The notes below the pieces were generated by a model. The model made no database searches. It had not been told where the DNA came from and worked only from the letters and a program-made list of their open reading frames with translations. DNA of 64,000 nt from Marinoscillum pacificum (GTDB lineage: Bacteria > Bacteroidota > Bacteroidia > Cytophagales > Cyclobacteriaceae): NCBI RefSeq assembly GCF_024714495.1, contig NZ_JAMZMJ010000005.1:248001-312000 (forward strand). Direction: 5' to 3'. This document shows, piece after piece, positions 1 through 64,000 of this stretch. The position numbers and the translations under genes are program-made. How positions within the stretch are numbered: the first letter of the stretch is position 1; the number at the start of each line of letters is the position of its first letter.

Positions 1-570
1 CGACTTCTTATGACGCAGCTTTTCATACAGGTCATAAAACTCTGTATCTACGGCTTCACCTTTAAAGTCAAAATCCGCTGAATCATTACCCTCTGCCACA
101 AAGGCTTCAAGAGCAGCATTTTTTTCAGCATCAAATATCTTATTGTATAAAGGACGAATTTCTTTCAATCCTTTATCCAGAATTCTCATATTTTCAACAG
201 AAGCAAACTTCTTCAAAGTGTTGAACAACTCTTCTTTTGTTGGATTCTCAAAATCCAACTCCTCCAAAAGCTTATTCTCTTCTTCGTGATCATCATGATC
301 GTCATCATCAGAATGCTCTTCACTTTCAGAATCAGCTTGTGCCTCTTCTTTTACAGCTTCTACAGGCTCAGCTGCTTCCTCTTTCACTGGCTCTTCTGAG
401 GCAGCTTCAACAGGTTCAGCTACAGGCTCTTCAGCCTCCTCTTTAGTTTCTTCTGACACAACCTCTTCAGCTGTCTCTTCTTCCTTTTGTAATTCAGGGG
501 TCTCCTGAACCTCATCCTGAATCTCTAGATTTTCTTGATTCTCAGGCAACTTGTTTTCCTTGTCTTCCAT
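1..570 (-). CDS. DUF349 domain-containing protein (partial, C-terminus outside window)
   Basis: The reading frame starts at the ATG complementary to 568-570 and stays open to the window edge, giving 190 visible residues. The first ~95 residues are extremely rich in Glu, Asp, Ala, Pro and Val, followed by an Asp/His-rich patch. After about residue 105 a helical, charged region begins (ENPTKEELFNTLKKF). An acidic low-complexity head followed by helical DUF349 repeats is the usual form of this family in Bacteroidota. The repeats themselves lie outside the window, so the assignment rests on the head and the start of the helical part. It lies 55 bases downstream of yqgE on the same strand. The molecular role of DUF349 proteins in this phylum is not settled. 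Confidence 0.7.
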   Translation of the reverse strand, partial: MEDKENKLPENQENLEIQDEVQETPELQKEEETAEEVVSEETKEEAEEPVAEPVEAASEEPVKEEAAEPVEAVKEEAQADSESEEHSDDDDHDDHEEENKLLEELDFENPTKEELFNTLKKFASVENMRILDKGLKEIRPLYNKIFDAEKNAALEAFVAEGNDSADFDFKGEAVDTEFYDLYEKLRHKKS

Positions 571-625
571 ATCGGAACCTCTCTTTTGGTTGGCTACAAG
601 CCATAAAACTAATAAAATCGGATCA

Positions 626-1204
626 CTAATTCAGGCGGGGATCCGTAGGATAATTAGAAATTACCCGATACTTACCACCCATATTTTGCAAAGCTTCTCT
701 CCAAAGCTCTTCTGGATTCATGTCAAATACCAATTCTGGAGTAGCTTTTTTATAAACAATCCATGACTTGGCCTTTAATTCGTCTAATAACTGACCATCT
801 GACCATCCCGAATAGCCTATGAAAAACTTCAAATCATTTTCATCAACTACTTTGGTATTGATACTAGTTAGTAAGTTATCAAAATCTACCCCCCAATAAA
901 CACCATTTACAATTTCTTTATCACTAGCCAATTTGTTCGGCGATTTATGCAAAAAATGAAGGGTATTCTGCTGTACAGGCCCACCTACATACACAGTGGA
1001 ATCAAACCCTTCAGCCTCTTCTATCAGCTCAGACAAACCAGAATTAGATGGCTTATTCAACACAAAACCAAACGAACCATTCTCATCATGCTCACATAAT
1101 AAGATAACTGTTCGCTCAAAATTCGGATCCGGTAAGTACGGCTCCGATATAAGCAAATCCCCTTTTTCTGGTTCTATTAATTGATCTGTTGCGAAATAAT
1201 CCAT
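626..1204 (-). CDS. yqgE: YqgE/AlgH family protein (DUF179)
   Basis: This 192-residue protein has the usual length and motifs of the family: GDLLIS near the start, then a PNFERTVILLCEH segment, GFVLNKPS, and VYVGGPVQ around residue 95. It ends in a Trp/Gly-rich stretch (YSGWSDGQLLDEL). The family is widespread and small. AlgH/YqgE proteins have been linked to regulation, but no enzymatic activity is agreed. There is no signal peptide, so it is probably cytoplasmic. It is transcribed towards the DUF349 gene and diverges from pdxH across 168 bases. Confidence 0.92.
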   Translation of the reverse strand: MDYFATDQLIEPEKGDLLISEPYLPDPNFERTVILLCEHDENGSFGFVLNKPSNSGLSELIEEAEGFDSTVYVGGPVQQNTLHFLHKSPNKLASDKEIVNGVYWGVDFDNLLTSINTKVVDENDLKFFIGYSGWSDGQLLDELKAKSWIVYKKATPELVFDMNPEELWREALQNMGGKYRVISNYPTDPRLN

Positions 1205-1298
1205 TTATGTTCTTTACGATCACCAGATTGGTAATCTTATAAAATTTAAACCTTTTCTTTCTAATCAGTTTTATAACTGAACGTGACTTTCATCACCT

Positions 1299-1316
1299 CC
1301 AAAGTCCTACCTTTGG
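1299..1316. promoter_or_regulatory. small inverted repeat between yqgE and pdxH
   Basis: CCAAAG-TCCTAC-CTTTGG is a perfect 6-bp inverted repeat with a 6-base spacer, in the divergent intergenic region about 57 bases before the pdxH start. It could be an operator or a small hairpin. Nothing in the sequence names a regulator. Confidence 0.3.
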
Positions 1317-1372
1317 TTTCATAACAAATAAAACAATTATTAACCTTAATTAGGAATAATCACACCTTAAGT

Positions 1373-2014
1373 ATGAGTTTAGATTTAGCATCATTAAGAA
1401 AGGAGTACACCAAAGCCTCTCTTGATCTGGACAGTGTAGCTGATTCTCCAATTGAGCAATTCCAAAAATGGTTTACTGAGGCGCAAAAAAGTGAACTTAC
1501 TGAACCAAATGCCATGATTGTTGGTACATCTGATGGTGCAGGACAAATCACTCAAAGAACCGTGCTTTTAAAAGCATTTGACACTAAGGGGTTTGTTTTT
1601 TACACCAATTACAAAAGCAGAAAAGCACAGCAGCTGGAGCAAAACCCTCATATTTCGCTGTTGTTCCCATGGTTTCAGCTAGAAAGGCAAGTGGCGGTAA
1701 CAGGCATTGCTGAAAAGGTAAGCACCGCTGAATCTATGAAATATTTCATGAGCAGACCTTTTGGCAGTCAATTAGGAGCATGGGTTTCTCATCAAAGTCA
1801 GGTGATCACTTCGAGAAATATACTGGAAGTGAAACTTCATGAAATGAAAGAGAAATTCAAAGAAGGGAAAGTGCCGCTTCCAGACTTCTGGGGTGGTTAT
1901 CGAGTGATTCCTTCCTCTATTGAGTTTTGGCAAGGAAGACCAAGCAGGCTACATGATCGCATCATGTATACTAAGAATGACAATGATTGGTCTAGAGAAA
2001 GGCTTTCTCCTTGA
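1373..2014 (+). CDS. pdxH: pyridoxamine 5'-phosphate oxidase
   Basis: PdxH oxidises pyridoxamine or pyridoxine 5'-phosphate to pyridoxal 5'-phosphate with FMN and oxygen. The 213-residue product matches the family length. Recognisable segments are the N-terminal SLRKEYTKASLD, the FMN-binding TQRTVLLK and YTNYKSRKAQQLEQNP stretches, the SRPFGSQLGAWVS segment, and the C-terminal FWQGRPSRLHDR substrate-site motif. It is a single gene, divergent from yqgE, and ends before a strong bidirectional terminator. PLP made here would serve the aminotransferases and racemase elsewhere in the window. That link is metabolic and not a matter of gene linkage. Confidence 0.96.
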   Translation: MSLDLASLRKEYTKASLDLDSVADSPIEQFQKWFTEAQKSELTEPNAMIVGTSDGAGQITQRTVLLKAFDTKGFVFYTNYKSRKAQQLEQNPHISLLFPWFQLERQVAVTGIAEKVSTAESMKYFMSRPFGSQLGAWVSHQSQVITSRNILEVKLHEMKEKFKEGKVPLPDFWGGYRVIPSSIEFWQGRPSRLHDRIMYTKNDNDWSRERLSP

Positions 2015-2033
2015 TTTAATGATCACAGCAATA

Positions 2034-2071
2034 AAAAAGCCATCATGACACTTCGGTCATGATGGCTTTTT
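2034..2071. terminator. bidirectional intrinsic terminator between pdxH and bshB1
   Basis: A 16-bp perfect stem (AAAAAGCCATCATGAC and its complement) closes on a 6-base loop containing TTCG. A-rich 5' and T-rich 3' sides make it function in both directions, serving the convergent pdxH (+) and bshB1 (-). Confidence 0.92.
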
Positions 2072-2091
2072 ACTTTTAAATCGTTTATCAA

Positions 2092-2811
2092 TTAGGATAA
2101 GTTGTAAAGATCTTTCACACCAATAAAGTCTTTGGTAATAAAACCTTCCGCATACTTCACCCCTATTCTGTGACCATACTCAATGGCTCTAGCCTCCACC
2201 ATTTTCATGAATTCCGGCTTGGCTATATAGGTTTCTGGCTCCTTACTGTTCGGATCAAAAAACTGAGAACCATAGGCTTTAATGGCCTCCATTTTACGCT
2301 CCTGTGCAGAGGAAATATCTACAAAGAAATCTGGAGCTATAGAAGTGCTTTGAATGACATAATACACTTTCTTAGGCCTCCATGGTTTCTGCGGATCGCC
2401 TTGAGAGTTTAGTGTTTCAATCTTTACCAGACCTGCTTTAAAGCATGCTTCTTCTACCAATTGCGCACCTCTACCATGATCAGGATGTCTGTCATAAGTC
2501 GTATTGGTAATCACAATATCCGGTTGATACTTTCTAATCTTCTGAATTAGCGCCAATTGATGTTCTCTATCGTTACTGAAGAAGGCATCTTCAAACTCCA
2601 TATTCTCGCGAACAGAAAGTCCCATGATTTTACCAGCCTCTGTAGCCTCTTCAATGCGCTGCTCTGGTGTACCTCTGGTACCCATTTCACCACGTGTTAA
2701 ATCAATCACTCCCGTGGTATAACCACGATCTTTGTGAGCTATCAATGTTCCTGCACAAGACAATTCTACATCGTCCGGATGCGCTGCTATTGCTAGTATG
2801 TTGATTTTCAT
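2092..2811 (-). CDS. bshB1: bacillithiol biosynthesis deacetylase BshB1 (LmbE/PIG-L family)
   Basis: This 239-residue zinc hydrolase removes the acetyl group from N-acetylglucosaminyl malate during bacillithiol synthesis. The LmbE fold signature AAHPDDVELSCAGT carries the metal ligands His, Asp and Asp near residues 10-13. The third ligand region is YDRHPDHGRGAQL around residue 107. The MGTRGTPEQR stretch and the length are typical of BshB1 rather than general GlcNAc deacetylases. It follows trxB on the same strand but is separated from it by a terminator, so it probably has its own promoter. Bacillithiol is the expected low-molecular-weight thiol in Bacteroidota. Confidence 0.92.
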   Translation of the reverse strand: MKINILAIAAHPDDVELSCAGTLIAHKDRGYTTGVIDLTRGEMGTRGTPEQRIEEATEAGKIMGLSVRENMEFEDAFFSNDREHQLALIQKIRKYQPDIVITNTTYDRHPDHGRGAQLVEEACFKAGLVKIETLNSQGDPQKPWRPKKVYYVIQSTSIAPDFFVDISSAQERKMEAIKAYGSQFFDPNSKEPETYIAKPEFMKMVEARAIEYGHRIGVKYAEGFITKDFIGVKDLYNLS

Positions 2812-2813
2812 AA

Positions 2814-2840
2814 CAAAAAAAGTCCCGACTCAATCGGGAC
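2814..2840 (-). terminator. intrinsic terminator of trxB
   Basis: GTCCCGA-CTCAA-TCGGGAC at 2822-2840 forms a 7-bp GC-rich hairpin. On the - strand it is followed by a run of seven T. It lies between the trxB stop and the bshB1 start and ends only 3 bases before the bshB1 ATG. Confidence 0.88.
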
Positions 2841-2865
2841 CTTATCCTATTTTATGTTTTAGCTA

Positions 2866-3822
2866 TTAAACTTCAGCTTCTTGCATTTCCACTTCCTTCT
2901 CAGCAATGAAACGCTCAGCATCCAATGCTCCCATACAACCACTTCCTGCAGCAGTTACTGCCTGACGGTAGTTTTTGTCCTGTGCATCACCTGTAGCGAA
3001 TACACCTGGCACATTGGTTTTAGAAGTTCCTGGGATTGTTTTGATATATCCAGACTCATCCATATCGATGTAGTCTTTAAATATTGCAGTATTTGGTTCG
3101 TGACCTATCGCAACGAAGAAACCTTGAACTGGAAGAACTCTCTCTTCACCAGTTTGAGTATTTCTCACTTTCACACCTTCTACTTCTTCACCTCCTTCTA
3201 CTTCTACAGTTTCAGTATTCCAAAGTACTTCAATGTTTGGAGCATTCATTACACGTTGCTGCATGATTTTACTAGCTCTCATTTCGTCTCTTCTTACCAG
3301 CATGTAAACTTTGTTCACAAGCTTAGATAAATAAGTTGCTTCTTCAGCAGCAGTATCACCCGCTCCAACAATCGCAACATCCTGACCTCTAAAGAAGAAA
3401 CCATCGCATACTGCACAAGCAGACACTCCACGTCCATTTAAGCGTTGTTCGCTTTCAAGACCTAGCCATTTAGCTGCCGCACCTGTAGATATAATGACTG
3501 CTTCAGCTTCGATTTCATCTTTACCGTCTACAGTTACTTTATGTGGCCATCCTGAGAAATCAACAGCAGTGATCATACCGCTTCTGATATCTGTTCCGAA
3601 TCTTTCAGCTTGTTTCTGGAAATCAACCATCATTTGTGGCCCCATGATACCTTCAGGATATCCTGGATAATTCTCCACATCTGTAGTAATCGTTAACTGA
3701 CCACCTGGTTGACCACCTTGATATAATACTGGTTTCATACCCGCTCTAGCAGCATAAATGGCAGCTGTAAATCCAGCAGGTCCTGAACCAATGATTAATA
3801 CTTTAACTCTCTCTTTAGCCAT
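2866..3822 (-). CDS. trxB: thioredoxin-disulfide reductase
   Basis: TrxB transfers electrons from NADPH through FAD and a redox-active Cys pair to thioredoxin. The 318-residue product has an N-terminal FAD dinucleotide fold (GSGPAGFTAAIYAARAG), the catalytic CAVC with the following DGFFF, a second nucleotide fold for NADPH (GAGDTAAEEA), and the C-terminal FAD contact GVFATGDAQD. The last ten residues (EKEVEMQEAEV region) form a short acidic tail. It is transcribed after rpoD with a weak terminator in between, and has a clear terminator of its own. Confidence 0.97.
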   Translation of the reverse strand: MAKERVKVLIIGSGPAGFTAAIYAARAGMKPVLYQGGQPGGQLTITTDVENYPGYPEGIMGPQMMVDFQKQAERFGTDIRSGMITAVDFSGWPHKVTVDGKDEIEAEAVIISTGAAAKWLGLESEQRLNGRGVSACAVCDGFFFRGQDVAIVGAGDTAAEEATYLSKLVNKVYMLVRRDEMRASKIMQQRVMNAPNIEVLWNTETVEVEGGEEVEGVKVRNTQTGEERVLPVQGFFVAIGHEPNTAIFKDYIDMDESGYIKTIPGTSKTNVPGVFATGDAQDKNYRQAVTAAGSGCMGALDAERFIAEKEVEMQEAEV

Positions 3823-3881
3823 TATTTGATCTATTTTTCTAAATTCTTATTGACACAACGATTATCTCTCTTTATTGTATC

Positions 3882-3910
3882 AAAAAAAACACCAGAAAGG
3901 TTCAAAGTGT
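3882..3910 (-). terminator. weak intrinsic terminator after rpoD
   Basis: On the - strand a short ACAC/GTGT stem is followed by eight T. The stem is only 4-5 bp, so the call rests mainly on the T run and on the position just downstream of rpoD. Confidence 0.35.
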
Positions 3911-3922
3911 CATTTTGGCTAC

Positions 3923-4786
3923 TTATCCGAGATAAACTTTGAGTGATTTGGATCTGGAGGCATGACGCAATCGTCTGATGGCCTTCTCCTTAATTTGTCT
4001 CACACGCTCGCGTGTCAGGCCAAATTTATCTCCAATTTCCTCCAATGTTAATGCATGACTACCATTTAATCCAAAATAATAACACACAACATCGGATTCT
4101 CTTGAAGTAAGCGTAGATAATGCCCGCTGAACCTCAATACAAAGGGAATCTGTAATTAAGGTATTGTCTGGCGTAACCTCCATGTCATCTTCTAAGACAT
4201 CCAGCAAACTACTTTCCTCACCCCCAGCAAAAGGAGCATCCATTGAAACATGTCTGCCAGAGATTTTGATGGTATCAACCACCTCATCTTCAGTAATCTG
4301 AAGAAACTCTGCCAATTCGTCAGGTGTTGGCTCCCGCTCGAATTTTTGTTCCAGTTCAGAAAAGGTTTTGGTTACTTTATTTAATGAACCCACACGATTC
4401 AAAGGAAGTCGAACAATTCTGGATTGTTCCGCTAATGCTTGCAAAATGGATTGTCTGATCCACCATACAGCATAGGATATAAATTTAAAGCCGCGCGTTT
4501 CATCGAAACGTTGCGCGGCTTTAATTAATCCTAAATTTCCTTCGTTGATAAGGTCACCAAGTGTTAAACCCTGGTTTTGATATTGTTTGGCAACTGATAC
4601 CACGAATCGAAGATTCGCTTTCGTAAGTTTTTCTAACGCTACCTGATCTCCTTCTCTAATCTTACGTGCTAATACAACTTCTTCTTCTGCAGTAATCAGA
4701 TCAACCCTTCCAATTTCTTGCAAATACCTATCAAGAGATTCGCTCTCTCTATTGGTTATTTGCTTACTAATCTTGAGTTGTCTCAT
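3923..4786 (-). CDS. rpoD: primary sigma factor RpoD/SigA, short Bacteroidota form
   Basis: This is a 287-residue sigma-70 factor with regions 1.2, 2, 3 and 4 but no long region 1.1, which is the known form of the housekeeping sigma in Bacteroidota. Region 1.2 is [17 protein letters not shown]. Region 2 contains [17 protein letters not shown] and the -10-recognition helix [13 protein letters not shown]. Region 4.2 ends in [20 protein letters not shown], the -35-binding helix-turn-helix. It recognises the TTTG/TAnnTTTG promoters of this phylum, of which several occur in this window. It lies downstream of pnp, separated by a hairpin. Confidence 0.96.
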
Positions 4787-4806
4787 TTAGTCGGTGATTA
4801 ATTGAT

Positions 4807-4825
4807 GGCCGGAACCCTTCCGGCC
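4807..4825. other. perfect hairpin between pnp and rpoD
   Basis: GGCCGGAA-CCC-TTCCGGCC is an 8-bp perfect stem with a 3-base loop in the 64-base pnp-rpoD gap. Neither strand shows a clean T run after it. It may be a weak terminator or an RNA-processing/stability hairpin at the pnp 3' end, about 20 bases before the rpoD ATG. Confidence 0.6.
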
Positions 4826-4850
4826 GATGGTCTATCACCACTAAATTTAA

Positions 4851-6992
4851 TTAGCTTTCCTCTTTCTTTTCCGGTTTAGGCAATAAAACTTTTCGTGATA
4901 AGCGGTATTTACCAGTTTTCTTATCGATATCGATAAGTTTCACCTTAATTTCTTCGCCTACCTCTAGTACGCCTTCAACTTTCTCTACACGCTCCCATTT
5001 GATCTCAGAAATGTGTAGCAAACCGTCTTTACCTGGTAGTATTTCTACGAAAGCACCGAATGGCATGATTGCCTTCACTTTACCTTCATACACTTCACCA
5101 ATTTCAGGAACAGCTACGATCGCCTTGATTCTTCTTACTGCCTCGTCTAAAGACTCTTTGTTAGCAGCGAATACACTTACAAGACCACCTTTATCAGTTT
5201 CTTCGATCGTAACAGTAGCCCCAGACTCTCGCTGAATCTCCTGAACAATCTTACCACCTGGTCCGATTACCGCACCAATTTGATCTCTTTCAATGTTGAT
5301 TTGAACAAGTCTTGGAGCGTTCTCTTTCATTTCATCTCTAGGAGCCGCAAGTGTCGTTTTCATCTCGTTCAAGATGTGTGTTCTACCTCTGTTTGCTTGC
5401 GCTAAAGCTTCCTTCAATACATCATAAGAAAGACCGTCGATCTTGATATCCATCTGACATGCAGTGATACCTTTATCTGTACCGGTTACTTTAAAGTCCA
5501 TATCACCCAAGTGATCTTCATCACCTAAGATATCAGACAATACTGCATATCTTCCTGTTTCGCTATCAGAGATCATACCCATAGCGATACCTGACACTGG
5601 ACTCTTAAGTTTAATACCAGCATCCATCAATGCCAATGCACCAGCACAAACTGTTGCCATAGATGATGAACCATTTGACTCAAGAATATCAGATACTACA
5701 CGAATAGTGTATGGACTATCTTCTGTAGGGATCATTGGTTTCAAAGCTCTCATAGCAAGGTTACCATGACCAACTTCTCTTCTTCCAGGACCTCTGTTTG
5801 GTCTTACTTCACCAGTTGAGAAACCAGGGAAGTTGTAGTGAAGGATGAATTTGTTATAACCAGAATGAATTGCTCCATCGATCATCTGCTCGTCCATCTT
5901 AGAACCTAAAGTAACAGTAGTCAATGACTGAGTTTCACCTCTAGTGAATACTGCTGATCCGTGTGCAGTAGGCAATACATCTACTTCACTCCAGATAGGT
6001 CTAACTTGCTCTAAGTCTCTTCCATCAAGACGTTTCTTAGTATCCAACACACAGTTTCTCACTGCATATTTCTGAACGTCATGGAAATATTTCTTTACAA
6101 GGAAGCTATCTAACTCTTCTAGTTCTTCTTCAGAGAACTGAGCAAGAAACTCTTCTTTTACCGCAGCAAAAGCTTCGCCTCTTTCGTTTTTGTTAGCAGA
6201 TCCTTGTTTAGCGATTTCGTAACATTTATCGTAACAGAAATCTTTAATTTTCTTTTCTAGCTCTTCGTCTTTAGGCTCGTGATCGTATTCACGTTTTTCA
6301 GTCTTACCTAATTCTTGAGCCAATTCGATTTGTGCCTGACACTGAATCTTGATCGCTTCGTGAGCCACTTTGATACCTTCTAGCATCTCGTCTTCGCTCA
6401 CTTCCTGAGATTCACCCTCCACCATCATGATGTTTTCCATGGTACCAGCCACGATCAAATCAAGATCACAACCTTCCATCTCCTCTGGAGTTGGGTTTAC
6501 CACATAAGCACCATCTTTAAGGATCACACGACACTCCGAAATAGGACCATCGAATGGAATATCAGAAACTGCTAATGCTGCAGATGCTGCCAATGCTGCT
6601 AGAGCATCTGGCAATACTTTAGGGTCAGCAGAAATCAATGAGATCATTACCTGCGTATCAGCATGGTAATCAGAAGGGAAAAGTGGTCTAAGCGCTCTAT
6701 CTACCAATCTACTGATCAATACTTCGTAATCAGATAGCTTACCTTCTCTCTTCAAGAATCCACCAGGAATTTTACCTGCAGATGCGAATTTCTCTTGATA
6801 GTCTACTGAAAGTGGAAGAAAATCCACTCCTTCTTTTGCGTCTTTACTAGAAACTACGGTAGCTAAAACCATGGTGTCACCCATTCTCACTACCACAGAG
6901 CCATCAGCTTGCTTGGCCAGGCGGCCAGTTTCAATAGAGATCTCTCTACCATCAGCTAATGCAAATTTTTTAACCGTGTATTGAGGCTTCAT
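4851..6992 (-). CDS. pnp: polyribonucleotide nucleotidyltransferase (PNPase)
   Basis: PNPase is the phosphorolytic 3'-5' exoribonuclease of RNA decay. The 713-residue product has two RNase PH domains (about residues 10-230 and 310-545), a helical linker between them, a KH domain ([20 protein letters not shown], about residue 570) and an S1 domain near the C-terminus ([18 protein letters not shown]). The second RNase PH core carries the phosphate-binding and catalytic segments around [11 protein letters not shown] and the [13 protein letters not shown] stretch. It follows rpsO, the conserved order in many bacteria, with a terminator-like hairpin between them that probably sets the relative levels of the two products. 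Confidence 0.97.
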
Positions 6993-7062
6993 AAAATGTT
7001 GAGTATTAAAATAGTGATAAGGAGCCTCTTACTTTTTACTTTTTTCTCCAGGCGCCTTAGAT

Positions 7063-7093
7063 AAAAAAAAGGGAATCCTTGAGTTGAATTCCC
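7063..7093 (-). terminator. terminator/attenuator between rpsO and pnp
   Basis: On the - strand GGGAAT and ATTCCC form a short stem around an 11-base loop, followed by eight T. It sits 20 bases downstream of the rpsO stop and 71 bases before pnp. Confidence 0.7.
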
Positions 7094-7112
7094 CTATTAT
7101 TTTCTTCTTAAA

Positions 7113-7382
7113 TTACTTACGGATTCCTAGTTCCGCGATAATGCTTCTGTATCGCTCGATATCCTTTTTGGTTAGATAATCAAGCAATCTTCTTCTCTTA
7201 CCTACTAATTTCATCAAGCCTAATCTTGTAGAGTGATCTTGCTTGTTTGCTTTTAAATGCTCAGTGAGGTGATTGATACGGTGTGTAAAAAGAGCAATTT
7301 GTCCTTCTGCAGAACCTGTATCTTCTTTTCCTTGACCGTATTTGGTGAAGAATTCTTCTTTCTTTTCCTTCGTTAAATACAT
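7113..7382 (-). CDS. rpsO: 30S ribosomal protein S15
   Basis: This is an 89-residue S15 of standard length. It begins with a Lys/Glu-rich helix, followed by the GSAEGQIALFTHRINHLTEHLK segment that contacts 16S rRNA three-way junctions, and ends in the basic LVGKRRRLLDYL helix. It is the first gene of the rpsO-pnp pair. S15 nucleates the platform of the 30S subunit. Confidence 0.98.
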   Translation of the reverse strand: MYLTKEKKEEFFTKYGQGKEDTGSAEGQIALFTHRINHLTEHLKANKQDHSTRLGLMKLVGKRRRLLDYLTKKDIERYRSIIAELGIRK

Positions 7383-7459
7383 TCTTTACTTTTTCTCTTG
7401 TTGTCCCTTAAAATCAAAGCGCAAATTTAAATGCTTTAATTTTAAAAACAATAATACTA

Positions 7460-9160
7460 TTACTTACTTTTATTAAATCTAGCTTTTAACTTATCGATCC
7501 AGATGTTGTAGAAATCCGTATCGAACAATCTCGCATCTATTCTGGCCTGCCTCAAAAAGAACAGACCTATCGGAAGCAAAGATAAATCAGCTACCCAAAC
7601 TGCAAAAGCCGGATCGATTAAACCTTCTTTCGCATTTTTCTCAAATATGATATTGATGATGTAATACGTTAGGAAAAACAGGATAGAAACTATCACTGGA
7701 ACTCCCATTCCACCTTTTTTAATAATAGATCCTAATGGAGCACCTATCAAAAACATCACGATACAGGCAAACGCCTGACTATATTTCTTCCACTTCTCAA
7801 TGATCCAACGGTTCAGATCACGATCCAGGTTATCTACACGAGAGCTCACCGAACTCAAATTCACCTTAATATTCTGAGCCTGGTTTTTCGCAGTTTGCAA
7901 TAAATCCACCTTATTGGATTTTGCATTTAAGTAGTCCCAACTTAACGTGTCAATCAAAACCTGAGCAGTAGCTTTATCATTTCTGCGTGTATTTTTCAAT
8001 GCTGTCGCACGGTCGATTGAATTTCTGGAAAGTTGTTCTCTCTTAGTGCGTGCTATATCTACTCGCTCTCTGATTGCTCTACCCTTAACTACAGAATCCT
8101 TATCCTGAACCTCTTCATTTTGTTGCTGCCACAATTCCCAATCAGGCAACATCGAAGCTTGCAATTCAGTTTTAACACTGTCTTCATCCTGGATTTCTTC
8201 TTGCTTTTCTTTTCTAAACTTAGCATCATACTCATCCACTATTTTCTTAAGTGGAATCTCAACGGAATCCAGATGATAAGTAAAGAAGCCCTTCGCATTT
8301 CTGAAGAAGCCATATTTTGTTTCTAACACTGAAAATCTCAATGAATCAATATCCTCCGTCAGTTCAGCAATATTCTTCATCTGACGATTATTCTGAAACA
8401 ACTCTTTCTTCGTACGCTTCAAATCAAAAGAAGACAAGTTGAACACCATATCCATGCGATCAAACTTGGTACGATAGAAATCATCTACTTCTGCACGGGG
8501 TTTAGGCTCCTCGCTGTAATAATTTCCATTATACAATTCGAGCTTCAAATAGCGCTCATTGAGAATCATATACATCCTAGAGGAATCAGCCAGAATCACA
8601 CGATTATTACCTCTTCCTCCAGTATGGTCATAGATAAGAACTTCTTTTAGCGTCTCATTGTCAGGTAATTTTTCCTTTACCTTAATGCTGTAGTCAGGAA
8701 TACCATTGTAAAACACACCTTCCTTGATATCGAGACCCGGCTTTTTGTGCTTGATATCATACAGTAAACTATATGCTTGCAAATTAGCCGCTGGAACTAC
8801 GTAGTTATTGAAGTAAAAAGCTCCAATGGTAAGAAGTACCACAAAAAAGAAGATTGGTCGCAAGGCTCTCAACAAAGAGATGCCCGCACTTTTTATGGCT
8901 GTTAACTCAAAATGCTCTCCCAGATTACCAAAGGTCATCAAGGAAGAAACCAACACACCTAATGGCAATGCAGCTTGCAACATATTCAAGCTGAAATAAA
9001 AAATAAGCTCAGCAAATACGTCGAATCCTAAGTCTTTGCCAACAAAATCATCGAAATACTTCATCATGTACTGAACCACCAAAATAAAAGTGGCCACTAC
9101 AGTGGTAAGTATAAACGGACTAATGAAAGCCTGAAGTATGAGTTTATCGATCTTGCGCAT
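7460..9160 (-). CDS. LptF/LptG family permease (YjgP/YjgQ)
   Basis: The 566-residue protein has an N-terminal membrane pair (residues ~10-35 and ~50-75) with the LptF/G-type start KIDKLILQAFISPF, a third helix near 100-120, a long periplasmic region, and three C-terminal helices from ~465. These proteins form the inner-membrane heterodimer that extracts lipopolysaccharide with the LptB ATPase. The periplasmic part is longer than in enterobacteria, with a highly charged, partly coiled-coil segment (about 215-450). Such an insert is common in Bacteroidota. Whether it plays the LptF or LptG role cannot be told from sequence alone. It stands alone between rpsO and a START-like gene. Confidence 0.85.
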   Translation of the reverse strand: MRKIDKLILQAFISPFILTTVVATFILVVQYMMKYFDDFVGKDLGFDVFAELIFYFSLNMLQAALPLGVLVSSLMTFGNLGEHFELTAIKSAGISLLRALRPIFFFVVLLTIGAFYFNNYVVPAANLQAYSLLYDIKHKKPGLDIKEGVFYNGIPDYSIKVKEKLPDNETLKEVLIYDHTGGRGNNRVILADSSRMYMILNERYLKLELYNGNYYSEEPKPRAEVDDFYRTKFDRMDMVFNLSSFDLKRTKKELFQNNRQMKNIAELTEDIDSLRFSVLETKYGFFRNAKGFFTYHLDSVEIPLKKIVDEYDAKFRKEKQEEIQDEDSVKTELQASMLPDWELWQQQNEEVQDKDSVVKGRAIRERVDIARTKREQLSRNSIDRATALKNTRRNDKATAQVLIDTLSWDYLNAKSNKVDLLQTAKNQAQNIKVNLSSVSSRVDNLDRDLNRWIIEKWKKYSQAFACIVMFLIGAPLGSIIKKGGMGVPVIVSILFFLTYYIINIIFEKNAKEGLIDPAFAVWVADLSLLPIGLFFLRQARIDARLFDTDFYNIWIDKLKARFNKSK

Positions 9161-9221
9161 TGGGTCCGCAAATATGCTTTAAGAAATACAAAAGGGAAAA
9201 CGCAAGAAAGTTTGAGTTAGT

Positions 9222-9614
9222 TTATCCTCCTACAATTTCTTTTAGATCATGTATTAAGCTTTCATATAATTCTTCACTCTCTTCTGGATCCATATCACTG
9301 TAATCAGTCACACGAATAAATACTTCCTGAGTTAACTCATTCATATCTAGCTTGAACTCAACGTATGGAGGCTCATCTTCATCATCCTCCTCTTCTGTAA
9401 TGAATTCAAATCTCACATGAGAATTGGTTCTGCTAGACACTATTCTAGCCTTGTTCTCGTCTCCATCCCACAAAAAAGTATAAACTTTATCTTCGTTAAT
9501 ATTAACATCATCTGCAAACCACTGAGCCAGCCCAGAAGCTGTGCTTAAATAAGGATAAAGCATCTTTTTGGATGCATTAATAGGGTATTCACCAATAAAT
9601 TTTTCCTTCGACAT
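9222..9614 (-). CDS. START-like domain protein (SRPBCC/AHSA1-type fold)
   Basis: The 130-residue cytoplasmic protein begins with a beta-strand and the pattern FIGEYPINASKKMLYPYLST, and continues with GLAQWFADDVNI and a WDGDENKARI turn. It has an acidic patch of about ten Glu/Asp near residue 75 and a C-terminal amphipathic helix ending in EIVGG. The order of helix, W-F-A and long C-terminal helix is that of the START/AHSA1 fold. Proteins of this size and acidity are conserved in Bacteroidota and annotated only as START-like. Ligand and role are unknown. Its divergent neighbour is the tRNA region. Confidence 0.75.
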   Translation of the reverse strand: MSKEKFIGEYPINASKKMLYPYLSTASGLAQWFADDVNINEDKVYTFLWDGDENKARIVSSRTNSHVRFEFITEEEDDEDEPPYVEFKLDMNELTQEVFIRVTDYSDMDPEESEELYESLIHDLKEIVGG

Positions 9615-9688
9615 AGGTGAGGAATTTTTAAAATCACGATAAAAAAAATTGAAATCGACAAATTGCTATGATAAAAAGAAAATCTTTT

Positions 9689-9696
9689 TACATTTG
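9689..9696 (+). promoter_or_regulatory. Bacteroidota-type -7 box for the tRNA locus
   Basis: TACATTTG matches the TAnnTTTG -7 consensus and is followed by GCACTCC, a context I recognise from strong stable-RNA promoters of the phylum. An ATTG sits at about the right distance upstream as a -33 element. It points to the tRNA-Met locus, with a start near 9703 and a leader of about 255 bases that contains one decayed tRNA copy. Confidence 0.6.
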
Positions 9697-9835
9697 CACT
9701 CCTTTTACGGATGTGGCCAGCAGTTGAAGGTCGAAATGTTGCTCAATCGGCGGTTAATATAGGGGATTTGAACGAATTAAAAACAAAATCAAATCAACAT
9801 TTAATTGAACATCCAAAAGGAAAAATAAAAATTCT

Positions 9836-9945
9836 GGCGAGATAGTCATGCCTCTGTCGGCAGACAGGCTCAGACTAATTGCTAGGAATGATTAGAGCGT
9901 CGGTTCGGCACGCGCAGTGTCATAACACGGAGGTCTAAGGTTCGA
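9836..9945 (+). pseudogene. decayed tRNA-Met copy, interrupted by insertions
   Basis: Blocks of the intact tRNA at 9960-10033 reappear in order: GGCGAGATAG (9836-9845), GCTCAGA (9868-9874), ATGATTAGAGCGTCGG (9888-9903), TCATAACACGGAGGTC (9920-9935) and GGTTCGA (9939-9945). Between them are unrelated segments. One of these is a palindrome, CTGTC-GGCA-GACAG (9854-9867), of a type scattered in Bacteroidota. The acceptor 3' side is missing. It is not a functional tRNA. Confidence 0.75.
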
Positions 9946-9959
9946 AAAAAAATGAATAT

Positions 9960-10033
9960 GGCGAGGTAGCTCAGATGGTTAGAGCGTCGGATTCATAACC
10001 CGGAGGTCGGGGGTTCGATTCCCCCCCTCGCTA
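9960..10033 (+). tRNA. tRNA-Met (anticodon CAT)
   Basis: The 74 bases fold as a cloverleaf. The acceptor is GGCGAGG with CCTCGCT (G1-U72 wobble). The D arm is GCTC/GAGC, the anticodon arm TCGGA-TTCATAA-CCCGG, and the T arm GGGGG-TTCGATT-CCCCC, with discriminator A and no encoded CCA. The D-arm and G1 pairing point to the elongator rather than the initiator. The base pair next to the anticodon loop is A31/C39, which I have seen in related species. A tRNA-Ile2 with lysidine at the CAT wobble position cannot be fully excluded. A terminator follows 2 bases later. Confidence 0.95.
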
Positions 10034-10035
10034 CT

Positions 10036-10066
10036 AAAGCACTTCAGGAAACCGGAGTGTTTTTTT
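10036..10066 (+). terminator. terminator of tRNA-Met
   Basis: CACTTC and GGAGTG form a 6-bp stem with an AGGAAACC loop, followed by seven T. The same tail recurs in degraded form at 10170-10198 and 10537-10567. Confidence 0.85.
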
Positions 10067-10092
10067 GTTATCACCAATCCTTTAGAAAGAAT

Positions 10093-10198
10093 TACGTCGG
10101 ATTCATACGCCGAAAGTCAGGCAGGTATCCGCAAATTGACAAACGGAAGTGCTACCGAGAGCTACAACAGTACTTCAAGAAACTGAAGTGTTTTTTTT
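10093..10198 (+). pseudogene. second decayed tRNA-Met copy with intact-looking terminator tail
   Basis: The anticodon-arm block GTCGGATTCATA plus GCCGAAAGTC (10096-10119) is followed by a scrambled stretch, then GAGCTAC (10159-10165) and the hairpin TACTTC-(AAGAAACT)-GAAGTG with eight T (10171-10198). This is the tRNA 3' end plus terminator of the intact copy in altered form. It lies immediately upstream of the GIY-YIG start and could stop read-through from the tRNA promoter. Confidence 0.7.
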
Positions 10199-10209
10199 AT
10201 TTTACTATA

Positions 10210-10464
10210 ATGAACTACCGCTTCGTATACGCACTATATTCTAAGACATACAATAAAATCTACATCGGACGAACCTCAAACATTAAAGCTCGTCTCATGA
10301 GTCATTATACTGGCCATAAAGGGTATACAATCAAGTTCAGACCTTGGACATTGATCTTCCTCGAAAAATGTGATTCATTAGCTGATTCAATCATTCGAGA
10401 AAAACAATTGAAATCTGCTCGAGGAAGAGACATGATCTGGAAACTAATCCAGTCTAAATACTAA
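10210..10464 (+). CDS. single-domain GIY-YIG endonuclease
   Basis: The ATG at 10210 gives 84 residues that are exactly one GIY-YIG domain: VYALY at residues 6-10 for the first motif, YIG at 18-20, Arg28, His32 and the metal-binding Glu64 in the REKQLK helix. The frame is open further upstream, but those codons run through a tRNA remnant and a terminator, so the internal ATG is preferred. Small stand-alone GIY-YIG proteins are common in Bacteroidota, and their role is not established. Here the gene is bracketed by decayed copies of tRNA-Met. This suggests that the nuclease, or recombination it promotes, produced the duplications. Confidence 0.88.
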   Translation: MNYRFVYALYSKTYNKIYIGRTSNIKARLMSHYTGHKGYTIKFRPWTLIFLEKCDSLADSIIREKQLKSARGRDMIWKLIQSKY

Positions 10465-10466
10465 AA

Positions 10467-10567
10467 GTGCCGGATTCATCCGCCAAGAGTCGGATTTATA
10501 TCCGCCAGCTGGCGGACGGGGGTTCTACCAATAGCTACTAAAGCACTTTAGGAAACTGGAGTACTTT
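10467..10567 (+). pseudogene. third decayed tRNA-Met copy and tail
   Basis: GTGCCGGATTCATCCGCC (10467-10484) resembles the anticodon arm, GGGGGTTCTACC (10518-10529) the T arm, and AGCTACTAAAGCACTTTAGG through the T run (10533-10567) the acceptor end plus terminator. A perfect 16-bp palindrome TCCGCCAGCTGGCGGA (10501-10516) is inserted between them. Together with the copy at 10093 it brackets the GIY-YIG gene. Confidence 0.7.
10501..10516. repeat. 16-bp perfect palindrome in tRNA remnant
   Basis: TCCGCCAGCTGGCGGA is self-complementary. Related GGCGG/CCAGNTGG-type inverted repeats occur at 46101-46129. It may be a short interspersed palindromic element. Confidence 0.6.
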
Positions 10568-10649
10568 TCTTTATATCCATTATTCAAGCCTGGAATCTGC
10601 CTGACTTCCCTAACTGCATTATTTCAAGAATAACTTTAAATATTAACAT

Positions 10650-10657
10650 TAACTTTG
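10650..10657 (+). promoter_or_regulatory. -7 box for the lipoprotein gene
   Basis: TAACTTTG fits TAnnTTTG. A start about 6 bases downstream would leave a leader of roughly 16 bases to the ATG at 10680, which supports that start over the one at 10671. Confidence 0.55.
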
Positions 10658-10679
10658 CGTTTAGGTTAAAATGAGTGTT

Positions 10680-11144
10680 ATGAAACAGGTTATCTTCTTC
10701 AGTCTTTCTACAATTCTACTAATGTCTTCGTGTAAGAAAGACGATCAATCCATTTCTGCTGCCAATATTCTAGGATCTTGGACTTCTACAGAAAACCACA
10801 TTACTGGCTGTACTGATGGAACAAGTAATGGCACCTTTTCCTTTGACTGTCCGAGTAACGATTGCAGAACTTTTGTTTTTGTAGTAGATACTGCGGTAGT
10901 CAACGATGAAAAAATCGTTAGCCAGTATTATTCTACTTCTACCTTCAACAATGGTGTGGCTGTGAATGAATCGGGAACTTTTTCCTTAGGAAGCGGAATC
11001 ATGACTTTGTGTACAGAAATTGAAGATGAAGAAGTCTGCAGAAATGTAAATATTAATCTTAACGGTGATGTATTGTTGATCTTCAACACCAATGACGATA
11101 CGGGCTGTGAAGAGCAAACTACTTACGAGCGAGCAACTAATTAG
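10680..11144 (+). CDS. lipocalin-like lipoprotein of unknown function
   Basis: From the ATG at 10680 the product has a short signal peptide (MKQVIFFSLSTILL) and a lipobox MSSC, followed by KKDDQ. The next segment ILGSWTSTENH has the LxGxW pattern typical of lipocalin-like small lipoproteins in Bacteroidota. The remaining ~110 residues contain six Cys in a beta-rich sequence, which suggests disulfides outside the cytoplasm. An upstream in-frame ATG at 10671 would add three residues and is less likely. No ligand can be inferred. It stands alone behind its own promoter, before a sodium-channel gene. Confidence 0.75.
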   Translation: MKQVIFFSLSTILLMSSCKKDDQSISAANILGSWTSTENHITGCTDGTSNGTFSFDCPSNDCRTFVFVVDTAVVNDEKIVSQYYSTSTFNNGVAVNESGTFSLGSGIMTLCTEIEDEEVCRNVNINLNGDVLLIFNTNDDTGCEEQTTYERATN

Positions 11145-11211
11145 ACTTTGATTAGAATACCGTGATTTCGCCTTAATTAAGCCCAAAAGGCTTATTATTG
11201 TATTAATCACC

Positions 11212-12090
11212 ATGTCTGAACAAAGCAAAAACCCTTTGCGGTTAATCCTATATCGTCTAAAAAATTTAGATGAGTTAAAGAGATTTCTGGAAACCAAGGA
11301 ATTTCAATACACTATCATTGGGTTGATACTGCTTAATGCTATCACAATTGGTATTGAAACCTCCCCTACAATCACCAACAGAGTTGGCGCATGGCTCACT
11401 CAGATAGACAAGTACATACTCATTATCTTCACACTGGAGATAGCGATGAAGATTGTAGCCTATCGCCATCGCTTTTTCACCAATGCATGGAACCTATTCG
11501 ACTTCCTTATTGTGGCAATTGCACTAATTCCAGCTGCTGGACCTCTTCACATTCTTAGAACCCTTAGAATATTACGAACAGCACGCCTGATTAAAAATGT
11601 ACCCAAGCTGCGTTTAATTATAGAATCGCTACTTAAGTCCATTCCAAGTATCGGATGGATAGCGGTTCTGCTATTCATGATCTTTTACATTTTCGCTGTA
11701 ATAGGAACAGACCTCTATCAAGAAGATTTTCCTCAGTATTTCGGAGATCTTGGTAAAACATTCTTTACTCTTTTCCAGGTAATGACTCTGGAAAGCTGGT
11801 CTTCTGGGATTGCACGTCCCATGATGCAGGAGCTTCCAAATGCTTACTTGTTCTTTGTACCTTTCATTCTGCTGGCCACCTACACCACACTCAATGTGTT
11901 TATCGCTATTGTGGTCAACACAATGAATGAGTTGAATAGAGCAGAAATGAAAGATGATGAAACCAGAACTCGTGAATTAATTCATGAAGAGCATCACGAA
12001 ATCCTCGCTTACCTGAAGAGTATTCAGCGTAAAATGAACAGCCTGGAAATAAGACTTGAGGAAAAAGAGAAAGATTCCGAGATCCAATAG
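11212..12090 (+). CDS. NaChBac-type voltage-gated sodium channel (copy 1)
   Basis: The 292-residue protein has the six-helix plan of bacterial homotetrameric sodium channels. S1 starts near residue 33. S4 (about 113-127) carries Arg116, 119, 122 and 125 at every third position. S5 is near 148-165. The pore helix and filter TLESWSS at 192-198 have Glu194 as the selectivity ring, followed by S6 (about 212-236). A charged cytoplasmic tail (240-292) is predicted to form the coiled-coil assembly domain. The TLESW filter identifies the BacNav family rather than potassium channels. A close paralogue lies at 42888-43730 with the same filter. Such channels are linked to motility and pH homeostasis in alkaliphiles. 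Confidence 0.93.
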   Translation: MSEQSKNPLRLILYRLKNLDELKRFLETKEFQYTIIGLILLNAITIGIETSPTITNRVGAWLTQIDKYILIIFTLEIAMKIVAYRHRFFTNAWNLFDFLIVAIALIPAAGPLHILRTLRILRTARLIKNVPKLRLIIESLLKSIPSIGWIAVLLFMIFYIFAVIGTDLYQEDFPQYFGDLGKTFFTLFQVMTLESWSSGIARPMMQELPNAYLFFVPFILLATYTTLNVFIAIVVNTMNELNRAEMKDDETRTRELIHEEHHEILAYLKSIQRKMNSLEIRLEEKEKDSEIQ

Positions 12091-12143
12091 CAGAACAAAA
12101 ATCATATTACTCACAAAATGAATTAACATTCTACCTCGTTAAG

Positions 12144-12151
12144 TAGTTTTG
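12144..12151 (+). promoter_or_regulatory. -7 box for the DinB-like gene
   Basis: TAGTTTTG fits TAnnTTTG and ends 9 bases before the ATG at 12161. It overlaps a possible TTG start at 12149, which argues that translation begins at 12161 with an almost absent leader. Confidence 0.6.
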
Positions 12152-12160
12152 TATGTAATT

Positions 12161-12721
12161 ATGGAAAACAGATACCTGGACGAGTGGATTATACAAGCTG
12201 AAGAAGTACCAGCAAAAGTCGAAAGCCTTTTCAGCAAAATCACCGAAGAAGAATTGAATCATAAGCCAAACCCAGAGCAATGGAGTATTGGTGAGTTGAT
12301 GGACCACATTATGGTTACCAATTCTTTATACTTTCCAAAGTATCAAAAAATCGTTGAAGGCAATCACCGAAATCCATTTTCTGCACGGTTTGATTATGTG
12401 ACAGATTTTCTCGGAAAATCCATTCTACAATCTGTAGATCCTGAAAATCCCAAAAAGCTTAAAACCGTAAAGAAATTCGAGCCAGTTAAAAGTGAGTTCA
12501 CTTTACAAAAGGTAGATGAATTTAAATCGCAGCAAGCAGCATTAATTGATCTAGTAAAGCAAACGGACACGGTCAACCACAACAAGACTTACATCTCCTC
12601 TCCTGCTGGACCACTCATAGTTTACTCTCTGGAATATGCTAATCGCATCATATTGTGGCACGAACTGAGACACATTCAGCAAGCAATTGAGCTACTCAAA
12701 AAGGAAGTTGTAGAAGCATAA
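12161..12721 (+). CDS. DinB-like (DinB_2/DUF1569-type) metal-dependent family protein
   Basis: The 186-residue protein is a predicted four-helix bundle. It has PNPEQWSIGELMDHIMVTN near residue 40, the usual W-S-x-x-E/H helix of DinB-like proteins with its His ligand, and a C-terminal WHELRHIQQAIELL helix with two more His. The three His residues fit the family metal site. DinB-like proteins in Bacillithiol-producing bacteria include thiol transferases, so a thiol-linked role is possible but not shown. The start was chosen because the upstream TTG lies in the promoter box. Confidence 0.8.
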   Translation: MENRYLDEWIIQAEEVPAKVESLFSKITEEELNHKPNPEQWSIGELMDHIMVTNSLYFPKYQKIVEGNHRNPFSARFDYVTDFLGKSILQSVDPENPKKLKTVKKFEPVKSEFTLQKVDEFKSQQAALIDLVKQTDTVNHNKTYISSPAGPLIVYSLEYANRIILWHELRHIQQAIELLKKEVVEA

Positions 12722-12810
12722 CTACAGTTCAGCTACCGAATTCAACAGTTCGGTAAAATCAATTACCAATCAACAATACTAAAGACTTGATTTGAACAAA
12801 AATCAAGCTC

Positions 12811-13482
12811 ATGCAAACGCTACTAACATACTCACACGCCACTTCAGGAGGAATCGTTCTTCTTCTTGGTCTACTCAACTTCATCAACAGAACTGGCAAT
12901 AAAAACCATGTTGTAACTGGACGAATCTATGTCGGTGCGATGTGGTGGATTTGTTTAAGTGCCTTCATTATTATCGCATTTTACCGATTCAGTTTCTTCT
13001 TAATGGTTATTAGAGTTTTAACCTTCTATTCATCATTTGTAGGTGTTCGAGTATTGCGCAGAAGAAAGTCCAACAGTGAAAAGTGGTATGATTGGTTAGT
13101 TTCAGGATTAACAGCCGTCTTTGGATTGGGACTGATTGGATATGCGATAGCTATATTCATCCAGGTGGGCTCTTTCCATTGGTTAGGAGCACTATCAGTC
13201 TTGTTTGGTTATTTCAGCATGAGCAGTGGCATCAGAGATATTCGATTCTTCTTATCCAACAGAAAAAGAGAAGACCTGTGGTGGTTATCTCAGCATATCA
13301 ATGCCATTGGTGGTAGCTATGTTGCAGCCATCACCGCTTTTGTAGTCCAAAACAGTCGTTTGTTTATGCCTGATGATTACAACTGGTTAGCATGGGTACT
13401 TCCCCCAGCACTACTTACTCCTGTGATCTCAGGACTTGCAAAGCGCTACAAACAAAAAAGAGCCAGACTCGCTGGCTCTTAA
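12811..13482 (+). CDS. multi-pass membrane protein (DUF2306-like)
   Basis: The 223-residue protein has about six or seven hydrophobic helices and starts with SHATSGGIVLLLGLLNF, followed by a Lys/His loop (NKNHVVTGRIYVG). Conserved-looking His residues occur at the ends of helices (SHATSG, KNHVVTGR, SQHINAIGG), a pattern seen in DUF2306-type proteins. Function is unknown. The last codons, for the basic tail KRARLAGS, also form the hairpin of the convergent arginine operon terminator. Confidence 0.6.
   Translation: MQTLLTYSHATSGGIVLLLGLLNFINRTGNKNHVVTGRIYVGAMWWICLSAFIIIAFYRFSFFLMVIRVLTFYSSFVGVRVLRRRKSNSEKWYDWLVSGLTAVFGLGLIGYAIAIFIQVGSFHWLGALSVLFGYFSMSSGIRDIRFFLSNRKREDLWWLSQHINAIGGSYVAAITAFVVQNSRLFMPDDYNWLAWVLPPALLTPVISGLAKRYKQKRARLAGS
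13453..13480 (-). terminator. arginine operon terminator inside the convergent gene
   Basis: AAGAGCCAG-ACTCG-CTGGCTCTT (13458-13480) is a perfect 9-bp stem. On the - strand it is followed by TTTTTTG. It lies 21 bases beyond the argJ stop and overlaps the last codons and stop of the + strand membrane gene. Confidence 0.88.
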
Positions 13483-13501
13483 TTGATAAATAGGCAATTG
13501 A

Positions 13502-14725
13502 TTACGTGGTATACATTGAATTGAACATCACATAATCGGTTGTCAGGTCTGTCCCCCAGCCTATAGCTGAAGCTCTTCCTTCTCTTAATTTCATTTGAAT
13601 GATAATCTCGGATTGCTTGAGAATCCTTTTCACCAGGTTCATGTCGAACTCTAGTGGTCTACCCTGCTCTAGCATCTTCACCTCCTCTGTAGAGTTACCT
13701 AACCAGAGATCTACCTTTGCTGGATCAAAGTTTATACCACTTCTACCCATAGCTGCCAGCACACGTCCCCAGTTAGGATCACGGCCGAACATGGCTGTTT
13801 TCACCAATGAAGAGTCTGACACCACTCGTACGATCTTTCTCGCATCTTCTTTTGACTTGGCTCCATCCAGGCGATACTCAATGAATTTACTAGCGCCTTC
13901 ACCGTCGGAGATGATCAACTTAGCAAGGTGAGTCATTAGTTCATGAAGCTTCTCTTTGAATGTGATATAGTGTGGATCACTTGTGGAAGTAATCATCTCA
14001 TTATCAGCTAAGCCATTAGCCATAATACTCGCCATGTCATTAGTAGATGTGTCACCATCCACTGTGATCATATTGAATGAGTCATTTACAGCCTCCTTGA
14101 AAGCTTTATCCAGTAGCTTTTGGTCGATATTCAAATCAGTAAAAGCAAAAGCCAACATGGTAGCCATATTGGGGTGAATCATTCCAGAACCTTTCGCAAT
14201 TCCTCCTATATTGATGGTATTGCCATCAATTTCAAACTCAACAAATCCCTCTTTAGCGAAAGTATCTGTGGTTAGAATAGCATTCGCAGCAAAACTTCCG
14301 GCGCGAGAATTTTCAGAAATCTTTTTGACGTTTTCTTTAATTCCTTCAACTACCTCTTCTGTTGGAAAAGCTTTTCCGATGATGCCCGTAGAAGCTACCA
14401 TTACCTTATTGGTATCGATATTGAACTCTTTGGCAGCTGCTTCAGCCATTGCCAAAGCACCTTCTTCACCCTGTTTTCCAGTTACTGCATTAGCATTACC
14501 AGAATTACAGATGATCGCCTGAGCCATATTGTTGGTTTCTTCCAAATGCTTTTTCGTCAACTTGATTGGTTCCGCTACCACCAAATTTTGAGTGAATGTG
14601 GCCGACACCTTCGCTGGCACTTCCGAATATAGAATAGCAAGATCACGACGCATGGATTTCACCCCTGTGTGGGCTCCCCAGCATTTGATCCCTCTAACAT
14701 TCGTTATGTTTCTTATCATGTTCAC
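13502..14725 (-). CDS. argJ: bifunctional glutamate N-acetyltransferase/ornithine acetyltransferase
   Basis: ArgJ moves the acetyl group from N-acetylornithine to glutamate and so closes the cyclic arginine pathway. The 407-residue proenzyme self-cleaves before a Thr. The cleavage segment GSGMIHPNMATML is present, with Thr after Ala as the nucleophile. Other family segments are ICNSGNANAVTG near residue 90, GIIGKAFP, and the beta-subunit TVDGDTSTNDM and GDPNWGR-like FGRDPNWGRVLAAMGRSG. It is the last gene of argB-argD-argC-argJ, with 17 bases between it and argC. Its presence shows acetyl recycling rather than the linear succinyl/acetyl-citrulline route known from Bacteroides. Confidence 0.95.
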   Translation of the reverse strand: MNMIRNITNVRGIKCWGAHTGVKSMRRDLAILYSEVPAKVSATFTQNLVVAEPIKLTKKHLEETNNMAQAIICNSGNANAVTGKQGEEGALAMAEAAAKEFNIDTNKVMVASTGIIGKAFPTEEVVEGIKENVKKISENSRAGSFAANAILTTDTFAKEGFVEFEIDGNTINIGGIAKGSGMIHPNMATMLAFAFTDLNIDQKLLDKAFKEAVNDSFNMITVDGDTSTNDMASIMANGLADNEMITSTSDPHYITFKEKLHELMTHLAKLIISDGEGASKFIEYRLDGAKSKEDARKIVRVVSDSSLVKTAMFGRDPNWGRVLAAMGRSGINFDPAKVDLWLGNSTEEVKMLEQGRPLEFDMNLVKRILKQSEIIIQMKLREGRASAIGWGTDLTTDYVMFNSMYTT

Positions 14726-14742
14726 AATTACAATAGTTTAGT

Positions 14743-15780
14743 TTATGGTTGTAATGGAGTTATGTTTAAGCCCGCGGTTTCTTCTAACCCGAGCATGATA
14801 TTCATATTTTGAACAGCTTGTCCTGCAGCACCTTTCACCAGATTATCAATCACGCCAATACTAATGATCGTATTGGTACGATCGTCATAAGTCACGAACA
14901 AGTCACAATAATTGGTACCTCTTACCTGCTTTAAATTAGGCAAATCATCACCAACTCTTACGAATGGCTCATTATCATAGTATTCATGATAGAGCTTGTT
15001 CAGGTCTTCTGAAGAAATGTCTCTAGTCGGACGTGTGTAGCATGTGGAGAGTATTCCTCTGTCTACTGGCAGCAAGTGAGGTGTAAATAATACCGATGCT
15101 TCCGAATTGGCATACTTACCAATGATTTCTTGTATCTCTATCGTGTGACGGTGACTCTTCACGCCATAAGCAGTGAAGTTGTCATTAACTACTGGAAAAT
15201 GCGTATTTGGTTTAGCTTTAATTCCCGCACCAGTCACACCTGTTTTGGAATCAACCGTAATGTGATTCTTATCAATAATGCCTTCTTTCAGCAAAGGAGA
15301 CAATGCCAAAATAGCTGAAGTTGGGAAACACCCTGGATTGGCTACTAATTTCGCCTCTGCAATTCGTTTTCTGAACAATTCAGGTGATCCGAATACCGCA
15401 GCATCAAACCCTTGCTCAAAATTGTGATCTTTCTTATACCAGGCCTCGTAAACCCCTTTGGAAGACAATCTAAAGTCTCCACTGAGGTCAACAATTTTAA
15501 AATCTTTGTCATGGTTTTCCTTCACAAAATCCATGGAAACTCCATGTGGTAATGCTAGAAAAACAAGATCTAATTCATAATTGGGAATATCCTCGATACT
15601 CACCAATGTCGGCTCAAATATTCCTCGATACTGCGGATGCACATCTGAGAATCTCTCACCCTTTCTGCTTTCTGACGTAATTGCACTGATATGAATATCC
15701 GGATGATTGATAAGGATTCTTACCAACTCTGATCCGGTATATCCGGTAGCTCCTACTATAGCTACGTTAAATTTTGACAT
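14743..15780 (-). CDS. argC: N-acetyl-gamma-glutamyl-phosphate reductase
   Basis: ArgC reduces N-acetylglutamyl phosphate to the semialdehyde with NADPH. The 345-residue protein starts with the dinucleotide fold GATGYTGSELVRIL, carries the catalytic Cys in NPGCFPTSA near residue 150, and has the HRHTIEIQEI segment with the active-site His. DVSGDFRL-type sequence (DLSGDFRLSS) precedes the Cys. It begins immediately after the argD frame, with no intergenic bases. Confidence 0.96.
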   Translation of the reverse strand: MSKFNVAIVGATGYTGSELVRILINHPDIHISAITSESRKGERFSDVHPQYRGIFEPTLVSIEDIPNYELDLVFLALPHGVSMDFVKENHDKDFKIVDLSGDFRLSSKGVYEAWYKKDHNFEQGFDAAVFGSPELFRKRIAEAKLVANPGCFPTSAILALSPLLKEGIIDKNHITVDSKTGVTGAGIKAKPNTHFPVVNDNFTAYGVKSHRHTIEIQEIIGKYANSEASVLFTPHLLPVDRGILSTCYTRPTRDISSEDLNKLYHEYYDNEPFVRVGDDLPNLKQVRGTNYCDLFVTYDDRTNTIISIGVIDNLVKGAAGQAVQNMNIMLGLEETAGLNITPLQP

Positions 15781-16977
15781 TTATCTATGTTCTTTAATTG
15801 ATTTCAATAATACTTCGATAACTGTTTCTATATCCTCCTGAGGAATATTCAATGGAGGAACCAAACGCACTACATTACCTGCAGTAGCATTGGCTATCAC
15901 ATGATGCTTCAACATCATTGTTGTTACGATTGGCTTTGACTCAACTGTTAGTTCAATCCCTAACATCAAACCATAACCTCTAATTTCTTTTATCTCTGGA
16001 TAGTCTGCTTTAACAGACTCTATTTTATCTTTTACCCATTGACCTTTCTTTTCAGCTTCTGCCAATAAGTTTTCTTCTTCTATCACTTCGAGATTTGCTA
16101 ATGCTGCGGCACATACCAATGGGTTTCCACCATAAGTAGTACCATGGTCTCCCCAATCGATCGCCTGACCTGCTTTTTCGGTAGCTAATACTGCACCAAT
16201 TGGCACTCCAGCTCCTAATCCTTTCGCAAGTGTCATTACATCTGGCTTTACTCCAAAATGCTCATGAGCAAACATTTTCCCTGTTCTAGCTATACCACAC
16301 TGAACCTCATCAAATACCAATACAAGATTGTGCTCATCACAAAATGCCCTGAGATCTATTAGGAATTGCTTGTCCGCAGGATTAATACCACCTTCACCCT
16401 GAATCGGTTCCAACATGATCGCTCCTACTTCATCCGTCACCATCGATTTGATAGCGTCCAAATCATTAAAAGGAGCATGCATAAATCCTTCTGGGATTGG
16501 AGCAAAACCATTCATCATGGCTTCTTTACCAGTGGCAGCAACTGTAGCCAGTGTTCTTCCATGAAATGCATTTTTCATGGCAATGATTTTGCTGCCTCTT
16601 CCATTTTTGGAAGCGTACTTACGAGCAATTTTGATAGCTCCTTCACCAGCCTCAGCACCACTATTGCCAAAAAACACTCTTTGCATTCCTGACAATTCTG
16701 CTAACTTCTTGGCCAACTTCACTTGAGGTTCGCTTAAGAAAAAATTGGAGATGTGCACCAATTCATGGGCTTGTTTACTGATGGCCTCAGCCACTTTGGG
16801 GTGACAGTTTCCAACATTGTTCACTGCAATTCCGGCAAGAGCATCAATGTACTCATTACCCTCCATGTCCCAAAGCCTGGATCCACTACCTTTTTTGAAT
16901 GCTAGCGGATACCTTTTGAATGTTGGTAAATAATATTGTTGATCTAACTGATGTAATTCTTCTGTTGAATAACTCAT
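15781..16977 (-). CDS. argD: acetylornithine aminotransferase (class III, PLP)
   Basis: ArgD interconverts N-acetylglutamate semialdehyde and N-acetylornithine with glutamate as amino donor. The 398-residue enzyme shows the class III signature: GNSGAEAGEGAIKIAR for PLP phosphate binding, FDEVQCGIARTG for the PLP ring Asp, and the Schiff-base Lys in MTLAKGLGAGVPIGA. It lies 3 bases after argB and abuts argC. A second argD-like gene at 29766-30890 has its own locus. Membership in this operon makes this copy the arginine enzyme. Confidence 0.94.
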   Translation of the reverse strand: MSYSTEELHQLDQQYYLPTFKRYPLAFKKGSGSRLWDMEGNEYIDALAGIAVNNVGNCHPKVAEAISKQAHELVHISNFFLSEPQVKLAKKLAELSGMQRVFFGNSGAEAGEGAIKIARKYASKNGRGSKIIAMKNAFHGRTLATVAATGKEAMMNGFAPIPEGFMHAPFNDLDAIKSMVTDEVGAIMLEPIQGEGGINPADKQFLIDLRAFCDEHNLVLVFDEVQCGIARTGKMFAHEHFGVKPDVMTLAKGLGAGVPIGAVLATEKAGQAIDWGDHGTTYGGNPLVCAAALANLEVIEEENLLAEAEKKGQWVKDKIESVKADYPEIKEIRGYGLMLGIELTVESKPIVTTMMLKHHVIANATAGNVVRLVPPLNIPQEDIETVIEVLLKSIKEHR

Positions 16978-16980
16978 TGG

Positions 16981-17796
16981 TTATTTTGATATGATTGTTC
17001 CTGTTTGGTTTTGATTAATAATTGCTTCAACTAAAGTACCTTCTTTGGTACCGTTAATGATTCGAGCAGACTTAGCTCCCTGATCCAATGCAATTTGGCA
17101 AGACTCGATTTTGGGGATCATGCCGCCTACGATGACTTCATCAAAAAGAGGGGCCAACTCATCATAAGCAAGTTCCTGGATCAAAGAATCTACATCATCT
17201 TTGTCCATCATCAATCCATCAACATCTGTCAATACAATGTAATCATCTGCATCAACAGCACCGGCAACTGCACCAGCCATCATGTCTGCGTTGATATTAA
17301 AGGTGTGTCCCTCTTTGCTCGGTGCAACACATGCCACCACAGGGATATAATTCTTATCTAGCAAGTCGTTGAGAATCGTAGGGTCAATACTGTCGATATT
17401 TCCAACCTGACCTAAATCTATTTGACTGTCTCCATCATGATGATATCTTCTGGAAGCTTTGGCTAGTCCACCATCCTTACCACTTATACCTACGGCACGA
17501 TGCCCAAGATTATTAAGTAAAGTCACTAAACCTGAGTTTACTTCTCCAAGCAATGTCATCTCGATGTACTTCATTGCTTCTGGAGTCGTTTTCCTGTGAC
17601 CTCCTATAAATTCAGATTGGATTTTGACTGTTGTTAAAATGTCATTGATGAATGGTCCTCCGCCATGCACTACAACTACGCGCTTACCAGCTTGATGGAG
17701 TTTTCCTATGTCTTTCATCACGGAAAGCTTGATCTGATCATTGACCATAGCATTTCCGCCATACTTGATAACTATTGTTTCTTTCTGGTCGATAAT
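16981..17796 (-). CDS. argB: acetylglutamate kinase with atypical start
   Basis: ArgB phosphorylates N-acetylglutamate. The first in-frame ATG (17746-17748) would give MVNDQIKLS and lose the catalytic Lys motif VIKYGGNAM, which is encoded just upstream. The frame is open back to a TAA at 17836-17838 but has no ATG, GTG or TTG. The start given here is an ATT at 17794-17796 and is only a guess; other ATT/ATA/ATC codons are possible. An ATG at 17855-17857 opens a different frame (14 codons) that overlaps this one, so a 1-base indel at 17813-17838 would restore a normal start. Later motifs are intact: VVVVHGGGPFIND and NINADMMAGAVAGA. Confidence 0.85.
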   Translation of the reverse strand: MIDQKETIVIKYGGNAMVNDQIKLSVMKDIGKLHQAGKRVVVVHGGGPFINDILTTVKIQSEFIGGHRKTTPEAMKYIEMTLLGEVNSGLVTLLNNLGHRAVGISGKDGGLAKASRRYHHDGDSQIDLGQVGNIDSIDPTILNDLLDKNYIPVVACVAPSKEGHTFNINADMMAGAVAGAVDADDYIVLTDVDGLMMDKDDVDSLIQELAYDELAPLFDEVIVGGMIPKIESCQIALDQGAKSARIINGTKEGTLVEAIINQNQTGTIISK

Positions 17797-17875
17797 ACTG
17801 TACGTTAAAATTTCAGGATATAAAGAATGCTCTATTTAATAAAGAGGTGAAGAGCATAAAATGTTTGAAAAAAAG

Positions 17876-17883
17876 CAAATTTA
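17876..17883 (-). promoter_or_regulatory. -7 box of the arginine operon
   Basis: On the - strand TAAATTTG fits TAnnTTTG. A start near 17868 would put the out-of-frame ATG (17857) about 12 bases into the transcript and the argB frame another 20-70 bases on. Confidence 0.5.
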
Positions 17884-17935
17884 AGCATTTTATTTAACCT
17901 CTTCGGAGCAATCGACCTTACTGGATGGCATTCTA

Positions 17936-18754
17936 TTACTGAGATTGCACACTATCAACTCGCTTCAAAAGCTCAAAATTTTGCTTCACTTGACTAGTGT
18001 TTTCAGCTTGTTTCAAACTCAATTTTCGAATAGTATGTGACTGATCTGAAACCGCATTTCGAACCTCTTCTAAGCGCTGGGTATTATTGGTTGTCTCTTG
18101 TAAAATATCGGCTATCTCTCTTGATTGTTGCATTACTGAATCAAGTGTTTCCTGTTGTTGCATCTGACTCAATCCTATTTTGGCAGTTCGATCATTCAAA
18201 ATTCGTAATTGAGAATTCAACCGATCAGCTGTTGCTTGATAGTTGAAATACAGCCCAACGGCATTTACCAAAATCAAAGTAGCACAACCTCCGATTAAAA
18301 TATTTTTAAATTTTTTAAGATCTAGTGATCGAAGGGATATAAACTCCCTATTTACAAGATCCTGAAGTGAATGATTGACTCTAAACTGTTGGCTAGCCAA
18401 TGATAACAGCTTGGCAGAAACAGCAATATCCGGTAAAAACTGAGGGATAACCCCGTCACTTCGCTCTCCACAATACACTGTATTGTCTACCATTGGTAAA
18501 GACTGCCAACTCGATACATACCCACGCTTTTCCAGATAGCTTATTAGATCCATTACTTCCAGCAAGTAGCTCATCTGATTATTGAGAGTGCCTGAAGCAT
18601 GAACTACCAGCAATTGCTGATAACTACTCATTTCCAGTTTCCCCATTTCAATTCCCCAACCTGGTCGTATAAAATCAATGAGCGAAACAACATTGGAAGC
18701 ACCATTAACCAGGCTTCTTACAATATGTCTTTCATTATCACTAAATGGCCTCAT
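17936..18754 (-). CDS. membrane-anchored coiled-coil protein, last gene of the racemase operon
   Basis: I do not recognise a family. The 272-residue protein has a globular N-terminal part (1-148) rich in hydrophobic helices, one membrane helix at about 150-170 (NILIGGCATLILVNAVGLYF), and a C-terminal ~100-residue region rich in Gln, Asn, Ser and Leu heptads. That region is predicted to be a coiled coil, probably outside the cytoplasm. Its ATG overlaps the alr stop as TAATG, so translation is coupled. It could anchor or export the product of the ATP-grasp/Cys-hydrolase/racemase operon, or be a structural partner. This is inference from position only. Confidence 0.75.
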   Translation of the reverse strand: MRPFSDNERHIVRSLVNGASNVVSLIDFIRPGWGIEMGKLEMSSYQQLLVVHASGTLNNQMSYLLEVMDLISYLEKRGYVSSWQSLPMVDNTVYCGERSDGVIPQFLPDIAVSAKLLSLASQQFRVNHSLQDLVNREFISLRSLDLKKFKNILIGGCATLILVNAVGLYFNYQATADRLNSQLRILNDRTAKIGLSQMQQQETLDSVMQQSREIADILQETTNNTQRLEEVRNAVSDQSHTIRKLSLKQAENTSQVKQNFELLKRVDSVQSQ

Positions 18755-19914
18755 TACTTAACAATGGTTCGTGGAATAGCAGCAGGAAGTCTACTCAGCA
18801 TCTCATTGTTCATCAATTGAGTCACCTGGGTAAAGGAGCTAATATTAATGGTATTGCTCTTTTGACGTCCAACCAATACCACTTCTTCTCCAACCTCTAC
18901 ACCTTTGATATGAGAAACATCTACCATGAATAAATTCATATTGATTAGTCCAACAACAGGAGCCTTTTTCCCTTTGATGAGTACATGCCCACGATTAGAC
19001 TGCCCACGTGGGTACCCATTGGAATAACCAAGTGGCAAAACCGCAACTTCCATATCTCGAGTAGCCTGGTAACTAGTACCATAACCGATAAACTCCCCTT
19101 CTTTTACATGACGAAGGTCCATGATATCCGTCTTCCAGGTAAAAAGCCTTTTCAAAGCACCATTGGAGCTAGTAGCACCGATTTCCTGCAAGTGTGCATA
19201 GTAGATATCCGGGCTTGGCCAAAAGCCATATTGGGCTACACCAATCCTGACCATATCATATACCGTATCAGGATACGCTAATGCAGCTGCAGAACAGGCA
19301 ATGTGTTTGATTTTAGGCAGGACATTCTTCTTCTTGCATTGTTTCAAAAACTCTTTGTAACGAGCATGCTGAGAATCGATTTTAAACTTATTGGCGAAAC
19401 TCTCAGCTCCCCCGAAATGCGTACATAATCCGGTAAACTCGATAAACTCCGCATTCTTCTTTAAGAAAGTAAGCGTTTTAGGAAAGTCTGAAGCTTGCAT
19501 CCCAGTTCTATTGGCGCCTGTCTCCACCTCTATATGTAAATGCGCTTGCTTTCCAAGGGCTTTCGCTTTGTGAAGGACAATTTCCAATCGCTCGTAATTG
19601 AAGACAAAAAATTCAATGCCATTTTCAATAGCCCAATCAATGTCTTCGTCATACAAAATACCCATGACCATCACGTCAGCTTTAGCTGATTTGGCATCCA
19701 AGACTTCTTCTGCCTCAAAAGCTGACGCAGTAGCAAAGTGATTCACTCCAGATTTCTCGGCCATACGAACAAAAGGTCCAATTCCATGGCCATAGGCATT
19801 GGCTTTTACTACAGATGAAATACGTACTCCATCACCTACCTTCTTGCGAATGAAGTTGATATTGTTGGTTAATGAAGATTGACTCAGCTCTATTCTTGAT
19901 GAGTGTCTTACCAT
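18754..19914 (-). CDS. alr: alanine racemase-family enzyme (stand-alone)
   Basis: The 386-residue fold-type III PLP enzyme has the PLP Lys in VVKANAYGHG (Lys37), the N-terminal IELSQSSLTNNI, the second catalytic region FIGYGTSYQA, LPLGYSNGYPRG, and MNLFMVDVSHI. Many family members have Met-Asp where this has Met-Asn (MNLF). In most Bacteroidota the cell-wall alanine racemase is fused to MurF. A free-standing copy inside a four-gene operon with an ATP-grasp ligase suggests a dedicated D-amino acid supply. The substrate may be Ala, Ser or another amino acid. It overlaps the upstream 662-aa gene by 7 bases. Confidence 0.9.
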   Translation of the reverse strand: MVRHSSRIELSQSSLTNNINFIRKKVGDGVRISSVVKANAYGHGIGPFVRMAEKSGVNHFATASAFEAEEVLDAKSAKADVMVMGILYDEDIDWAIENGIEFFVFNYERLEIVLHKAKALGKQAHLHIEVETGANRTGMQASDFPKTLTFLKKNAEFIEFTGLCTHFGGAESFANKFKIDSQHARYKEFLKQCKKKNVLPKIKHIACSAAALAYPDTVYDMVRIGVAQYGFWPSPDIYYAHLQEIGATSSNGALKRLFTWKTDIMDLRHVKEGEFIGYGTSYQATRDMEVAVLPLGYSNGYPRGQSNRGHVLIKGKKAPVVGLINMNLFMVDVSHIKGVEVGEEVVLVGRQKSNTINISSFTQVTQLMNNEMLSRLPAAIPRTIVK

Positions 19915-21896
19915 ATTTTTTGTTGATTATTCCAGGTATATGACTTACCCCAGCTGGACTTAGCCAGGTTATCTACTTCTTTTAGTTCCGAATCTGGAAC
20001 CTGATTTACTTTATGAGCTACATCTAAATGGCTATAATGAAATGCGTAAATACGCGCTGCAAACTGTGCTATTGGCAAACTGGACTCTCCGTGTTTTTCT
20101 CCAAAACCAAAAACGGCGGGTTTAATCCCTTGTCCCCAATCTTGTCGTCCTTCGTTGTTCGGGTTTAAGAAATAAGCTCTAGCTTTTCCATTTTGATCTT
20201 TAGCTATTCGCAACAAGGAAATGGCGTGAAACCCAACCATATCTCCTTTGGATGACGTGATAAATATCCCTACTGGATTTGGATAAGACATCTCCCGATC
20301 TCCGTTGAAGTCTGGATGAAATGCGGCATAAAAGATTCGTATAAAACCTTCAAAATCCAGAATAGAGTTGGTCAAATAATCATAGCAGGAGGCAAAACTC
20401 AATTGTATCCACTGTCCATACATTGCAGGGTTTACCCACTTATGCGGATCTTCAGCTCTTCCTGCAGATCGCTTCATCATCTCGTTATATATCTTATCCA
20501 GATGTGGTACTAACAAAACAGAAACCGGATCGAGATTGTAATCCAATTTCTCAACCAATCCTTTGCCTAGTTGATTAGAAACCAAATCGTGATTTTCAAA
20601 TCGCATGATCAGGTTGTTTTGAGTAGCAACCGTGATGATCATGTCTATGAGCTTAGCAGGTGCATGCTGACTCCACATACTCAGTCCTCTTGCTGACTGA
20701 CAAGTAGGATTATTACCTTGTCCAACTCCAAGAGGCTGTCCCAACATTTTAATAACTCCACCTAACAAGTATTGCTGAGCTGTCACATCCATATCTGGAT
20801 GAATCAAAGATTTGATGATCCGCTTTTCTACTTGCGGGTTCAATTTGATCTTCCTTAAATTCTCCAACCCAACTCGCACAGGACGTCTGGAGAACAGGTT
20901 TTTACCCAACATTCGAGCCAATCCATAAATGCATTGACAGTTATCGGGACTAACAATTTCTATAATTAGCGTAGAAACTAACTCATGAAACTTTTCCCAT
21001 TCGGCTTTACCTCGATCATTAAGATCCAGGCAATTTGGCACCAACTCAGGATGTTCCTTCACCAGTTTCTTGAGCAACAACGGATGGTATTGACTGACCA
21101 AACCTGTTTGATGCATGTAATAACCGAAGCTATCAGCTTCGTGCGATAGTGTTCTAAGGTTGGCATTATCCAAAAAGTCCTGATAATCTTCCAGTGTTTG
21201 ATGCAGAATCGAATTCTGGGAAGGTTTGTAGACTGCATTGATATATAACCTTACAGATTTATCAACTTCACGATCACCAGAAGTATCAAAACGAGCATCT
21301 ACCAGACGTATTAATTCGCGCGCTTTTCTAGTCACTATCGGACGCTGCTCGCAAATCAAACGGATTTCCTCAGCCAACTTATCGTATACGCCACCCAAAT
21401 CAATCTCTGAAATGATGAATCCGAACAGATTAAAGGCCTTCTTCAGCTCACGCTCACTCATGACAGTGCGTGTCTCTTCGGCTGGTTCTTTTAGTGCAAA
21501 CTCTAGATTATGAACCACTACTTCTTCCAGGAAATTCTGTGCTTCTTTGGCGTTAATCACCTCACTTTGCTGATCTCCATTGGCATAAGCCAATAACCGA
21601 AGCTCAGAGAGCAATTCAAAACTAGAAGAAGGATGACCGGCTTTTAAGGTTCCTTTCACAAGTGCTGGAACTAACTTATCTGGTTCATTCCAAGCCGTAC
21701 CGAAGAAAATACCGGCCTGATCTAGCTCGCCGCTTTTCTCATATAAATAAGACAATCCATCTCTAGTCAGACTGAGAATATCAATCTGTGATGCGAGCTT
21801 GGCTGCTTTGTCTCTTTTGGTAAAATCAGGAGCCTCTTTGAATTCTAAAAAACTGTTTTCAAAATTTTCGAATACCCTATTTGAGGTTTCTTGCAT
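19908..21896 (-). CDS. large protein with papain-like Gln/Cys/His/Asn pattern
   Basis: The first ~380 residues are alpha-helical and resemble no domain I can name. From ~385 the sequence shows a cysteine-peptidase layout: GQGNNPTCQSARG with Gln393 six residues before Cys399 (papain Q19/C25 has the same spacing), then GFHAISLLRI with His557, then AYFLNPNNEG with Asn578. FLNPN-type strands after the His and GxHA before it also fit papain or transglutaminase-like hydrolases and transpeptidases. There is no signal peptide, so it acts in the cytoplasm. It lies 82 bases after the ATP-grasp gene and overlaps alr. A peptide hydrolase or acyl/peptidyl transferase acting with the ligase and racemase is my inference. 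Confidence 0.75.
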   Translation of the reverse strand: MQETSNRVFENFENSFLEFKEAPDFTKRDKAAKLASQIDILSLTRDGLSYLYEKSGELDQAGIFFGTAWNEPDKLVPALVKGTLKAGHPSSSFELLSELRLLAYANGDQQSEVINAKEAQNFLEEVVVHNLEFALKEPAEETRTVMSERELKKAFNLFGFIISEIDLGGVYDKLAEEIRLICEQRPIVTRKARELIRLVDARFDTSGDREVDKSVRLYINAVYKPSQNSILHQTLEDYQDFLDNANLRTLSHEADSFGYYMHQTGLVSQYHPLLLKKLVKEHPELVPNCLDLNDRGKAEWEKFHELVSTLIIEIVSPDNCQCIYGLARMLGKNLFSRRPVRVGLENLRKIKLNPQVEKRIIKSLIHPDMDVTAQQYLLGGVIKMLGQPLGVGQGNNPTCQSARGLSMWSQHAPAKLIDMIITVATQNNLIMRFENHDLVSNQLGKGLVEKLDYNLDPVSVLLVPHLDKIYNEMMKRSAGRAEDPHKWVNPAMYGQWIQLSFASCYDYLTNSILDFEGFIRIFYAAFHPDFNGDREMSYPNPVGIFITSSKGDMVGFHAISLLRIAKDQNGKARAYFLNPNNEGRQDWGQGIKPAVFGFGEKHGESSLPIAQFAARIYAFHYSHLDVAHKVNQVPDSELKEVDNLAKSSWGKSYTWNNQQKIW

Positions 21897-21978
21897 TGTT
21901 GATTTGGGTCAATAAAGAACTTCTCGACAGCCATACCCATCGAGAAGCAACAAATAATTGTATCTGATTATCAATTAA

Positions 21979-23202
21979 TTACACATAGAAATCTACTTCT
22001 TCATAATGAAGCAGCAGCTCTGTCATTCGGTCTGGATCTTCACCTTTGAAGTTGATCGTACCAAAGTGATTTCCAAAACCTTCTCTGTTGTCACTAATCT
22101 TCTGTGTGCTCAAAGGCGGAACTAGCGTGTGATCCACAAAGTATGGTTCGTTATTCAGCTCCTCAGGGATTTCAAGTTTCGAGAAAGTACGTTTCTGAGG
22201 GTAGATCATCACATTACCATTGTAGTTATCAGGGAAATAATCCTTCGATGGGAAGATTTCGTCCAGTTCCTCTTCAGTAATATTTGGGTCATGGCATAGC
22301 ACAAATGCAGCTAATGCATCAAATCCCCAGGATTTACTCGCCAACTCTAAAATGTGACCTCCAGGGATTCTACAGGCCGTTTCTCCAAAGTTCAATTCAT
22401 CATTCTCAGTCAGGAACCACTCTGGATGCACCATACCATATTCGATTCCGAAGATGTCTACCAACTTCTGCACATGCTTATATATGAGTTCACGCTTAGA
22501 ATTGAGATAATGTCCTTCTGGAATGAAGTTAGAATATCCTAAATGCACGTATTCTGTGATATTCAAGAAACGCACTTTTCCTTTGTTGATGAACGCCTCA
22601 CATGAGAATTCTCGACCAGGCAAGTGACTCTCAGCCAGACATGGGAAATCACTATCCTCACACTTCTCATCTATATCTTTCATAGACTTCAACAGCCTAT
22701 GCCCCACTGTACCAGCTGAAGCAAACGGCTTGATGTGTACCCAGCTATCCTCTTCACCGTCCAATTGAAGATTAGCTTCATTGAGACGTTTCATGAAGGC
22801 TTTGACTCCTTCTTTGTTGTAAACCTCTTCAAATAGGCCTACTCGTAATCCACCAATGAGCGCTTTACGCTTCATCATTGCTTTATTTCTAAACAAGAAA
22901 GCACGGTTTAACACACGTGGATCACCACGATAGATTGAATTGAGAGCTCCGGCCCACTCTACTGTTTCCTCAAACAACGGAACAGCTACATCCACTCCAT
23001 AGGGTTGTAATTTTTCAAATAGATCTAACGAATTAGAGGTATCACTCCATTCATTTAGTTGATACGAGACGAATGGAATATTATTCTCTTTTGCATAGGG
23101 TTCAAAATCAGGAAAGGAAACCACTACATACGGTTTCCCAAGCTTTTCCATACTTTCGATTACGGGCAAACTCCACCCCATCAATGCGAAACATTTAGCC
23201 AT
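21979..23202 (-). CDS. ATP-grasp carboxylate-amine ligase
   Basis: The 407-residue enzyme has an N-terminal pre-ATP-grasp Rossmann-like part (1-100), a mixed ATP-binding part with HIKPFASAGTVG (Lys158), ESHLPGREFSCEAF (from Glu191) as the adenine-contacting linker, and the metal-binding end GMVHPEWF (His259, Glu261) followed by NFGETACRIPGGH (Glu274, Arg278). The G-x-x-H-x-E...E-x-x-x-R-x-x-G-G pattern is that of amino-acid/peptide ligases such as BacD and carnosine synthase. It is first in an operon with a Cys-hydrolase-like protein and an alanine racemase. Its substrates are unknown. A terminator-like leader structure precedes it. Confidence 0.88.
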   Translation of the reverse strand: MAKCFALMGWSLPVIESMEKLGKPYVVVSFPDFEPYAKENNIPFVSYQLNEWSDTSNSLDLFEKLQPYGVDVAVPLFEETVEWAGALNSIYRGDPRVLNRAFLFRNKAMMKRKALIGGLRVGLFEEVYNKEGVKAFMKRLNEANLQLDGEEDSWVHIKPFASAGTVGHRLLKSMKDIDEKCEDSDFPCLAESHLPGREFSCEAFINKGKVRFLNITEYVHLGYSNFIPEGHYLNSKRELIYKHVQKLVDIFGIEYGMVHPEWFLTENDELNFGETACRIPGGHILELASKSWGFDALAAFVLCHDPNITEEELDEIFPSKDYFPDNYNGNVMIYPQKRTFSKLEIPEELNNEPYFVDHTLVPPLSTQKISDNREGFGNHFGTINFKGEDPDRMTELLLHYEEVDFYV

Positions 23203-23235
23203 TATAATTATCGATTTTTGGTTTCAAGAAATTAT

Positions 23236-23304
23236 AAAAAAGGACAGATGTATCCTGTGGCGAGAGAAAAGGGCACGTATGTCCTGTTGTGGATGGATAC
23301 ATCT
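23236..23304 (-). promoter_or_regulatory. structured leader with terminator-like hairpin before the ATP-grasp operon
   Basis: On the - strand AGATGTATCC (23304-23295) pairs perfectly with GGATACATCT (23255-23246) across 39 bases. Inside that loop AGGACA (23285-23280) can pair with TGTCCT (23246-23241), which runs straight into TTTTTT. The second helix shares a base with the first and is followed by a T run, so the two look like alternative or pseudoknotted states. It ends 33 bases before the ATP-grasp ATG. No gene upstream on this strand needs a terminator, so leader attenuation is the simplest reading. Confidence 0.6.
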
Positions 23305-23474
23305 ATAATAAGTAAGGAATACCGGTGTAGAATGTTCCGAAAAATCTCAATCCATTAGCTGAGTACAGTGATTTCTTAGAATAATGAAAGGTTTTTAGAT
23401 ATTTTGACGCGCATTTCCGAAATACCTGTCATTCATTTAACTTAACGGAACTACACTTAGAGCCTTTGATTAAT

Positions 23475-24554
23475 ATGAAACGATCTTACCTCCTACTTGT
23501 CATCATTGTTGCATTTTCATGTGCACAGCAAACACCGGAAGAGCTACTTTCCATAACAAGAGATAAGTATAATTCAAGTAATTACATCAGTTTAACAGCA
23601 ACCTCCTACTGGCCTGACATGCTTGGCATTGTCGATACGACACTTTATAAAATGGAGTTTATAAATGATGGATCACCATATCTTGGATATGGATTTGTAA
23701 TTAAGAAAAGGAAGGCCGATGTAGTTTATCTAGATGGTATGTTTCAAAGGTTTGAGCATATAAAGACAGCTCTTAAATCATATGATTCTGCTAGTCTAGC
23801 CACTAATAATACTCCACTTACCAAGAGTACAGTTATACAATACAACCCTCTTACACTTCTAGAAATGGATTGGAATTTTTCAATGGACAGTCTTCTTGAG
23901 AATAAAAAAATGATGGTTTACGAATCTTTAGAAAGGGATACCGTTTATGAAGGATTAAAAGTGAAAGTATTTTTCAAACTTTATATTAATCCTGCTTCAA
24001 ACCAAGTGGCTCAATTTGAGCGACTCGCATATCAAGATGGGAATCTAGGACAAAAAATGGTCTGGACTTACAGAAATTCTCAATTTGATAATGAAAAGAC
24101 CGCTTTACATTATGATTTGCCTGAGAGTTATGTTTCCATTACTGACTCAGGATATGAATTGATGAAAGTAGGTGATAAAGCACCGGATTTCAAAGGAATT
24201 ACGTTGGCTGGAGATAGTATTTCTCTTTCTCAGTATCTGGGTAAAAAAATATTGGTTGACATATCCGTCATTAACTGTGGATATTGCAAAGAAGCATTGG
24301 AATACATTAATCAATCAAAAAACATCATTGAGAATATCGAAACAGTCTATATCAATCCCGAGGACGATATTGACCGTATGCGTTTATATAAGAGACAGGT
24401 TGCTATTCCATTTCCAGTAATTGCGGGTCGAGAAGATCTAGGCAGAGCATTTGGAGTGAATGGATACCCCACTTTCATTGTCATCAATGAAGAAGGAATC
24501 ATTGAACAAGTACAACAGGGATACACCAAAGAGTTTTTAGATCAGTTTATGTAA
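23475..24554 (+). CDS. TlpA-like thioredoxin-fold lipoprotein
   Basis: The start is set at ATG 23475 because the upstream TTG adds only MIN before the signal peptide. Residues 1-16 form a lipoprotein signal (MKRSYLLLVIIVAFSC). A beta-rich region of about 200 residues follows. The C-terminal ~145 residues are a thioredoxin/AhpC-TSA domain, starting at KVGDKAPDFKGITL, with the redox motif CGYC and a cis-Pro region GVNGYPTFIVI. Bacteroidota have many such membrane-anchored periplasmic thiol oxidoreductases. Partner proteins cannot be inferred. It diverges from the ATP-grasp operon. Confidence 0.85.
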   Translation: MKRSYLLLVIIVAFSCAQQTPEELLSITRDKYNSSNYISLTATSYWPDMLGIVDTTLYKMEFINDGSPYLGYGFVIKKRKADVVYLDGMFQRFEHIKTALKSYDSASLATNNTPLTKSTVIQYNPLTLLEMDWNFSMDSLLENKKMMVYESLERDTVYEGLKVKVFFKLYINPASNQVAQFERLAYQDGNLGQKMVWTYRNSQFDNEKTALHYDLPESYVSITDSGYELMKVGDKAPDFKGITLAGDSISLSQYLGKKILVDISVINCGYCKEALEYINQSKNIIENIETVYINPEDDIDRMRLYKRQVAIPFPVIAGREDLGRAFGVNGYPTFIVINEEGIIEQVQQGYTKEFLDQFM

Positions 24555-24621
24555 ATATCTAAAACACTTGAATTGATCAATTAGTTGATGGCGCATATTA
24601 TAAACTAAATACCACCAACTA

Positions 24622-25176
24622 ATGACTGTAAAAGAACTTAGACAACAGCTACATGACTGGGTAGACCGGGGAGATACCAAAATTCTGAAAATGCTCTATG
24701 CCATCAGCAAAGTATATTTCACAGAGGCCAACCCTACCCGATCGGATTCACCTCTATACCGTCTGGTCTATTCCAGTGTCAGATCAGAATCGTGCGATCA
24801 GGATTGTATTGATAAAATTTTAGCCAGCTCAGTAAAAAACAATCCATCTAAAGAACTTACCGGAATGCTTCTGTATTCTGAAGATCGTTTCATCCAAATC
24901 CTCGAAGGGCCTTTGGTTAATGTAATGGAGACTTACAACATGATACTAAAAGATCCAAGGCATGGCGGATCAGTAATTAGATATTGTGCTCCCACTGAGG
25001 AACGTTATTTTGAAGATTGGCACATGGGTTCTAAAAGTATCGAGGAACATGCCTTGGAATTCAAGACGGATATCTCTTCGGAAGAAAAGAAACTGTATAA
25101 CTCCCTGGCAGACGGGAATCTTGCTTCCTATAGAGATGATAGTCTAAGAATGCTTAAAACGTTTCTGGCGTTCTAA
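24622..25176 (+). CDS. BLUF-domain blue-light photoreceptor
   Basis: The 184-residue protein carries a ~40-residue N-terminal extension and then a BLUF domain. The flavin-site residues are in register: Tyr50 in RLVYSS, Asn74 in KNNPSKELTG, and Gln92 in FIQILEG, with the Tyr-Asn (24) and Asn-Gln (18) spacing of AppA. FEDWHMGSK near residue 135 supplies the Trp/Met region. No output domain follows, so it is a short BLUF protein that probably signals through a partner. It ends at a good terminator. Confidence 0.92.
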   Translation: MTVKELRQQLHDWVDRGDTKILKMLYAISKVYFTEANPTRSDSPLYRLVYSSVRSESCDQDCIDKILASSVKNNPSKELTGMLLYSEDRFIQILEGPLVNVMETYNMILKDPRHGGSVIRYCAPTEERYFEDWHMGSKSIEEHALEFKTDISSEEKKLYNSLADGNLASYRDDSLRMLKTFLAF

Positions 25177-25198
25177 AAAGTATCAAGCTACTTTTTTT
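25175..25198 (+). terminator. terminator of the BLUF gene
   Basis: AAAAAGTA-TCAAGC-TACTTTTT forms an 8-bp stem with seven T, overlapping the BLUF stop codon. Confidence 0.75.
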
Positions 25199-25237
25199 GG
25201 CATAGCCCTTGAACTTTTACTATTAAAACCAATAACT

Positions 25238-25420
25238 ATGACATTTAAAGTAATAGCAATATCACTAGTAATAATCGGATTTTTAGGATTAACATTTGGA
25301 GTATTAGGCATCTTCGGCACCCCTGTAATCGCTCTTAATGGATGGGCAATGGCCATTTTAGGCTTTATTTTCTTCCTATCTGGAATGGGCCTTTTAAAAC
25401 GTCAGTTAGACTCCAATTAA
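25238..25420 (+). CDS. small two-helix membrane protein
   Basis: The 60-residue peptide is almost entirely two hydrophobic helices (about residues 3-25 and 32-52) joined by GTPVIALNGW, with a short charged tail. ATG start, preceded by A-rich sequence. No family is recognised. It is a single gene behind the BLUF terminator and ahead of a perfect 11-bp inverted repeat. Confidence 0.6.
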   Translation: MTFKVIAISLVIIGFLGLTFGVLGIFGTPVIALNGWAMAILGFIFFLSGMGLLKRQLDSN

Positions 25421-25444
25421 TCATTATTGCATTCTCATTCTGAT

Positions 25445-25487
25445 AAATGGAATTGCCAAATCGGTAAAAATATGATCAATTCCATTT
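25445..25487. repeat. perfect 11-bp inverted repeat
   Basis: AAATGGAATTG (25445-25455) and CAATTCCATTT (25477-25487) flank 21 bases, followed after 10 bases by CTTTTTTTGG. It may be the terminator of the small membrane gene or an operator for the DUF6090 gene 50 bases downstream. Confidence 0.55.
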
Positions 25488-25536
25488 CATGAATTTTCTT
25501 TTTTTGGTAGTTTGGTTGGAGAACTAACCGAACTCC

Positions 25537-26196
25537 ATGAAGAAAATTAATTGGCCTGATCATTTGACCAACCTGTTGGTAGTAATTCTTGGCATTACCA
25601 TTGCGTTCTATTTGGAAGGATGGAAAGAAAGTAAAAAGAGCTATAAACTCGAGCAACAATACCTGAGTAGCCTAGCTACAGATTTACACAGCGATAGAAT
25701 TTACCTGGACACCTTATTGGTCATTAACCGATCCATGGAGAAGAGTTTGAACATTCTCACTGGAGCTACCATCGGTAAGGCGTACAATGAAGATTCGCTC
25801 TTATTTCATGTATATTCTACGCAATACATCCCTCCATTTCAGCCTCAATCGGTCACCTATGAATCTTTGAAATCTACAGGCAATCTAGACCTAATCAAAG
25901 ATTTTGAGTTAAGGAATCGGATTGTAGAGCTTTACGAACAGTTTTACCGTGGAAGTAAAGAATATGATAAGGCACTTACTAATCATACTGACTCCTATGT
26001 TCAGCCGTATTTCATCCGAAACCTTGACTTTATAGATGGTGGACGAGTAAAAACTGATTTCTTAAAGGATAAAGAGGTACGAAATATGTTGTTTGCAGAA
26101 AAGAGTATTGCTCAAATGCGCACTACTTTCTACAAATCCTTAGACTCTCAATTAGACTCTCTCATTATTCAAGTAGATCGGGCAATTGAAAAATAA
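25537..26196 (+). CDS. DUF6090 family membrane protein
   Basis: The 219-residue protein begins with WPDHLTNLLVVILGITIAFYLEGW, one membrane helix followed by a conserved Glu-x-Trp, the hallmark of DUF6090. The rest is helical (SLATDLHSDRIYLDTLL) and presumably periplasmic. Function is unknown. Its last 11 bases overlap a GNAT gene that starts with TTG, so the two are probably co-translated. Confidence 0.8.
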   Translation: MKKINWPDHLTNLLVVILGITIAFYLEGWKESKKSYKLEQQYLSSLATDLHSDRIYLDTLLVINRSMEKSLNILTGATIGKAYNEDSLLFHVYSTQYIPPFQPQSVTYESLKSTGNLDLIKDFELRNRIVELYEQFYRGSKEYDKALTNHTDSYVQPYFIRNLDFIDGGRVKTDFLKDKEVRNMLFAEKSIAQMRTTFYKSLDSQLDSLIIQVDRAIEK

Positions 26197-26707
26197 CATC
26201 AATATATCTCTTAGAAATCTTCATGAAGACCAGGCTGAGGTACTAGCTGAATTGGCCAATAATAAGAAAATATGGGACAATGTACGAGATTTCTTTCCTC
26301 ATCCATTTACAACTCTAGATGCGATTGACTTCATCAAGAAGCAAAAACTGAATGAACCAGCAACACATTTGGCCATTTATTATGGAGATGATCTCACGGG
26401 AGTTATTGGCATAGATCCCATGAAAGATGTTTTCCGCAAAACCGGATACATTGGATACTGGATTGGCGAACCTTACTGGGGTAAAGGTATAGCAACAAAA
26501 GCCATCCAACTAATGACCGATTATAGCTTTCAAAATTTAGACTTGATCAAGATTCAGGCTGGGGTATTTGGACACAACATGGCATCTATTCGTGTGCTTG
26601 AGAAGGCCGGATTTAAGCTAGAAGGCAACCTGAAAAAAGCGGCTATTAAAAACCAGCAAATCGTTGATGATTTGATCTATGGGATGATTAATCCAGCATT
26701 TCAATAG
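26186..26707 (+). CDS. GNAT family N-acetyltransferase (RimJ/RimL type)
   Basis: The 173-residue protein has the acetyltransferase order: ISLRNLHEDQAEVLAELAN at the start, YIGYWIGEPYWGKGIATKAIQ as the acetyl-CoA loop (residues ~90-110), and the C-terminal NMASIRVLEKAGFKLEGNLKKA with the N-x-x-S-x-x-x-x-E-K-x-G-F motif. It resembles N-terminal-Ser/Ala or ribosomal-protein acetyltransferases, but the substrate is open. The start is a TTG inside the DUF6090 gene; no good ATG is available before the conserved region. Confidence 0.88.
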   Translation: MKNNINISLRNLHEDQAEVLAELANNKKIWDNVRDFFPHPFTTLDAIDFIKKQKLNEPATHLAIYYGDDLTGVIGIDPMKDVFRKTGYIGYWIGEPYWGKGIATKAIQLMTDYSFQNLDLIKIQAGVFGHNMASIRVLEKAGFKLEGNLKKAAIKNQQIVDDLIYGMINPAFQ

Positions 26708-26757
26708 CAACAAGTCAATCTCATTATTTTAAACAATAAATCCGTAAAACATAAAAC

Positions 26758-26780
26758 AAATACGGCATTTAACCGTATTT
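26758..26780. promoter_or_regulatory. operator candidate of the TacA/TacT-like pair
   Basis: AAATACGG-CATTTAA-CCGTATTT is a perfect 8-bp inverted repeat with a 7-base spacer, 27 bases before the antitoxin ATG. Type II antitoxins of this class usually repress their own promoter from such palindromes. Confidence 0.65.
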
Positions 26781-26806
26781 TTACAAAACACTAATATGAT
26801 ACAGAG

Positions 26807-27100
26807 ATGGACACTAATGAAGTAGCAAGGTTTGACGCTAAAATGTCAGTCTTGCACAAAAAGTTATTGGAGGAAGCTGCTAGTTTGAAAGGGTTTCGAA
26901 ATTTAACTGAGTATGTAATTACTACTATGGTTGAAGACGCAAAGGCTGTAGTTGAAGAATATTCAAAGGTTTTGTATTCAATTGAAGATAAAAAAAGAAT
27001 TATGAAAATCTTGAATGAGCCAACAGAGCTATCTGATTCATTCTTGAAAGCTTCGCAAAAACGAAGTAAAAGATTAGATAATGAAATTTATAACAGTTGA
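26807..27100 (+). CDS. DUF1778/TacA-type antitoxin
   Basis: The 97-residue protein has an N-terminal ribbon-helix-helix (residues ~5-45: ARFDAKMSVLHKKLLEEAA then FRNLTEYVITTM) that would bind the operator upstream. A C-terminal segment (LNEPTELSDSFLKASQK) would wrap and inhibit the toxin, as known for DUF1778 antitoxins. Its end overlaps the GNAT toxin start by 20 bases, the standard arrangement of these pairs. Confidence 0.88.
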   Translation: MDTNEVARFDAKMSVLHKKLLEEAASLKGFRNLTEYVITTMVEDAKAVVEEYSKVLYSIEDKKRIMKILNEPTELSDSFLKASQKRSKRLDNEIYNS

Positions 27101-27590
27101 TTTTGATAAGAAATATAATAGAGAACGTTTTTCATGCAGTCATGATTCACTAAATAATTATCTAAAAAGGCAAGCCACCAAAGAATCAAAAGCAGGGCTG
27201 GCCAAAGTTTATTTGTTAGTAAATACCTCGAACGAGGTTATCGGTTACTATTCATTATCTTCTTCAGAACTCCCAAAGGATTGCATTCCAGATGTAATGC
27301 TGAAAAAACTACCCAAAGGCTATACTGGATATCCTGCCATATTATTAGGACGACTAGCAGTTACCAAAAATGAAACAGGAAAAGGATTAGGAGGAGAACT
27401 TTTAGTCGATGCCATTCACCGATGTGTTATTCATTCTCTTTCTATTGGTACTTGTGTAATTATGATTGATCCAATAGATGAGAGTGCTACTAAATTCTAT
27501 GAGAAATTCATGTTCAAACGATTGCCTGATTCTGATAGAATGTTATTACATATTGACTTCAATCTTCGATCACACTTTGGACTAGAATGA
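27081..27590 (+). CDS. GNAT toxin (TacT-like)
   Basis: TacT-type toxins acetylate the amino group of charged tRNAs and block translation. The 169-residue protein starts with FSCSHDSLNNYLKRQATKE, the F/DCG-like N-terminal segment of these toxins. It has GYYSLSSSELP, the acetyl-CoA loop RLAVTKNETGKGLGGELL (residues ~92-110), and the C-terminal FYEKFMFKRLPDSDRML. Pairing with a DUF1778 antitoxin supports the toxin role over a metabolic GNAT. The tRNA target is not predictable here. Confidence 0.88.
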   Translation: MKFITVDFDKKYNRERFSCSHDSLNNYLKRQATKESKAGLAKVYLLVNTSNEVIGYYSLSSSELPKDCIPDVMLKKLPKGYTGYPAILLGRLAVTKNETGKGLGGELLVDAIHRCVIHSLSIGTCVIMIDPIDESATKFYEKFMFKRLPDSDRMLLHIDFNLRSHFGLE

Positions 27591-27684
27591 TTTGATCAAC
27601 CTTCAAATAACAGAGTTCAATTGGATTATTTCATCACCCAAAATATCCCCTGTAGGTGATAAAAGAGCCAACCAGAAAAAATGA

Positions 27685-28104
27685 TCACCAATTCATGTTA
27701 ATAGCAGAATGATTATTTCGATGGCTCCAGTAAATCCCACCGATTGCCATACAAATCCTCAAATACAGCAACGGTACCATAATCAAAAACTTCTGGAGGT
27801 CGACAATCACAACTCCTCTATCAATCATTGCTTGATAGTCTCTCGAAAAATCATCAGTATACAAAAACAGAAAAACCCTTCCTCCAGCTTGATTGCCAAT
27901 ACTCTGACGCTGTTTATCATCCGCTGCCTTTGCCAGCAACAAGGAACAGTTTTCATCTCCGGGTGGAGATACAACCACCCATCGCTTGTGCTTATCCAAT
28001 GAAGTATCCTCTATGAGCTTAAAGCCTAATATATTGGTGTAAAAATCAATAGCTTCAGCATAGTCTTTTACTACTAAAGCAATTTGAGCAATACGTTGGT
28101 TCAT
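27685..28104 (-). pseudogene. VOC (glyoxalase-like) family gene with C-terminal frameshift
   Basis: The first ~98 residues are a clean VOC start: IAQIALVVKDYAEAIDFYTN with the metal-site His replaced by Gln, then LGFKLIEDT and WVVVSPP. After VVIV the frame changes character. The +1 frame from about 27800 reads RPPEVFDYGTVAVFEDLYGN followed by RWDLLEPSK and a stop at 27713-27715, which is the normal VOC C-terminus with its Glu ligand. A single missing base near 27799-27803 explains this. It is either a decayed gene or a sequence error. Confidence 0.85.
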
Positions 28105-28119
28105 TGTACTCTAATCGAA

Positions 28120-28428
28120 TTAGGCTAACCTATTGGACTTCCCTCCATCATGCTCTTGAATGTAAACGTAAAAAGGTGCTAATATGTCAATAGAAGTAAT
28201 GCGATCTTTTACATTTATATTCAAGAAGTGTTCCTCAAAAATAGAATATGCTTTTAGATTACAAAGCTCCCTCAAACCATCATTATATTCCTCAATACAC
28301 ATACCATCTACTTCCTCAAAATATACTGCATCTTCAAGAATATCAGAATAGTTAGAGAATAATATAGGCCCCATTGGCCCCATCACAAGGTTATCTAATC
28401 TATTATTTAAGGAAAGCTCTGTTGGCAT
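28120..28428 (-). CDS. hypothetical protein
   Basis: The 102-residue acidic protein has no membrane segment and no motif I recognise. Cys pairs occur in DGMCIEEY and ELCNLKAY. It follows another small acidic - strand gene after 48 bases, so the two may form a pair. Nothing in it suggests a function. Confidence 0.5.
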   Translation of the reverse strand: MPTELSLNNRLDNLVMGPMGPILFSNYSDILEDAVYFEEVDGMCIEEYNDGLRELCNLKAYSIFEEHFLNINVKDRITSIDILAPFYVYIQEHDGGKSNRLA

Positions 28429-28476
28429 GAGATACTTTGGATTTAAGGAACCGTAAGTATTGAACTGTACACTCCC

Positions 28477-28749
28477 TTAAACAGAATCAAAAAAGAATAC
28501 CAAAGCTTGAATCGGTTTCTTATCCTCACTTAAGTCAATAAGCCGTTCAATCTCGGCATTAAATTCATCTAAAATATCCTCGCTTGAAATCATAGAATCA
28601 ATGAGATCTACCATCTTAATCAAATGATGCCTGACCTTTTCATTTATTTTTTCATGATCGGATTCATCATATTCGTTCAACGTATCTACAAACGATTTCT
28701 TCGCATGGACATAGGCATCATGACAGGAAAGAATTGATTCTTCTTTCAT
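28477..28749 (-). CDS. hypothetical protein
   Basis: The 90-residue acidic helical protein (first part SCHDAYVHAKKSFVDTLNEY) has no recognised domain. It sits upstream of the 102-residue hypothetical on the same strand and could be its operon partner. Confidence 0.5.
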   Translation of the reverse strand: MKEESILSCHDAYVHAKKSFVDTLNEYDESDHEKINEKVRHHLIKMVDLIDSMISSEDILDEFNAEIERLIDLSEDKKPIQALVFFFDSV

Positions 28750-29202
28750 TTATTTAAATTTATAGTGGTGCGGAAGATTATTAAATATTCGTTTGTCAAA
28801 TTACGTTTAACTGACGAATTGCCACCTAACAAATGTTGAAATCGTTCTGTCTCATAAAAAAACACCTAATTTTAGGTAACTAATAATAATGACAACTTAG
28901 TTCTAAAGGATTAGAATTCAGACAAGGTGAATAATCTCTTAATTATTGCTGAAAAACTCCTTTCAATTACCGGAAAAACAAATATCTAAGCAAGTAGCTA
29001 ACTCAATTAGCAAAATGAAAACGGCGCATAAAATATCATTTCCTTCAAAGCATAATCAACTTACTTTCTGAATCACCTAAGCCTTTCTTACTTACTAATA
29101 CCTAATAGGTCAAACAGTCACCCATTTTATTCTGTACATCATCAAAGACTTCACATATGACTTGTCTACTCACTTTTTACCAATTGGAACTCATATTAAA
29201 TA
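28750..29202. other. AT-rich intergenic region, no gene seen
   Basis: About 450 bases with stops in all frames, no RNA gene I can fold by eye, and no clear repeat. It may hold the promoter of the small - strand pair at its left end. Confidence 0.5.
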
Positions 29203-29616
29203 TCATATAAAAAACATAATCAGTATTAGAGCAAATGCACTTACAACGGTTGTGAAAATTCCAGTATTCCTTGACTTAGTCCATCCAGACATTCCAATTA
29301 CTGTAAGTAATGAAACAACACCTAACATATAACTCAAAATACCAATAATTCGAGGCTTGGTTAAGTCGGCATTAGTCACTTCAAAAGGATATCCTTCAGT
29401 AGTTTTCATTAAAATATTGGTGAGCGCAAATACAGCTACTAAAAAACATCCAGACGAAATCGTTGATACCTTCAGAATTGCATTATGCAGCCTATTGGAG
29501 TTGGAATTTATTATCAAATTAGCTGTGATGGCGATGGAAAACCCAGTCAATAACGCACATGTCAAGATCAAATGACCAGCTAATTGATTCCAGTAATCAA
29601 AAGAAAGTTCAAACAT
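29203..29616 (-). CDS. four-helix membrane protein
   Basis: The 137-residue protein has four hydrophobic helices (about 13-33, 45-65, 88-108, 115-137) and short polar loops. No family is recognised. It stands alone. Confidence 0.6.
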   Translation of the reverse strand: MFELSFDYWNQLAGHLILTCALLTGFSIAITANLIINSNSNRLHNAILKVSTISSGCFLVAVFALTNILMKTTEGYPFEVTNADLTKPRIIGILSYMLGVVSLLTVIGMSGWTKSRNTGIFTTVVSAFALILIMFFI

Positions 29617-29709
29617 AATAGTCTTTTAGATGCCCCAACAAATAAAACGATAGGTAAAGCGTCATTACTTTACATCATTCAAAATAACGGATTTCACACT
29701 CCCTGACAA

Positions 29710-29743
29710 CAAAAAACCTCCAAAATCATACAATCCTGGAGGT
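29710..29743 (-). terminator. terminator of the proB-proA-argD2 operon
   Basis: On the - strand ACCTCCA and TGGAGGT form a 7-bp stem with a 14-base loop, followed by six T. It lies 23 bases beyond the aminotransferase stop. Confidence 0.8.
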
Positions 29744-29765
29744 CTTCATTTTGTTTTGAGTCCTA

Positions 29766-30890
29766 TTACAAGGCCTTCTTAAACTCTTCCAAAAATTTAT
29801 CCGCCTCAGTCTTGGATAAATTCAAAGCAGGTAACAATCGAATAGTGTTTTTACCTGATGCGGAACCGGTAAATACATGATGATCAAACAATAACTTCTT
29901 ACGTAGTTCGGCAACTTCAAACTCCATATCGATACCAATCATCAAGCCTCTGCCACGAACCTCTACTACTTTATCTATACCTTTTAGCTCATTCATGATG
30001 TACTCACCTACATTTTTGGCATTTGCTAAAAGTTGCTCTTCTTCTATAACTTCTGCTACAGCTAATCCTGCAGCACATGCCAGGTGATTACCTCCAAATG
30101 TCGTTCCGAGCATTCCATACTTTGCTTCAAATTTTGGAGAGATAAGCACCCCTCCTATTGGAAAACCGTTACCCATGCCTTTAGCCATTGTGAATAGATC
30201 TGCCTCTACCCCATAATGATCATGAGCGTAAAAATCTCCTGTTCGTCCGTAGCCACACTGAACTGCATCAGCAATAAATACGGCTTGATACTCATCACAT
30301 AAACTACGTATCAATTTCATGAATGACTCGGATGGAATATTGATTCCACCAATACCCTGTATTCCTTCTACAATTACAGCTGCAATTTCATTCTCTGTAA
30401 AAGCTTGTTTTAAAGCCTCCTCATCATTGAACGGGAGTATCAGCGCATTTTCAGTTTCATTTACAGGAGCAACAATATTCTTATTATCTGTTACTGCAAC
30501 AGCTAAAGAAGTACGTCCATGAAATCCTTTAGTAAAAGATATGATCTTCTTTTTGCCCGTGTAGAAAGACGCTAGCTTCAAAGCATTTTCATTAGCTTCC
30601 GCTCCACTATTACATAGAAACAGATTCCAATCTGGCCTTCCTGCCAATGCACCTACTTTTTCCGCGAGTTGTTCCTGGAGCGGATTTTGAATTGAGTTGG
30701 AATAAAAGCCAAGTTTCTGTACTTGATCGGTTATACGCTTCACATAATGTGGATGGGAATGTCCTATAGAAATGACCGCATGTCCACCATAGAGATCAAG
30801 GTATTCTTGCCCATTCTTGTCATACACATAACTTCCTTTTCCACTTGCTATCTCAATCGGAAACAATGGATAAACATCAAATAATGCCAT
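29766..30890 (-). CDS. class III aminotransferase, ArgD/ornithine aminotransferase-like
   Basis: The 374-residue PLP enzyme has GHAVISIGHSHP, the phosphate-binding CNSGAEANENALKLAS, the ring-stacking DAVQCGYGRTG (Ala-Asp-Ala in place of Asp-Glu) and the Schiff-base Lys in FTMAKGMGNGFPIGG. It groups by length and motifs with Bacteroidota ArgD. It ends the proB-proA operon, 30 bases after proA. Next to a glutamate-semialdehyde pathway it could make ornithine from the semialdehyde, or be the second acetyl/succinylornithine enzyme known from Bacteroidota arginine clusters, where argD and proAB are neighbours. Confidence 0.88.
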   Translation of the reverse strand: MALFDVYPLFPIEIASGKGSYVYDKNGQEYLDLYGGHAVISIGHSHPHYVKRITDQVQKLGFYSNSIQNPLQEQLAEKVGALAGRPDWNLFLCNSGAEANENALKLASFYTGKKKIISFTKGFHGRTSLAVAVTDNKNIVAPVNETENALILPFNDEEALKQAFTENEIAAVIVEGIQGIGGINIPSESFMKLIRSLCDEYQAVFIADAVQCGYGRTGDFYAHDHYGVEADLFTMAKGMGNGFPIGGVLISPKFEAKYGMLGTTFGGNHLACAAGLAVAEVIEEEQLLANAKNVGEYIMNELKGIDKVVEVRGRGLMIGIDMEFEVAELRKKLLFDHHVFTGSASGKNTIRLLPALNLSKTEADKFLEEFKKAL

Positions 30891-30920
30891 TTATATCAAA
30901 AAATAATCTTCCAAAACTTC

Positions 30921-32174
30921 TTAACCTCTCACTTGTCCATCTCCACGAACTACCCATTTATAACTGGTAATTTCTCTAAGACCCATTGGTCCTCTGGCAT
31001 GTAACTTTTGTGTACTAATTCCAATTTCTGCGCCAAGCCCAAACTCACCTCCATCCGAGAAGGCTGTACTTGCATTCGAATATACGCACGCCGCATCTAC
31101 CTGTTGTAAAAATAGCTCAACAGTCTCCAAATTTTCTGACACAATCGCTTCGCTGTGTTTAGAACTATACTGTGCTATATGATCTAGCGCTTCTGTCAAT
31201 GAATTAACCACTTTGATGGACATCTTGTGAGACAACCACTCAATGCCGAAATCATCAACATCGGCAGCAATTAATAACTTTTGATCATAAGAAGATTGCA
31301 ATGCTTCAAATGACAATTGATCTGCATGGATTTCTACTGCATATTCTGCGTCCATTCCCTGGACAATAGCTGACAAATCTGTCAATCGATCTTTATGAAT
31401 GATCAAACAATCCAAAGCATTACAAACACTGACTCGCCTCGTTTTTGCATTCTGAACAATGGCTTTGGCCTTAGCTAAATCAGCATCCACATCCACATAA
31501 GTATGCACGATACCCGCACCAGTTTCAATGACCGGAATGGATGCATTTTTACGAACAAAATCTATCAATCCCTGACTTCCACGAGGAATAATGCAATCTA
31601 CCAGACCCTCAGCGGTTAGTATCACCGGTAAAGCCTCACGCTCAGCTGGAGCCAGAAGAACCGTATCTTCCAAACCATACTTACTTAAAACTTCACGAAT
31701 CACTGAAACGATAGCTTCATTAGAGTCTGCAGCATCACGGCTGCCTTTCAGCACACACGCATTTCCCGTTTTGAAGGTCAATGCAAATACGTCAAAAGTA
31801 ACATTGGGCCGGGATTCATAGACAACACCTATTACGCCAATAGGTACCGATATCCGTGCGATTCGAAGACCGTTTTCCTTCACATGCTCATCCAACACTT
31901 TACCCAAAGGATTAGGCAATTCTGCCACTCGCCTCATGTCACTGGCAATCGATTGGAGACGTGAAGCATTCAAAAGCAAGCGATCATATTTTGGATCAGT
32001 GGGATCCATTCGATCCAGATCCTTCTGATTAGCCTCTAGAATAATAATCTCTTTTGCTAGAGCAAGATCAGCTACTTCATTAAGTATTTTCTTCTTTTGA
32101 TCACCCGAAATAGCAATGAGTTTTCGACTTGCACTTTGGATGGCTTCTAATTGTTCAATCAACTGCTTTTCCAC
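30921..32174 (-). CDS. proA: gamma-glutamyl phosphate reductase
   Basis: ProA reduces glutamyl 5-phosphate to glutamate semialdehyde for proline. The 417-residue aldehyde-dehydrogenase-fold protein shows VIGVVYESRPNVT, NACVLKGSRDA and the catalytic Cys in TRRVSVCNALDCL. It ends in FGLGAEIGISTQKLHARGPMG, the ProA C-terminal motif. It starts 2 bases after the proB stop. Confidence 0.96.
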   Translation of the reverse strand: MEKQLIEQLEAIQSASRKLIAISGDQKKKILNEVADLALAKEIIILEANQKDLDRMDPTDPKYDRLLLNASRLQSIASDMRRVAELPNPLGKVLDEHVKENGLRIARISVPIGVIGVVYESRPNVTFDVFALTFKTGNACVLKGSRDAADSNEAIVSVIREVLSKYGLEDTVLLAPAEREALPVILTAEGLVDCIIPRGSQGLIDFVRKNASIPVIETGAGIVHTYVDVDADLAKAKAIVQNAKTRRVSVCNALDCLIIHKDRLTDLSAIVQGMDAEYAVEIHADQLSFEALQSSYDQKLLIAADVDDFGIEWLSHKMSIKVVNSLTEALDHIAQYSSKHSEAIVSENLETVELFLQQVDAACVYSNASTAFSDGGEFGLGAEIGISTQKLHARGPMGLREITSYKWVVRGDGQVRG

Positions 32175-32176
32175 TC

Positions 32177-32935
32177 CTACTTGGTTAAAAATCTGGTCCC
32201 TATCTCTTTCCCTTGTATAATGTCCAATACTACATTATCCACCTTTCCATTGGCTATATACGTTTCAACTCCATTGACAGCACATAAATTAGCAATGGCA
32301 TATTTGGATTGCATGCCTCCTCTACCCAACCCAGACTTCTCAGTGGAGATGTATGATTTTACAACAGTATCATTCAATGGAACTACATGAACTACCTTTT
32401 TATCCTGATCATAGATACCATCCACATTACTTAAAACAACCAACTTCTTAGCCCTAACCATTCGAGCTGTTAATCCTGCCAACTCATCATTATCTGTGAA
32501 CATCAACTCCGTAAGGGATACGACATCATTTTCGTTGACGATAGGTATAATTCCTTCTGATAGCAATCCTTCAAAACAATTGATCATGTTTTGATAATGC
32601 TCTCCTTCTGTAAAGTCTTCTTTGGTAGCCAAAACCTGAGCACATACCACACCATACTCTATGAACAACTCGAAATATCGCTTCATGAGCGTGGTTTGAC
32701 CAATAGCGGAAAACACTTGCCTCCTGATGGCTTCATCTTTGATCTGACTCTCGCCTAACACACTCTTACCAGCACCAACAGCACCAGAAGACACCAAAAT
32801 GGGGCACCAGCCTTCTCGTTTTAGTTTCACTAATTGAACAACTATCTCTCTGAATATCAGCGCATCCAGCTTACCATCTTCTCTGGTGAGAACATTAGTA
32901 CCCACCTTCACAACTATTCTGTTCTGTTGACTCAT
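32177..32935 (-). CDS. proB: glutamate 5-kinase
   Basis: ProB phosphorylates glutamate, the first step to proline. The 252-residue amino-acid-kinase-fold protein has VVKVGTNVL at the start, LVSSGAVGAGKSVL, VNENDVVSLTELMFTDNDELAG and GLGRGGMQSKYAIA. It is the kinase domain only: the C-terminal PUA domain of the E. coli enzyme is absent, as in many Bacteroidota. It is first in the proB-proA-argD2 operon. Confidence 0.96.
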   Translation of the reverse strand: MSQQNRIVVKVGTNVLTREDGKLDALIFREIVVQLVKLKREGWCPILVSSGAVGAGKSVLGESQIKDEAIRRQVFSAIGQTTLMKRYFELFIEYGVVCAQVLATKEDFTEGEHYQNMINCFEGLLSEGIIPIVNENDVVSLTELMFTDNDELAGLTARMVRAKKLVVLSNVDGIYDQDKKVVHVVPLNDTVVKSYISTEKSGLGRGGMQSKYAIANLCAVNGVETYIANGKVDNVVLDIIQGKEIGTRFLTK

Positions 32936-33137
32936 GAATTAACCATTTGTGGGGTGAAAGATTAATGTAACGGAAAATTAATCCGAATTTGAGGCATGTA
33001 AAAATTATATTTTACCAAATCACCATATCATAAAATTATATTTTTAATTACTCAACTTCATAGCGCAACCGTTAATGAAGTTTTACCTTAGCGCATCTAT
33101 CGAAAATCACTCTTTTTTAGCTACTACTATTGAACAT

Positions 33138-33962
33138 ATGAAAAGGCTATTATCAATCTCTTTTGCTCTTATTTTAGGGCTTACATCCTACGCTCAAACT
33201 ACGTACAAAACGCACACTAACCTGAGCTACTACGAGGTAAAAGATCAAACAGCTTACATGAAAGAAAGATGCAAGCTTGATTTATATGTACCCGAAAGCA
33301 TCAATGGGTTTCCTACAGTAGTCTGGTTTCATGGTGGTGGATTGACAGGAGGATCGAAAGAATTGCCTGAAGCTTTACAAAATAAAGGAATGGCCGTAAT
33401 TGGAGTTAACTATCGTCTTTCTCCAAAAGTAAAAGTGAAGGATTGTATTGCGGATGCTGCAGCTGCTGTTGCTTGGGCATTCAAGCATATTGCAGAGTAC
33501 GGAGGAGATCCTAATTTAATCTTTGTGTCTGGTCATTCTGCAGGTGGTTATTTAGCAAGCATGGTTGGCATGGATAAGTCCTGGTTAGCAAAGTATGAAA
33601 TTGATGCCAATGATATAGCTGGACTTATTCCATTTAGTGGTCATACTATTACTCACTTTACAGCAAGACAAGAAATGGGCATGCCGGGCCATCAACCATT
33701 AATCGACGAGCTAGCTCCACTCTATTTTGTAAGAGCTGATGCTCCGCCATTGTTGCTGATCACTGGAGATCGTGAATTGGAAATGCTGGGTAGATATGAA
33801 GAAAACGCTTACATGATGCGAATGATGCGCGTTGCTGGCCATCAGGATACGCGTCTGATGGAAATGGATGGCTATGGACATGGCATGACTTACCCAGCCT
33901 TTCCACTACTGGTAAATGAAGTTAGTCGAATTAAAAAATTGATTTATCCAGAATCAAAATGA
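33138..33962 (+). CDS. secreted alpha/beta hydrolase (carboxylesterase-like)
   Basis: An in-frame ATG at 33075 would add 21 residues before a clear signal peptide, so the start at 33138 is preferred (MKRLLSISFALILGLTSYAQ). The mature protein has the HGGG oxyanion-hole loop in VVWFHGGGLTGGS, the nucleophile elbow GHSAGGYLASM, and a His in DGYGHGMTYP near the end. This is an acyl-ester hydrolase of the BD-FAE/hormone-sensitive-lipase kind. Location in the periplasm or outside is expected. Substrate unknown. Confidence 0.85.
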   Translation: MKRLLSISFALILGLTSYAQTTYKTHTNLSYYEVKDQTAYMKERCKLDLYVPESINGFPTVVWFHGGGLTGGSKELPEALQNKGMAVIGVNYRLSPKVKVKDCIADAAAAVAWAFKHIAEYGGDPNLIFVSGHSAGGYLASMVGMDKSWLAKYEIDANDIAGLIPFSGHTITHFTARQEMGMPGHQPLIDELAPLYFVRADAPPLLLITGDRELEMLGRYEENAYMMRMMRVAGHQDTRLMEMDGYGHGMTYPAFPLLVNEVSRIKKLIYPESK

Positions 33963-34033
33963 CCTGATCCTGTATTTGGAAATATCAAAATAAATCCTGT
34001 AATTCAGATTGTTAACCAACAAACTATTCTCAA

Positions 34034-34204
34034 ATGACTGCAGGATACATCATTGCTCTGGCTTGTGCCATATGGGTGATCTATGACGTGGTAGCCAAAC
34101 AATCCCGTATGAGTGGTGGCTCCAAACTACTTTGGATCATATTCGCACTTATCTTCAACATCATCACTGCCATTGTCTACTATTTTGTTGTCAAGAGAAA
34201 ATAG
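34034..34204 (+). CDS. small membrane protein, PLDc_N-like
   Basis: A 56-residue ORF begins MTAGYIIALACAIWVIYDVV and ends with a hydrophobic helix and YYFVVKRK. The order of two helices separated by SRMSGGSKLLWIIF matches the PLDc_N domain (Trp-bearing second helix ending in a Tyr/Lys-rich tail), common as stand-alone peptides. ATG at 34034, stop TAG at 34202-34204, 42 bases before the cytochrome gene. Function unknown. Confidence 0.65.
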   Translation: MTAGYIIALACAIWVIYDVVAKQSRMSGGSKLLWIIFALIFNIITAIVYYFVVKRK

Positions 34205-34246
34205 ACAAACCGCTAATCTATTATCTAACAATTACTAGCCAACAAA

Positions 34247-35233
34247 ATGAAAATCCTTAAAATTTTAGGCATACTCGTTGCCGTTGTTGTCCTATTGATC
34301 ATAGTGGGTATTTCTTATATTAAGGTAGGGTTACCGAATGTAGGAGAAGCCCCAGAAATGGCCATCAAAGAAACTCCTGAAGTACTAGCGCGAGGAGAAT
34401 ACCTTGCAAACCATGTAGCGGTATGCGTGGATTGTCACTCCAAGAGAGACTGGACAAGGTTCTCAGCACCCCTAGTCCCTGGCACATTCGGACAAGGTGG
34501 TGAAGTCTTTGATCATGACTTTGGTTTTCCGGGAGTATTCACCTCCAAAAATATAACTCCTACAGGAGTGAAAGACTGGACTGATGGTGAGTTATACCGC
34601 TTAATCACAACCGGTGTAACTAAATCTGGTGAGCCTATATTCCCAGTTATGCCATATGGATCTTATGGCAAAATGGCCAAAGAGGATATTGAAGCGATTA
34701 TCGTTTACTTAAGAAGTCTTCGACCTATTGACAATAAAGTTGCCGCCTCTAAAGCAGACTTCCCTATGAGTCTCATTTTAAATACCATTCCTCAACCTGC
34801 AAATCCACAACCTATCCCAGATAAATCTGATCAGGTAGCCTATGGCAAATACATCATGACTGCTGCTGCGTGTAGCGATTGCCATACTCCTCAAGATGAT
34901 AAAGGTCAGCGCTTGATGGATAAATACATGGCTGGTGGTTTTGAATTTAAACTACCTGGATATGGAGTTGTGCGTTCTGCAAACATTACCCCTGATGCGG
35001 CTAATGGAATAGGCTCATGGAATGAAGACTTTTTCGTACAGCGTTTCAAAGCATATGCTGATTCCTCTTATGTACCTCACAAAGTAGCTGAAGGTGAATT
35101 CCAAACAGTGATGCCATGGATGATGTATGCAGGCATGGAAGAAGAAGATTTAAAAGCGATTTATGCATATCTTATCTCCTTGGATCCGAATCCAAATAAG
35201 GTTGAAAAATTCACTTCAGAGGTGACAATGTGA
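34247..35233 (+). CDS. membrane-anchored diheme cytochrome c
   Basis: The 328-residue protein has an N-terminal anchor helix (about 4-24) and two c-type heme sites, CVDCH at 60-64 and CSDCH at 209-213, each in a domain with a candidate Met ligand. The two halves look like duplicated class I cytochromes. It resembles the cytochrome subunit of membrane dehydrogenases and would pass electrons in the periplasm. No partner dehydrogenase is adjacent; the PQQ-type dehydrogenase at 43.8 kb is a distant candidate only. A terminator follows. Confidence 0.9.
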   Translation: MKILKILGILVAVVVLLIIVGISYIKVGLPNVGEAPEMAIKETPEVLARGEYLANHVAVCVDCHSKRDWTRFSAPLVPGTFGQGGEVFDHDFGFPGVFTSKNITPTGVKDWTDGELYRLITTGVTKSGEPIFPVMPYGSYGKMAKEDIEAIIVYLRSLRPIDNKVAASKADFPMSLILNTIPQPANPQPIPDKSDQVAYGKYIMTAAACSDCHTPQDDKGQRLMDKYMAGGFEFKLPGYGVVRSANITPDAANGIGSWNEDFFVQRFKAYADSSYVPHKVAEGEFQTVMPWMMYAGMEEEDLKAIYAYLISLDPNPNKVEKFTSEVTM

Positions 35234-35257
35234 GCAACTTAACCCGCGGATTTTTAA

Positions 35258-35297
35258 TAAGCCATTCTGACCGAGCTGTCAGAGTGGCTCTTTTTTT
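35258..35297 (+). terminator. terminator of the cytochrome c gene
   Basis: GCCATTCTGAC-CGAGCT-GTCAGAGTGGC is an 11-bp stem (one G-T pair) followed by CTTTTTTT. Confidence 0.92.
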
Positions 35298-35358
35298 ATT
35301 GCCAATTGTAAGAAAATAGAAATTGTGACAACTAATTAATTGAACCAAACATCTGCAT

Positions 35359-35853
35359 ATGGCTCTTCAATTGATTAGTAAGAAAAGAAATTACATCTTG
35401 TCTAAAGATGACAAGCCGCTTGGTTTACTCCAATTCCCAAAGTGGTATTCGCATAATGCCGTGCTAGAACTGAATAACAGAAAGTACGAATTAAATAAAA
35501 GCGGCATGTGGTCTAGTTCCTATACGGTTCGTACGGGAGGATTCAATACTGGGAAAGTGAGTATGAATTGGAAGGGAGGAATGAGTCTGGAAATTGAAGA
35601 CCATAACAGAAAGCCCATTAAGCTTGGTATCAAACATAAGGGATTTTTAAAAACCAAATTCATCATCACTGATGAGTCTAAAAATCAGATAGCTCTTTTA
35701 TCCAGTGCAAAAAGCTGGATGAAAATGAAAAGTGATTTTGACATAGAAGAAATAGCACCTATCCAAAACCTTGACATGAATCTCGCCTACCTGTTAATTG
35801 TTTTTTGTATAGACTTGTACCTTTCGAATATGGCTGCAGCTGGTGCCGCATGA
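35359..35853 (+). CDS. hypothetical protein, possibly LURP-one/tubby-like fold
   Basis: The 164-residue protein is beta-rich with basic turns (KKRNYILSKDDKPLG, WYSHNAVLELNNRKYELN) and ends in a single hydrophobic helix (LAYLLIVFCIDLYL). The repeating strand pattern with a C-terminal helix is like LURP-one/scramblase-like proteins, but I cannot confirm this. No signal peptide. Confidence 0.55.
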   Translation: MALQLISKKRNYILSKDDKPLGLLQFPKWYSHNAVLELNNRKYELNKSGMWSSSYTVRTGGFNTGKVSMNWKGGMSLEIEDHNRKPIKLGIKHKGFLKTKFIITDESKNQIALLSSAKSWMKMKSDFDIEEIAPIQNLDMNLAYLLIVFCIDLYLSNMAAAGAA

Positions 35854-35928
35854 GGAGTGGGTTAACTAATAAGTATGGTTGAAATTAATGGGAAACAATA
35901 TAAAGTATGGACATGAAAACATCACAGC

Positions 35929-36513
35929 ATGCTTCACTATATCGTCAATCCTGGGATATTAATCAATGAATTGGTTTTAGGTCAAAGGGTACCAAATGAG
36001 ATTTACTTCGAACAAGTAGCAGACACACAGTTAATGGAACGGCAATATATCAAATGCCGGCACTGTGAAACGATGCGCGATGGCAGAACCTGGTCAAGCC
36101 AACATAATACAGCATTCAAAAACTGGTTCGGATTATATTGCCCTTCATGCGAAGGAGTAATTCCTTGTCTAAGAAACGCTACAGCATGGCTCATTTTAGC
36201 AGTTACTTACCCTCTTTGGTTCTGGTGGATAGATAAATGGAAAAATAATTGGCTGGCAAAGCAGCCTGCCAGATATAAAAACATTGATGTTCAGGAAATA
36301 ACTGTTAGTAAAACCAACTGGGTAAAAGCAGGTATCATATATGGATCCATCATGTTCATCCTGATGACATTCCTATTTCCATTAGTGATGGGAGAAGCCA
36401 TTACGCTCAAATCCATACTTATTGCAATTCCCGTCTGGGCAATTGCAGGCTTACTATTTGTACTACTATTAAAATGGTGGATGGGAAAGAGAATTAAATC
36501 CGGAATAAACTGA
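35929..36513 (+). CDS. membrane protein with two CxxC pairs
   Basis: The 194-residue protein has an N-terminal zinc-ribbon-like part with CRHC near residue 43 and CPSC near residue 68. Three hydrophobic helices follow (about 85-102, 127-150, 158-180) separated by a Lys-rich loop. A similar layout is seen in uncharacterised Bacteroidota proteins. Function unknown. It converges on the ABC-F gene with only 15 bases between them. Confidence 0.6.
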   Translation: MLHYIVNPGILINELVLGQRVPNEIYFEQVADTQLMERQYIKCRHCETMRDGRTWSSQHNTAFKNWFGLYCPSCEGVIPCLRNATAWLILAVTYPLWFWWIDKWKNNWLAKQPARYKNIDVQEITVSKTNWVKAGIIYGSIMFILMTFLFPLVMGEAITLKSILIAIPVWAIAGLLFVLLLKWWMGKRIKSGIN

Positions 36514-36528
36514 TCTAAACTATCTTAA

Positions 36529-38421
36529 TCATCCCATTTTCTCGACAAGCTCCTCCCACCTGGTGTGGAGCTTCTCCAATTCTGCCTTTTTACTATTGTA
36601 TTTATTGGTCAGCTTACCCATCTTCTGATCATCTTCATAAACCTCAGGCTTGGCCATATCCTCTTCCATAGAAGCAATTTCAGTCTCCAAAGACTCAATT
36701 TTAGCTTCCGTTTGAGCTATTTCTTTTTCTAGCTCTTTCTGAGGTTGCTCATGTCTGGGTTTGGTATTGACAGAATCTTTCTTATCCTTCTTTGCCTCTG
36801 CAGATTCAACTGGCTTTTTCTTCTCCTGCTCTTTGGTATACCACCAGTGCCATTCTTCGTAAGTCCCTGGATATTCTTTGATCTCCTGATCCTCAATCCA
36901 CCAAATCTTATTCGCAACATTAGCTATGAAATCCCTGTCGTGACTCACCAGCAGGAAGGTACCTTCGAATTGTTGAAGCGCCTGTACCAATATGCTTACC
37001 GAAAGCATATCCAGGTGGTTCGTTGGCTCATCGAGCATTAAGAAATTAGATTCAGAAATCAACGTTTTAGCCAAAGCCACACGAGACTTTTCTCCCCCAC
37101 TCAGTACTTTAATCTTCTTAAATACTTCCTCATCAGAGAACAAGAAACAACCTAGCACATTGCGCAATTCTTGTTCAGTTTTACCCGAACCAGCCTGTTT
37201 TAGTTCTTCTAGAATTTCATTATCTACACGCAACGATTCCAGCTGATGCTGAGCATAAAAAGCTGTGGAGACATTATGTCCTGGCTCCATTGCACCCTCA
37301 TGCTTTTCTGTTCCTGCCACTATTCGAAGTAAAGTAGACTTACCTTTTCCGTTTGCTCCGATCAAGGCAATCTTATCTCCTCGCTCAATGTGAGCATCAG
37401 CATTCTTCAGAATCTGAAGATCTCCATAAGCTTTAGAAATATCAGTTAATCTGGCTACATGCCGACCTGATTGTGTTTTGAATTTGAACCTGAAATCAAC
37501 CTGCATGGTATCGTCCACCACTTCTTGAATTCGATCCATTTTCTCCAGCATTTTCATTCTGGATTGCGCTTGTTTCGCTTTAGTTGCTTTAGCCTTGAAG
37601 CGTTCAATGAAACGTTCTGCTTCTTTTATCTTTTGCTGCTGATTCTCAAAAGCATTCTGTTGAATCTCATTTCTGAGCTCCTTTTCTTCTAAGTAGAAGT
37701 CGTAATTACCAGCGTACATGTTTAACTGATAACCGGTTACTTCTACAATTTTATTAATGGATGCGTTAAGAAAACGTCTATCATGCGAAACGATGATCAC
37801 TGCTCCTTCATAGGATTGCAAGTAGTTCTCCAACCATTCAATAGATGGTAAATCCAGGTGGTTGGTAGGCTCATCGAGCATGAGCAAAGAAGGCTTTTCT
37901 AAAAGAAGCTTGGCTAACATTACTCGCATTCGCCATCCTCCAGAAAACTCTTTTAACGGTCTTTGCAGGTCTTTTGTGCTAAAACCTATTCCTTCCAGAA
38001 TTTCTTCCGCTTTGGCTTGCATAGAATAACCTTCATTGGTTTCAAATCTATCTTGAAGCTTAGCCAATTTATCTACCAATTCATCTCGATAGTTCTCTTC
38101 CATTTCCTTGAGAACTTTATCGATCTGCTCCTGAATTTTCAACGTTTCTTCAAACGCCTGCATGGCGACATGCAGAATAGAATCATTCGTTAGATAGGAC
38201 AACAAATCCTGATTAAGGAATCCAATAGAGGTATCATTACTCATATTGATCTCTCCTGATGTAGGCTGGTAATCTCCTACTATCATCTTCAGCAAAGTAG
38301 ACTTACCTGTACCATTAAGACCTATTAAACCTATCCGGTCTTTTGGCCCTATGAACAAAGAAGCATTGTCATATATTGGGCGATCGCCAATGTAATAAGA
38401 GAGATCATTGATACTAATCAT
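36529..38421 (-). CDS. ABC-F family ATPase
   Basis: The 630-residue soluble protein has two ABC domains in tandem: first Walker A GLNGTGKST near residue 40, signature LKEFSGGWRMR near 161; second Walker A GANGKGKST near 357, signature LSGGEKSR near 445. A linker (about 245-310) joins them, and the C-terminal 100 residues are a charged coiled coil of Uup type. There are no membrane helices. ABC-F proteins act on the ribosome in translation or antibiotic protection. Length and C-terminal coiled coil resemble Uup/YdiF rather than a drug-resistance subfamily. Confidence 0.9.
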   Translation of the reverse strand: MISINDLSYYIGDRPIYDNASLFIGPKDRIGLIGLNGTGKSTLLKMIVGDYQPTSGEINMSNDTSIGFLNQDLLSYLTNDSILHVAMQAFEETLKIQEQIDKVLKEMEENYRDELVDKLAKLQDRFETNEGYSMQAKAEEILEGIGFSTKDLQRPLKEFSGGWRMRVMLAKLLLEKPSLLMLDEPTNHLDLPSIEWLENYLQSYEGAVIIVSHDRRFLNASINKIVEVTGYQLNMYAGNYDFYLEEKELRNEIQQNAFENQQQKIKEAERFIERFKAKATKAKQAQSRMKMLEKMDRIQEVVDDTMQVDFRFKFKTQSGRHVARLTDISKAYGDLQILKNADAHIERGDKIALIGANGKGKSTLLRIVAGTEKHEGAMEPGHNVSTAFYAQHQLESLRVDNEILEELKQAGSGKTEQELRNVLGCFLFSDEEVFKKIKVLSGGEKSRVALAKTLISESNFLMLDEPTNHLDMLSVSILVQALQQFEGTFLLVSHDRDFIANVANKIWWIEDQEIKEYPGTYEEWHWWYTKEQEKKKPVESAEAKKDKKDSVNTKPRHEQPQKELEKEIAQTEAKIESLETEIASMEEDMAKPEVYEDDQKMGKLTNKYNSKKAELEKLHTRWEELVEKMG

Positions 38422-38567
38422 GCTGCAAATTTATATGACCAGCATTGGTATACAAGACGAATGTTTCAATCCTCCAAACTTCTTACGTTGTTTAAGAATA
38501 GCATCTTGCCTATCGATTGTTTATTTTTAAGATAACTTTCTCATTAGAGGACACTAACTGAACTGTC

Positions 38568-41500
38568 ATGCGCCTACTTTTCACCCTTCTAGCATTTTTC
38601 ATAATTTCCTTTCATAGTCATGCCCAATCATGGGAACAAGTCTTTAGCAAAGCTGAAGCACAATTTGCTAAAGGCAAATACACCAAGGTTCAAAAGCAGA
38701 TAAATAAGCTTAGATCAAAGCATATAGCTAAAAAATACGGTGGGGACTCATCCCTTTATGCGCTAACATATGTGATGGAAGCAAAAACACACCAGGCTAT
38801 TGCAAATTACGACCTGATGTATAAGAATATTGATTTGTCGCTATCAAAACTAAATAATTGGAAGAACGGACATCAGTATAATTACGCCATGGGACATCTC
38901 AGAATTGCTGACATCCTATTGGATTATGGTAATTATAAGAAAGCAGACAGCATTGTAGCCATTGCAGAAGGTCTGTCCTCTTCCTACTTACAAAGCGATG
39001 TTTTGGAAATGGAAATCAAAATACGCAGAGCCATTACCAATGTAGAGCTTGGTTATTACAATAAAGCGCAAAAAGTGGTTGAAGAGCTTATAAATGTTTG
39101 GCCAACCAAACTGAAAATATCTTACAACTATGAGCCGGTAACTTCTGCTGATGAAGCCTATAAAAATCAGCTCCTTGTTCGTCTGTTTACAGTTGAAGGA
39201 GAAATTCTAAGACGAAAAGGTGAATATGCCAAAGCTGTTGAGGTTTTTGAAAAACGAGAAAAACAGGTTAACAGACTAGCTGAAGCCAAAACACCTGCAT
39301 ATGTTGAATTTCGTGTTGCTCAAGCTAACACCTACCTGGATTACGGGAATTCTTCGGAAGCTAGAAAAATAGCCGGAAGAGTCACTGCCTTAAAACCTCC
39401 AGGACGGCTGTATGAAAAAATCGCTGATGTAGACATTAGAGCATGTTTGGAAGAAGAGAAGTTCACCGATGCTGTAGGGACCTACAATACCTTAGAGTCA
39501 TCACTCATCAAAGCTGGGGTTAAAAGAGATTACGCCTATTTCATTTCTAAATTTTATGCGACACTCTACAGAGTGTATGAGAATGATCCCAATCAAAATG
39601 TAATAACTCGACTGAGTGGAATTCTTTCTCAATCCAAATCACTAGTCCCAGCTGATCATAGAGTCAGAACCTACACATGTGACGCTGCACTGAATTATAT
39701 ATTTCGTTCCAACAGAAGTCAGAACTATCCATATGCCGAGAAGTTCTACATGGACTTAGGAAAATCGCTCAACCTCAGATATAAAGAGAACACACTTGCT
39801 TTGGACATTTACAAAGTAAATTTTGCTGGATATTACCTTAAATACTCCGAGCAGCCACAAAAAGCTTTTCAAATGCTGGCCAGCGAACCATACAAACAGG
39901 CTCTGGAAGAGCTATCTACCATTCACCCTGACTATGTTCGAATTGTTAATGATTTAATCGACTATTTCGCTTTAGTTGGGAATTTTGATTACCCAATTAA
40001 ACTGACACAGGAAGTGGTAGATGCCATGAGACTCAACCCTAATACAGACAAAGAAGATCTTGGAGATAAACTTGTAGAACTTGCTAGACTACAGATCGAA
40101 GGAGGTTATTATAAGGAAGCGGAAACCAATACAGATGAAGCTCTGAAACTGATACGACGAGGCGGTGAACGAAAATCAGAAGAGTATGTCAATGCACTTA
40201 ACAACGCCGCTTACCTATACGGTACAATTGGGTTATATAATGAAGCGATCAAACAGCTTACCAAAGCAGAATCAATATTCAATAAAATCACAACAGCCAA
40301 TAAGGATTTAAAATTTAACTCCATTGTAGACTTAGCTTTTTTATACACCCAAATGGGTGAATATACGCAAACTGAAATGCTTCTTAAAGAGGTCATCAGC
40401 GAAAGACGAAAAGTCTATGGTGCCAATAGCAGACGCCTTATCAAACCCTATTCTGCTATCGGTGAAATGTACCTTATCAAAGGCGAATATCCAGAAGCCG
40501 AAGAGAATTTCAGGAAAAGCTTAGGAGTGGCTGAACAACTTTTTGGAGACACCACATTGATTTTTGCTAAAAACCTGAGCTACATGGTGAAGCTCTACAT
40601 TGAACTAGGTAACTACAAAGCTGCCCTGGTGAATGCCACAGATGTTCTAAAAATCAGAGAAAAGACTTTAAGAGAAGATCACATACTGTTTGCCGACACT
40701 TACAATGACCTTGGAAACATTCATTATAATCTTGGAAGTGATCTTCAGGTAGTTGATAAATACTACCGATTAGCCATGGACATTACCGAAAAGAACTTTG
40801 GTCAATCTCATCCACTCTATGCAGAAGCTCTTAAAAATGTAGCCTTTGTTCATGTACAAAGAAAACAATACGATGAGGCCTTAAACATGCTGAATCAAGC
40901 CGATGAAATTTGGAAAAACACATTGAGTAACCTTAATAAGAGCTCAGGAGAAGTTGCAAGGATAAAGGGTGACATCTATAGCTTCAGGGGACAGTTCAAA
41001 GAAGCTCGTAAAGAGTATGAAAAAGCTGCCAGATATTTTAGAATACTATTTAATACAGAGCATCCAGACTATCTAAACACCCAAAGTCGATTAGCTAGAG
41101 CCTATTGGATCAATGGAGAAATCAGTAAGGTAGAATCTATCCTCAGCGAAACCACAGCATCTTATCTCAATTATACCAAGGAATACTTCCCTACCCTTAG
41201 TGAAGAAGAAAAAGCGAAATTTTGGAATAAGATCAAGTCTGACTTTGAGTTTTACAACACTGTGGCTGTGGCTTATAGTGTAGAAAAAGAGAAGTACCTA
41301 GAAAACATGTATGATTTTGCACTCGCTACCAAAGGCTTGCTTCTCAATTCATCTATTAAGACCAGAAACAGTATTCTCAATAGTGGAGATGAAAAACTCA
41401 TTTCACTTTTCAATGAATGGGTACAGAAAAAAGAATATCTAACTACGACAGTTGCTCAAAACCAGGAGCAACTAGCCGAAAATGAGGTAGATGTCCCGAA

Positions 41501-42794
41501 ATTGAAAGATCAAATCGCGGTATTAGAGAAACAACTGAGTGAAATGTCAGAAGCATTTGCTGAATCGTATGAATACCAAGCCTATAGTTGGACAGATATT
41601 CGAAAATCGTTAAATGAAAACGAAGCGGCTGTAGAAATCATTCGATACCGGGCATTCGACAATAAGTTTAATGAAGACAGTATCAGATATGCTGCACTAA
41701 TTGTCACAGCTGAAACCAAGAAAAACCCATATCTCGTCTTATTAAAAAATGGTAAAGATATGGAGACAAGGCACTTCCTTGCTCATAGAAACTTAACCAA
41801 ATACAAAACCAAAGACTTTCAGTCCTTTGGTGTATTCTGGGATAAAATATATGAAAAGGTAAAAGATAAAGAAATCGTATTCTTATCACCTGATGGTGTT
41901 TACAATCAAATCAATGTTGAATCCTTAATGGTTGATGATGCCACTTATGTTATTGATTTGCAGAACATCCGTGTCATCAATAGTACCAAGACCATAGCCG
42001 CGATGCGCTCAAAAGACGCACGAAAAGCTAAAAAGAACGAAAAACCTCAAGAAGAATTCAATGCCATGCTCATGGGCAATCCACAATATTATGCGAATAA
42101 TGAAAATAAAAATATCGCTGTAAGAGAAGCTAACCGTGGAAAGCAAGTGTTCGTCCCTCAACTCCCGGGAACAGAAGCTGAAGTGAATACAATCACAGAT
42201 TTGCTAAAAGAAAAAGGATGGAAAATAGAATCCTATTTGGGCACCAACGCCACTGAAGACCAAATTAAAAAAGCTCAAAACTATACGCTCATACATATTG
42301 CAACCCATGGATTCTTTGAGGATCAGAAAAAGCGTGAAAAAGAAGACACCAACATTTTGTTTGAAGATGATGACAACCCACTTGAAAGAGCAGGATTACT
42401 AGCTGAAGGTGGAGGTGATGTATTGGTCAATGCCACGAAAAACTATAATATTCAAGACGGAATTCTTACAGCGTATGAAGCCATGAACCTGAATTTCGAG
42501 CAAACAGAATTGATTGTGCTTTCAGCATGTGAGACAGGTCGTGGAGAAATACAGCAAGGTGAAGGTGTATTCGGATTGCAACGTTCGTTTTTGGTAGCTG
42601 GAGCCGACGCTATAATAATGAGCTTATTTCAGGTTTCCGATGAAGTGACGCAGCTACTTATGGTAGAGTTTTATAACAATTGGATGAGTGGTCAGGACAA
42701 ACGAACCGCCTTTACCAACGCGCAGTTGAAGATTAAAGAGACATACAACGACCCTATTTATTGGGGTGCTTTCACTATGATTGCGAAAATCTAA
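38568..42794 (+). CDS. secreted TPR-CHAT protein
   Basis: The 1408-residue protein has a signal peptide (MRLLFTLLAFFIISFHSHAQ), about 900 residues of TPR-like helical repeats, a coiled-coil part near 960-1010, and a C-terminal CHAT domain (from ~1030). The caspase-like dyad is His1247 in IHIATHGFF and Cys1321 in LSACETGRG. CHAT-TPR fusions are usually cytoplasmic in defence or cell-death contexts, such as Craspase. The signal peptide here makes it a secreted or surface peptidase, common but unexplained in Bacteroidota. No partner gene is adjacent; a sodium channel follows 93 bases later. Confidence 0.9.
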   Translation: MRLLFTLLAFFIISFHSHAQSWEQVFSKAEAQFAKGKYTKVQKQINKLRSKHIAKKYGGDSSLYALTYVMEAKTHQAIANYDLMYKNIDLSLSKLNNWKNGHQYNYAMGHLRIADILLDYGNYKKADSIVAIAEGLSSSYLQSDVLEMEIKIRRAITNVELGYYNKAQKVVEELINVWPTKLKISYNYEPVTSADEAYKNQLLVRLFTVEGEILRRKGEYAKAVEVFEKREKQVNRLAEAKTPAYVEFRVAQANTYLDYGNSSEARKIAGRVTALKPPGRLYEKIADVDIRACLEEEKFTDAVGTYNTLESSLIKAGVKRDYAYFISKFYATLYRVYENDPNQNVITRLSGILSQSKSLVPADHRVRTYTCDAALNYIFRSNRSQNYPYAEKFYMDLGKSLNLRYKENTLALDIYKVNFAGYYLKYSEQPQKAFQMLASEPYKQALEELSTIHPDYVRIVNDLIDYFALVGNFDYPIKLTQEVVDAMRLNPNTDKEDLGDKLVELARLQIEGGYYKEAETNTDEALKLIRRGGERKSEEYVNALNNAAYLYGTIGLYNEAIKQLTKAESIFNKITTANKDLKFNSIVDLAFLYTQMGEYTQTEMLLKEVISERRKVYGANSRRLIKPYSAIGEMYLIKGEYPEAEENFRKSLGVAEQLFGDTTLIFAKNLSYMVKLYIELGNYKAALVNATDVLKIREKTLREDHILFADTYNDLGNIHYNLGSDLQVVDKYYRLAMDITEKNFGQSHPLYAEALKNVAFVHVQRKQYDEALNMLNQADEIWKNTLSNLNKSSGEVARIKGDIYSFRGQFKEARKEYEKAARYFRILFNTEHPDYLNTQSRLARAYWINGEISKVESILSETTASYLNYTKEYFPTLSEEEKAKFWNKIKSDFEFYNTVAVAYSVEKEKYLENMYDFALATKGLLLNSSIKTRNSILNSGDEKLISLFNEWVQKKEYLTTTVAQNQEQLAENEVDVPKLKDQIAVLEKQLSEMSEAFAESYEYQAYSWTDIRKSLNENEAAVEIIRYRAFDNKFNEDSIRYAALIVTAETKKNPYLVLLKNGKDMETRHFLAHRNLTKYKTKDFQSFGVFWDKIYEKVKDKEIVFLSPDGVYNQINVESLMVDDATYVIDLQNIRVINSTKTIAAMRSKDARKAKKNEKPQEEFNAMLMGNPQYYANNENKNIAVREANRGKQVFVPQLPGTEAEVNTITDLLKEKGWKIESYLGTNATEDQIKKAQNYTLIHIATHGFFEDQKKREKEDTNILFEDDDNPLERAGLLAEGGGDVLVNATKNYNIQDGILTAYEAMNLNFEQTELIVLSACETGRGEIQQGEGVFGLQRSFLVAGADAIIMSLFQVSDEVTQLLMVEFYNNWMSGQDKRTAFTNAQLKIKETYNDPIYWGAFTMIAKI

Positions 42795-42855
42795 TCACTT
42801 AGAAGGTTTTACTACCATCCGTAAAAACACTGAGTACGCTTTGGGGACTGCAAAT

Positions 42856-42863
42856 TATATTTG
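42856..42863 (+). promoter_or_regulatory. -7 box for sodium channel copy 2
   Basis: TATATTTG fits TAnnTTTG, 24 bases before the channel ATG. No clear -33 element at the usual distance. Confidence 0.45.
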
Positions 42864-42887
42864 TACCTACATTAAACAGGTGCCTTT

Positions 42888-43730
42888 ATGACACAAACCA
42901 AGATGCGAAATCTCATCGAAACCTCCTGGTTTCAGCGCACAATTGTTGGTTTAATATTAGCTAACTCTATATTAATTGGATTAGAAACCAGTCCCGAATA
43001 TATGGATGCATTCGGGACCTATATTGATCAAATAGATCGCATCATCTTGTTTGTTTTCGTTTTAGAAATACTACTTAAACTTTATGCATACGGATGGGAG
43101 TTTTTTAAAAGCCCATGGAATTTATTTGACTCCATTGTCATATTGGTTTCTGTCATTCCAAGTGTTGGGGCGTCATTTGCTGTCATGCGAGCATTACGAA
43201 TACTCCGAACACTCAGGCTACTAAAAAACATACCGAAACTTAAGATCATTATTGAATCGTTATTGCATGCCATACCAAGTATAGGATGGATTGGAGTATT
43301 ACTAATGATCATATTTTACATCTTTGCAGTAATCGGAAATAACCTATTTGGAGATGCTCATCCAGAATATTTCGGATCGTTAAGTGACTCGTTGTTTACT
43401 CTTTTTCAAATCATGACATTGGAAAGTTGGTCTTCCGGAATTGCCCGGCCGATTATTCAGGAAATGCCATTTTCCACTATCTACTTTATTGTTTTCATCT
43501 TAATTGCCACTTACACTACGCTTAATATATTCATTGCAATTGTAGTTAATACCATGAATGAATTGCACCAAAGAAGTTTGCAAGAAGAAGAACAACATAT
43601 CAAGCAATTTGTCCATGTAGAACATGTTCAACTTATTGATCACATGAATGCGCTACAAGATGAACTGACCGAAATCAAGAGCCTGTTAAAATCACAACAG
43701 CAAAATAATCCTAAACAAAAGTCCAACTAA
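42888..43730 (+). CDS. NaChBac-type voltage-gated sodium channel (copy 2)
   Basis: The 280-residue protein is a paralogue of 11212-12090 with the same plan. S4 carries Arg101, 104, 107 and 110, the filter TLESWSS has Glu179, and S6 and a coiled-coil tail (about 225-280) follow. The filter TLESWSSGIARP is identical in both copies. The voltage sensor and tail differ enough that the two genes are not a recent duplication. Two such channels in one genome could have different gating. Confidence 0.93.
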   Translation: MTQTKMRNLIETSWFQRTIVGLILANSILIGLETSPEYMDAFGTYIDQIDRIILFVFVLEILLKLYAYGWEFFKSPWNLFDSIVILVSVIPSVGASFAVMRALRILRTLRLLKNIPKLKIIIESLLHAIPSIGWIGVLLMIIFYIFAVIGNNLFGDAHPEYFGSLSDSLFTLFQIMTLESWSSGIARPIIQEMPFSTIYFIVFILIATYTTLNIFIAIVVNTMNELHQRSLQEEEQHIKQFVHVEHVQLIDHMNALQDELTEIKSLLKSQQQNNPKQKSN

Positions 43731-43756
43731 TCTATTATCCAAGAAATATACTTTTC

Positions 43757-44947
43757 ATGAAACACTTATATACCCTCAGTCTAATCACCCTATCAATGCT
43801 ATTTGGTTGTAGCACTTCATCTACTCAAGAGGAAGAGAAAACATCCACACCCACCTGGAGTGCCACAAAAGAAACAGAAGGTCTACAAGACATGACGGGT
43901 ATTGAATTCGATCAATTGACATTACCCGAAGGATTTAAAATTGAATTATATGCTCGTGTAAACAATGCAAGGTCACTAGCGCTTAGCCCATCTGGTGTAG
44001 TGTATGTAGGTAATAGACGAGGTGGAGATGAGGTGTATGCTTTGAAGGATCTGGATGGAGATTTTAAAGCAGACGTTCGATATGTGCTAGATACTGGAAT
44101 GCGCATGCCCAATGGTGTAGCATTCTATGATGGAGACCTATATGTAGCTGAGGTAAGTAAACTCTGGAGATACGAAAATATAGAAGAGGATTTCACTAAG
44201 GTTAGCAAAACTCTGATTTATGATGATTTTCCTACGGATGCTCATCATGGGTGGAAATACATCGATTTTGGTCCTGATGGCAAACTATATGTGCCTGTTG
44301 GTGCCCCATGTAATATCTGCGAAAGTAAAGACAGTATCTATGCGTCTATCACAAGAATGAATCCTGATGGATCTGGAAGAGAGGTTTATGCACATGGAGT
44401 GAGAAATACCGTTGGTTTCACCTGGCACCCAGAAACTGGTGATATGTACTTTACTGATAATGGCAGAGATGCATTGGGAGACACCATTCCTCCGTGTGAA
44501 TTAAATAGAATTACCGAAGCTGGTCAGCACTTTGGATACCCTTACTGTCACGGAGGTTATATAGCTGATCCAGAGTTTGGAGATAAATATCCGTGTGAAA
44601 ACTTTGTAAAACCCGCGCAGCAACTTGGACCACACGTAGCCCCTCTTGGTGTCAAATTTAATAATGGAAATATGTTCCCTGAAGAGTACAAAAATTTAGC
44701 TTTCATTGCTGAACATGGCTCATGGAACAGGACTCCGGAAGCTGGACACACAGGACACAAAATCACTACGGTAAAAATAGAGAATGGTCAGGGAGTTGCT
44801 TACGAAGACTTCATCACTGGGTTTTTAAATAAAGAAACGAATCAGGCTTGGGGTAGACCGGTATCTATTGTATTTCTTCCAGATGGGTCTATGTTAATTT
44901 CCGATGATTTGAAAGGAGCAATTTACCGCGTAAGCTATACTGGCTAA
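43757..44947 (+). CDS. PQQ-dependent sugar (sorbosone/glucose) dehydrogenase-like lipoprotein
   Basis: The 396-residue protein has a lipoprotein signal with lipobox FGC (residue ~19). A six-bladed beta-propeller of the soluble glucose/sorbosone dehydrogenase kind follows: LPEGFKIELYARVNNARSLA, VGNRRGGDEV, MRMPNGVAF, HHGWKYIDFGPDGKLYVPVGAPCN, then HGVRNTVGFTWHPETGDMYFTDNGRD and, near the end, GRPVSIVFLPDGSMLISDD. These match the family, which oxidises sugars or aldoses with PQQ. Cofactor and substrate are not proven. It would act outside the inner membrane. Confidence 0.85.
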   Translation: MKHLYTLSLITLSMLFGCSTSSTQEEEKTSTPTWSATKETEGLQDMTGIEFDQLTLPEGFKIELYARVNNARSLALSPSGVVYVGNRRGGDEVYALKDLDGDFKADVRYVLDTGMRMPNGVAFYDGDLYVAEVSKLWRYENIEEDFTKVSKTLIYDDFPTDAHHGWKYIDFGPDGKLYVPVGAPCNICESKDSIYASITRMNPDGSGREVYAHGVRNTVGFTWHPETGDMYFTDNGRDALGDTIPPCELNRITEAGQHFGYPYCHGGYIADPEFGDKYPCENFVKPAQQLGPHVAPLGVKFNNGNMFPEEYKNLAFIAEHGSWNRTPEAGHTGHKITTVKIENGQGVAYEDFITGFLNKETNQAWGRPVSIVFLPDGSMLISDDLKGAIYRVSYTG

Positions 44948-44975
44948 TTTTTCCAGTATATCTTCGCCTCTCGAA

Positions 44976-45947
44976 ATGAAACCAATCTTAGAGGCACATA
45001 ACATACACAAATCCTACGAAGGCAGGACAATATTAGAGAACATCTCCCTTGGGCTCACCATCGGAGATGTTCATGTTTTATTAGGTCCTAGTGGATCAGG
45101 GAAAACCTCTCTATTACGAATTCTTGCTGGACTCCTTGACCCTGATTCTGGCCATGTAACTTTAGACAATGAGGTCATAGAAGGCCCAAAAGACCGTCTG
45201 GTGCCTGGTTATGAAGAAATTAGCATTGCCCATCAAGACTTCAAGCTAAAACACAAAATGACCGTAATGGAGAATATCCGTTACGAACTGCTTGCCTATA
45301 CCAAAGAATACCAGCAAGAACGCATCGAAACGCTTTTAGGTCTGTTTAAGATACAGCATCTTCGGGATAAGGATATTTCACTAATATCTGGTGGTGAAAA
45401 ACAGCGTGTGGCCATTGCCAGAGCTATGGCGCATGAGCCGGATGTTTTACTGATGGACGAACCATTCTCCAACTTGGATCTTGGCACGAAATCCTCACTC
45501 CTCAGCGAGATCAAAACGCTAGCCAAGGAGACTGAAACTGCCATTTTATTAGTCACTCACGATACCAGAGATGCACTAGAAGTTGGGGACCTGGTTTCTG
45601 TAATGCATCAAGGTTCAATTATCCGCCAAGGAACACCAAAAGAAGTCTATGAAGATCCACAAAATGAAATCGTGGCGAATCTATTTGGACCTTTTAATTT
45701 AATCGATAAGGATCATTACGAATTGTTCAAAATTTTAAGTAACAGCGAAAAAATCGGTATTTGGCCGGAAAATGTAGTCATTGATAATGAAGGACAAATT
45801 ACCACTTCAATCACACGCACTACTTTCATGGGGCATTACTGGAAGAACGAATTGATTAATGAAAAGTCCCCCATTCTTTGCTACTCTGCTCATAAGCATG
45901 AAGGACAGCAAAAAATAAAAATAAATCAGTTCTTTGAGTTACTATAA
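44976..45947 (+). CDS. ABC transporter ATP-binding protein without adjacent permease
   Basis: The 323-residue ATPase has Walker A GPSGSGKTS (~41), signature LISGGEKQRVAIARA (~140), Walker B VLLMDEP and the H-loop VTHD. It is of the PotA/CysA/FbpC kind with a C-terminal extension (about 240-323) of the TOBE type but reduced. No permease or binding-protein gene lies nearby. It may energise a transporter encoded elsewhere. 28 bases separate it from the dehydrogenase gene, so they may be cotranscribed. Confidence 0.82.
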   Translation: MKPILEAHNIHKSYEGRTILENISLGLTIGDVHVLLGPSGSGKTSLLRILAGLLDPDSGHVTLDNEVIEGPKDRLVPGYEEISIAHQDFKLKHKMTVMENIRYELLAYTKEYQQERIETLLGLFKIQHLRDKDISLISGGEKQRVAIARAMAHEPDVLLMDEPFSNLDLGTKSSLLSEIKTLAKETETAILLVTHDTRDALEVGDLVSVMHQGSIIRQGTPKEVYEDPQNEIVANLFGPFNLIDKDHYELFKILSNSEKIGIWPENVVIDNEGQITTSITRTTFMGHYWKNELINEKSPILCYSAHKHEGQQKIKINQFFELL

Positions 45948-46100
45948 GTGATTTACCTAGGCATATCTCTTAGTATTTTTCACTAATAATGCTCATAACT
46001 GTATTGCAATCATCAGCATTCAATAAATTCATCGAATCATAACCGATATTGTACCAAAATCTTTGGGTGAAAATCAAATAATTCATTAGGTTCACAATAC

Positions 46101-46129
46101 AGGCGGGCCAGATAGAAAGTATCTGGCGG
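46101..46129. repeat. inverted repeat CCAGATA/TATCTGG
   Basis: CCAGATA (46108-46114) and TATCTGG (46120-46126) are separated by GAAAG, within GGCGGGCC...GGCGGA. It resembles the palindrome in the tRNA locus at 10501 and may be an interspersed element. Confidence 0.5.
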
Positions 46130-46132
46130 AAT

Positions 46133-46170
46133 AAAGAATCCAGTCACACTTGTGATTGGGTTCTTTTTTT
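46133..46170 (+). terminator. terminator between the ABC ATPase and the sulfur operon
   Basis: GAATCCAGTCACA-CT-TGTGATTGGGTTC is a 13-bp stem with two wobbles, followed by seven T on the + strand. It ends at the stop codon of the last rhodanese. On the - strand only three T follow, so it mainly ends + strand transcription. Confidence 0.85.
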
Positions 46171-46576
46171 AAAGCCTATATACAAAGATTGAATCATACC
46201 CCATTTGTGTCAGTAACATCCAGGATTCATTCGCATGAATTCGTTCATCAGAGATGATCACTTTAGGCCTTGATTGCCCGATCAGTTCTAAACTTTCATC
46301 ATTGAGCAATTGAGATAATGGGACATTTACAGAGTGATCCAGATGATCAACAAGGAAGGACCTTTCATTTCTGATATCAATCAAAATTGGGTCCACGAGT
46401 TGTGATAGCCCTGTAGAGTCCAATCGATAACCCGAATGCAGTACTTTACCATGCATCTCTTTTGCTGTTAGCTCAAACTGGCTTTTGTCTGCATAAAAAG
46501 ATACAATCAGCAAGAAGCCAAATAGTGATAAAATAATAATGCCTAGTGGTCTTATGGAAGATTTCATGATTTTCAA
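46169..46576 (-). CDS. membrane-anchored rhodanese-like protein without active-site Cys
   Basis: The 135-residue protein has an N-terminal helix (about 10-30) and a short rhodanese domain with ILIDIRNERSFLVDHLDHSVNVPLSQL as the first half. The active-site loop KVIISDERIHANESW has no Cys, and the whole protein has none. It is probably a non-catalytic rhodanese or a scaffold. It ends the sulfur operon, 3 bases after the second rhodanese. Periplasmic side inferred from the anchor. Confidence 0.85.
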   Translation of the reverse strand: MKIMKSSIRPLGIIILSLFGFLLIVSFYADKSQFELTAKEMHGKVLHSGYRLDSTGLSQLVDPILIDIRNERSFLVDHLDHSVNVPLSQLLNDESLELIGQSRPKVIISDERIHANESWMLLTQMGYDSIFVYRL

Positions 46577-46579
46577 TTT

Positions 46580-47191
46580 TTAGCTACAACCACCTTGTAC
46601 TTTTTTCTTCTTGCGACCTTGTATTGGTGCAATTGGAGTAAACTCAATTTTAGGAAGAGATTTGGCCCCAGTGAAGAACTGACGGGAAGCCATTCGCTTC
46701 TCATATAAGTCAAACTCATCTTTCGAAGCTGTCTGAGGAGGAAGCGGTGGATCTAAAATCAAATCATTCCATTCATTCAAGCCGCCTTTCAACAAATAAT
46801 TATTCTTAAAACCTTGTTGCTTCATGATCATCCACACTTGTGTAGCCAACTCATCATCCAGTCCATAGATGACATTTTTCTTAATGAATTGATCAAATAA
46901 GTAGGCATAGTTTTCGGTGAAGATGGAATCTATTGGAATATTGATCGCACGAGGAAGTGGATCTTTGAATTCGCTAGCTGGTCTTACGTCTATCAACTGA
47001 ATGGATGGATCTCCAGATATCAACAAATGTGCTAATTCATCGACAGAAACATAATTAGTCTCCAATAGCATCTCCTGCAACATCTCTCGCTCGTTCAATG
47101 CAATAGAGTCATTCTTTCGGCCAGGAAGCATTGCTCCTGTAATACCCAAAGCCAATACGATTACGGTTAAAAGCTCTCTACTTTTCATCAT
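46580..47191 (-). CDS. membrane-anchored rhodanese-like protein ending in GGCS
   Basis: The 203-residue protein has an N-terminal anchor (ELLTVIVLALGITGAMLPG) and a rhodanese domain with IQLIDVRPASEFKDPLPRAINIP. The catalytic loop reads VIYGLDDELATQVW without Cys. The C-terminus is a basic tail (KKKKVQGGCS) whose Cys202 is the only Cys of the protein. The GG-C end recalls the swinging arm of SoxY (GGCGG), so this Cys may carry sulfur. That is a resemblance, not proof. Confidence 0.85.
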   Translation of the reverse strand: MMKSRELLTVIVLALGITGAMLPGRKNDSIALNEREMLQEMLLETNYVSVDELAHLLISGDPSIQLIDVRPASEFKDPLPRAINIPIDSIFTENYAYLFDQFIKKNVIYGLDDELATQVWMIMKQQGFKNNYLLKGGLNEWNDLILDPPLPPQTASKDEFDLYEKRMASRQFFTGAKSLPKIEFTPIAPIQGRKKKKVQGGCS

Positions 47192-47199
47192 TTTAAGGT

Positions 47200-47802
47200 T
47201 TAGAGTTCTTTAGTGATATCTGGTCGTTTAAATTTTTTCTCAGCCCACTCTCCTACCCAGAACATAATCACTGCAGCGATAATTACCAGGAGAACAAGGA
47301 GCCCATCAGAGATGCCTATTGTGGTTGAGAGTTTTATCCCTCCCAGGTAATTTTTCATATAGATATCTATCCAAAATGGATAGGTTTCTCCGAATATGAA
47401 AATACCGAGCAAACTCCCACCTAAATAAGCCAAAGCATCCAGTTTACCAATTGCTGCTGCGCAAACACTTGTTCCTGGACAAAAACCACCAACAATGAAT
47501 CCTATTCCCATGATGACTCCTCCAATAATGGCAGAGTTGATAAAGTATTCATTGACATAGATGATACTGGTATCAAGCATCTCAAAGTAATTGAGGAATA
47601 AGATGCCGATCATGGCCACTAGAGCAGCTGTAAAAAACACCTTCAGCACTGTGGTATCATAGCCGTAAAACATTCCAGCCAATTTTCGGCTAGAACTGAA
47701 GCCGGCTTGCTCCAGCGCAAACCCAAATCCTATTCCAATGATGAAGGCAATTAGAAAATTAAGCTCTTGTGAGATTTCGTATATTGGAATGACAGGTCCC
47801 AT
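47200..47802 (-). CDS. YeeE/YedE family membrane protein, C-terminal half type
   Basis: The start at 47802 is chosen because it gives TAA-C-ATG with the upstream gene; a longer start at 47835 would overlap by 32 bases. The 200-residue protein has about five helices and the family Cys motif GGFCPGTSVCAA near residue 105. YeeE-type proteins take up thiosulfate or other sulfur. Together with the next gene it forms a split pair equal to one full-length YeeE. It lies 8 bases before the rhodanese. Confidence 0.88.
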   Translation of the reverse strand: MGPVIPIYEISQELNFLIAFIIGIGFGFALEQAGFSSSRKLAGMFYGYDTTVLKVFFTAALVAMIGILFLNYFEMLDTSIIYVNEYFINSAIIGGVIMGIGFIVGGFCPGTSVCAAAIGKLDALAYLGGSLLGIFIFGETYPFWIDIYMKNYLGGIKLSTTIGISDGLLVLLVIIAAVIMFWVGEWAEKKFKRPDITKEL

Positions 47803-47803
47803 G

Positions 47804-48337
47804 TTAAATCCAGTTTTTTCTAAAGAAATAAGCAAATACGTAAGCCGTGCCGAATATGGCCACCATCGTTACAAATCCTGCAAGTGAGAGAGTGGCCATT
47901 CCGCTCAGAGCAGCCCCACTGGTACATCCACGCCCAAACTGTGACCCAAATCCAAATAATGCTCCTCCCAGTATAGCCATAACAATTCTTCGTTTTTTTG
48001 TGATATTGGGAGAGTGCTCCGTCTTTAGAGACAGTCTACCAGATACAGCGCCAGAAATGAACCCTCCGACTACCACTCCAAGAACTTGAAATACTAGCCA
48101 ACTATTCATAGGGTTTTGACCATTAGCAATGTATTTCCCATAGAATCCAGATTCTTCGGCTTTTGTATGAGCAACAGTTTCTACTGTAGTAACAACCACA
48201 CTTTTCATTGCGCCACTTGCTCCCAATCCTCTACCTGTCAGATAAAATGACAACAATAAAACAAGCCCTAGTATAACCCCTGCTAAATAGGGGTTCATAT
48301 ACTTCGTTTTTCCGGTGATATAATTGTGATGTGACAT
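47804..48337 (-). CDS. YeeE/YedE family membrane protein, N-terminal half type
   Basis: The 177-residue protein has four or five helices, an N-terminal anchor and the family motif FGRGCTSGAALSGMATLSLAG near residue 135, which carries a conserved Cys. It is the partner of the 47200-47802 protein. Together they may form a sulfur-compound channel serving the redox enzyme upstream in the operon. Confidence 0.88.
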   Translation of the reverse strand: MSHHNYITGKTKYMNPYLAGVILGLVLLLSFYLTGRGLGASGAMKSVVVTTVETVAHTKAEESGFYGKYIANGQNPMNSWLVFQVLGVVVGGFISGAVSGRLSLKTEHSPNITKKRRIVMAILGGALFGFGSQFGRGCTSGAALSGMATLSLAGFVTMVAIFGTAYVFAYFFRKNWI

Positions 48338-48339
48338 GA

Positions 48340-49281
48340 TTAATATAGATATCTACTCGCCTGACCGGCATAAACAATAATGAATCGTAACATGATGTTT
48401 CCTACCAGAATGAGTATCACTGGTATGATTACAGGAATCTTCTGACCTCTTAGCTCCAATAATTCCAACAGAGCAGGAACGACCATTCCTATGAAGACAA
48501 CAAAAATCCAGAATGGCAAAGTGTATTGACCTCCGAGAAATAACTGAGCAGCTTCAATTTGCACCTCAGTACTTGCCAGCAATCCCATAAACAAGTGAAT
48601 AATGAAGAAAATCTCTACTCCTATGATCACCAGATCTAGCTGACTAAATAGCTTTCTCTCCAATTCATTTTTAGAGAACCCCATAATTACTGCTGCTCCT
48701 GCTGATAATCCTGAAGCCAAAAACAGGGGTCCTAATATGGACGTGTTCCAAAGTGGTCTGGCATTGAAAGCTGACAATAGAATCCCAGTATAAATCCCTA
48801 AAATCACTGAGTAAAACACCATGATCCAGGCCAATACTCTTCGATACTTTATGAAGAAGGCTTCTAATGCATATAACCATTTAAACTTCCAGTCCCAATT
48901 AGGAAATACTTCTCGTACATAAGTAGCACTCCAAACAATTGACAAAGGAGTTTCTACCATCAAAGTCCACGCACCCCAGGACATAGGAGATTGAAGGCGA
49001 ATAGTGGTGTAAAGCCTCCAGAAATACAACTTGTGATGCAAATCCAGAAACAGCGCGCCAAGTCCCAGAATCAATATAACTGGTGTAATCATTGGAGCCC
49101 ATTTTATCGCTGCAGGCAACTCCTTATCCTTACCTCGGAGGTAATAAAACGAAGCAAAAAACAAGATTCCTGCTGCAAGTCCTCCTACAAAAAGGTAAAA
49201 GGCTATCTCCCATCCCCAAATATGAAGTAGTGGATCAACCTTGTGATTCATTCTACCACTAATGATGATTTCTTCTTCCAT
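48340..49281 (-). CDS. NrfD/PsrC-type membrane subunit
   Basis: The 313-residue protein has eight to nine hydrophobic helices and starts at a segment (HIWGWEIAFYLFVGGLAAG) with the conserved charged/aromatic residues of the NrfD/PsrC quinol site (FYLFVGGLAAG). It anchors the catalytic and Fe-S subunits and exchanges electrons with the quinone pool. In PsrABC or SoeABC enzymes this is the third subunit. It follows the Fe-S gene by 6 bases. Confidence 0.88.
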   Translation of the reverse strand: MEEEIIISGRMNHKVDPLLHIWGWEIAFYLFVGGLAAGILFFASFYYLRGKDKELPAAIKWAPMITPVILILGLGALFLDLHHKLYFWRLYTTIRLQSPMSWGAWTLMVETPLSIVWSATYVREVFPNWDWKFKWLYALEAFFIKYRRVLAWIMVFYSVILGIYTGILLSAFNARPLWNTSILGPLFLASGLSAGAAVIMGFSKNELERKLFSQLDLVIIGVEIFFIIHLFMGLLASTEVQIEAAQLFLGGQYTLPFWIFVVFIGMVVPALLELLELRGQKIPVIIPVILILVGNIMLRFIIVYAGQASRYLY

Positions 49282-49287
49282 GACAGT

Positions 49288-49821
49288 TTAGATTAAGAAG
49301 TACAATTGAGGATCAGTACCGGCCTCAGTTTTAAGTCGTTTGTATTTACGCTCCTTGATTTTCTTAGAAACGTCACTATTTGGATCATCCAAATCACCGA
49401 AGTACAAGCAGTTGGTAGGACAAACCTCCACACATGCTGGTTGCTCCCCTTTTCGCACTTTATGAATACAGAAGGTGCACTTATCTACATATCCGTCAGG
49501 ATGAGGGTAGCGTGCATCATAAGGACAAGAAGCAATACAAGCACCACAACCAATGCACAGATCAGGAGTAACTAATACCACACCACCCTCTTCTATATGA
49601 CTTGCTCCCGTTGGGCAGCAACGTACACATGGAGCATTGGCACAATGATGACATCTTTCTGATCGATATTCCGTCTCCAGATTTGGGTAAGTACCTGTAG
49701 TCGTTTCTACAATCCAATCACGGCAGAAGCCAACAGGTACTTTATTCTCTATTTGGCAAGCAACAACACAGTCGCTGCACCCTACACACTTCTTGGTGTC
49801 AATAGCCATTGCGTATCTCAT
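49288..49821 (-). CDS. 4Fe-4S ferredoxin-type electron transfer subunit
   Basis: The 177-residue protein carries Cys motifs for four [4Fe-4S] clusters, e.g. CVGCSDCVVACQ near the start, CHHCANAPCVRCCP near residue 60, CIGCGACIASCPYDAR near residue 95, and a fourth set in CTFCIHKVRKGEQPACVEVCP. It is the PsrB/PhsB type of subunit that links the molybdenum subunit to the NrfD anchor. Its ATG overlaps the stop of the catalytic subunit gene. Confidence 0.93.
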   Translation of the reverse strand: MRYAMAIDTKKCVGCSDCVVACQIENKVPVGFCRDWIVETTTGTYPNLETEYRSERCHHCANAPCVRCCPTGASHIEEGGVVLVTPDLCIGCGACIASCPYDARYPHPDGYVDKCTFCIHKVRKGEQPACVEVCPTNCLYFGDLDDPNSDVSKKIKERKYKRLKTEAGTDPQLYFLI

Positions 49822-52055
49822 GATGCTTCTACAGTTTCAGGTTTTTCAGTCAATATGGTTACAAAATTTCCACGCATGCCTGTACCTCCCATTGCTGGAT
49901 CGTACATCACATTGCTAATGAGTTCTGTATCGCTCGCACCCTTTCCAAAGGCGCGACTTAGTTTCTTTTGTGTATGCCCAAATCCATGAGCCATGTAGAC
50001 AGAGTCCCAACGGATTCGCTCAGTGATTCGAACCTTAATGGAGAAAGTAGACACCTTTTCATCTTGATTTTTCAACCAGACATACTGCCCATTTTTGAGT
50101 GCCCATTGTTTTGCCACCTTAGGGTTCACCCAAAGCTCATTTTCAGGCATAATATCCACTAGATTAGGATTGTTAGAGGTTCTGCTGAATGTATGTGCAG
50201 GAGCCCGGCCATAATTCAACCGATAGAAACCAGGCTGTGGCTGAGCGTGTTCTGTATACACTGGCATTGGAGGAAATCCAGCATTAGCAAGATCCGTCGC
50301 ATAGAGTTCTATCTTACCCGTGTTGGTATTGAAAAGATTCTCCTGACCTTCCAGGAAGTACAAATCATCATATTCCCGTTTCAACTTTTTCACTCCAATC
50401 TTTTGCATTTCTGCCAAAGAACTTCCCACTTTTTTAAGCTGCCAATCCAGCACTTCCTCTATGTCCTTATACTGGAAGTATTCATCCAAACCTAGCTCAA
50501 ACCCTAATTGCTGAGCAATCCACCAGTCAGGTTTAGAATCATATTTTGGCTTTACTGCTGGCATTCGTAGAGAAATGACCGGCTCTCTATGTGGAGAATT
50601 TCGGATGCTATCATAGCGCTCCAGATAAGTACATTCTGGCAGCACCACATCAGCATAACCGGTAATCTCCATTGGCATGGTATCAATAACAACCAGCAGA
50701 TCCAATGCCTCAATTGCTTTGAAAGTGCGCTCCTGATCAGGCAGTGTATGTATCAAATTTGTGCCGTTGACAATCCATCCTTTGATGTTCCAGTCTCTAT
50801 TCTCATTTGGAATGGTCGCATCCACCAAAGCGTTCGAAACGACCTCTGTTGCCAAATCGAATTTTCCATCTGCCGCATCCTTCCAGGTATGCTTTGGGTT
50901 AGGATATGGTGGATGTGGAAAATCAGGGATACTCACCTTATCAGGATTGTAAAATCCACCTCTTCGACCCCATGATCCAAGTAGTGCATTCAAAATAGCT
51001 ACTGCTCTCAACCGCTGAGTATCATCACCATACCAGGTCACATGTCTACCAGGATGTACAATAACCGCTGGGGACGCATTGGCCATTTCTTTGGCAGTTT
51101 CCCTGATTACTTTGGGTTCTATGGTCGTAATACCATAGGCCCACTCCGGTGTGAATGTTTGAACGTGATCCTTCAATTGATCAAATCCAAAAGTGTTTTT
51201 CTCCACATATTCCTTATCATACCACTCTTCATTGATAATGACATGAATCCAGGCAAGCAACAATGCAATGTCTGTGGAAGGCTTTATTGGTAACCAGAAT
51301 TTGGATTTACTGGCCGCCGTAGAAAATCGCGGATCAACAGTAATGATAGTAGCACCTTTATCTATGGCCTCAGACATTTCCTGAACCTGGCCATTGTGCA
51401 TGTTTTCACCAATATGACTACCTATTAACACTAAACATCTGGTATCTCTGATATCGGTACGCTCTGGTGAATAGACTCCTTCTCCAAATGTAGAGATAAA
51501 CGCTACTTCTCTTGGTCCTCGGCATTGTGCAAAACTTGGTGCTGTAATGTTATAAGACCCATACGCTTTCAGGGTATGACCTAGGAACTTACCACCAGAA
51601 CCATGAGTAAATAATGCCATGCTATCAGGTCCGTACTCTTTGGCGATAGTTTTCATCTTATCTCCTATCACCTTGAAAGCTTCAGACCAGGAAGCTTTTT
51701 TAAAGACTTGTTTACCGTTTTGTTCTACGCGAATTAGTGGTGTTTTTAATCGGTCTTCATCGTGGTACATACCTACTCCAGCCGTACCTCTCGGACATAA
51801 TCTTCCATTGCAGTGTGGATCATCTTTATGACCTTCCAGTTTCCAAATTTCTCCATTTTCATCCTTGGTCACCCATCCCGCACATTTCCAAAAACACACC
51901 TCACAGTACGTTGGAGTTTTAGAAGTAAATGTTGGTGTAGGGATTGCACTATTAAGAAGATCGCCATTTGCCCAGCTGAAAACTGAACTTCCTATGGCGG
52001 CAGTTCCGATTCCAGCTCCGGAAATTTTAATAAAGTTTCTTCTGTTCGTTTTCAT
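49818..52055 (-). CDS. molybdopterin oxidoreductase catalytic subunit (PsrA/PhsA-like)
   Basis: The start at 52055 is preferred over 52097 because it gives a twin-arginine signal directly (TNRRNFIKISG). The 745-residue protein has a [4Fe-4S] site (YCEVCFWKC ... NGRLCPRG), a bis-MGD-binding fold, and a probable Mo-ligand Cys in FAQCRGPREV near residue 165. It is closest in type to polysulfide/thiosulfate/tetrathionate reductase; sulfite-oxidising SoeA is related. The direction of catalysis cannot be told. The operon around it is purely sulfur-linked: split YeeE and rhodaneses. Confidence 0.88.
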   Translation of the reverse strand: MKTNRRNFIKISGAGIGTAAIGSSVFSWANGDLLNSAIPTPTFTSKTPTYCEVCFWKCAGWVTKDENGEIWKLEGHKDDPHCNGRLCPRGTAGVGMYHDEDRLKTPLIRVEQNGKQVFKKASWSEAFKVIGDKMKTIAKEYGPDSMALFTHGSGGKFLGHTLKAYGSYNITAPSFAQCRGPREVAFISTFGEGVYSPERTDIRDTRCLVLIGSHIGENMHNGQVQEMSEAIDKGATIITVDPRFSTAASKSKFWLPIKPSTDIALLLAWIHVIINEEWYDKEYVEKNTFGFDQLKDHVQTFTPEWAYGITTIEPKVIRETAKEMANASPAVIVHPGRHVTWYGDDTQRLRAVAILNALLGSWGRRGGFYNPDKVSIPDFPHPPYPNPKHTWKDAADGKFDLATEVVSNALVDATIPNENRDWNIKGWIVNGTNLIHTLPDQERTFKAIEALDLLVVIDTMPMEITGYADVVLPECTYLERYDSIRNSPHREPVISLRMPAVKPKYDSKPDWWIAQQLGFELGLDEYFQYKDIEEVLDWQLKKVGSSLAEMQKIGVKKLKREYDDLYFLEGQENLFNTNTGKIELYATDLANAGFPPMPVYTEHAQPQPGFYRLNYGRAPAHTFSRTSNNPNLVDIMPENELWVNPKVAKQWALKNGQYVWLKNQDEKVSTFSIKVRITERIRWDSVYMAHGFGHTQKKLSRAFGKGASDTELISNVMYDPAMGGTGMRGNFVTILTEKPETVEAS

Positions 52056-52128
52056 GTTGGTGCTCTTGATTGCAATAGCAAGGTAGAATAGCACCACTGG
52101 AGGCCAAATGACCCTTGAACGAGTCGCC

Positions 52129-52144
52129 CGTGATTAGGATCACG
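52129..52144. promoter_or_regulatory. CRP/FNR-like palindrome 1 upstream of the sulfur operon
   Basis: CGTGAT-TAGG-ATCACG is a perfect inverted repeat with GTGA-N6-TCAC, the core of CRP/FNR-family sites. It lies about 74 bases before the psrA-like start. Confidence 0.6.
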
Positions 52145-52150
52145 ATTATA

Positions 52151-52166
52151 TGTAACCTAAGTTACA
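52151..52166. promoter_or_regulatory. CRP/FNR-like palindrome 2 upstream of the sulfur operon
   Basis: TGTAAC-CTAA-GTTACA is a second perfect inverted repeat of the same 6-4-6 geometry. Its centre is 22 bp from that of the first site, about two turns of DNA. Confidence 0.6.
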
Positions 52167-52196
52167 GAGAGTTAATATGTTATTGATTATATAATA

Positions 52197-52216
52197 AAAC
52201 CCCACGATCGGTGGGG
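52197..52216. terminator. hairpin terminator downstream of the chemoreceptor gene
   Basis: AAAACCCCAC-GATC-GGTGGGGTTTT-type stem (10 bp). On the - strand it ends the chemoreceptor transcript, about 175 bases beyond its stop codon. Confidence 0.75.
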
Positions 52217-52390
52217 TTTTGGTGTAGACAATACACTCATAGATTGTAAAAACTGTGACGTATTAGTCCGTACACTATAAAGTTTCTTTCGACTGGTCTC
52301 AATCCTCTTTGTGATTGATTTGATATGATGAAGGTAGATAGTATCTATGATAGATTCATTGACAAAGTATAGAATTACCCTTGATTAATC

Positions 52391-54166
52391 TCATTGGAAA
52401 TCATCTTCATCTGGACTAAATAACTCTACAGCATCGCCATCATCAAATTTCGTCAAAACCAATTGATCAGTCACTTCCTTCAATGAATCTGAAATAAGCC
52501 TAAACTGGGAAATTTTATGGTTAAATGACTCCATTCCTGAAGATAACTCTGAGGCAGAACTTGCGATTTCTTCAGTTCCCGCAGCAGTTTGCTCGGCAAT
52601 GACGACAATATTTTCAGATATAGAAACAACTGAAGTGATTTTATCCATTTGCTCCTTCACTGATTGGAGGATCTCACCTGATAAGTGTAAACTACTCTTG
52701 GAAGAGTCAAAAATCTTTTGGAATGTCTCAGAAGCTTCTTTTGATTTGACCTGTCCTACCCCAATACGTTCATTCATTTCATCCATGGCTTGACTGGCAT
52801 CTGAAGTATCTTTTTGGACATTAACAACCAATTCTTCAATCTCTCTAGCAGACCTCTTTGAATCTTCAGCCAGCTTTCTAATTTCCTCCGCTACAACCGC
52901 AAAACCGCGACCAGCATCCCCTGCCTGGGCTGCCTCTATTGCAGCATTCAATGCCAACAAATTAGTTTGTGACGATATTTCAGTAATTACACTTAGTGCC
53001 TTACTTATTTGACTCGATCGATCTTCCAAGACTTCCATGGATCGATTAGCATTGGAAGCATATTCTGAAATCTCAGAGATACTTTTAAGCACTTCGTCTG
53101 ACATTTCCATCCCTTGAGCACTAAGATCAGACCCTATTAAGGTGGTCTCATTGATTTCCTCTACTTTCTTACCCATTTGCTCAGAGGTATTACGTACCAT
53201 CTCTACAACTGATGATGCCTCATCCACTTTGACTACCTGTGTTTGTGCACCCGTACTCATTTGACCAATAGAAGCTGCAATTTCACTGGTATTGATACTC
53301 ATCTCCTGGCTTGTAAGCAACATTTCTGTTGATGAGCTCTTTATTTCTTCAGCATTAGAAATTACTCCTCTGAGTAAACTCTCCAGCTTCTCTAGAGCAT
53401 CATTTAAATTATTCTTTAATCGACCAATATCTCCCTCAGCTTTCTGAATATACCTTCCACTAAAATTACCTTGTGATAATCCTTCAACAATTTGATTTAC
53501 CTGAGCAATTGGTGTGGCAAAAGTTATTAGCAGCTCATTAACGGAAAAACTTAATTCTTTCCATGCCCCACTTTTATCTCCAATATCAACTCTTACACTA
53601 AGATTGCCATAAGTCCCTGCCTCTTGAACTACACGCTTGATATCATCAATTCCTCCCTTTAACTGATCTTGCATTAAGACCAAAGATTTTCCGAGACTAT
53701 CCGAATCACTTTTAACAAAGTAATCAGCATCCAAATTTCCCTTGCCTATTTCTTCTGCAAAAGATCCAACTTCTTTTATAGTATCTATATACTTATCAAA
53801 TGACTTAAATACATCCCCAATTTCATCGTTCTTGACCATGTATTTTTGATCAATAGTGATATCAGTATTTCCCTGCCTTAAAACTTCCAACCCTTCTGTT
53901 ATTTGAAGAATAGGGTTTCTGACTTTTTTGATTAGAAAATGGAAGATCGCGAGCACGCCACCTACACCCATAGGCACAGCCCACAATAAGTGCTTTAAGC
54001 CAAAGTTTCCTGCAATAAATCCTAGAAAAGCTATGATGGCACAGACAACAACAATCCTTACACCCAGCCGGAACAGAAATGAATTCCTTAAAATGAAATA
54101 AAGCACACCTATTAAAAAGATGACGCTACAACTTATGGCAATACTGAAAATTCCAAAATCGCTCAT
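52391..54166 (-). CDS. methyl-accepting chemotaxis protein
   Basis: The 591-residue protein has three N-terminal membrane helices (about 5-28, 33-52, 60-78) and no periplasmic sensor domain. HAMP-like segments lie at about 80-130 and again up to ~270, and a signalling domain has the hairpin tip near [20 protein letters not shown] (about 400-425). A short C-terminal tail ends in DEDDFQ-type acid residues. Sensing is probably from the membrane or cytoplasm. No other chemotaxis gene is in the window. Confidence 0.92.
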
Positions 54167-54343
54167 TTATTGGTGGTATTTTAATTTGAAAATTGTATGT
54201 TATGCTTCACGAACCGGGTATAAATATGTCACAAAATTCAATCAGAACCTATAAATTTTGGCTTAGTTCAGTCAGAAAAACGGCCAGTATTTAAATCCTT
54301 TCGATAAATACCAAAAATCCCATAACTATTCAATTTGATCACA

Positions 54344-54351
54344 TAATTTTG
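54344..54351 (+). promoter_or_regulatory. -7 box placed for a leaderless dCMP deaminase transcript
   Basis: TAATTTTG fits TAnnTTTG and ends 4 bases before the ATG at 54356. Transcription starting 5-7 bases after the box would begin at or next to the start codon. Confidence 0.55.
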
Positions 54352-54355
54352 ACCT

Positions 54356-54838
54356 ATGAATAAGCCTGAATTTGATGATATCTTTATGGAGTTGGCAGTG
54401 AATCTCGCCAAGAAAAGTCACTGTATTAAAAGACATGTAGGTGCTGTACTAACCAAGGATACCCGCATCATCTCTATCGGGTACAATGGCCCACCAGCCG
54501 GAACACACAACTGTGACGATGAATTTCCTGAAGATGGGTGTCCAAGAGACTCGAAAGGCGGCTGTTCATTAGCTATCCATGCCGAACAGAATGCCATACT
54601 TTATGCGGTAAAAAACAAAGCTACGGTAGAAGGCTCTACACTTTATGTGACGTTATCTCCTTGTCTAGCCTGTGCTCGAATCATCTATACTGCAGGCATT
54701 GATAAAGTAATCTATCTCAACTCCTATGCCGAGCATAAGAAAATAGCTAATGACGAAGGCGTTGACTTCTTACGCAAATTTGGTATTACTGTAGAAAAAT
54801 ATCAAGGTCAGATCGAGCACGTCACTGACCTTATATAA
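54356..54838 (+). CDS. deoxycytidylate (dCMP) deaminase
   Basis: The 160-residue enzyme converts dCMP to dUMP with zinc. The metal and catalytic site is HAE at 75-77 and PCLAC at 102-106, with a second Cys-rich stretch HNCDDEFPEDGC near 52-62. It is of the ComEB/T4-like type. The promoter box directly before the ATG suggests leaderless mRNA. Confidence 0.93.
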   Translation: MNKPEFDDIFMELAVNLAKKSHCIKRHVGAVLTKDTRIISIGYNGPPAGTHNCDDEFPEDGCPRDSKGGCSLAIHAEQNAILYAVKNKATVEGSTLYVTLSPCLACARIIYTAGIDKVIYLNSYAEHKKIANDEGVDFLRKFGITVEKYQGQIEHVTDLI

Positions 54839-54844
54839 GCAAAC

Positions 54845-56980
54845 TTACTTTTTAACTAGTCTAATCAAGGTAGTGAAATCAGGCCCAGAAACCTTCATTA
54901 AATAGACTCCACATGGAGTAGTTGCATTCAATTGGATTTCATTTGAATACAAGAAATCACCACTTTGAAGTGCTACTCCATACAAATCAAGTAATTCCCA
55001 TTTCATATCTGCAGTCGCATTTTGCACTGTCACAAAATTCTGTTGTACTGGGTTTGGATAGAGTGAAAGCTTGATATTGGCCGTAGGATTGCCAACTCGC
55101 TCAACAGCTACAATTTCAGTAGTTCCATCAAAATCAGTTTGACTTAACTGGTAATAGATCACTGGATCAAGAACTACAGGGTCAGTATAGCTATAGCTAT
55201 TCAATTCATTAGAATCTCCACTACCTGCTACTCTTGCAATTTCAGTAAATTCAACTCCATCCCGCGATTTACTGATGGTGAAAAAGTCATTATTAAGCTC
55301 AGAACTTGTAACCCATTGCAAGTAAACTGACTGGTTTACTTTTTCTGCTTTAAACGATTGTAGGGTAATTGGCAAAGGAGTAACTCCTCCTCCAGTAATA
55401 AAATTCTCTAATTCGATATAGCCATCATCAGATAACTGGTCAATGGTTTTGGACTGGTCACTACCTCCACCACCATCTACCCATGCATCATCACCTGAAT
55501 CAAAACTACCTGCATATACAACACCGTCTCCTGAATAACTTCCTTGACCCGAAGAACCTTCTTTTGTGAAGTTACCACTAACAGCTATTATTCCTCCAGA
55601 AGCAACCGTGATTTGATTTTTAAGGGTAAGATCTCCCATCACCACCAAAACTCCTCCTGGCTTAATATCCAAAATATCAGAATTACTTCTAAAGGTTAAA
55701 TTTCCATACACCACCAATGTATCAAAAATTGTCATTGTCTTAGCCCCCGAACTGGCGGTAGTCACTGAGCCTCCTGTATAGATATAGCCAAAAATGGACA
55801 CGTCACTACTAATGTTTGTTCTGGAAGGAGCTGTACCATCTACCCAATTGGAATTGGTTTCCCAGGCACCATAAATATTACTTTTAGTACGCTCCAAATT
55901 ATTGTCATATGCTGAACAATCTCCACAACAACCATCTCCACATGCAGTATCACCAGATGTTGAAGATGTAGCTGTACCTGAATAAGATCCACCGTAGCTC
56001 AATGTTCCTCCATCTACCGTGATCGACCCGTCATTAGCTACATCCTCCGTTACGTAAACAGTACTTCCGGAATTGATATCAATATCAGCTAACCAATTAT
56101 TATCCAGATTACCTTCAATAATTACATCAGAATTCGTGACGTCAAATGAAGATTCGTTGGACATAACAAAATCGCCATTTGAAACACTAATTGAACTGCC
56201 ATTAGAAGCTGTAATTGATGCTTGATAACCATTTGTGAGATTTCCCGAAGAAACATTCAAATCTGACCCATCTAAATCTATAACTACACCATTATTGGTA
56301 GTTAAAGCTCCACCTGATCCGAATTCACTATCGGTAAACAGAAAATTAGAATATTGACTGATATTTACCGTTCCGTTAACATCTAACTGTGAATCTGTTA
56401 CCGTAAAATCAACTGAATTTCCAGTACTAAAATTACCACCAACTTCAATTGATGAGTTGTTGATCAAAACATAATCAGTGAACTGGCTAGCAAAAAAATC
56501 TCCTCCTGTTGTTATCGTTGAATTGTTTAATGTGACCGGTCCTCCACCACCTTGAAAATCCTCGGTATATCCAGCTCCAACATGAAGACTTGCAGAAGAC
56601 AATGTTAGCCCTCCATGATATCCTCCGGTGTATCCATTAGTTAAATTCACCTCAGTAGTTGAAAATGCAAGGATGGAATTATTATTTGTTGTGATTGCAT
56701 TAGCATTGATTGTACCACCAGACACTGTGTAGGTTGTTGTACTTCCGACATAATTGACAATGATATCTCCTGTCACTGTAAGAACTGCACCTCCAGTTAG
56801 AGTCAAATCTCCATTCAAATAAAGATTGCCATCTATTTCTATAGAAGTATTGATAGTACAGCTGCTGGTGAGTGTAACATTTCCAGATACGTCACCGGTC
56901 GGACACTGAGTATATCCAGTAGTCTGTATCAGATAGAATCCAATGAAAAAATTAACTGCTATAAAAAATGATCGTATCAT
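54845..56980 (-). CDS. T9SS cargo protein with repetitive beta-helix-like region
   Basis: The start at 56980 (MIRSFFIAVNFFIGFYL) makes a proper signal peptide; an upstream ATG at 57013 is possible. The ~711-residue product has repeated Gly/Asn/Ser/Thr-rich strands through ~540 (GGAVLTVTGDI-like units with NNSSI variants), a linker LPITLQSFKAEKV, and a C-terminal type IX sorting domain ending in LYPNPVQ...GVYLMKVSG. Such proteins are secreted and often attached to the surface. A similar gene lies just upstream on the same strand. Confidence 0.85.
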   Translation of the reverse strand: MIRSFFIAVNFFIGFYLIQTTGYTQCPTGDVSGNVTLTSSCTINTSIEIDGNLYLNGDLTLTGGAVLTVTGDIIVNYVGSTTTYTVSGGTINANAITTNNNSILAFSTTEVNLTNGYTGGYHGGLTLSSASLHVGAGYTEDFQGGGGPVTLNNSTITTGGDFFASQFTDYVLINNSSIEVGGNFSTGNSVDFTVTDSQLDVNGTVNISQYSNFLFTDSEFGSGGALTTNNGVVIDLDGSDLNVSSGNLTNGYQASITASNGSSISVSNGDFVMSNESSFDVTNSDVIIEGNLDNNWLADIDINSGSTVYVTEDVANDGSITVDGGTLSYGGSYSGTATSSTSGDTACGDGCCGDCSAYDNNLERTKSNIYGAWETNSNWVDGTAPSRTNISSDVSIFGYIYTGGSVTTASSGAKTMTIFDTLVVYGNLTFRSNSDILDIKPGGVLVVMGDLTLKNQITVASGGIIAVSGNFTKEGSSGQGSYSGDGVVYAGSFDSGDDAWVDGGGGSDQSKTIDQLSDDGYIELENFITGGGVTPLPITLQSFKAEKVNQSVYLQWVTSSELNNDFFTISKSRDGVEFTEIARVAGSGDSNELNSYSYTDPVVLDPVIYYQLSQTDFDGTTEIVAVERVGNPTANIKLSLYPNPVQQNFVTVQNATADMKWELLDLYGVALQSGDFLYSNEIQLNATTPCGVYLMKVSGPDFTTLIRLVKK

Positions 56981-57223
56981 GCGTTTTTCTACAAATGGTT
57001 GCTGGTGATTCACTTGTAAGCTTATAAGTAAATCACTTAGTAAAAGTACGCACGGAACAACCTGACTAGTAAGAAATATTCGTTAAATAGGACTAAATAA
57101 AGGACTTATTGTACTAAAAGGGAGATTTTCACCTATATACATAAGCCAATACCCTGTTGAATTGCTGTGTAAAAGGTATGAGAATAGTAAATTGTTTATT
57201 ATAGGCTAATAATAACCTGAGGC

Positions 57224-58639
57224 TTATTTAACCACAAATCGCATTGATCTACTTTCACCTGAAGCTGACTCTACTTGCAAGAAATAGTGACCATTATTTA
57301 AACCATCCACGGATATTTTAGATGAATCGATAAAGTCTCCACTTTTCAATGCAATACCAGAAAGTGAAATAATTTTCCATGACAATTCAGCTGTAGCTCC
57401 AGAAACATTGATAGAACCATTACTATCAACCATATTAGGCAATAGGCTCATTTGGCTCAGTTCACCCTTACCCAACACGATTACCTTAAGTTTTTCATAA
57501 GAGCCATCATAGTCTGTTTGAGATAATTCATAATAAACTGGCTTATTTTTGGACGAACCACCAATGTAATCTTCATACTGATAATAGCTAATACTATTTG
57601 TAGTCCCAGAACCTTGCACGAAGGTTAGATTAGTAAATTCCAAACCATCAAACGATCGTTTTATAGTAAAATAATCATTATCCACCTCTGTGGCAGTAGA
57701 CCAATCTAAAACTACCATATTCCCCCTTTCTCTTCCTTCAAAGTTTATTAAGGTTACCGGTAAAGCTACTTCTCTGGTAACACTACACTCTATTCGATCT
57801 GAATCTCCAGGTGTACCATCTAAGCTTTCACAAGTACCTCCGACGACAACAGATCCACTACCTCCGTCTATATCCATTGGTTCTCCACTTAAATCCAAAT
57901 TCCCACCTACAACGAAAGCACCGTCGACATTGTATCTTGTATTACCTCCACCAGCAGTAAAATCGCCTGTAGTGGTAAACGAACTACCGTTATAAACGTC
58001 CATCTGGGTATTATTTCCAAGATTTACGTCCCCATTAACTTTCACATCTCCATCAACAGTAACAGTCGCTCCATTTCCGGTGGATAACCCTCCAACTTCT
58101 AAGGTTCCGGTATTATACACATCAAAATCCAAATTATTAGCAACAGCTACCACTCCATCAAAAGTAATATCTCCTCCAGCTGTAATCCTACTACTATTAC
58201 CACCAGAGGTTACTCCGCCTGTAGACACCAATGTACCTCCATTATCAACGGTAATAATTACATTACCAGAACCTGAGTCAATTTCTCCATTCACAATTAA
58301 TGTCGCCCCTCCTTGCACATAAATGGTCAAATTCGCACTGTTAGTTATATCTCCATTAACTGTCAAAATAGCTCCAGAGTACAATGTTATAGAAGTAGCT
58401 TTGGTAAAAGCCATGCCAGTCAAAGTCAAATTGATTGAACCATCTACAACTGTGTTGAGATTATTTACATCGGATGTAATATCATCACCATCTACAGGAG
58501 CTATCCCGCCCTCCCAGGTCGTAGTGTATTGCCATTGTCCCCAATTTGTTATGATATCACGAGTTGCAGCATTTGCAACAAAAGATGTTAAGAAAACAAA
58601 AGTGAGAAAAGCAGAGAATTGAATTAATCTATTAGCCAT
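57224..58639 (-). CDS. T9SS cargo protein, shorter paralogue
   Basis: The 471-residue protein has a signal peptide (QFSAFLTFVFLTSFVANA), a Gly/Asn/Thr-rich repeat region with DGSINLTLTG-type units, and a linker ALPVTLINFEGRER. It ends in the sorting domain LNNGHYFLQVES and VVK. Repeats and linker resemble the 54845 gene; the two form a tandem pair. Binding function is not predictable. Confidence 0.85.
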   Translation of the reverse strand: MANRLIQFSAFLTFVFLTSFVANAATRDIITNWGQWQYTTTWEGGIAPVDGDDITSDVNNLNTVVDGSINLTLTGMAFTKATSITLYSGAILTVNGDITNSANLTIYVQGGATLIVNGEIDSGSGNVIITVDNGGTLVSTGGVTSGGNSSRITAGGDITFDGVVAVANNLDFDVYNTGTLEVGGLSTGNGATVTVDGDVKVNGDVNLGNNTQMDVYNGSSFTTTGDFTAGGGNTRYNVDGAFVVGGNLDLSGEPMDIDGGSGSVVVGGTCESLDGTPGDSDRIECSVTREVALPVTLINFEGRERGNMVVLDWSTATEVDNDYFTIKRSFDGLEFTNLTFVQGSGTTNSISYYQYEDYIGGSSKNKPVYYELSQTDYDGSYEKLKVIVLGKGELSQMSLLPNMVDSNGSINVSGATAELSWKIISLSGIALKSGDFIDSSKISVDGLNNGHYFLQVESASGESRSMRFVVK

Positions 58640-58785
58640 ATTGGTGATTTACTTATTCGAGCAAAGTGATTCACTTACTCAACTAAGCAAATCAGTTAGT
58701 AAAAGTACGTACCAATATTTTCACACACAATATGATTCTCCATAAACCGTATAAAATCAACAACTTAAGGGCAACTTTTTCAACA

Positions 58786-61398
58786 TTACTCCTCTTTCAA
58801 AGCGTCCACCGGGTTTTTAATAGCTGATCGGTACGTTTGATAAGAAATAGTAATCAATGAGATTACCAACATTAACAGCAGTGGTATTAAAAAAATCATA
58901 GTGTTTAAACTGATTCTGTCTACATAACTTGATAGCCAGAAGTCTCCCACATAAAATGAAATAGGAATAGCTAAAACCGCCGAAATCAACACTAGCCTTA
59001 CAAAGTACCTGGAGACTCCATAAAACAATTGATCCACTCTAGCGCCCATAACTTTACGTAAGGCTATTTCTTTCTTCTTTCTTTCCAATATGAATGCTGT
59101 CAAGGAAAACAGCCCTATACAAGCTATGATTATAGCTAGAACCGATGCTCCAGTAAACATTTTACCAAAGCGTTTTTCCCCTTCGTATAGTCTCTGAAAT
59201 GAATCATCCATAAATTGGCCATCCATCGGATAACCTGGTAATAAATCAGCCCAGGTTTTGTCAATATGATCCAACGCATCAGTGATGTTCCCTTTAACCT
59301 TAATTGAAGCAAAGTGGTTCGCAAATGGAGTAGATGCTGAGGACCATCGGAACAGCAAAGAGCTTCCCTGATTTTTGGCAGAACGCGTAACAAAATCTCT
59401 AACCACTCCTATCACGCGAAAATCCTGCCCTCCACCTCTGGACAAGGTTTTGCCAATTGGATCCTTCCACCCTAATTCCGATTGTAATTGTTCATTGATG
59501 ACAATGGTCATTGAATCACTTTTCAATCCAGGTTCAAAAAATCTTCCCTCAGTTAGTTCAAGGCCCCAAACATCAAGTATATTCGGATCCGCAAACACAT
59601 TCAGAGGGTCAACAGACACCACGTTCTCACCTGTTGAATGATATCCCCAATCAGCTATTATACCTGATGGATACCCACTGGTGAATGCAACATTCGATAT
59701 ATTGGAATTACCCATTAGCAGAGATTTGAACCGATCCATTTTGCTCACTATTTTGTCGGCATCAGAAAGAATAAACACCTGTTCGGCATCCAAACCTAAA
59801 TTGCGGTTACTCATATGACGCAGCTGTGCATAGACGATGAATGTTGCAACCATTAAAAACATGGATATAGCAAACTGTAAAACCACCAAAGAAGATCTCA
59901 GTCTTTGGTTTCCTCCAGTCTTTGACTCTCCCTTCAAAGCAGCTATAGGTTTAAAAGAAGACAGAAAACTAGCTGGATATAGACCCGCCAAAAGTCCCAC
60001 AACAACCCAAATAACAAAGAACCAACCAATATTTCTTAGACTAATGATGTCCAGCACTTCATATTGGTTCTCACTAATCAAATTAAAATAAGGCAAAACC
60101 AATAGTGTCAGTCCTATTGCTATAAAAATGGCCGCTCCTGTTACCACAAAAGACTCAACCATAAACTGCTGGGCTATCAAATTTTTCACTGAACCTAACA
60201 CTTTACGTATGCCGATTTCCTTGGCTCTCAATGAAGATTTTGCGGTTGCCATATTGACATAATTGATACAAGCCAACAGCAGTATGAAAAGAGCCACCAA
60301 AGAGAAAATGATTAGATTATTGTAATTTCCCGGGGTTCCAAGTGTTAATCTGGGATGGTGCAAATGAATATCCCGCATTGGTATGAGCACAAAAGTGTGC
60401 TGATTGTTGTCCTGAACAAACTCCTGATAAGAATTGTACTGAGGATTGAATTTCAATATTTCATCACCCATATATTTCTCTATGAACGAAGGAAACTTCG
60501 ATTCTAAAATCTCAGGATCAGCACCTGGAGCTAATTTGAAATATGAATAAAAGTTATTTCCAGTCCAGTTTCCCGTAGTAGCCCATTTCTCCCATGGTAT
60601 AGATTGTATGATCTGGTAAGGAATAGTAGTTGCTCGTGGAGCGTCTTTAACCACAGCTTTAATCACACATTTCACCTCATCAATTTCGATCGTTTCTCCA
60701 ATTGGATCCTTCTCAGGAAAGTACTTTTGTGCCATACTCTCCGTCAAAACAACATCATTAGGTCCATTTAAGGCTGTCTTAGCTTCACCTCTAATGAATG
60801 TGTTCGGAAACAAATCGAAGAACGTACTATCCGCCATCAATACATTCTGTTGTTTAATAAATTGGTCTCCTTGCTTAATCACTACTTCTCCTAAGCCTCC
60901 CAATCGGGTACCATTAAGTATTTCAGGATAGTCAGCTTTCATGTATTTGACCAGTTGAGCAGGAGTATATGGTCCTCTGCCATTGATTGTTACTCGATAG
61001 ATGTCTTCCACTTGAGGAATGTCTTTATCAAAGCTCGTTTGGTGACTCACATGTGTGAGAATGATTACACAACATGCGATACCAATTGCCAACCCCATGA
61101 TATTTAACAGGGATTGAACCTTATTTTTAGCCATGTTTCTAAAAGAAACTTTAAAGTAGGTTTTGAACATTCCGAATGGACTTTTAGGTAGAAAATCATC
61201 AAGATCCTTGATGTAACGCCAGCGAAAAAAACGGATAACATTCCAGGTAAACTTCCACCTGGCCACATTAGGAGAGTGTTCAGCCTCACGATCAAAAAGC
61301 TCATAAAGATCACCTTCTATTACCTCTACATACCATGGTTTACAAAACCACTGAAGCAATTTCATGGCGAACTTTGGAGGCTCAGGTTTGCTTCTCAT
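58786..61398 (-). CDS. MacB/FtsX-type ABC transporter permease with permease-prefix domain
   Basis: The 870-residue protein starts with a soluble permease-prefix region (KPWYVEVIEGDLYELFDREA, ~60 residues). Two MacB-periplasmic plus FtsX units follow, each with a first helix (near 100 and 510) and a C-terminal three-helix FtsX domain (about 375-475 and 755-860). The ATPase is encoded elsewhere. It is coupled to the PadR gene by a 4-base overlap. Fused two-unit permeases with this prefix are typical of Bacteroidota. Confidence 0.88.
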   Translation of the reverse strand: MRSKPEPPKFAMKLLQWFCKPWYVEVIEGDLYELFDREAEHSPNVARWKFTWNVIRFFRWRYIKDLDDFLPKSPFGMFKTYFKVSFRNMAKNKVQSLLNIMGLAIGIACCVIILTHVSHQTSFDKDIPQVEDIYRVTINGRGPYTPAQLVKYMKADYPEILNGTRLGGLGEVVIKQGDQFIKQQNVLMADSTFFDLFPNTFIRGEAKTALNGPNDVVLTESMAQKYFPEKDPIGETIEIDEVKCVIKAVVKDAPRATTIPYQIIQSIPWEKWATTGNWTGNNFYSYFKLAPGADPEILESKFPSFIEKYMGDEILKFNPQYNSYQEFVQDNNQHTFVLIPMRDIHLHHPRLTLGTPGNYNNLIIFSLVALFILLLACINYVNMATAKSSLRAKEIGIRKVLGSVKNLIAQQFMVESFVVTGAAIFIAIGLTLLVLPYFNLISENQYEVLDIISLRNIGWFFVIWVVVGLLAGLYPASFLSSFKPIAALKGESKTGGNQRLRSSLVVLQFAISMFLMVATFIVYAQLRHMSNRNLGLDAEQVFILSDADKIVSKMDRFKSLLMGNSNISNVAFTSGYPSGIIADWGYHSTGENVVSVDPLNVFADPNILDVWGLELTEGRFFEPGLKSDSMTIVINEQLQSELGWKDPIGKTLSRGGGQDFRVIGVVRDFVTRSAKNQGSSLLFRWSSASTPFANHFASIKVKGNITDALDHIDKTWADLLPGYPMDGQFMDDSFQRLYEGEKRFGKMFTGASVLAIIIACIGLFSLTAFILERKKKEIALRKVMGARVDQLFYGVSRYFVRLVLISAVLAIPISFYVGDFWLSSYVDRISLNTMIFLIPLLLMLVISLITISYQTYRSAIKNPVDALKEE

Positions 61399-61742
61399 TT
61401 GTTTTGAAGTAAAGCCTCTGGAATTTGACTAAATAAAGTATTCCGAACTCGATGATTGATCTCCAACACCTGGATTCCGAGATTGGTCACTTTAAAAAAG
61501 CGCTTTCTTCTTCCTCCTCGTTCGGCTGTTGCCCCTCCAAGGTAAGACTCCAGGTAACCTTTCTTTTCCAATCGATCCAGAGCAGTGTGTACACCACTGA
61601 TATTGGCTTTTCTTCCGGTTTGAGATGCGATCTCATCAAGAACTTTAACACCGTATGCATTTTCATGCAGTATAGCCGTGATTAACAGCACCAATTCCTC
61701 AAATTCTCCGAGTTGAACTTTCTCCTCTTCCATTATTTTCAC
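61395..61742 (-). CDS. PadR family transcriptional regulator
   Basis: The 115-residue winged-helix protein has LGEFEELVLLITAILHENAYGVKVLDEI, the PadR start, and DRLEKKGYLESYLGGATAERGGRRKRFFKVT, the wing. It probably represses the permease gene that follows with a 4-base overlap. The ligand is unknown. Confidence 0.92.
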   Translation of the reverse strand: MKIMEEEKVQLGEFEELVLLITAILHENAYGVKVLDEIASQTGRKANISGVHTALDRLEKKGYLESYLGGATAERGGRRKRFFKVTNLGIQVLEINHRVRNTLFSQIPEALLQNK

Positions 61743-61819
61743 AATTGTAAATTAAATACGATCAACTACCTAAAAGGTTTCTTTCACAATTGTAAATTAT
61801 ATATAATTTGGGAATGAAT

Positions 61820-61870
61820 GGCTATAAAATAGAAAATCCGGCCTCCCAACTGAAGTCGGAAGTACCGGAT
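61820..61870 (-). terminator. hairpin terminator of the TonB-dependent receptor
   Basis: On the - strand ATCCGG and CCGGAT (61870-61865 and 61841-61836) form a stem with additional inner pairing, followed by TTTTCTATTTT. It lies about 60 bases after the stop of the receptor gene. Confidence 0.65.
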
Positions 61871-61928
61871 AATCATCAATCTAACCAAACTAAACTAAAA
61901 TGAAATATATCTTTTGATACCTTACTTC

Positions 61929-64000
61929 TTAAGGTTTGAAATCATCTCCTCCACCTTCATAACCATTCTCACCACGACCTCCTTCTTTGCGTTGATCTCT
62001 ATCCGATTGATTCAATCGATAGTTCAATGTCAACACAAATTGTGGTCCTCTTCTCCATTGAAACTCTGACTCAGAAATATAGTTTGAAGTTTCTGTTTCA
62101 AATCGATATTTTCTGGAGTTAAACAAGTCTCTTACACTAAGTGCTAAAGAGCCTTTTTTGTTCCACAAATCTCGAGAAAAACCTAAATCCAATACGGTTA
62201 TCGCTTCTCTTCTTCCTTGAGGACGATTTTCAGGTGCACGGTAATTCAAGTTTACCTGTGTTGTAAATAACTGTTTTATTTTAATATTGTTACTGATTCT
62301 CGTAGAAAAGGTTACTGTTTCAGCATAAAGGTCCTGGTCGTAAGCAAAACCTTCAGTGATTTGTCTGTAGAAATTAAAGTTTCCACTCAAACGATACCAC
62401 TCAGTAAAATCCTGATTGGCGTTCACCTCGATTCCATAAGAATTCTGAACACCTAAATTCTCTGTGTAAGTGTAGGTAATGTTTCCATTTGCTCTAGGAC
62501 TTACTCGCTGAATAGGGTCATCAGTATGACGATAATAGATACCGTAATAAATAGAAGAACTTTCAAAATTCTGCAAGTACCCAAACTCATAAGAGTCTGT
62601 AAATTCAGGTTGCAACTCTGGATTTCCAACTCGGAAACTTCGGTTATTTGTGAAAGAACTCAAAGGACTCAAGTCTCTATATCTTGGTCTATTGATTCTT
62701 CTACTATAGCTCAATTGAAACTGAGACAATCCCTTTGTTTTGTAAGTAAAAAAGGCACTTGGGAAGAAGTTCACATAATTGAAACGAATATCACTTGCTT
62801 CTGTAAGTTCACCACTGATATCTGTAACTTCTGATCGCAATCCTAATTGCCAGGAAATCTTCTCTAATTGATCACTAACGATTCCATAAAAGGCATGGAC
62901 ATTTTCGTTGTAGCTGAAGTCAAATGTGAAGGAATCAATTTCGGTAAATACCTCCCCATCTGTTGAGTTTTCAACGACATAATCGTTATATACTTGTCTT
63001 ATAGTACTTCTGTACCCCAGTTCAACTTTCGCTTTTTCACCAAAAGGGCGCACATAATCCAGTTGAAGCATTAATTGATTCTCTCCCTGAACATTATCTA
63101 CATATTGGAAAGTTGATTCTTCCACCTCACTAGGACTCGCGCCTAAAGTTTGGATGATATCAGAAACTTCATTTTCGTAATTATCTTGATATTGAATATT
63201 GGCAGTCAGCTGATGGTCTTTTCGTTGAAAATCTCTTACATAGTTTAATGAGTACTCCTGATTTCTATCTACCTCTTCTTCGGTGTCTTCTCTGAGCGTA
63301 TACATCTGCAATTCTCTATCCGCATCGTAATCTAGAATCGTCAGGTCATTGTAATTGAGGTCATTTGAATAGCGATATAACATCGAAGCTGTCAACGTAC
63401 TATTTTCACCCACGTTGAAGTCTGCTCCAAAACGTACGTTATTAGAAAAACCACCTCTAGATCGATCATAACTTTGATCCGAGAACGATGTATTGTCTCT
63501 CAGTGCATAGCTACCATCTGTTTGATAAACGGTATCCTGAAAAAAGAACTGCTGGTTGGTATAGCTAGTACCTGGAGCTCTTCTGTAATCAAATCCGTAA
63601 TTCACGAAGAAATTCACCCAGTTCTTTCTGAAGTTCATGTTGATACCAGCACCATGATTGTGAGGATAACCTGTAGTAGCTTGAAAAGATCCATTCAAAC
63701 CTTTTTGAGCGTCTTTTTTCAAGATTATATTAATGATACCTGCCTGACCTTCAGCATCATATCTTGCTGATGGATTGGTGATTACTTCTACACTTTCTAT
63801 CAGATTACTTTGAAGCTGTCTCAGAGCATCACTGCTTGACATTCCTACTAAACCAGATGGCTTACCATTGATTAGAATCCTTACATTGGTACTTCCTCTC
63901 AGCTGTACATTACCCTCTACATCCACAGCTACGGAAGGTAAATTATCCAACATATCAGAAGCTGAACCTCCAAGATTACTCAGGTCCTTTCCTACGTTAT
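61929..64000 (-). CDS. TonB-dependent receptor, OMP_b-brl type (5' end cut)
   Basis: The frame is open to the right edge: codons for NVGKDLSNLGGSASD precede the first in-window ATG, so the N-terminus is missing. The ~690 visible residues contain the end of the plug domain (LPSVAVDVEGNVQLRGSTNV ... LINGKPSGLVG) and a 22-strand-type barrel with typical aromatic ends. The C-terminus is a Gly/Asp/Glu-rich tail. The family imports large or scarce substrates with TonB; the substrate is unknown. Confidence 0.9.
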   Translation of the reverse strand, partial: NVGKDLSNLGGSASDMLDNLPSVAVDVEGNVQLRGSTNVRILINGKPSGLVGMSSSDALRQLQSNLIESVEVITNPSARYDAEGQAGIINIILKKDAQKGLNGSFQATTGYPHNHGAGINMNFRKNWVNFFVNYGFDYRRAPGTSYTNQQFFFQDTVYQTDGSYALRDNTSFSDQSYDRSRGGFSNNVRFGADFNVGENSTLTASMLYRYSNDLNYNDLTILDYDADRELQMYTLREDTEEEVDRNQEYSLNYVRDFQRKDHQLTANIQYQDNYENEVSDIIQTLGASPSEVEESTFQYVDNVQGENQLMLQLDYVRPFGEKAKVELGYRSTIRQVYNDYVVENSTDGEVFTEIDSFTFDFSYNENVHAFYGIVSDQLEKISWQLGLRSEVTDISGELTEASDIRFNYVNFFPSAFFTYKTKGLSQFQLSYSRRINRPRYRDLSPLSSFTNNRSFRVGNPELQPEFTDSYEFGYLQNFESSSIYYGIYYRHTDDPIQRVSPRANGNITYTYTENLGVQNSYGIEVNANQDFTEWYRLSGNFNFYRQITEGFAYDQDLYAETVTFSTRISNNIKIKQLFTTQVNLNYRAPENRPQGRREAITVLDLGFSRDLWNKKGSLALSVRDLFNSRKYRFETETSNYISESEFQWRRGPQFVLTLNYRLNQSDRDQRKEGGRGENGYEGGGDDFKP

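Follow-up and report, generated by a model that had tools for sequence, protein, structure and literature searches.

Analysis of a 64,000-nucleotide stretch of Marinoscillum pacificum DNA (hereafter, the window) revealed a gene cassette whose conserved unit, judged by gene order across many genomes, is a two-gene core rather than a set of four genes: a predicted ATP-grasp ligase gene followed by a predicted papain-like gene. The alanine-racemase-family gene that comes next is, by the same comparison, an addition to this core. We infer that the cassette would serve a pathway whose product is a peptide or amide related to ornithine, probably with a D-amino acid in it and perhaps acting as a compatible solute. 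We hold this reading tentatively and at somewhat under an even chance; we are equally guarded in proposing that the window carries a full copy of this uncharacterised small-molecule pathway.

The ORF list confirmed the original prediction of four consecutive minus-strand genes with overlaps at two of their three joints. The papain-like and racemase genes overlap by 7 nt (19908-19914) and the racemase and membrane protein genes by 1 nt (18754), while the ligase and papain-like genes are separated by an 82-nt gap. The operon had earlier been extended to 23304, which is 102 nt upstream of the ligase ATG; the ligase frame extended that far contains a stop, and the ligase start was thus taken as 23202. 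Downstream of the four genes lie argB, argD, argC and argJ (13502-17748), which the original prediction did not mention; in a tblastn alignment, argB homology reaches upstream to about 17772. Matches to promoter and terminator consensus sequences were no more frequent than in shuffled sequences (13 versus a mean of 15.2, and 4 versus 4.3, respectively). PADLOC models matched neither the four window proteins nor one relative (E up to 0.001), and we rejected an anti-phage defence system on this basis.

Table 1 Features of the cassette and the adjoining arg genes in the window.
Feature	Position	Strand	Basis
Core gene 1 (407 aa), predicted amino-acid ligase of the ATP-grasp type	21979..23202	-	ORF list
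Core gene 2 (662 aa), predicted papain-like Cys enzyme, N-terminal half helical	19908..21896	-	ORF list
Codon of C399, papain-like gene	20702-20700	-	
Codon of H557, papain-like gene	20228-20226	-	
Alanine-racemase-family enzyme, stand-alone, Asn370 at the Tyr354 site, 386 aa	18754..19914	-	TIGR00492
Membrane/coiled-coil protein, local extra, 272 aa	17936..18754	-	ORF list
argB, acetylglutamate kinase	16981..17748	-	TIGR00761, 209 bits
argD, acetylornithine transaminase	15781..16977	-	TIGR00707, 492 bits
argC, N-acetyl-gamma-glutamyl-phosphate reductase, one of two genomic copies	14743..15780	-	TIGR01850, 426 bits
argJ, ornithine acetyltransferase, releases free ornithine	13502..14725	-	TIGR00120, 457 bits

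The first core gene encodes a predicted ATP-grasp L-amino-acid ligase whose nearest solved relative is RizA. The protein scores 23.2 bits against ATP-grasp_4, just below the 27-bit cut-off, and its profile matches RizA (4wd3) at 3.2e-12. Its AlphaFold model (pLDDT 90.9) retrieved RizA at rank 1, BL00235 at rank 2 and BacD at rank 5 in Foldseek, as is expected of an ATP-grasp fold of the RizA/BacD type, and the ATP-grasp positions E274, R278 and G281-G282 are invariant in 52 rows. Identity is 89-94% to three same-genus rows, 63-69% to the four rows that are most distant in the same alignment, and as low as about 45% in a wider alignment.

The second core gene encodes a predicted papain-like Cys enzyme of a family that lacks a model: neither the window protein nor a relative at another locus (L105) matched any Pfam or NCBIfam model above cut-off. 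Papain-type enzymes place a Gln oxyanion residue six positions before the Cys, and the window protein carries this signature (Q393-x5-C399) followed by H557 and N578, i.e., the Gln, Cys, His and Asn order of clan CA. These four residues, together with N580, are invariant in 74 of 74 rows. In the structural model (pLDDT 91.3), C399 lies at the start of a helix, H557 in a strand and N578 after a strand, and the N-terminal half is large and helical. Foldseek searches with this model returned nothing at E below 0.001 and only weak matches to papain-family proteases (E 0.016-1.2, probability up to 0.80). Searches for solved relatives found none of note by sequence (one FtsA chain at E 0.14) and none by PDB profile at E up to 5.

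Among the best 80 named loci, the ligase gene lies directly upstream of the papain-like gene (i.e., on the same strand and within 900 nt) in 74, and four of the six loci without an upstream ligase are interrupted by a contig end. Core-pair loci carry titles from Bacteroidota, Balneolota, Gemmatimonadota and Bacillota groups, and also Halomonas. The racemase is the third gene in 43 of these best 80 loci, on the Bacteroidota/Balneolota/Rhodothermota side, where most of the loci seen carry it; Bacillota-group loci, Gemmatimonadota loci and one Halomonas record have the core pair with no adjoining racemase. No third family is a recurrent neighbour of the pair in every group. The original prediction had proposed a conserved linkage of four genes. 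This held for the ligase, papain-like and racemase genes, which keep their order at all 12 of the related loci compared, indicating that the three-gene linkage is more than chance, but not for the membrane coiled-coil gene, which adjoins the cassette in only 2 of the 12 (31-40% identical); we thus rejected a four-gene unit. The membrane protein matched no Pfam or NCBIfam model above cut-off. The cassette is patchy, being present in 4 of 395 genomes of the phylum and in 10 of 39 relatives, and a same-genus genome (G396) lacks it while keeping the flanking genes. At least 566 GTDB stretches encode a relative of the papain-like protein, a number in which a single gene may be counted repeatedly. 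In line with the earlier statement that no described system with this gene set is known, a search of open-licence PMC titles and abstract openings found no description of the gene set, and a 2009 amidoligase survey by Iyer and colleagues may mention such neighbourhoods.

The racemase belongs to the alanine racemase family (TIGR00492, 279 bits, cut-off 168) and retains the catalytic Lys and Tyr; K37, R136, H166 and Y278 are invariant in 14 aligned Alrs. It lacks the specificity Tyr at the Tyr354 site. This gate position is Asn in 53 of 53 cassette racemase rows (51 distinct), counted among racemases of 370-420 aa beside a cassette with truncated ones left out. Alanine racemases mostly have Tyr at the gate, and so did 9 of the 10 rows for the second stand-alone Alr and all 5 of the others compared. 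The serine racemase VanT is described as having Asn at this site and lysine-preferring racemases as having Thr or Ala (PMC3485190). True Alrs can also depart from the rule, as AlrTt, with Gln360 and no Tyr at the gate, is reported to racemise alanine (PMC4517790). The Asn gate therefore fits serine as well as diamino acids as a possible substrate. Three Alr types are encoded in the genome, namely the cassette racemase, a further stand-alone Alr and a MurF-Alr fusion (1030 bits, cut-off 804), so that another cell-wall racemase is present, as the original prediction had supposed for this group. In a tree that included 25 of the 50 cassette racemases of 370-420 aa, these formed a clade apart from five other Alrs, MurF-Alr among them. 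We rejected a plain cell-wall alanine racemase because of the fusion, the other Alr and the non-Tyr gate; on sequence grounds, the cassette racemase is not the cell-wall enzyme. Thus, for the ligase, papain-like gene and racemase, neither outcome named beforehand as telling against a dedicated pathway (unlinked genes, or a sole Alr) was found, and a dedicated ligase/racemase pathway is supported.

The product originally proposed was a D-amino-acid peptide, amide or wall modification; the arg genes next to the cassette suggest a connection with ornithine and not with the cell wall. argBDCJ adjoins the cassette in three lineages and two arrangements: directly downstream at L024, directly upstream at L017, and downstream in the window genus. 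At L024, a formate/nitrite-transporter-family gene precedes the ligase. The genome's other argC lies in an operon with an N-acetylornithine carbamoyltransferase (292 bits, cut-off 288), and the same holds for a second genome (G227; 297 bits). A main arginine operon of this type would release no free ornithine. Among 39 relatives, argJ is present in 9 of 10 cassette carriers versus 2 of 29 non-carriers (Fisher 2.4e-6; 1.3e-4 by genus); the exceptions are G411, which has the cassette without argJ, and G396 and G415, which have argJ without the cassette. Two genomes (G397 and G399) have a cassette with no argB beside it. Most named Bacteroidota loci (e.g., L033-L041) show no argBDCJ of the window type within the fetched stretch, and at seven Cyclobacterium loci the only arg genes are 29-39% identical and lie several kb from the cassette. 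Across the phylum, argJ matches occur in 157 of 395 genomes, including eight of family f24 in which no papain-like gene was found, compared with 4 of 395 for the papain-like gene itself. We thus rejected argJ as a phylum-wide cassette marker, and the association applies to the 39 relatives only. In this same set, an Orr-like racemase is present in 10 of 10 carriers versus 5 of 29 others (p 4.7e-6); the Orr-like proteins tested reach 306-332 bits, short of the 480 that the Orr cut-off requires. A cluster of an SSS transporter, a GNAT and the Orr-like protein, with a deacylase and the second Alr in some forms, tracks the cassette. The co-occurrence of cassette, argJ and Orr-like gene may stem from common descent or from a marine way of life that these bacteria have in common.

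Acetyltransferases are found near 15 of 23 Bacillota-group loci: AblB in eight, where it lies upstream of the ligase, and another GNAT in seven, never both. Three of the eight AblB proteins exceed the AblB cut-off (241 bits at L106, cut-off 205, and those at the same place in the L085 and L089 genomes), the rest being assigned by BLAST. AblB above cut-off was found in 5 of 22 genomes searched, all of the Bacillota group, and in none of the 11 Bacteroidota/Balneolota-side genomes, the window's own included; the AblB expected of an ablA-ablB pathway is thus confined to Bacillota-group loci. Three genomes (G435, G441 and G442) carry AblB away from the cassette and none beside the ligase.

We hypothesize that argBDCJ would provide free ornithine from glutamate, while the racemase with its Asn gate would provide a D-amino acid that is not alanine, or not alanine alone. 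The ligase would activate an amino-acid carboxylate as an acyl-phosphate and couple it to an amine, yielding a peptide or amide that includes ornithine, or a diamino acid akin to it, and probably also a D-residue. Next, the papain-like enzyme would form a thioester via Cys399 for transfer, trimming or cyclisation of the ligase product, a step resembling that of phytochelatin synthase, a papain fold that builds on glutathione. In Bacillota, the amine would instead be masked by an acetyltransferase (AblB or another GNAT). The likeliest role would be as a compatible solute or another abundant internal metabolite, and the SSS transporter/GNAT/Orr-like cluster, with or without deacylase and second Alr, could recover or recycle the product. 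Names from salty habitats occur among carriers (Halobacillus, Gracilibacillus, Salipaludibacillus, Lunatibacter salilacus, Halomonas), a link that consists of organism names in a similarity-ranked list without a control. A 2008 review describes N-delta-acetylornithine as a solute that was known, at that time, from no organisms other than aerobic Firmicutes (PMC2329653). A fuller version, which we consider rather doubtful, is that the cassette is the biosynthetic core of undescribed ornithine-based (pseudo)dipeptide solutes, carrying a D-residue in Bacteroidota/Balneolota and, in Bacillota, an amine that is acetylated, that the papain-fold family is an amide-forming transferase or cyclase and not a protease, and that the SSS/GNAT/Orr-like/deacylase/second-Alr cluster is the matching uptake and recycling system.

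The ligase might instead build a secreted or signalling peptide natural product, e.g., an antibiotic dipeptide, an inhibitor of proteases or a metal binder, using a D-residue from the racemase; this would suit the patchy distribution and the absence from G396 between retained flanks. Antibiotic dipeptides are made by RizA and BacD, two of the closest ligases with a solved structure. We nevertheless think such a product unlikely, since the ligase is very conserved, the same cassette occurs in many lineages and no exporter recurred among the neighbours identified at some of the loci. Somewhat less probable is that argBDCJ and the Orr-like/transporter clusters are unrelated to the cassette and are no more than a sign of marine bacteria that scavenge D-amino acids and arginine, the cassette acting on another amino acid such as serine. 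The frequency of argJ elsewhere in the phylum, the three exceptional genomes and the gate shared with VanT (PMC3485190) agree with this, while physical linkage of argBDCJ in three lineages and two arrangements, and co-occurrence within the window's own family and order, speak against it.

Two further readings seem to us improbable, and about equally so. Racemase and ligase might modify peptidoglycan, or some other polymer of the envelope, with a D-amino acid, the papain-like enzyme serving as amidase or transpeptidase; membership of the alanine-racemase family suits this idea, as does a group of papain-fold enzymes described as targeting peptidoglycan (PMC10318531). However, no signal peptide was apparent by eye on the ligase, papain-like protein or racemase, the MurF-Alr fusion is separate, the membrane protein is not conserved, and the core lacks an adjoining racemase in both Gram-positive and Gram-negative groups. 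Alternatively, the ATP-grasp enzyme could tag a protein or peptide with amino acids, the papain-like enzyme removing or processing the tag. That a ligase and a Cys hydrolase-type enzyme occur together at nearly all loci would be in keeping with tagging, and the helical N-terminal half could bind a protein. Against this, the lack of a third recurring family leaves no obvious tagging target, the best fold matches of the ligase are free amino-acid ligases, and the cassette is linked to ornithine and acetyltransferase genes.

A papain-like family with a nearly fixed ligase partner makes its chemistry directly testable. If the product is the ornithine-derived solute that we favour, genes would be assigned to a class of halophile metabolites, the second ornithine-making arg set of these Bacteroidota would be explained, and a papain fold would be used for amide synthesis in primary metabolism.

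Compared with known systems, the ligase shares its fold with RizA, BL00235 and BacD over most of its length (TM 0.72-0.79 by query length), but is only 14-18% identical to them and, unlike them, is paired with a papain-like gene in 74 of the best 80 loci. The N-acetylglutaminylglutamine amide osmolyte system consists of a GNAT/ATP-grasp protein, an AsnO-type amidotransferase and an M42 hydrolase. The shared idea is a small, acetyl-masked peptide made by an ATP-grasp enzyme, and Bacillota-group loci likewise have ATP-grasp and GNAT neighbours; in the cassette, however, the ligase is not fused to a GNAT, and the papain-like enzyme and racemase replace the amidotransferase. The ORF list shows no GNAT/ATP-grasp fusion or AsnO-type amidotransferase around the window cassette, and an AsnB-like amidotransferase lies near one other locus (L092). 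Alr, VanT, Lyr and Bar racemases are PLP enzymes whose catalytic Lys and Tyr the cassette racemase keeps, while it differs from Alr at the gate and in an Asn that replaces Asp next to the pocket Met. AblB, a beta-lysine N-acetyltransferase, has its relatives upstream of the ligase in the eight Bacillota-group loci; in Methanosarcina, ablB is described as sharing an operon with ablA (PMC1224877), whereas at five AblB loci a scan of five neighbouring genes revealed no aminomutase (ablA). The papain-type catalytic residues of the window protein are shared with papain-fold transferases such as phytochelatin synthase, to which it shows no sequence match. Phytochelatin synthase is described as working on a ligase-made peptide, glutathione (PMC10318531).

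The original prediction placed genes for an ATP-grasp ligase, a papain-like protein, an alanine-racemase-family protein and a membrane/coiled-coil protein in a single unit. All four ORFs are present in the window as described, and argB, argD, argC and argJ lie downstream of them (ORF list and profile search). The linkage of ligase, papain-like gene and racemase was borne out, since they occur in this order in 12/12 related loci fetched; membership of the membrane gene was not, as it adjoins the cassette in only 2 of these 12. Pfam and NCBIfam models recognised the racemase, the ligase scored slightly below the Pfam ATP-grasp_4 cut-off, and the two libraries gave zero above-cut-off models for the 662-aa and 272-aa proteins.

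Features of the window and of related loci
Feature	Location	Strand	Length	Remark
ORF 1, ATP-grasp protein	window 21979-23202	-	407 aa	
ORF 2, papain-like protein	window 19908-21896	-	662 aa	
ORF 3, alanine-racemase-family protein	window 18754-19914	-	386 aa	
ORF 4, membrane helix and coiled coil	window 17936-18754	-	272 aa	helix and coil read from sequence
argB start region	window 17748-17772			argB homology reaches ~24 nt upstream of first ATG; no ATG/GTG/TTG start seen there
BLUF blue-light sensor protein	window 24622-25176			just past divergent neighbour of cassette
Two-gene pair	window 26807-27590			resembles DUF1778 antitoxin and GNAT toxin
Second papain-like copy, shorter	L088:12095-13981			downstream; Bacillota group
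Second papain-like copy, shorter	L104:13728-15560			downstream; Bacillota group
Second papain-like copy, shorter	L105:7338-9155			downstream; Bacillota group
AsnB-like amidotransferase	L092:4981-6879			Oceanobacillus senegalensis
Racemase-argD interval, G397	L020:6374-6627			membrane gene and argB missing
Racemase-argD interval, G399	L023:6648-6844			membrane gene and argB missing
Syntenic place of cassette, G396	L229:5853-6174			cassette and argB missing, two other genes between
SSS-GNAT-Orr-like cluster	L029:6677-11948 (own genome, C11)			also L209, L210, L211, L212, L233-L240

Counting the own genome, members of the 662-aa protein family were found in 4 of the 395 genomes sampled across the phylum and in 10 of 39 close relatives (the carriers). 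With the seed counted, 5/200 genomes from the same class as a Halobacillus locus encode a member, one of them as a partial match, as do 3/198 from the phylum to which a locus titled Planctomycetota belongs. At least 566 stretches of GTDB r220 contigs encode a relative (two patterns were used, and the same gene may count twice), and the best 80 of these are our named loci. The ligase lies directly upstream of the papain-like gene in 74 of these best 80; four of the six exceptions are cut by a contig end, L082 (titled Bernardetiaceae) showed no ligase beside the papain-like gene, and L086 carries it on the opposite strand, ~3.6 kb away. In 43 of the same best 80 the racemase lies directly downstream; these loci fall on the Bacteroidota, Balneolota and Rhodothermota side. 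No adjoining racemase was found in L082, in the loci whose titles read Gemmatimonadetes or Gemmatimonadales (two are cut) or in the 23 Bacillota-group loci (two cut). These groups follow titles, which may err: L031, titled Rickettsiales, is a contig of the same-genus genome G397. A Halomonas record also encodes the ligase and the papain-like protein, at 44% and 35% identity to their window counterparts, and no racemase match was found across the 25.8 kb fetched. Because of the distribution of the three genes and the rarity of the membrane gene, the conserved unit is the two-gene pair, and the racemase is an addition confined to part of the tree.

The AlphaFold model of the ligase (pLDDT 90.9, 52 aligned sequences) matches L-amino-acid ligases well, with RizA ranked first, BL00235 second and BacD fifth by Foldseek; a ligase profile search of PDB sequences also found RizA (3.2e-12). 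Its ATP-grasp motif residues E274, R278, G281 and G282 are invariant across the 52 rows. In the papain-like protein, Q393, C399, H557, N578 and N580 are invariant in 74/74 sequences; the papain arrangement is a Gln six residues ahead of the Cys, then His, then Asn. Its model (pLDDT 91.3) is helical from residue 1 to ~390 and places C399 at a helix start, H557 within a strand and N578 immediately after a strand. Foldseek with this model returned weak matches alone, with no E-value under 0.001; papain-family proteases (dipeptidyl aminopeptidase, calpain, staphopain) are the more probable among them. The protein's profile had no match among PDB sequences. With no model for the family in Pfam, NCBIfam or PADLOC, the 662-aa protein is best called, from sequence and predicted structure, a new papain-like family relative to these libraries. 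The second copies in the Bacillota group are 33-35% identical to the window protein.

The own genome encodes three Alr-type racemases: that of the cassette, another stand-alone Alr (47%), and a MurF-Alr fusion that scored 1030 bits (cut-off 804); the original prediction had asked whether such a fusion is present. Among the 39 relatives, cassette-type racemases (67-100%) are confined to the ten carriers. The second stand-alone Alr (41-57%) occurs in 10/10 carriers versus 4/29 others (Fisher p = 1.6e-6); the remaining 25 non-carriers have a low-identity Alr match alone, mostly fusion-sized, or none. In a tree of 25 of the 50 cassette rows, ten second Alrs and five other Alrs, the cassette clade neighbours a clade of nine second Alrs, and the five others (fusion included) are far off. 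One second Alr, L207 of G410, groups inside the cassette clade, and finer placement in the tree is unsure owing to long branches; leaving G410 out gives 9/10 carriers versus 4/29 others (p = 3.0e-5). At the alanine-racemase Tyr354 site, whose register was verified on an alignment to 4y2w (AlrTt; PMC4517790), Asn occupies 53/53 cassette rows (51 distinct sequences), and Tyr occupies 9/10 second Alrs (L207 is the exception) and 5/5 others. According to PMC3485190, the residue at this site influences substrate range: lysine-preferring racemases have Thr or Ala there, and the serine racemase VanT has Asn. AlrTt, with Gln360 at this site instead of Tyr, still racemises alanine (PMC4517790), and the Asn gate therefore only suggests that the cassette racemase acts on a substrate other than alanine. 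At a separate position beside a pocket Met, N327 of the window racemase (N326 in L024), Asn is found in all 63 cassette and second stand-alone rows and Asp in the five other Alrs.

Could the substrate be ornithine? The argB-D-C-J set adjoins the cassette in three cases (downstream in the window genus and L024, upstream in L017), and argB is missing beside the cassette in the same-genus genomes G397 and G399. An 18-aa stretch between racemase and argD in G397 resembles the argB start, weakly (E 2.6). A second argC of the own genome sits in an operon that also encodes argininosuccinate synthase and an N-acetylornithine carbamoyltransferase (292 bits, cut-off 288); the identical double arrangement is present in G227, from which L017 comes (carbamoyltransferase, 297 bits). 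The carbamoyltransferase route passes through N-acetylcitrulline and does not release free ornithine, whereas ArgJ releases ornithine. Among the 39 relatives, argJ is present in 9/10 carriers versus 2/29 others (p = 2.4e-6; by genus, 1.3e-4), non-adjacent to the cassette in G400, G402 and G410. Against the link count the frequency of argJ in the phylum (157/395 genomes), G411, which has the cassette without argJ, and most of the named loci (best 80 of at least 566), where an argBDCJ set of this type was not seen in the fetched stretch. We hold the ornithine link tentatively, at somewhat less than an even chance.

A second cluster, which tracks the cassette among the relatives, combines genes for an SSS transporter, a GNAT and a racemase that is Orr-like (the three tested score 306-332 bits, under the cut-off of 480), often with an M20 amidohydrolase and the second Alr. 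The amidohydrolase exceeds the TIGR01891 cut-off and is related to the ectoine-catabolism deacetylase DoeB2, far under the DoeB2 cut-off. The Orr-like protein occurs in 10/10 carriers versus 5/29 others (one at 37% only; p = 4.7e-6). The same-genus genome G396, which is missing the cassette and argB, keeps this cluster, argD-C-J and several flanking genes. The gene content is consistent with a role in taking up and degrading an acylated diamino acid with D-residues; alternatively, the cluster could serve general D-amino-acid scavenging.

Among the 23 Bacillota-group loci (grouped from titles and rank; one titled Chryseobacterium), AblB precedes the ligase on the same strand in eight (~600 nt away in L101), a different GNAT lies on the opposite strand in seven, and eight have neither; the two never occur together (0/23). 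The AblB profile scored 241 bits at L106 (cut-off 205) and, in a genome profile search, 232 bits where L085 lies and 241 bits where L089 lies. The amine that AblB acetylates is that of the beta-lysine side chain (PMC1224877), and a 2008 review lists N-delta-acetylornithine and N-epsilon-acetyl-lysine as solutes of aerobic Firmicutes only (PMC2329653). Near the AblB, ligase and papain-like genes, L092 has an amidotransferase scoring 361 bits with the N-acetylglutaminylglutamine amidotransferase model (below the cut-off of 570), and L106 has an aminopeptidase that falls below the cut-off of the lysyl aminopeptidase model.

From gene content, order, conservation, catalytic signatures and co-occurrence, we infer a pathway in which ArgBCDJ would convert glutamate to ornithine, the racemase would supply a D-amino acid, the ligase would couple substrates via an acyl-phosphate, and the papain-like enzyme may use a Cys thioester for transfer, trimming or cyclisation. 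The cassette product is probably a peptide or amide. It would be soluble and internal, with a compatible solute the likeliest kind, at somewhat less than an even chance. No description of the gene set was found in open-licence literature. All of the pathway enzymes but one fall in known superfamilies, and the setting is that of ATP-grasp peptide pathways.
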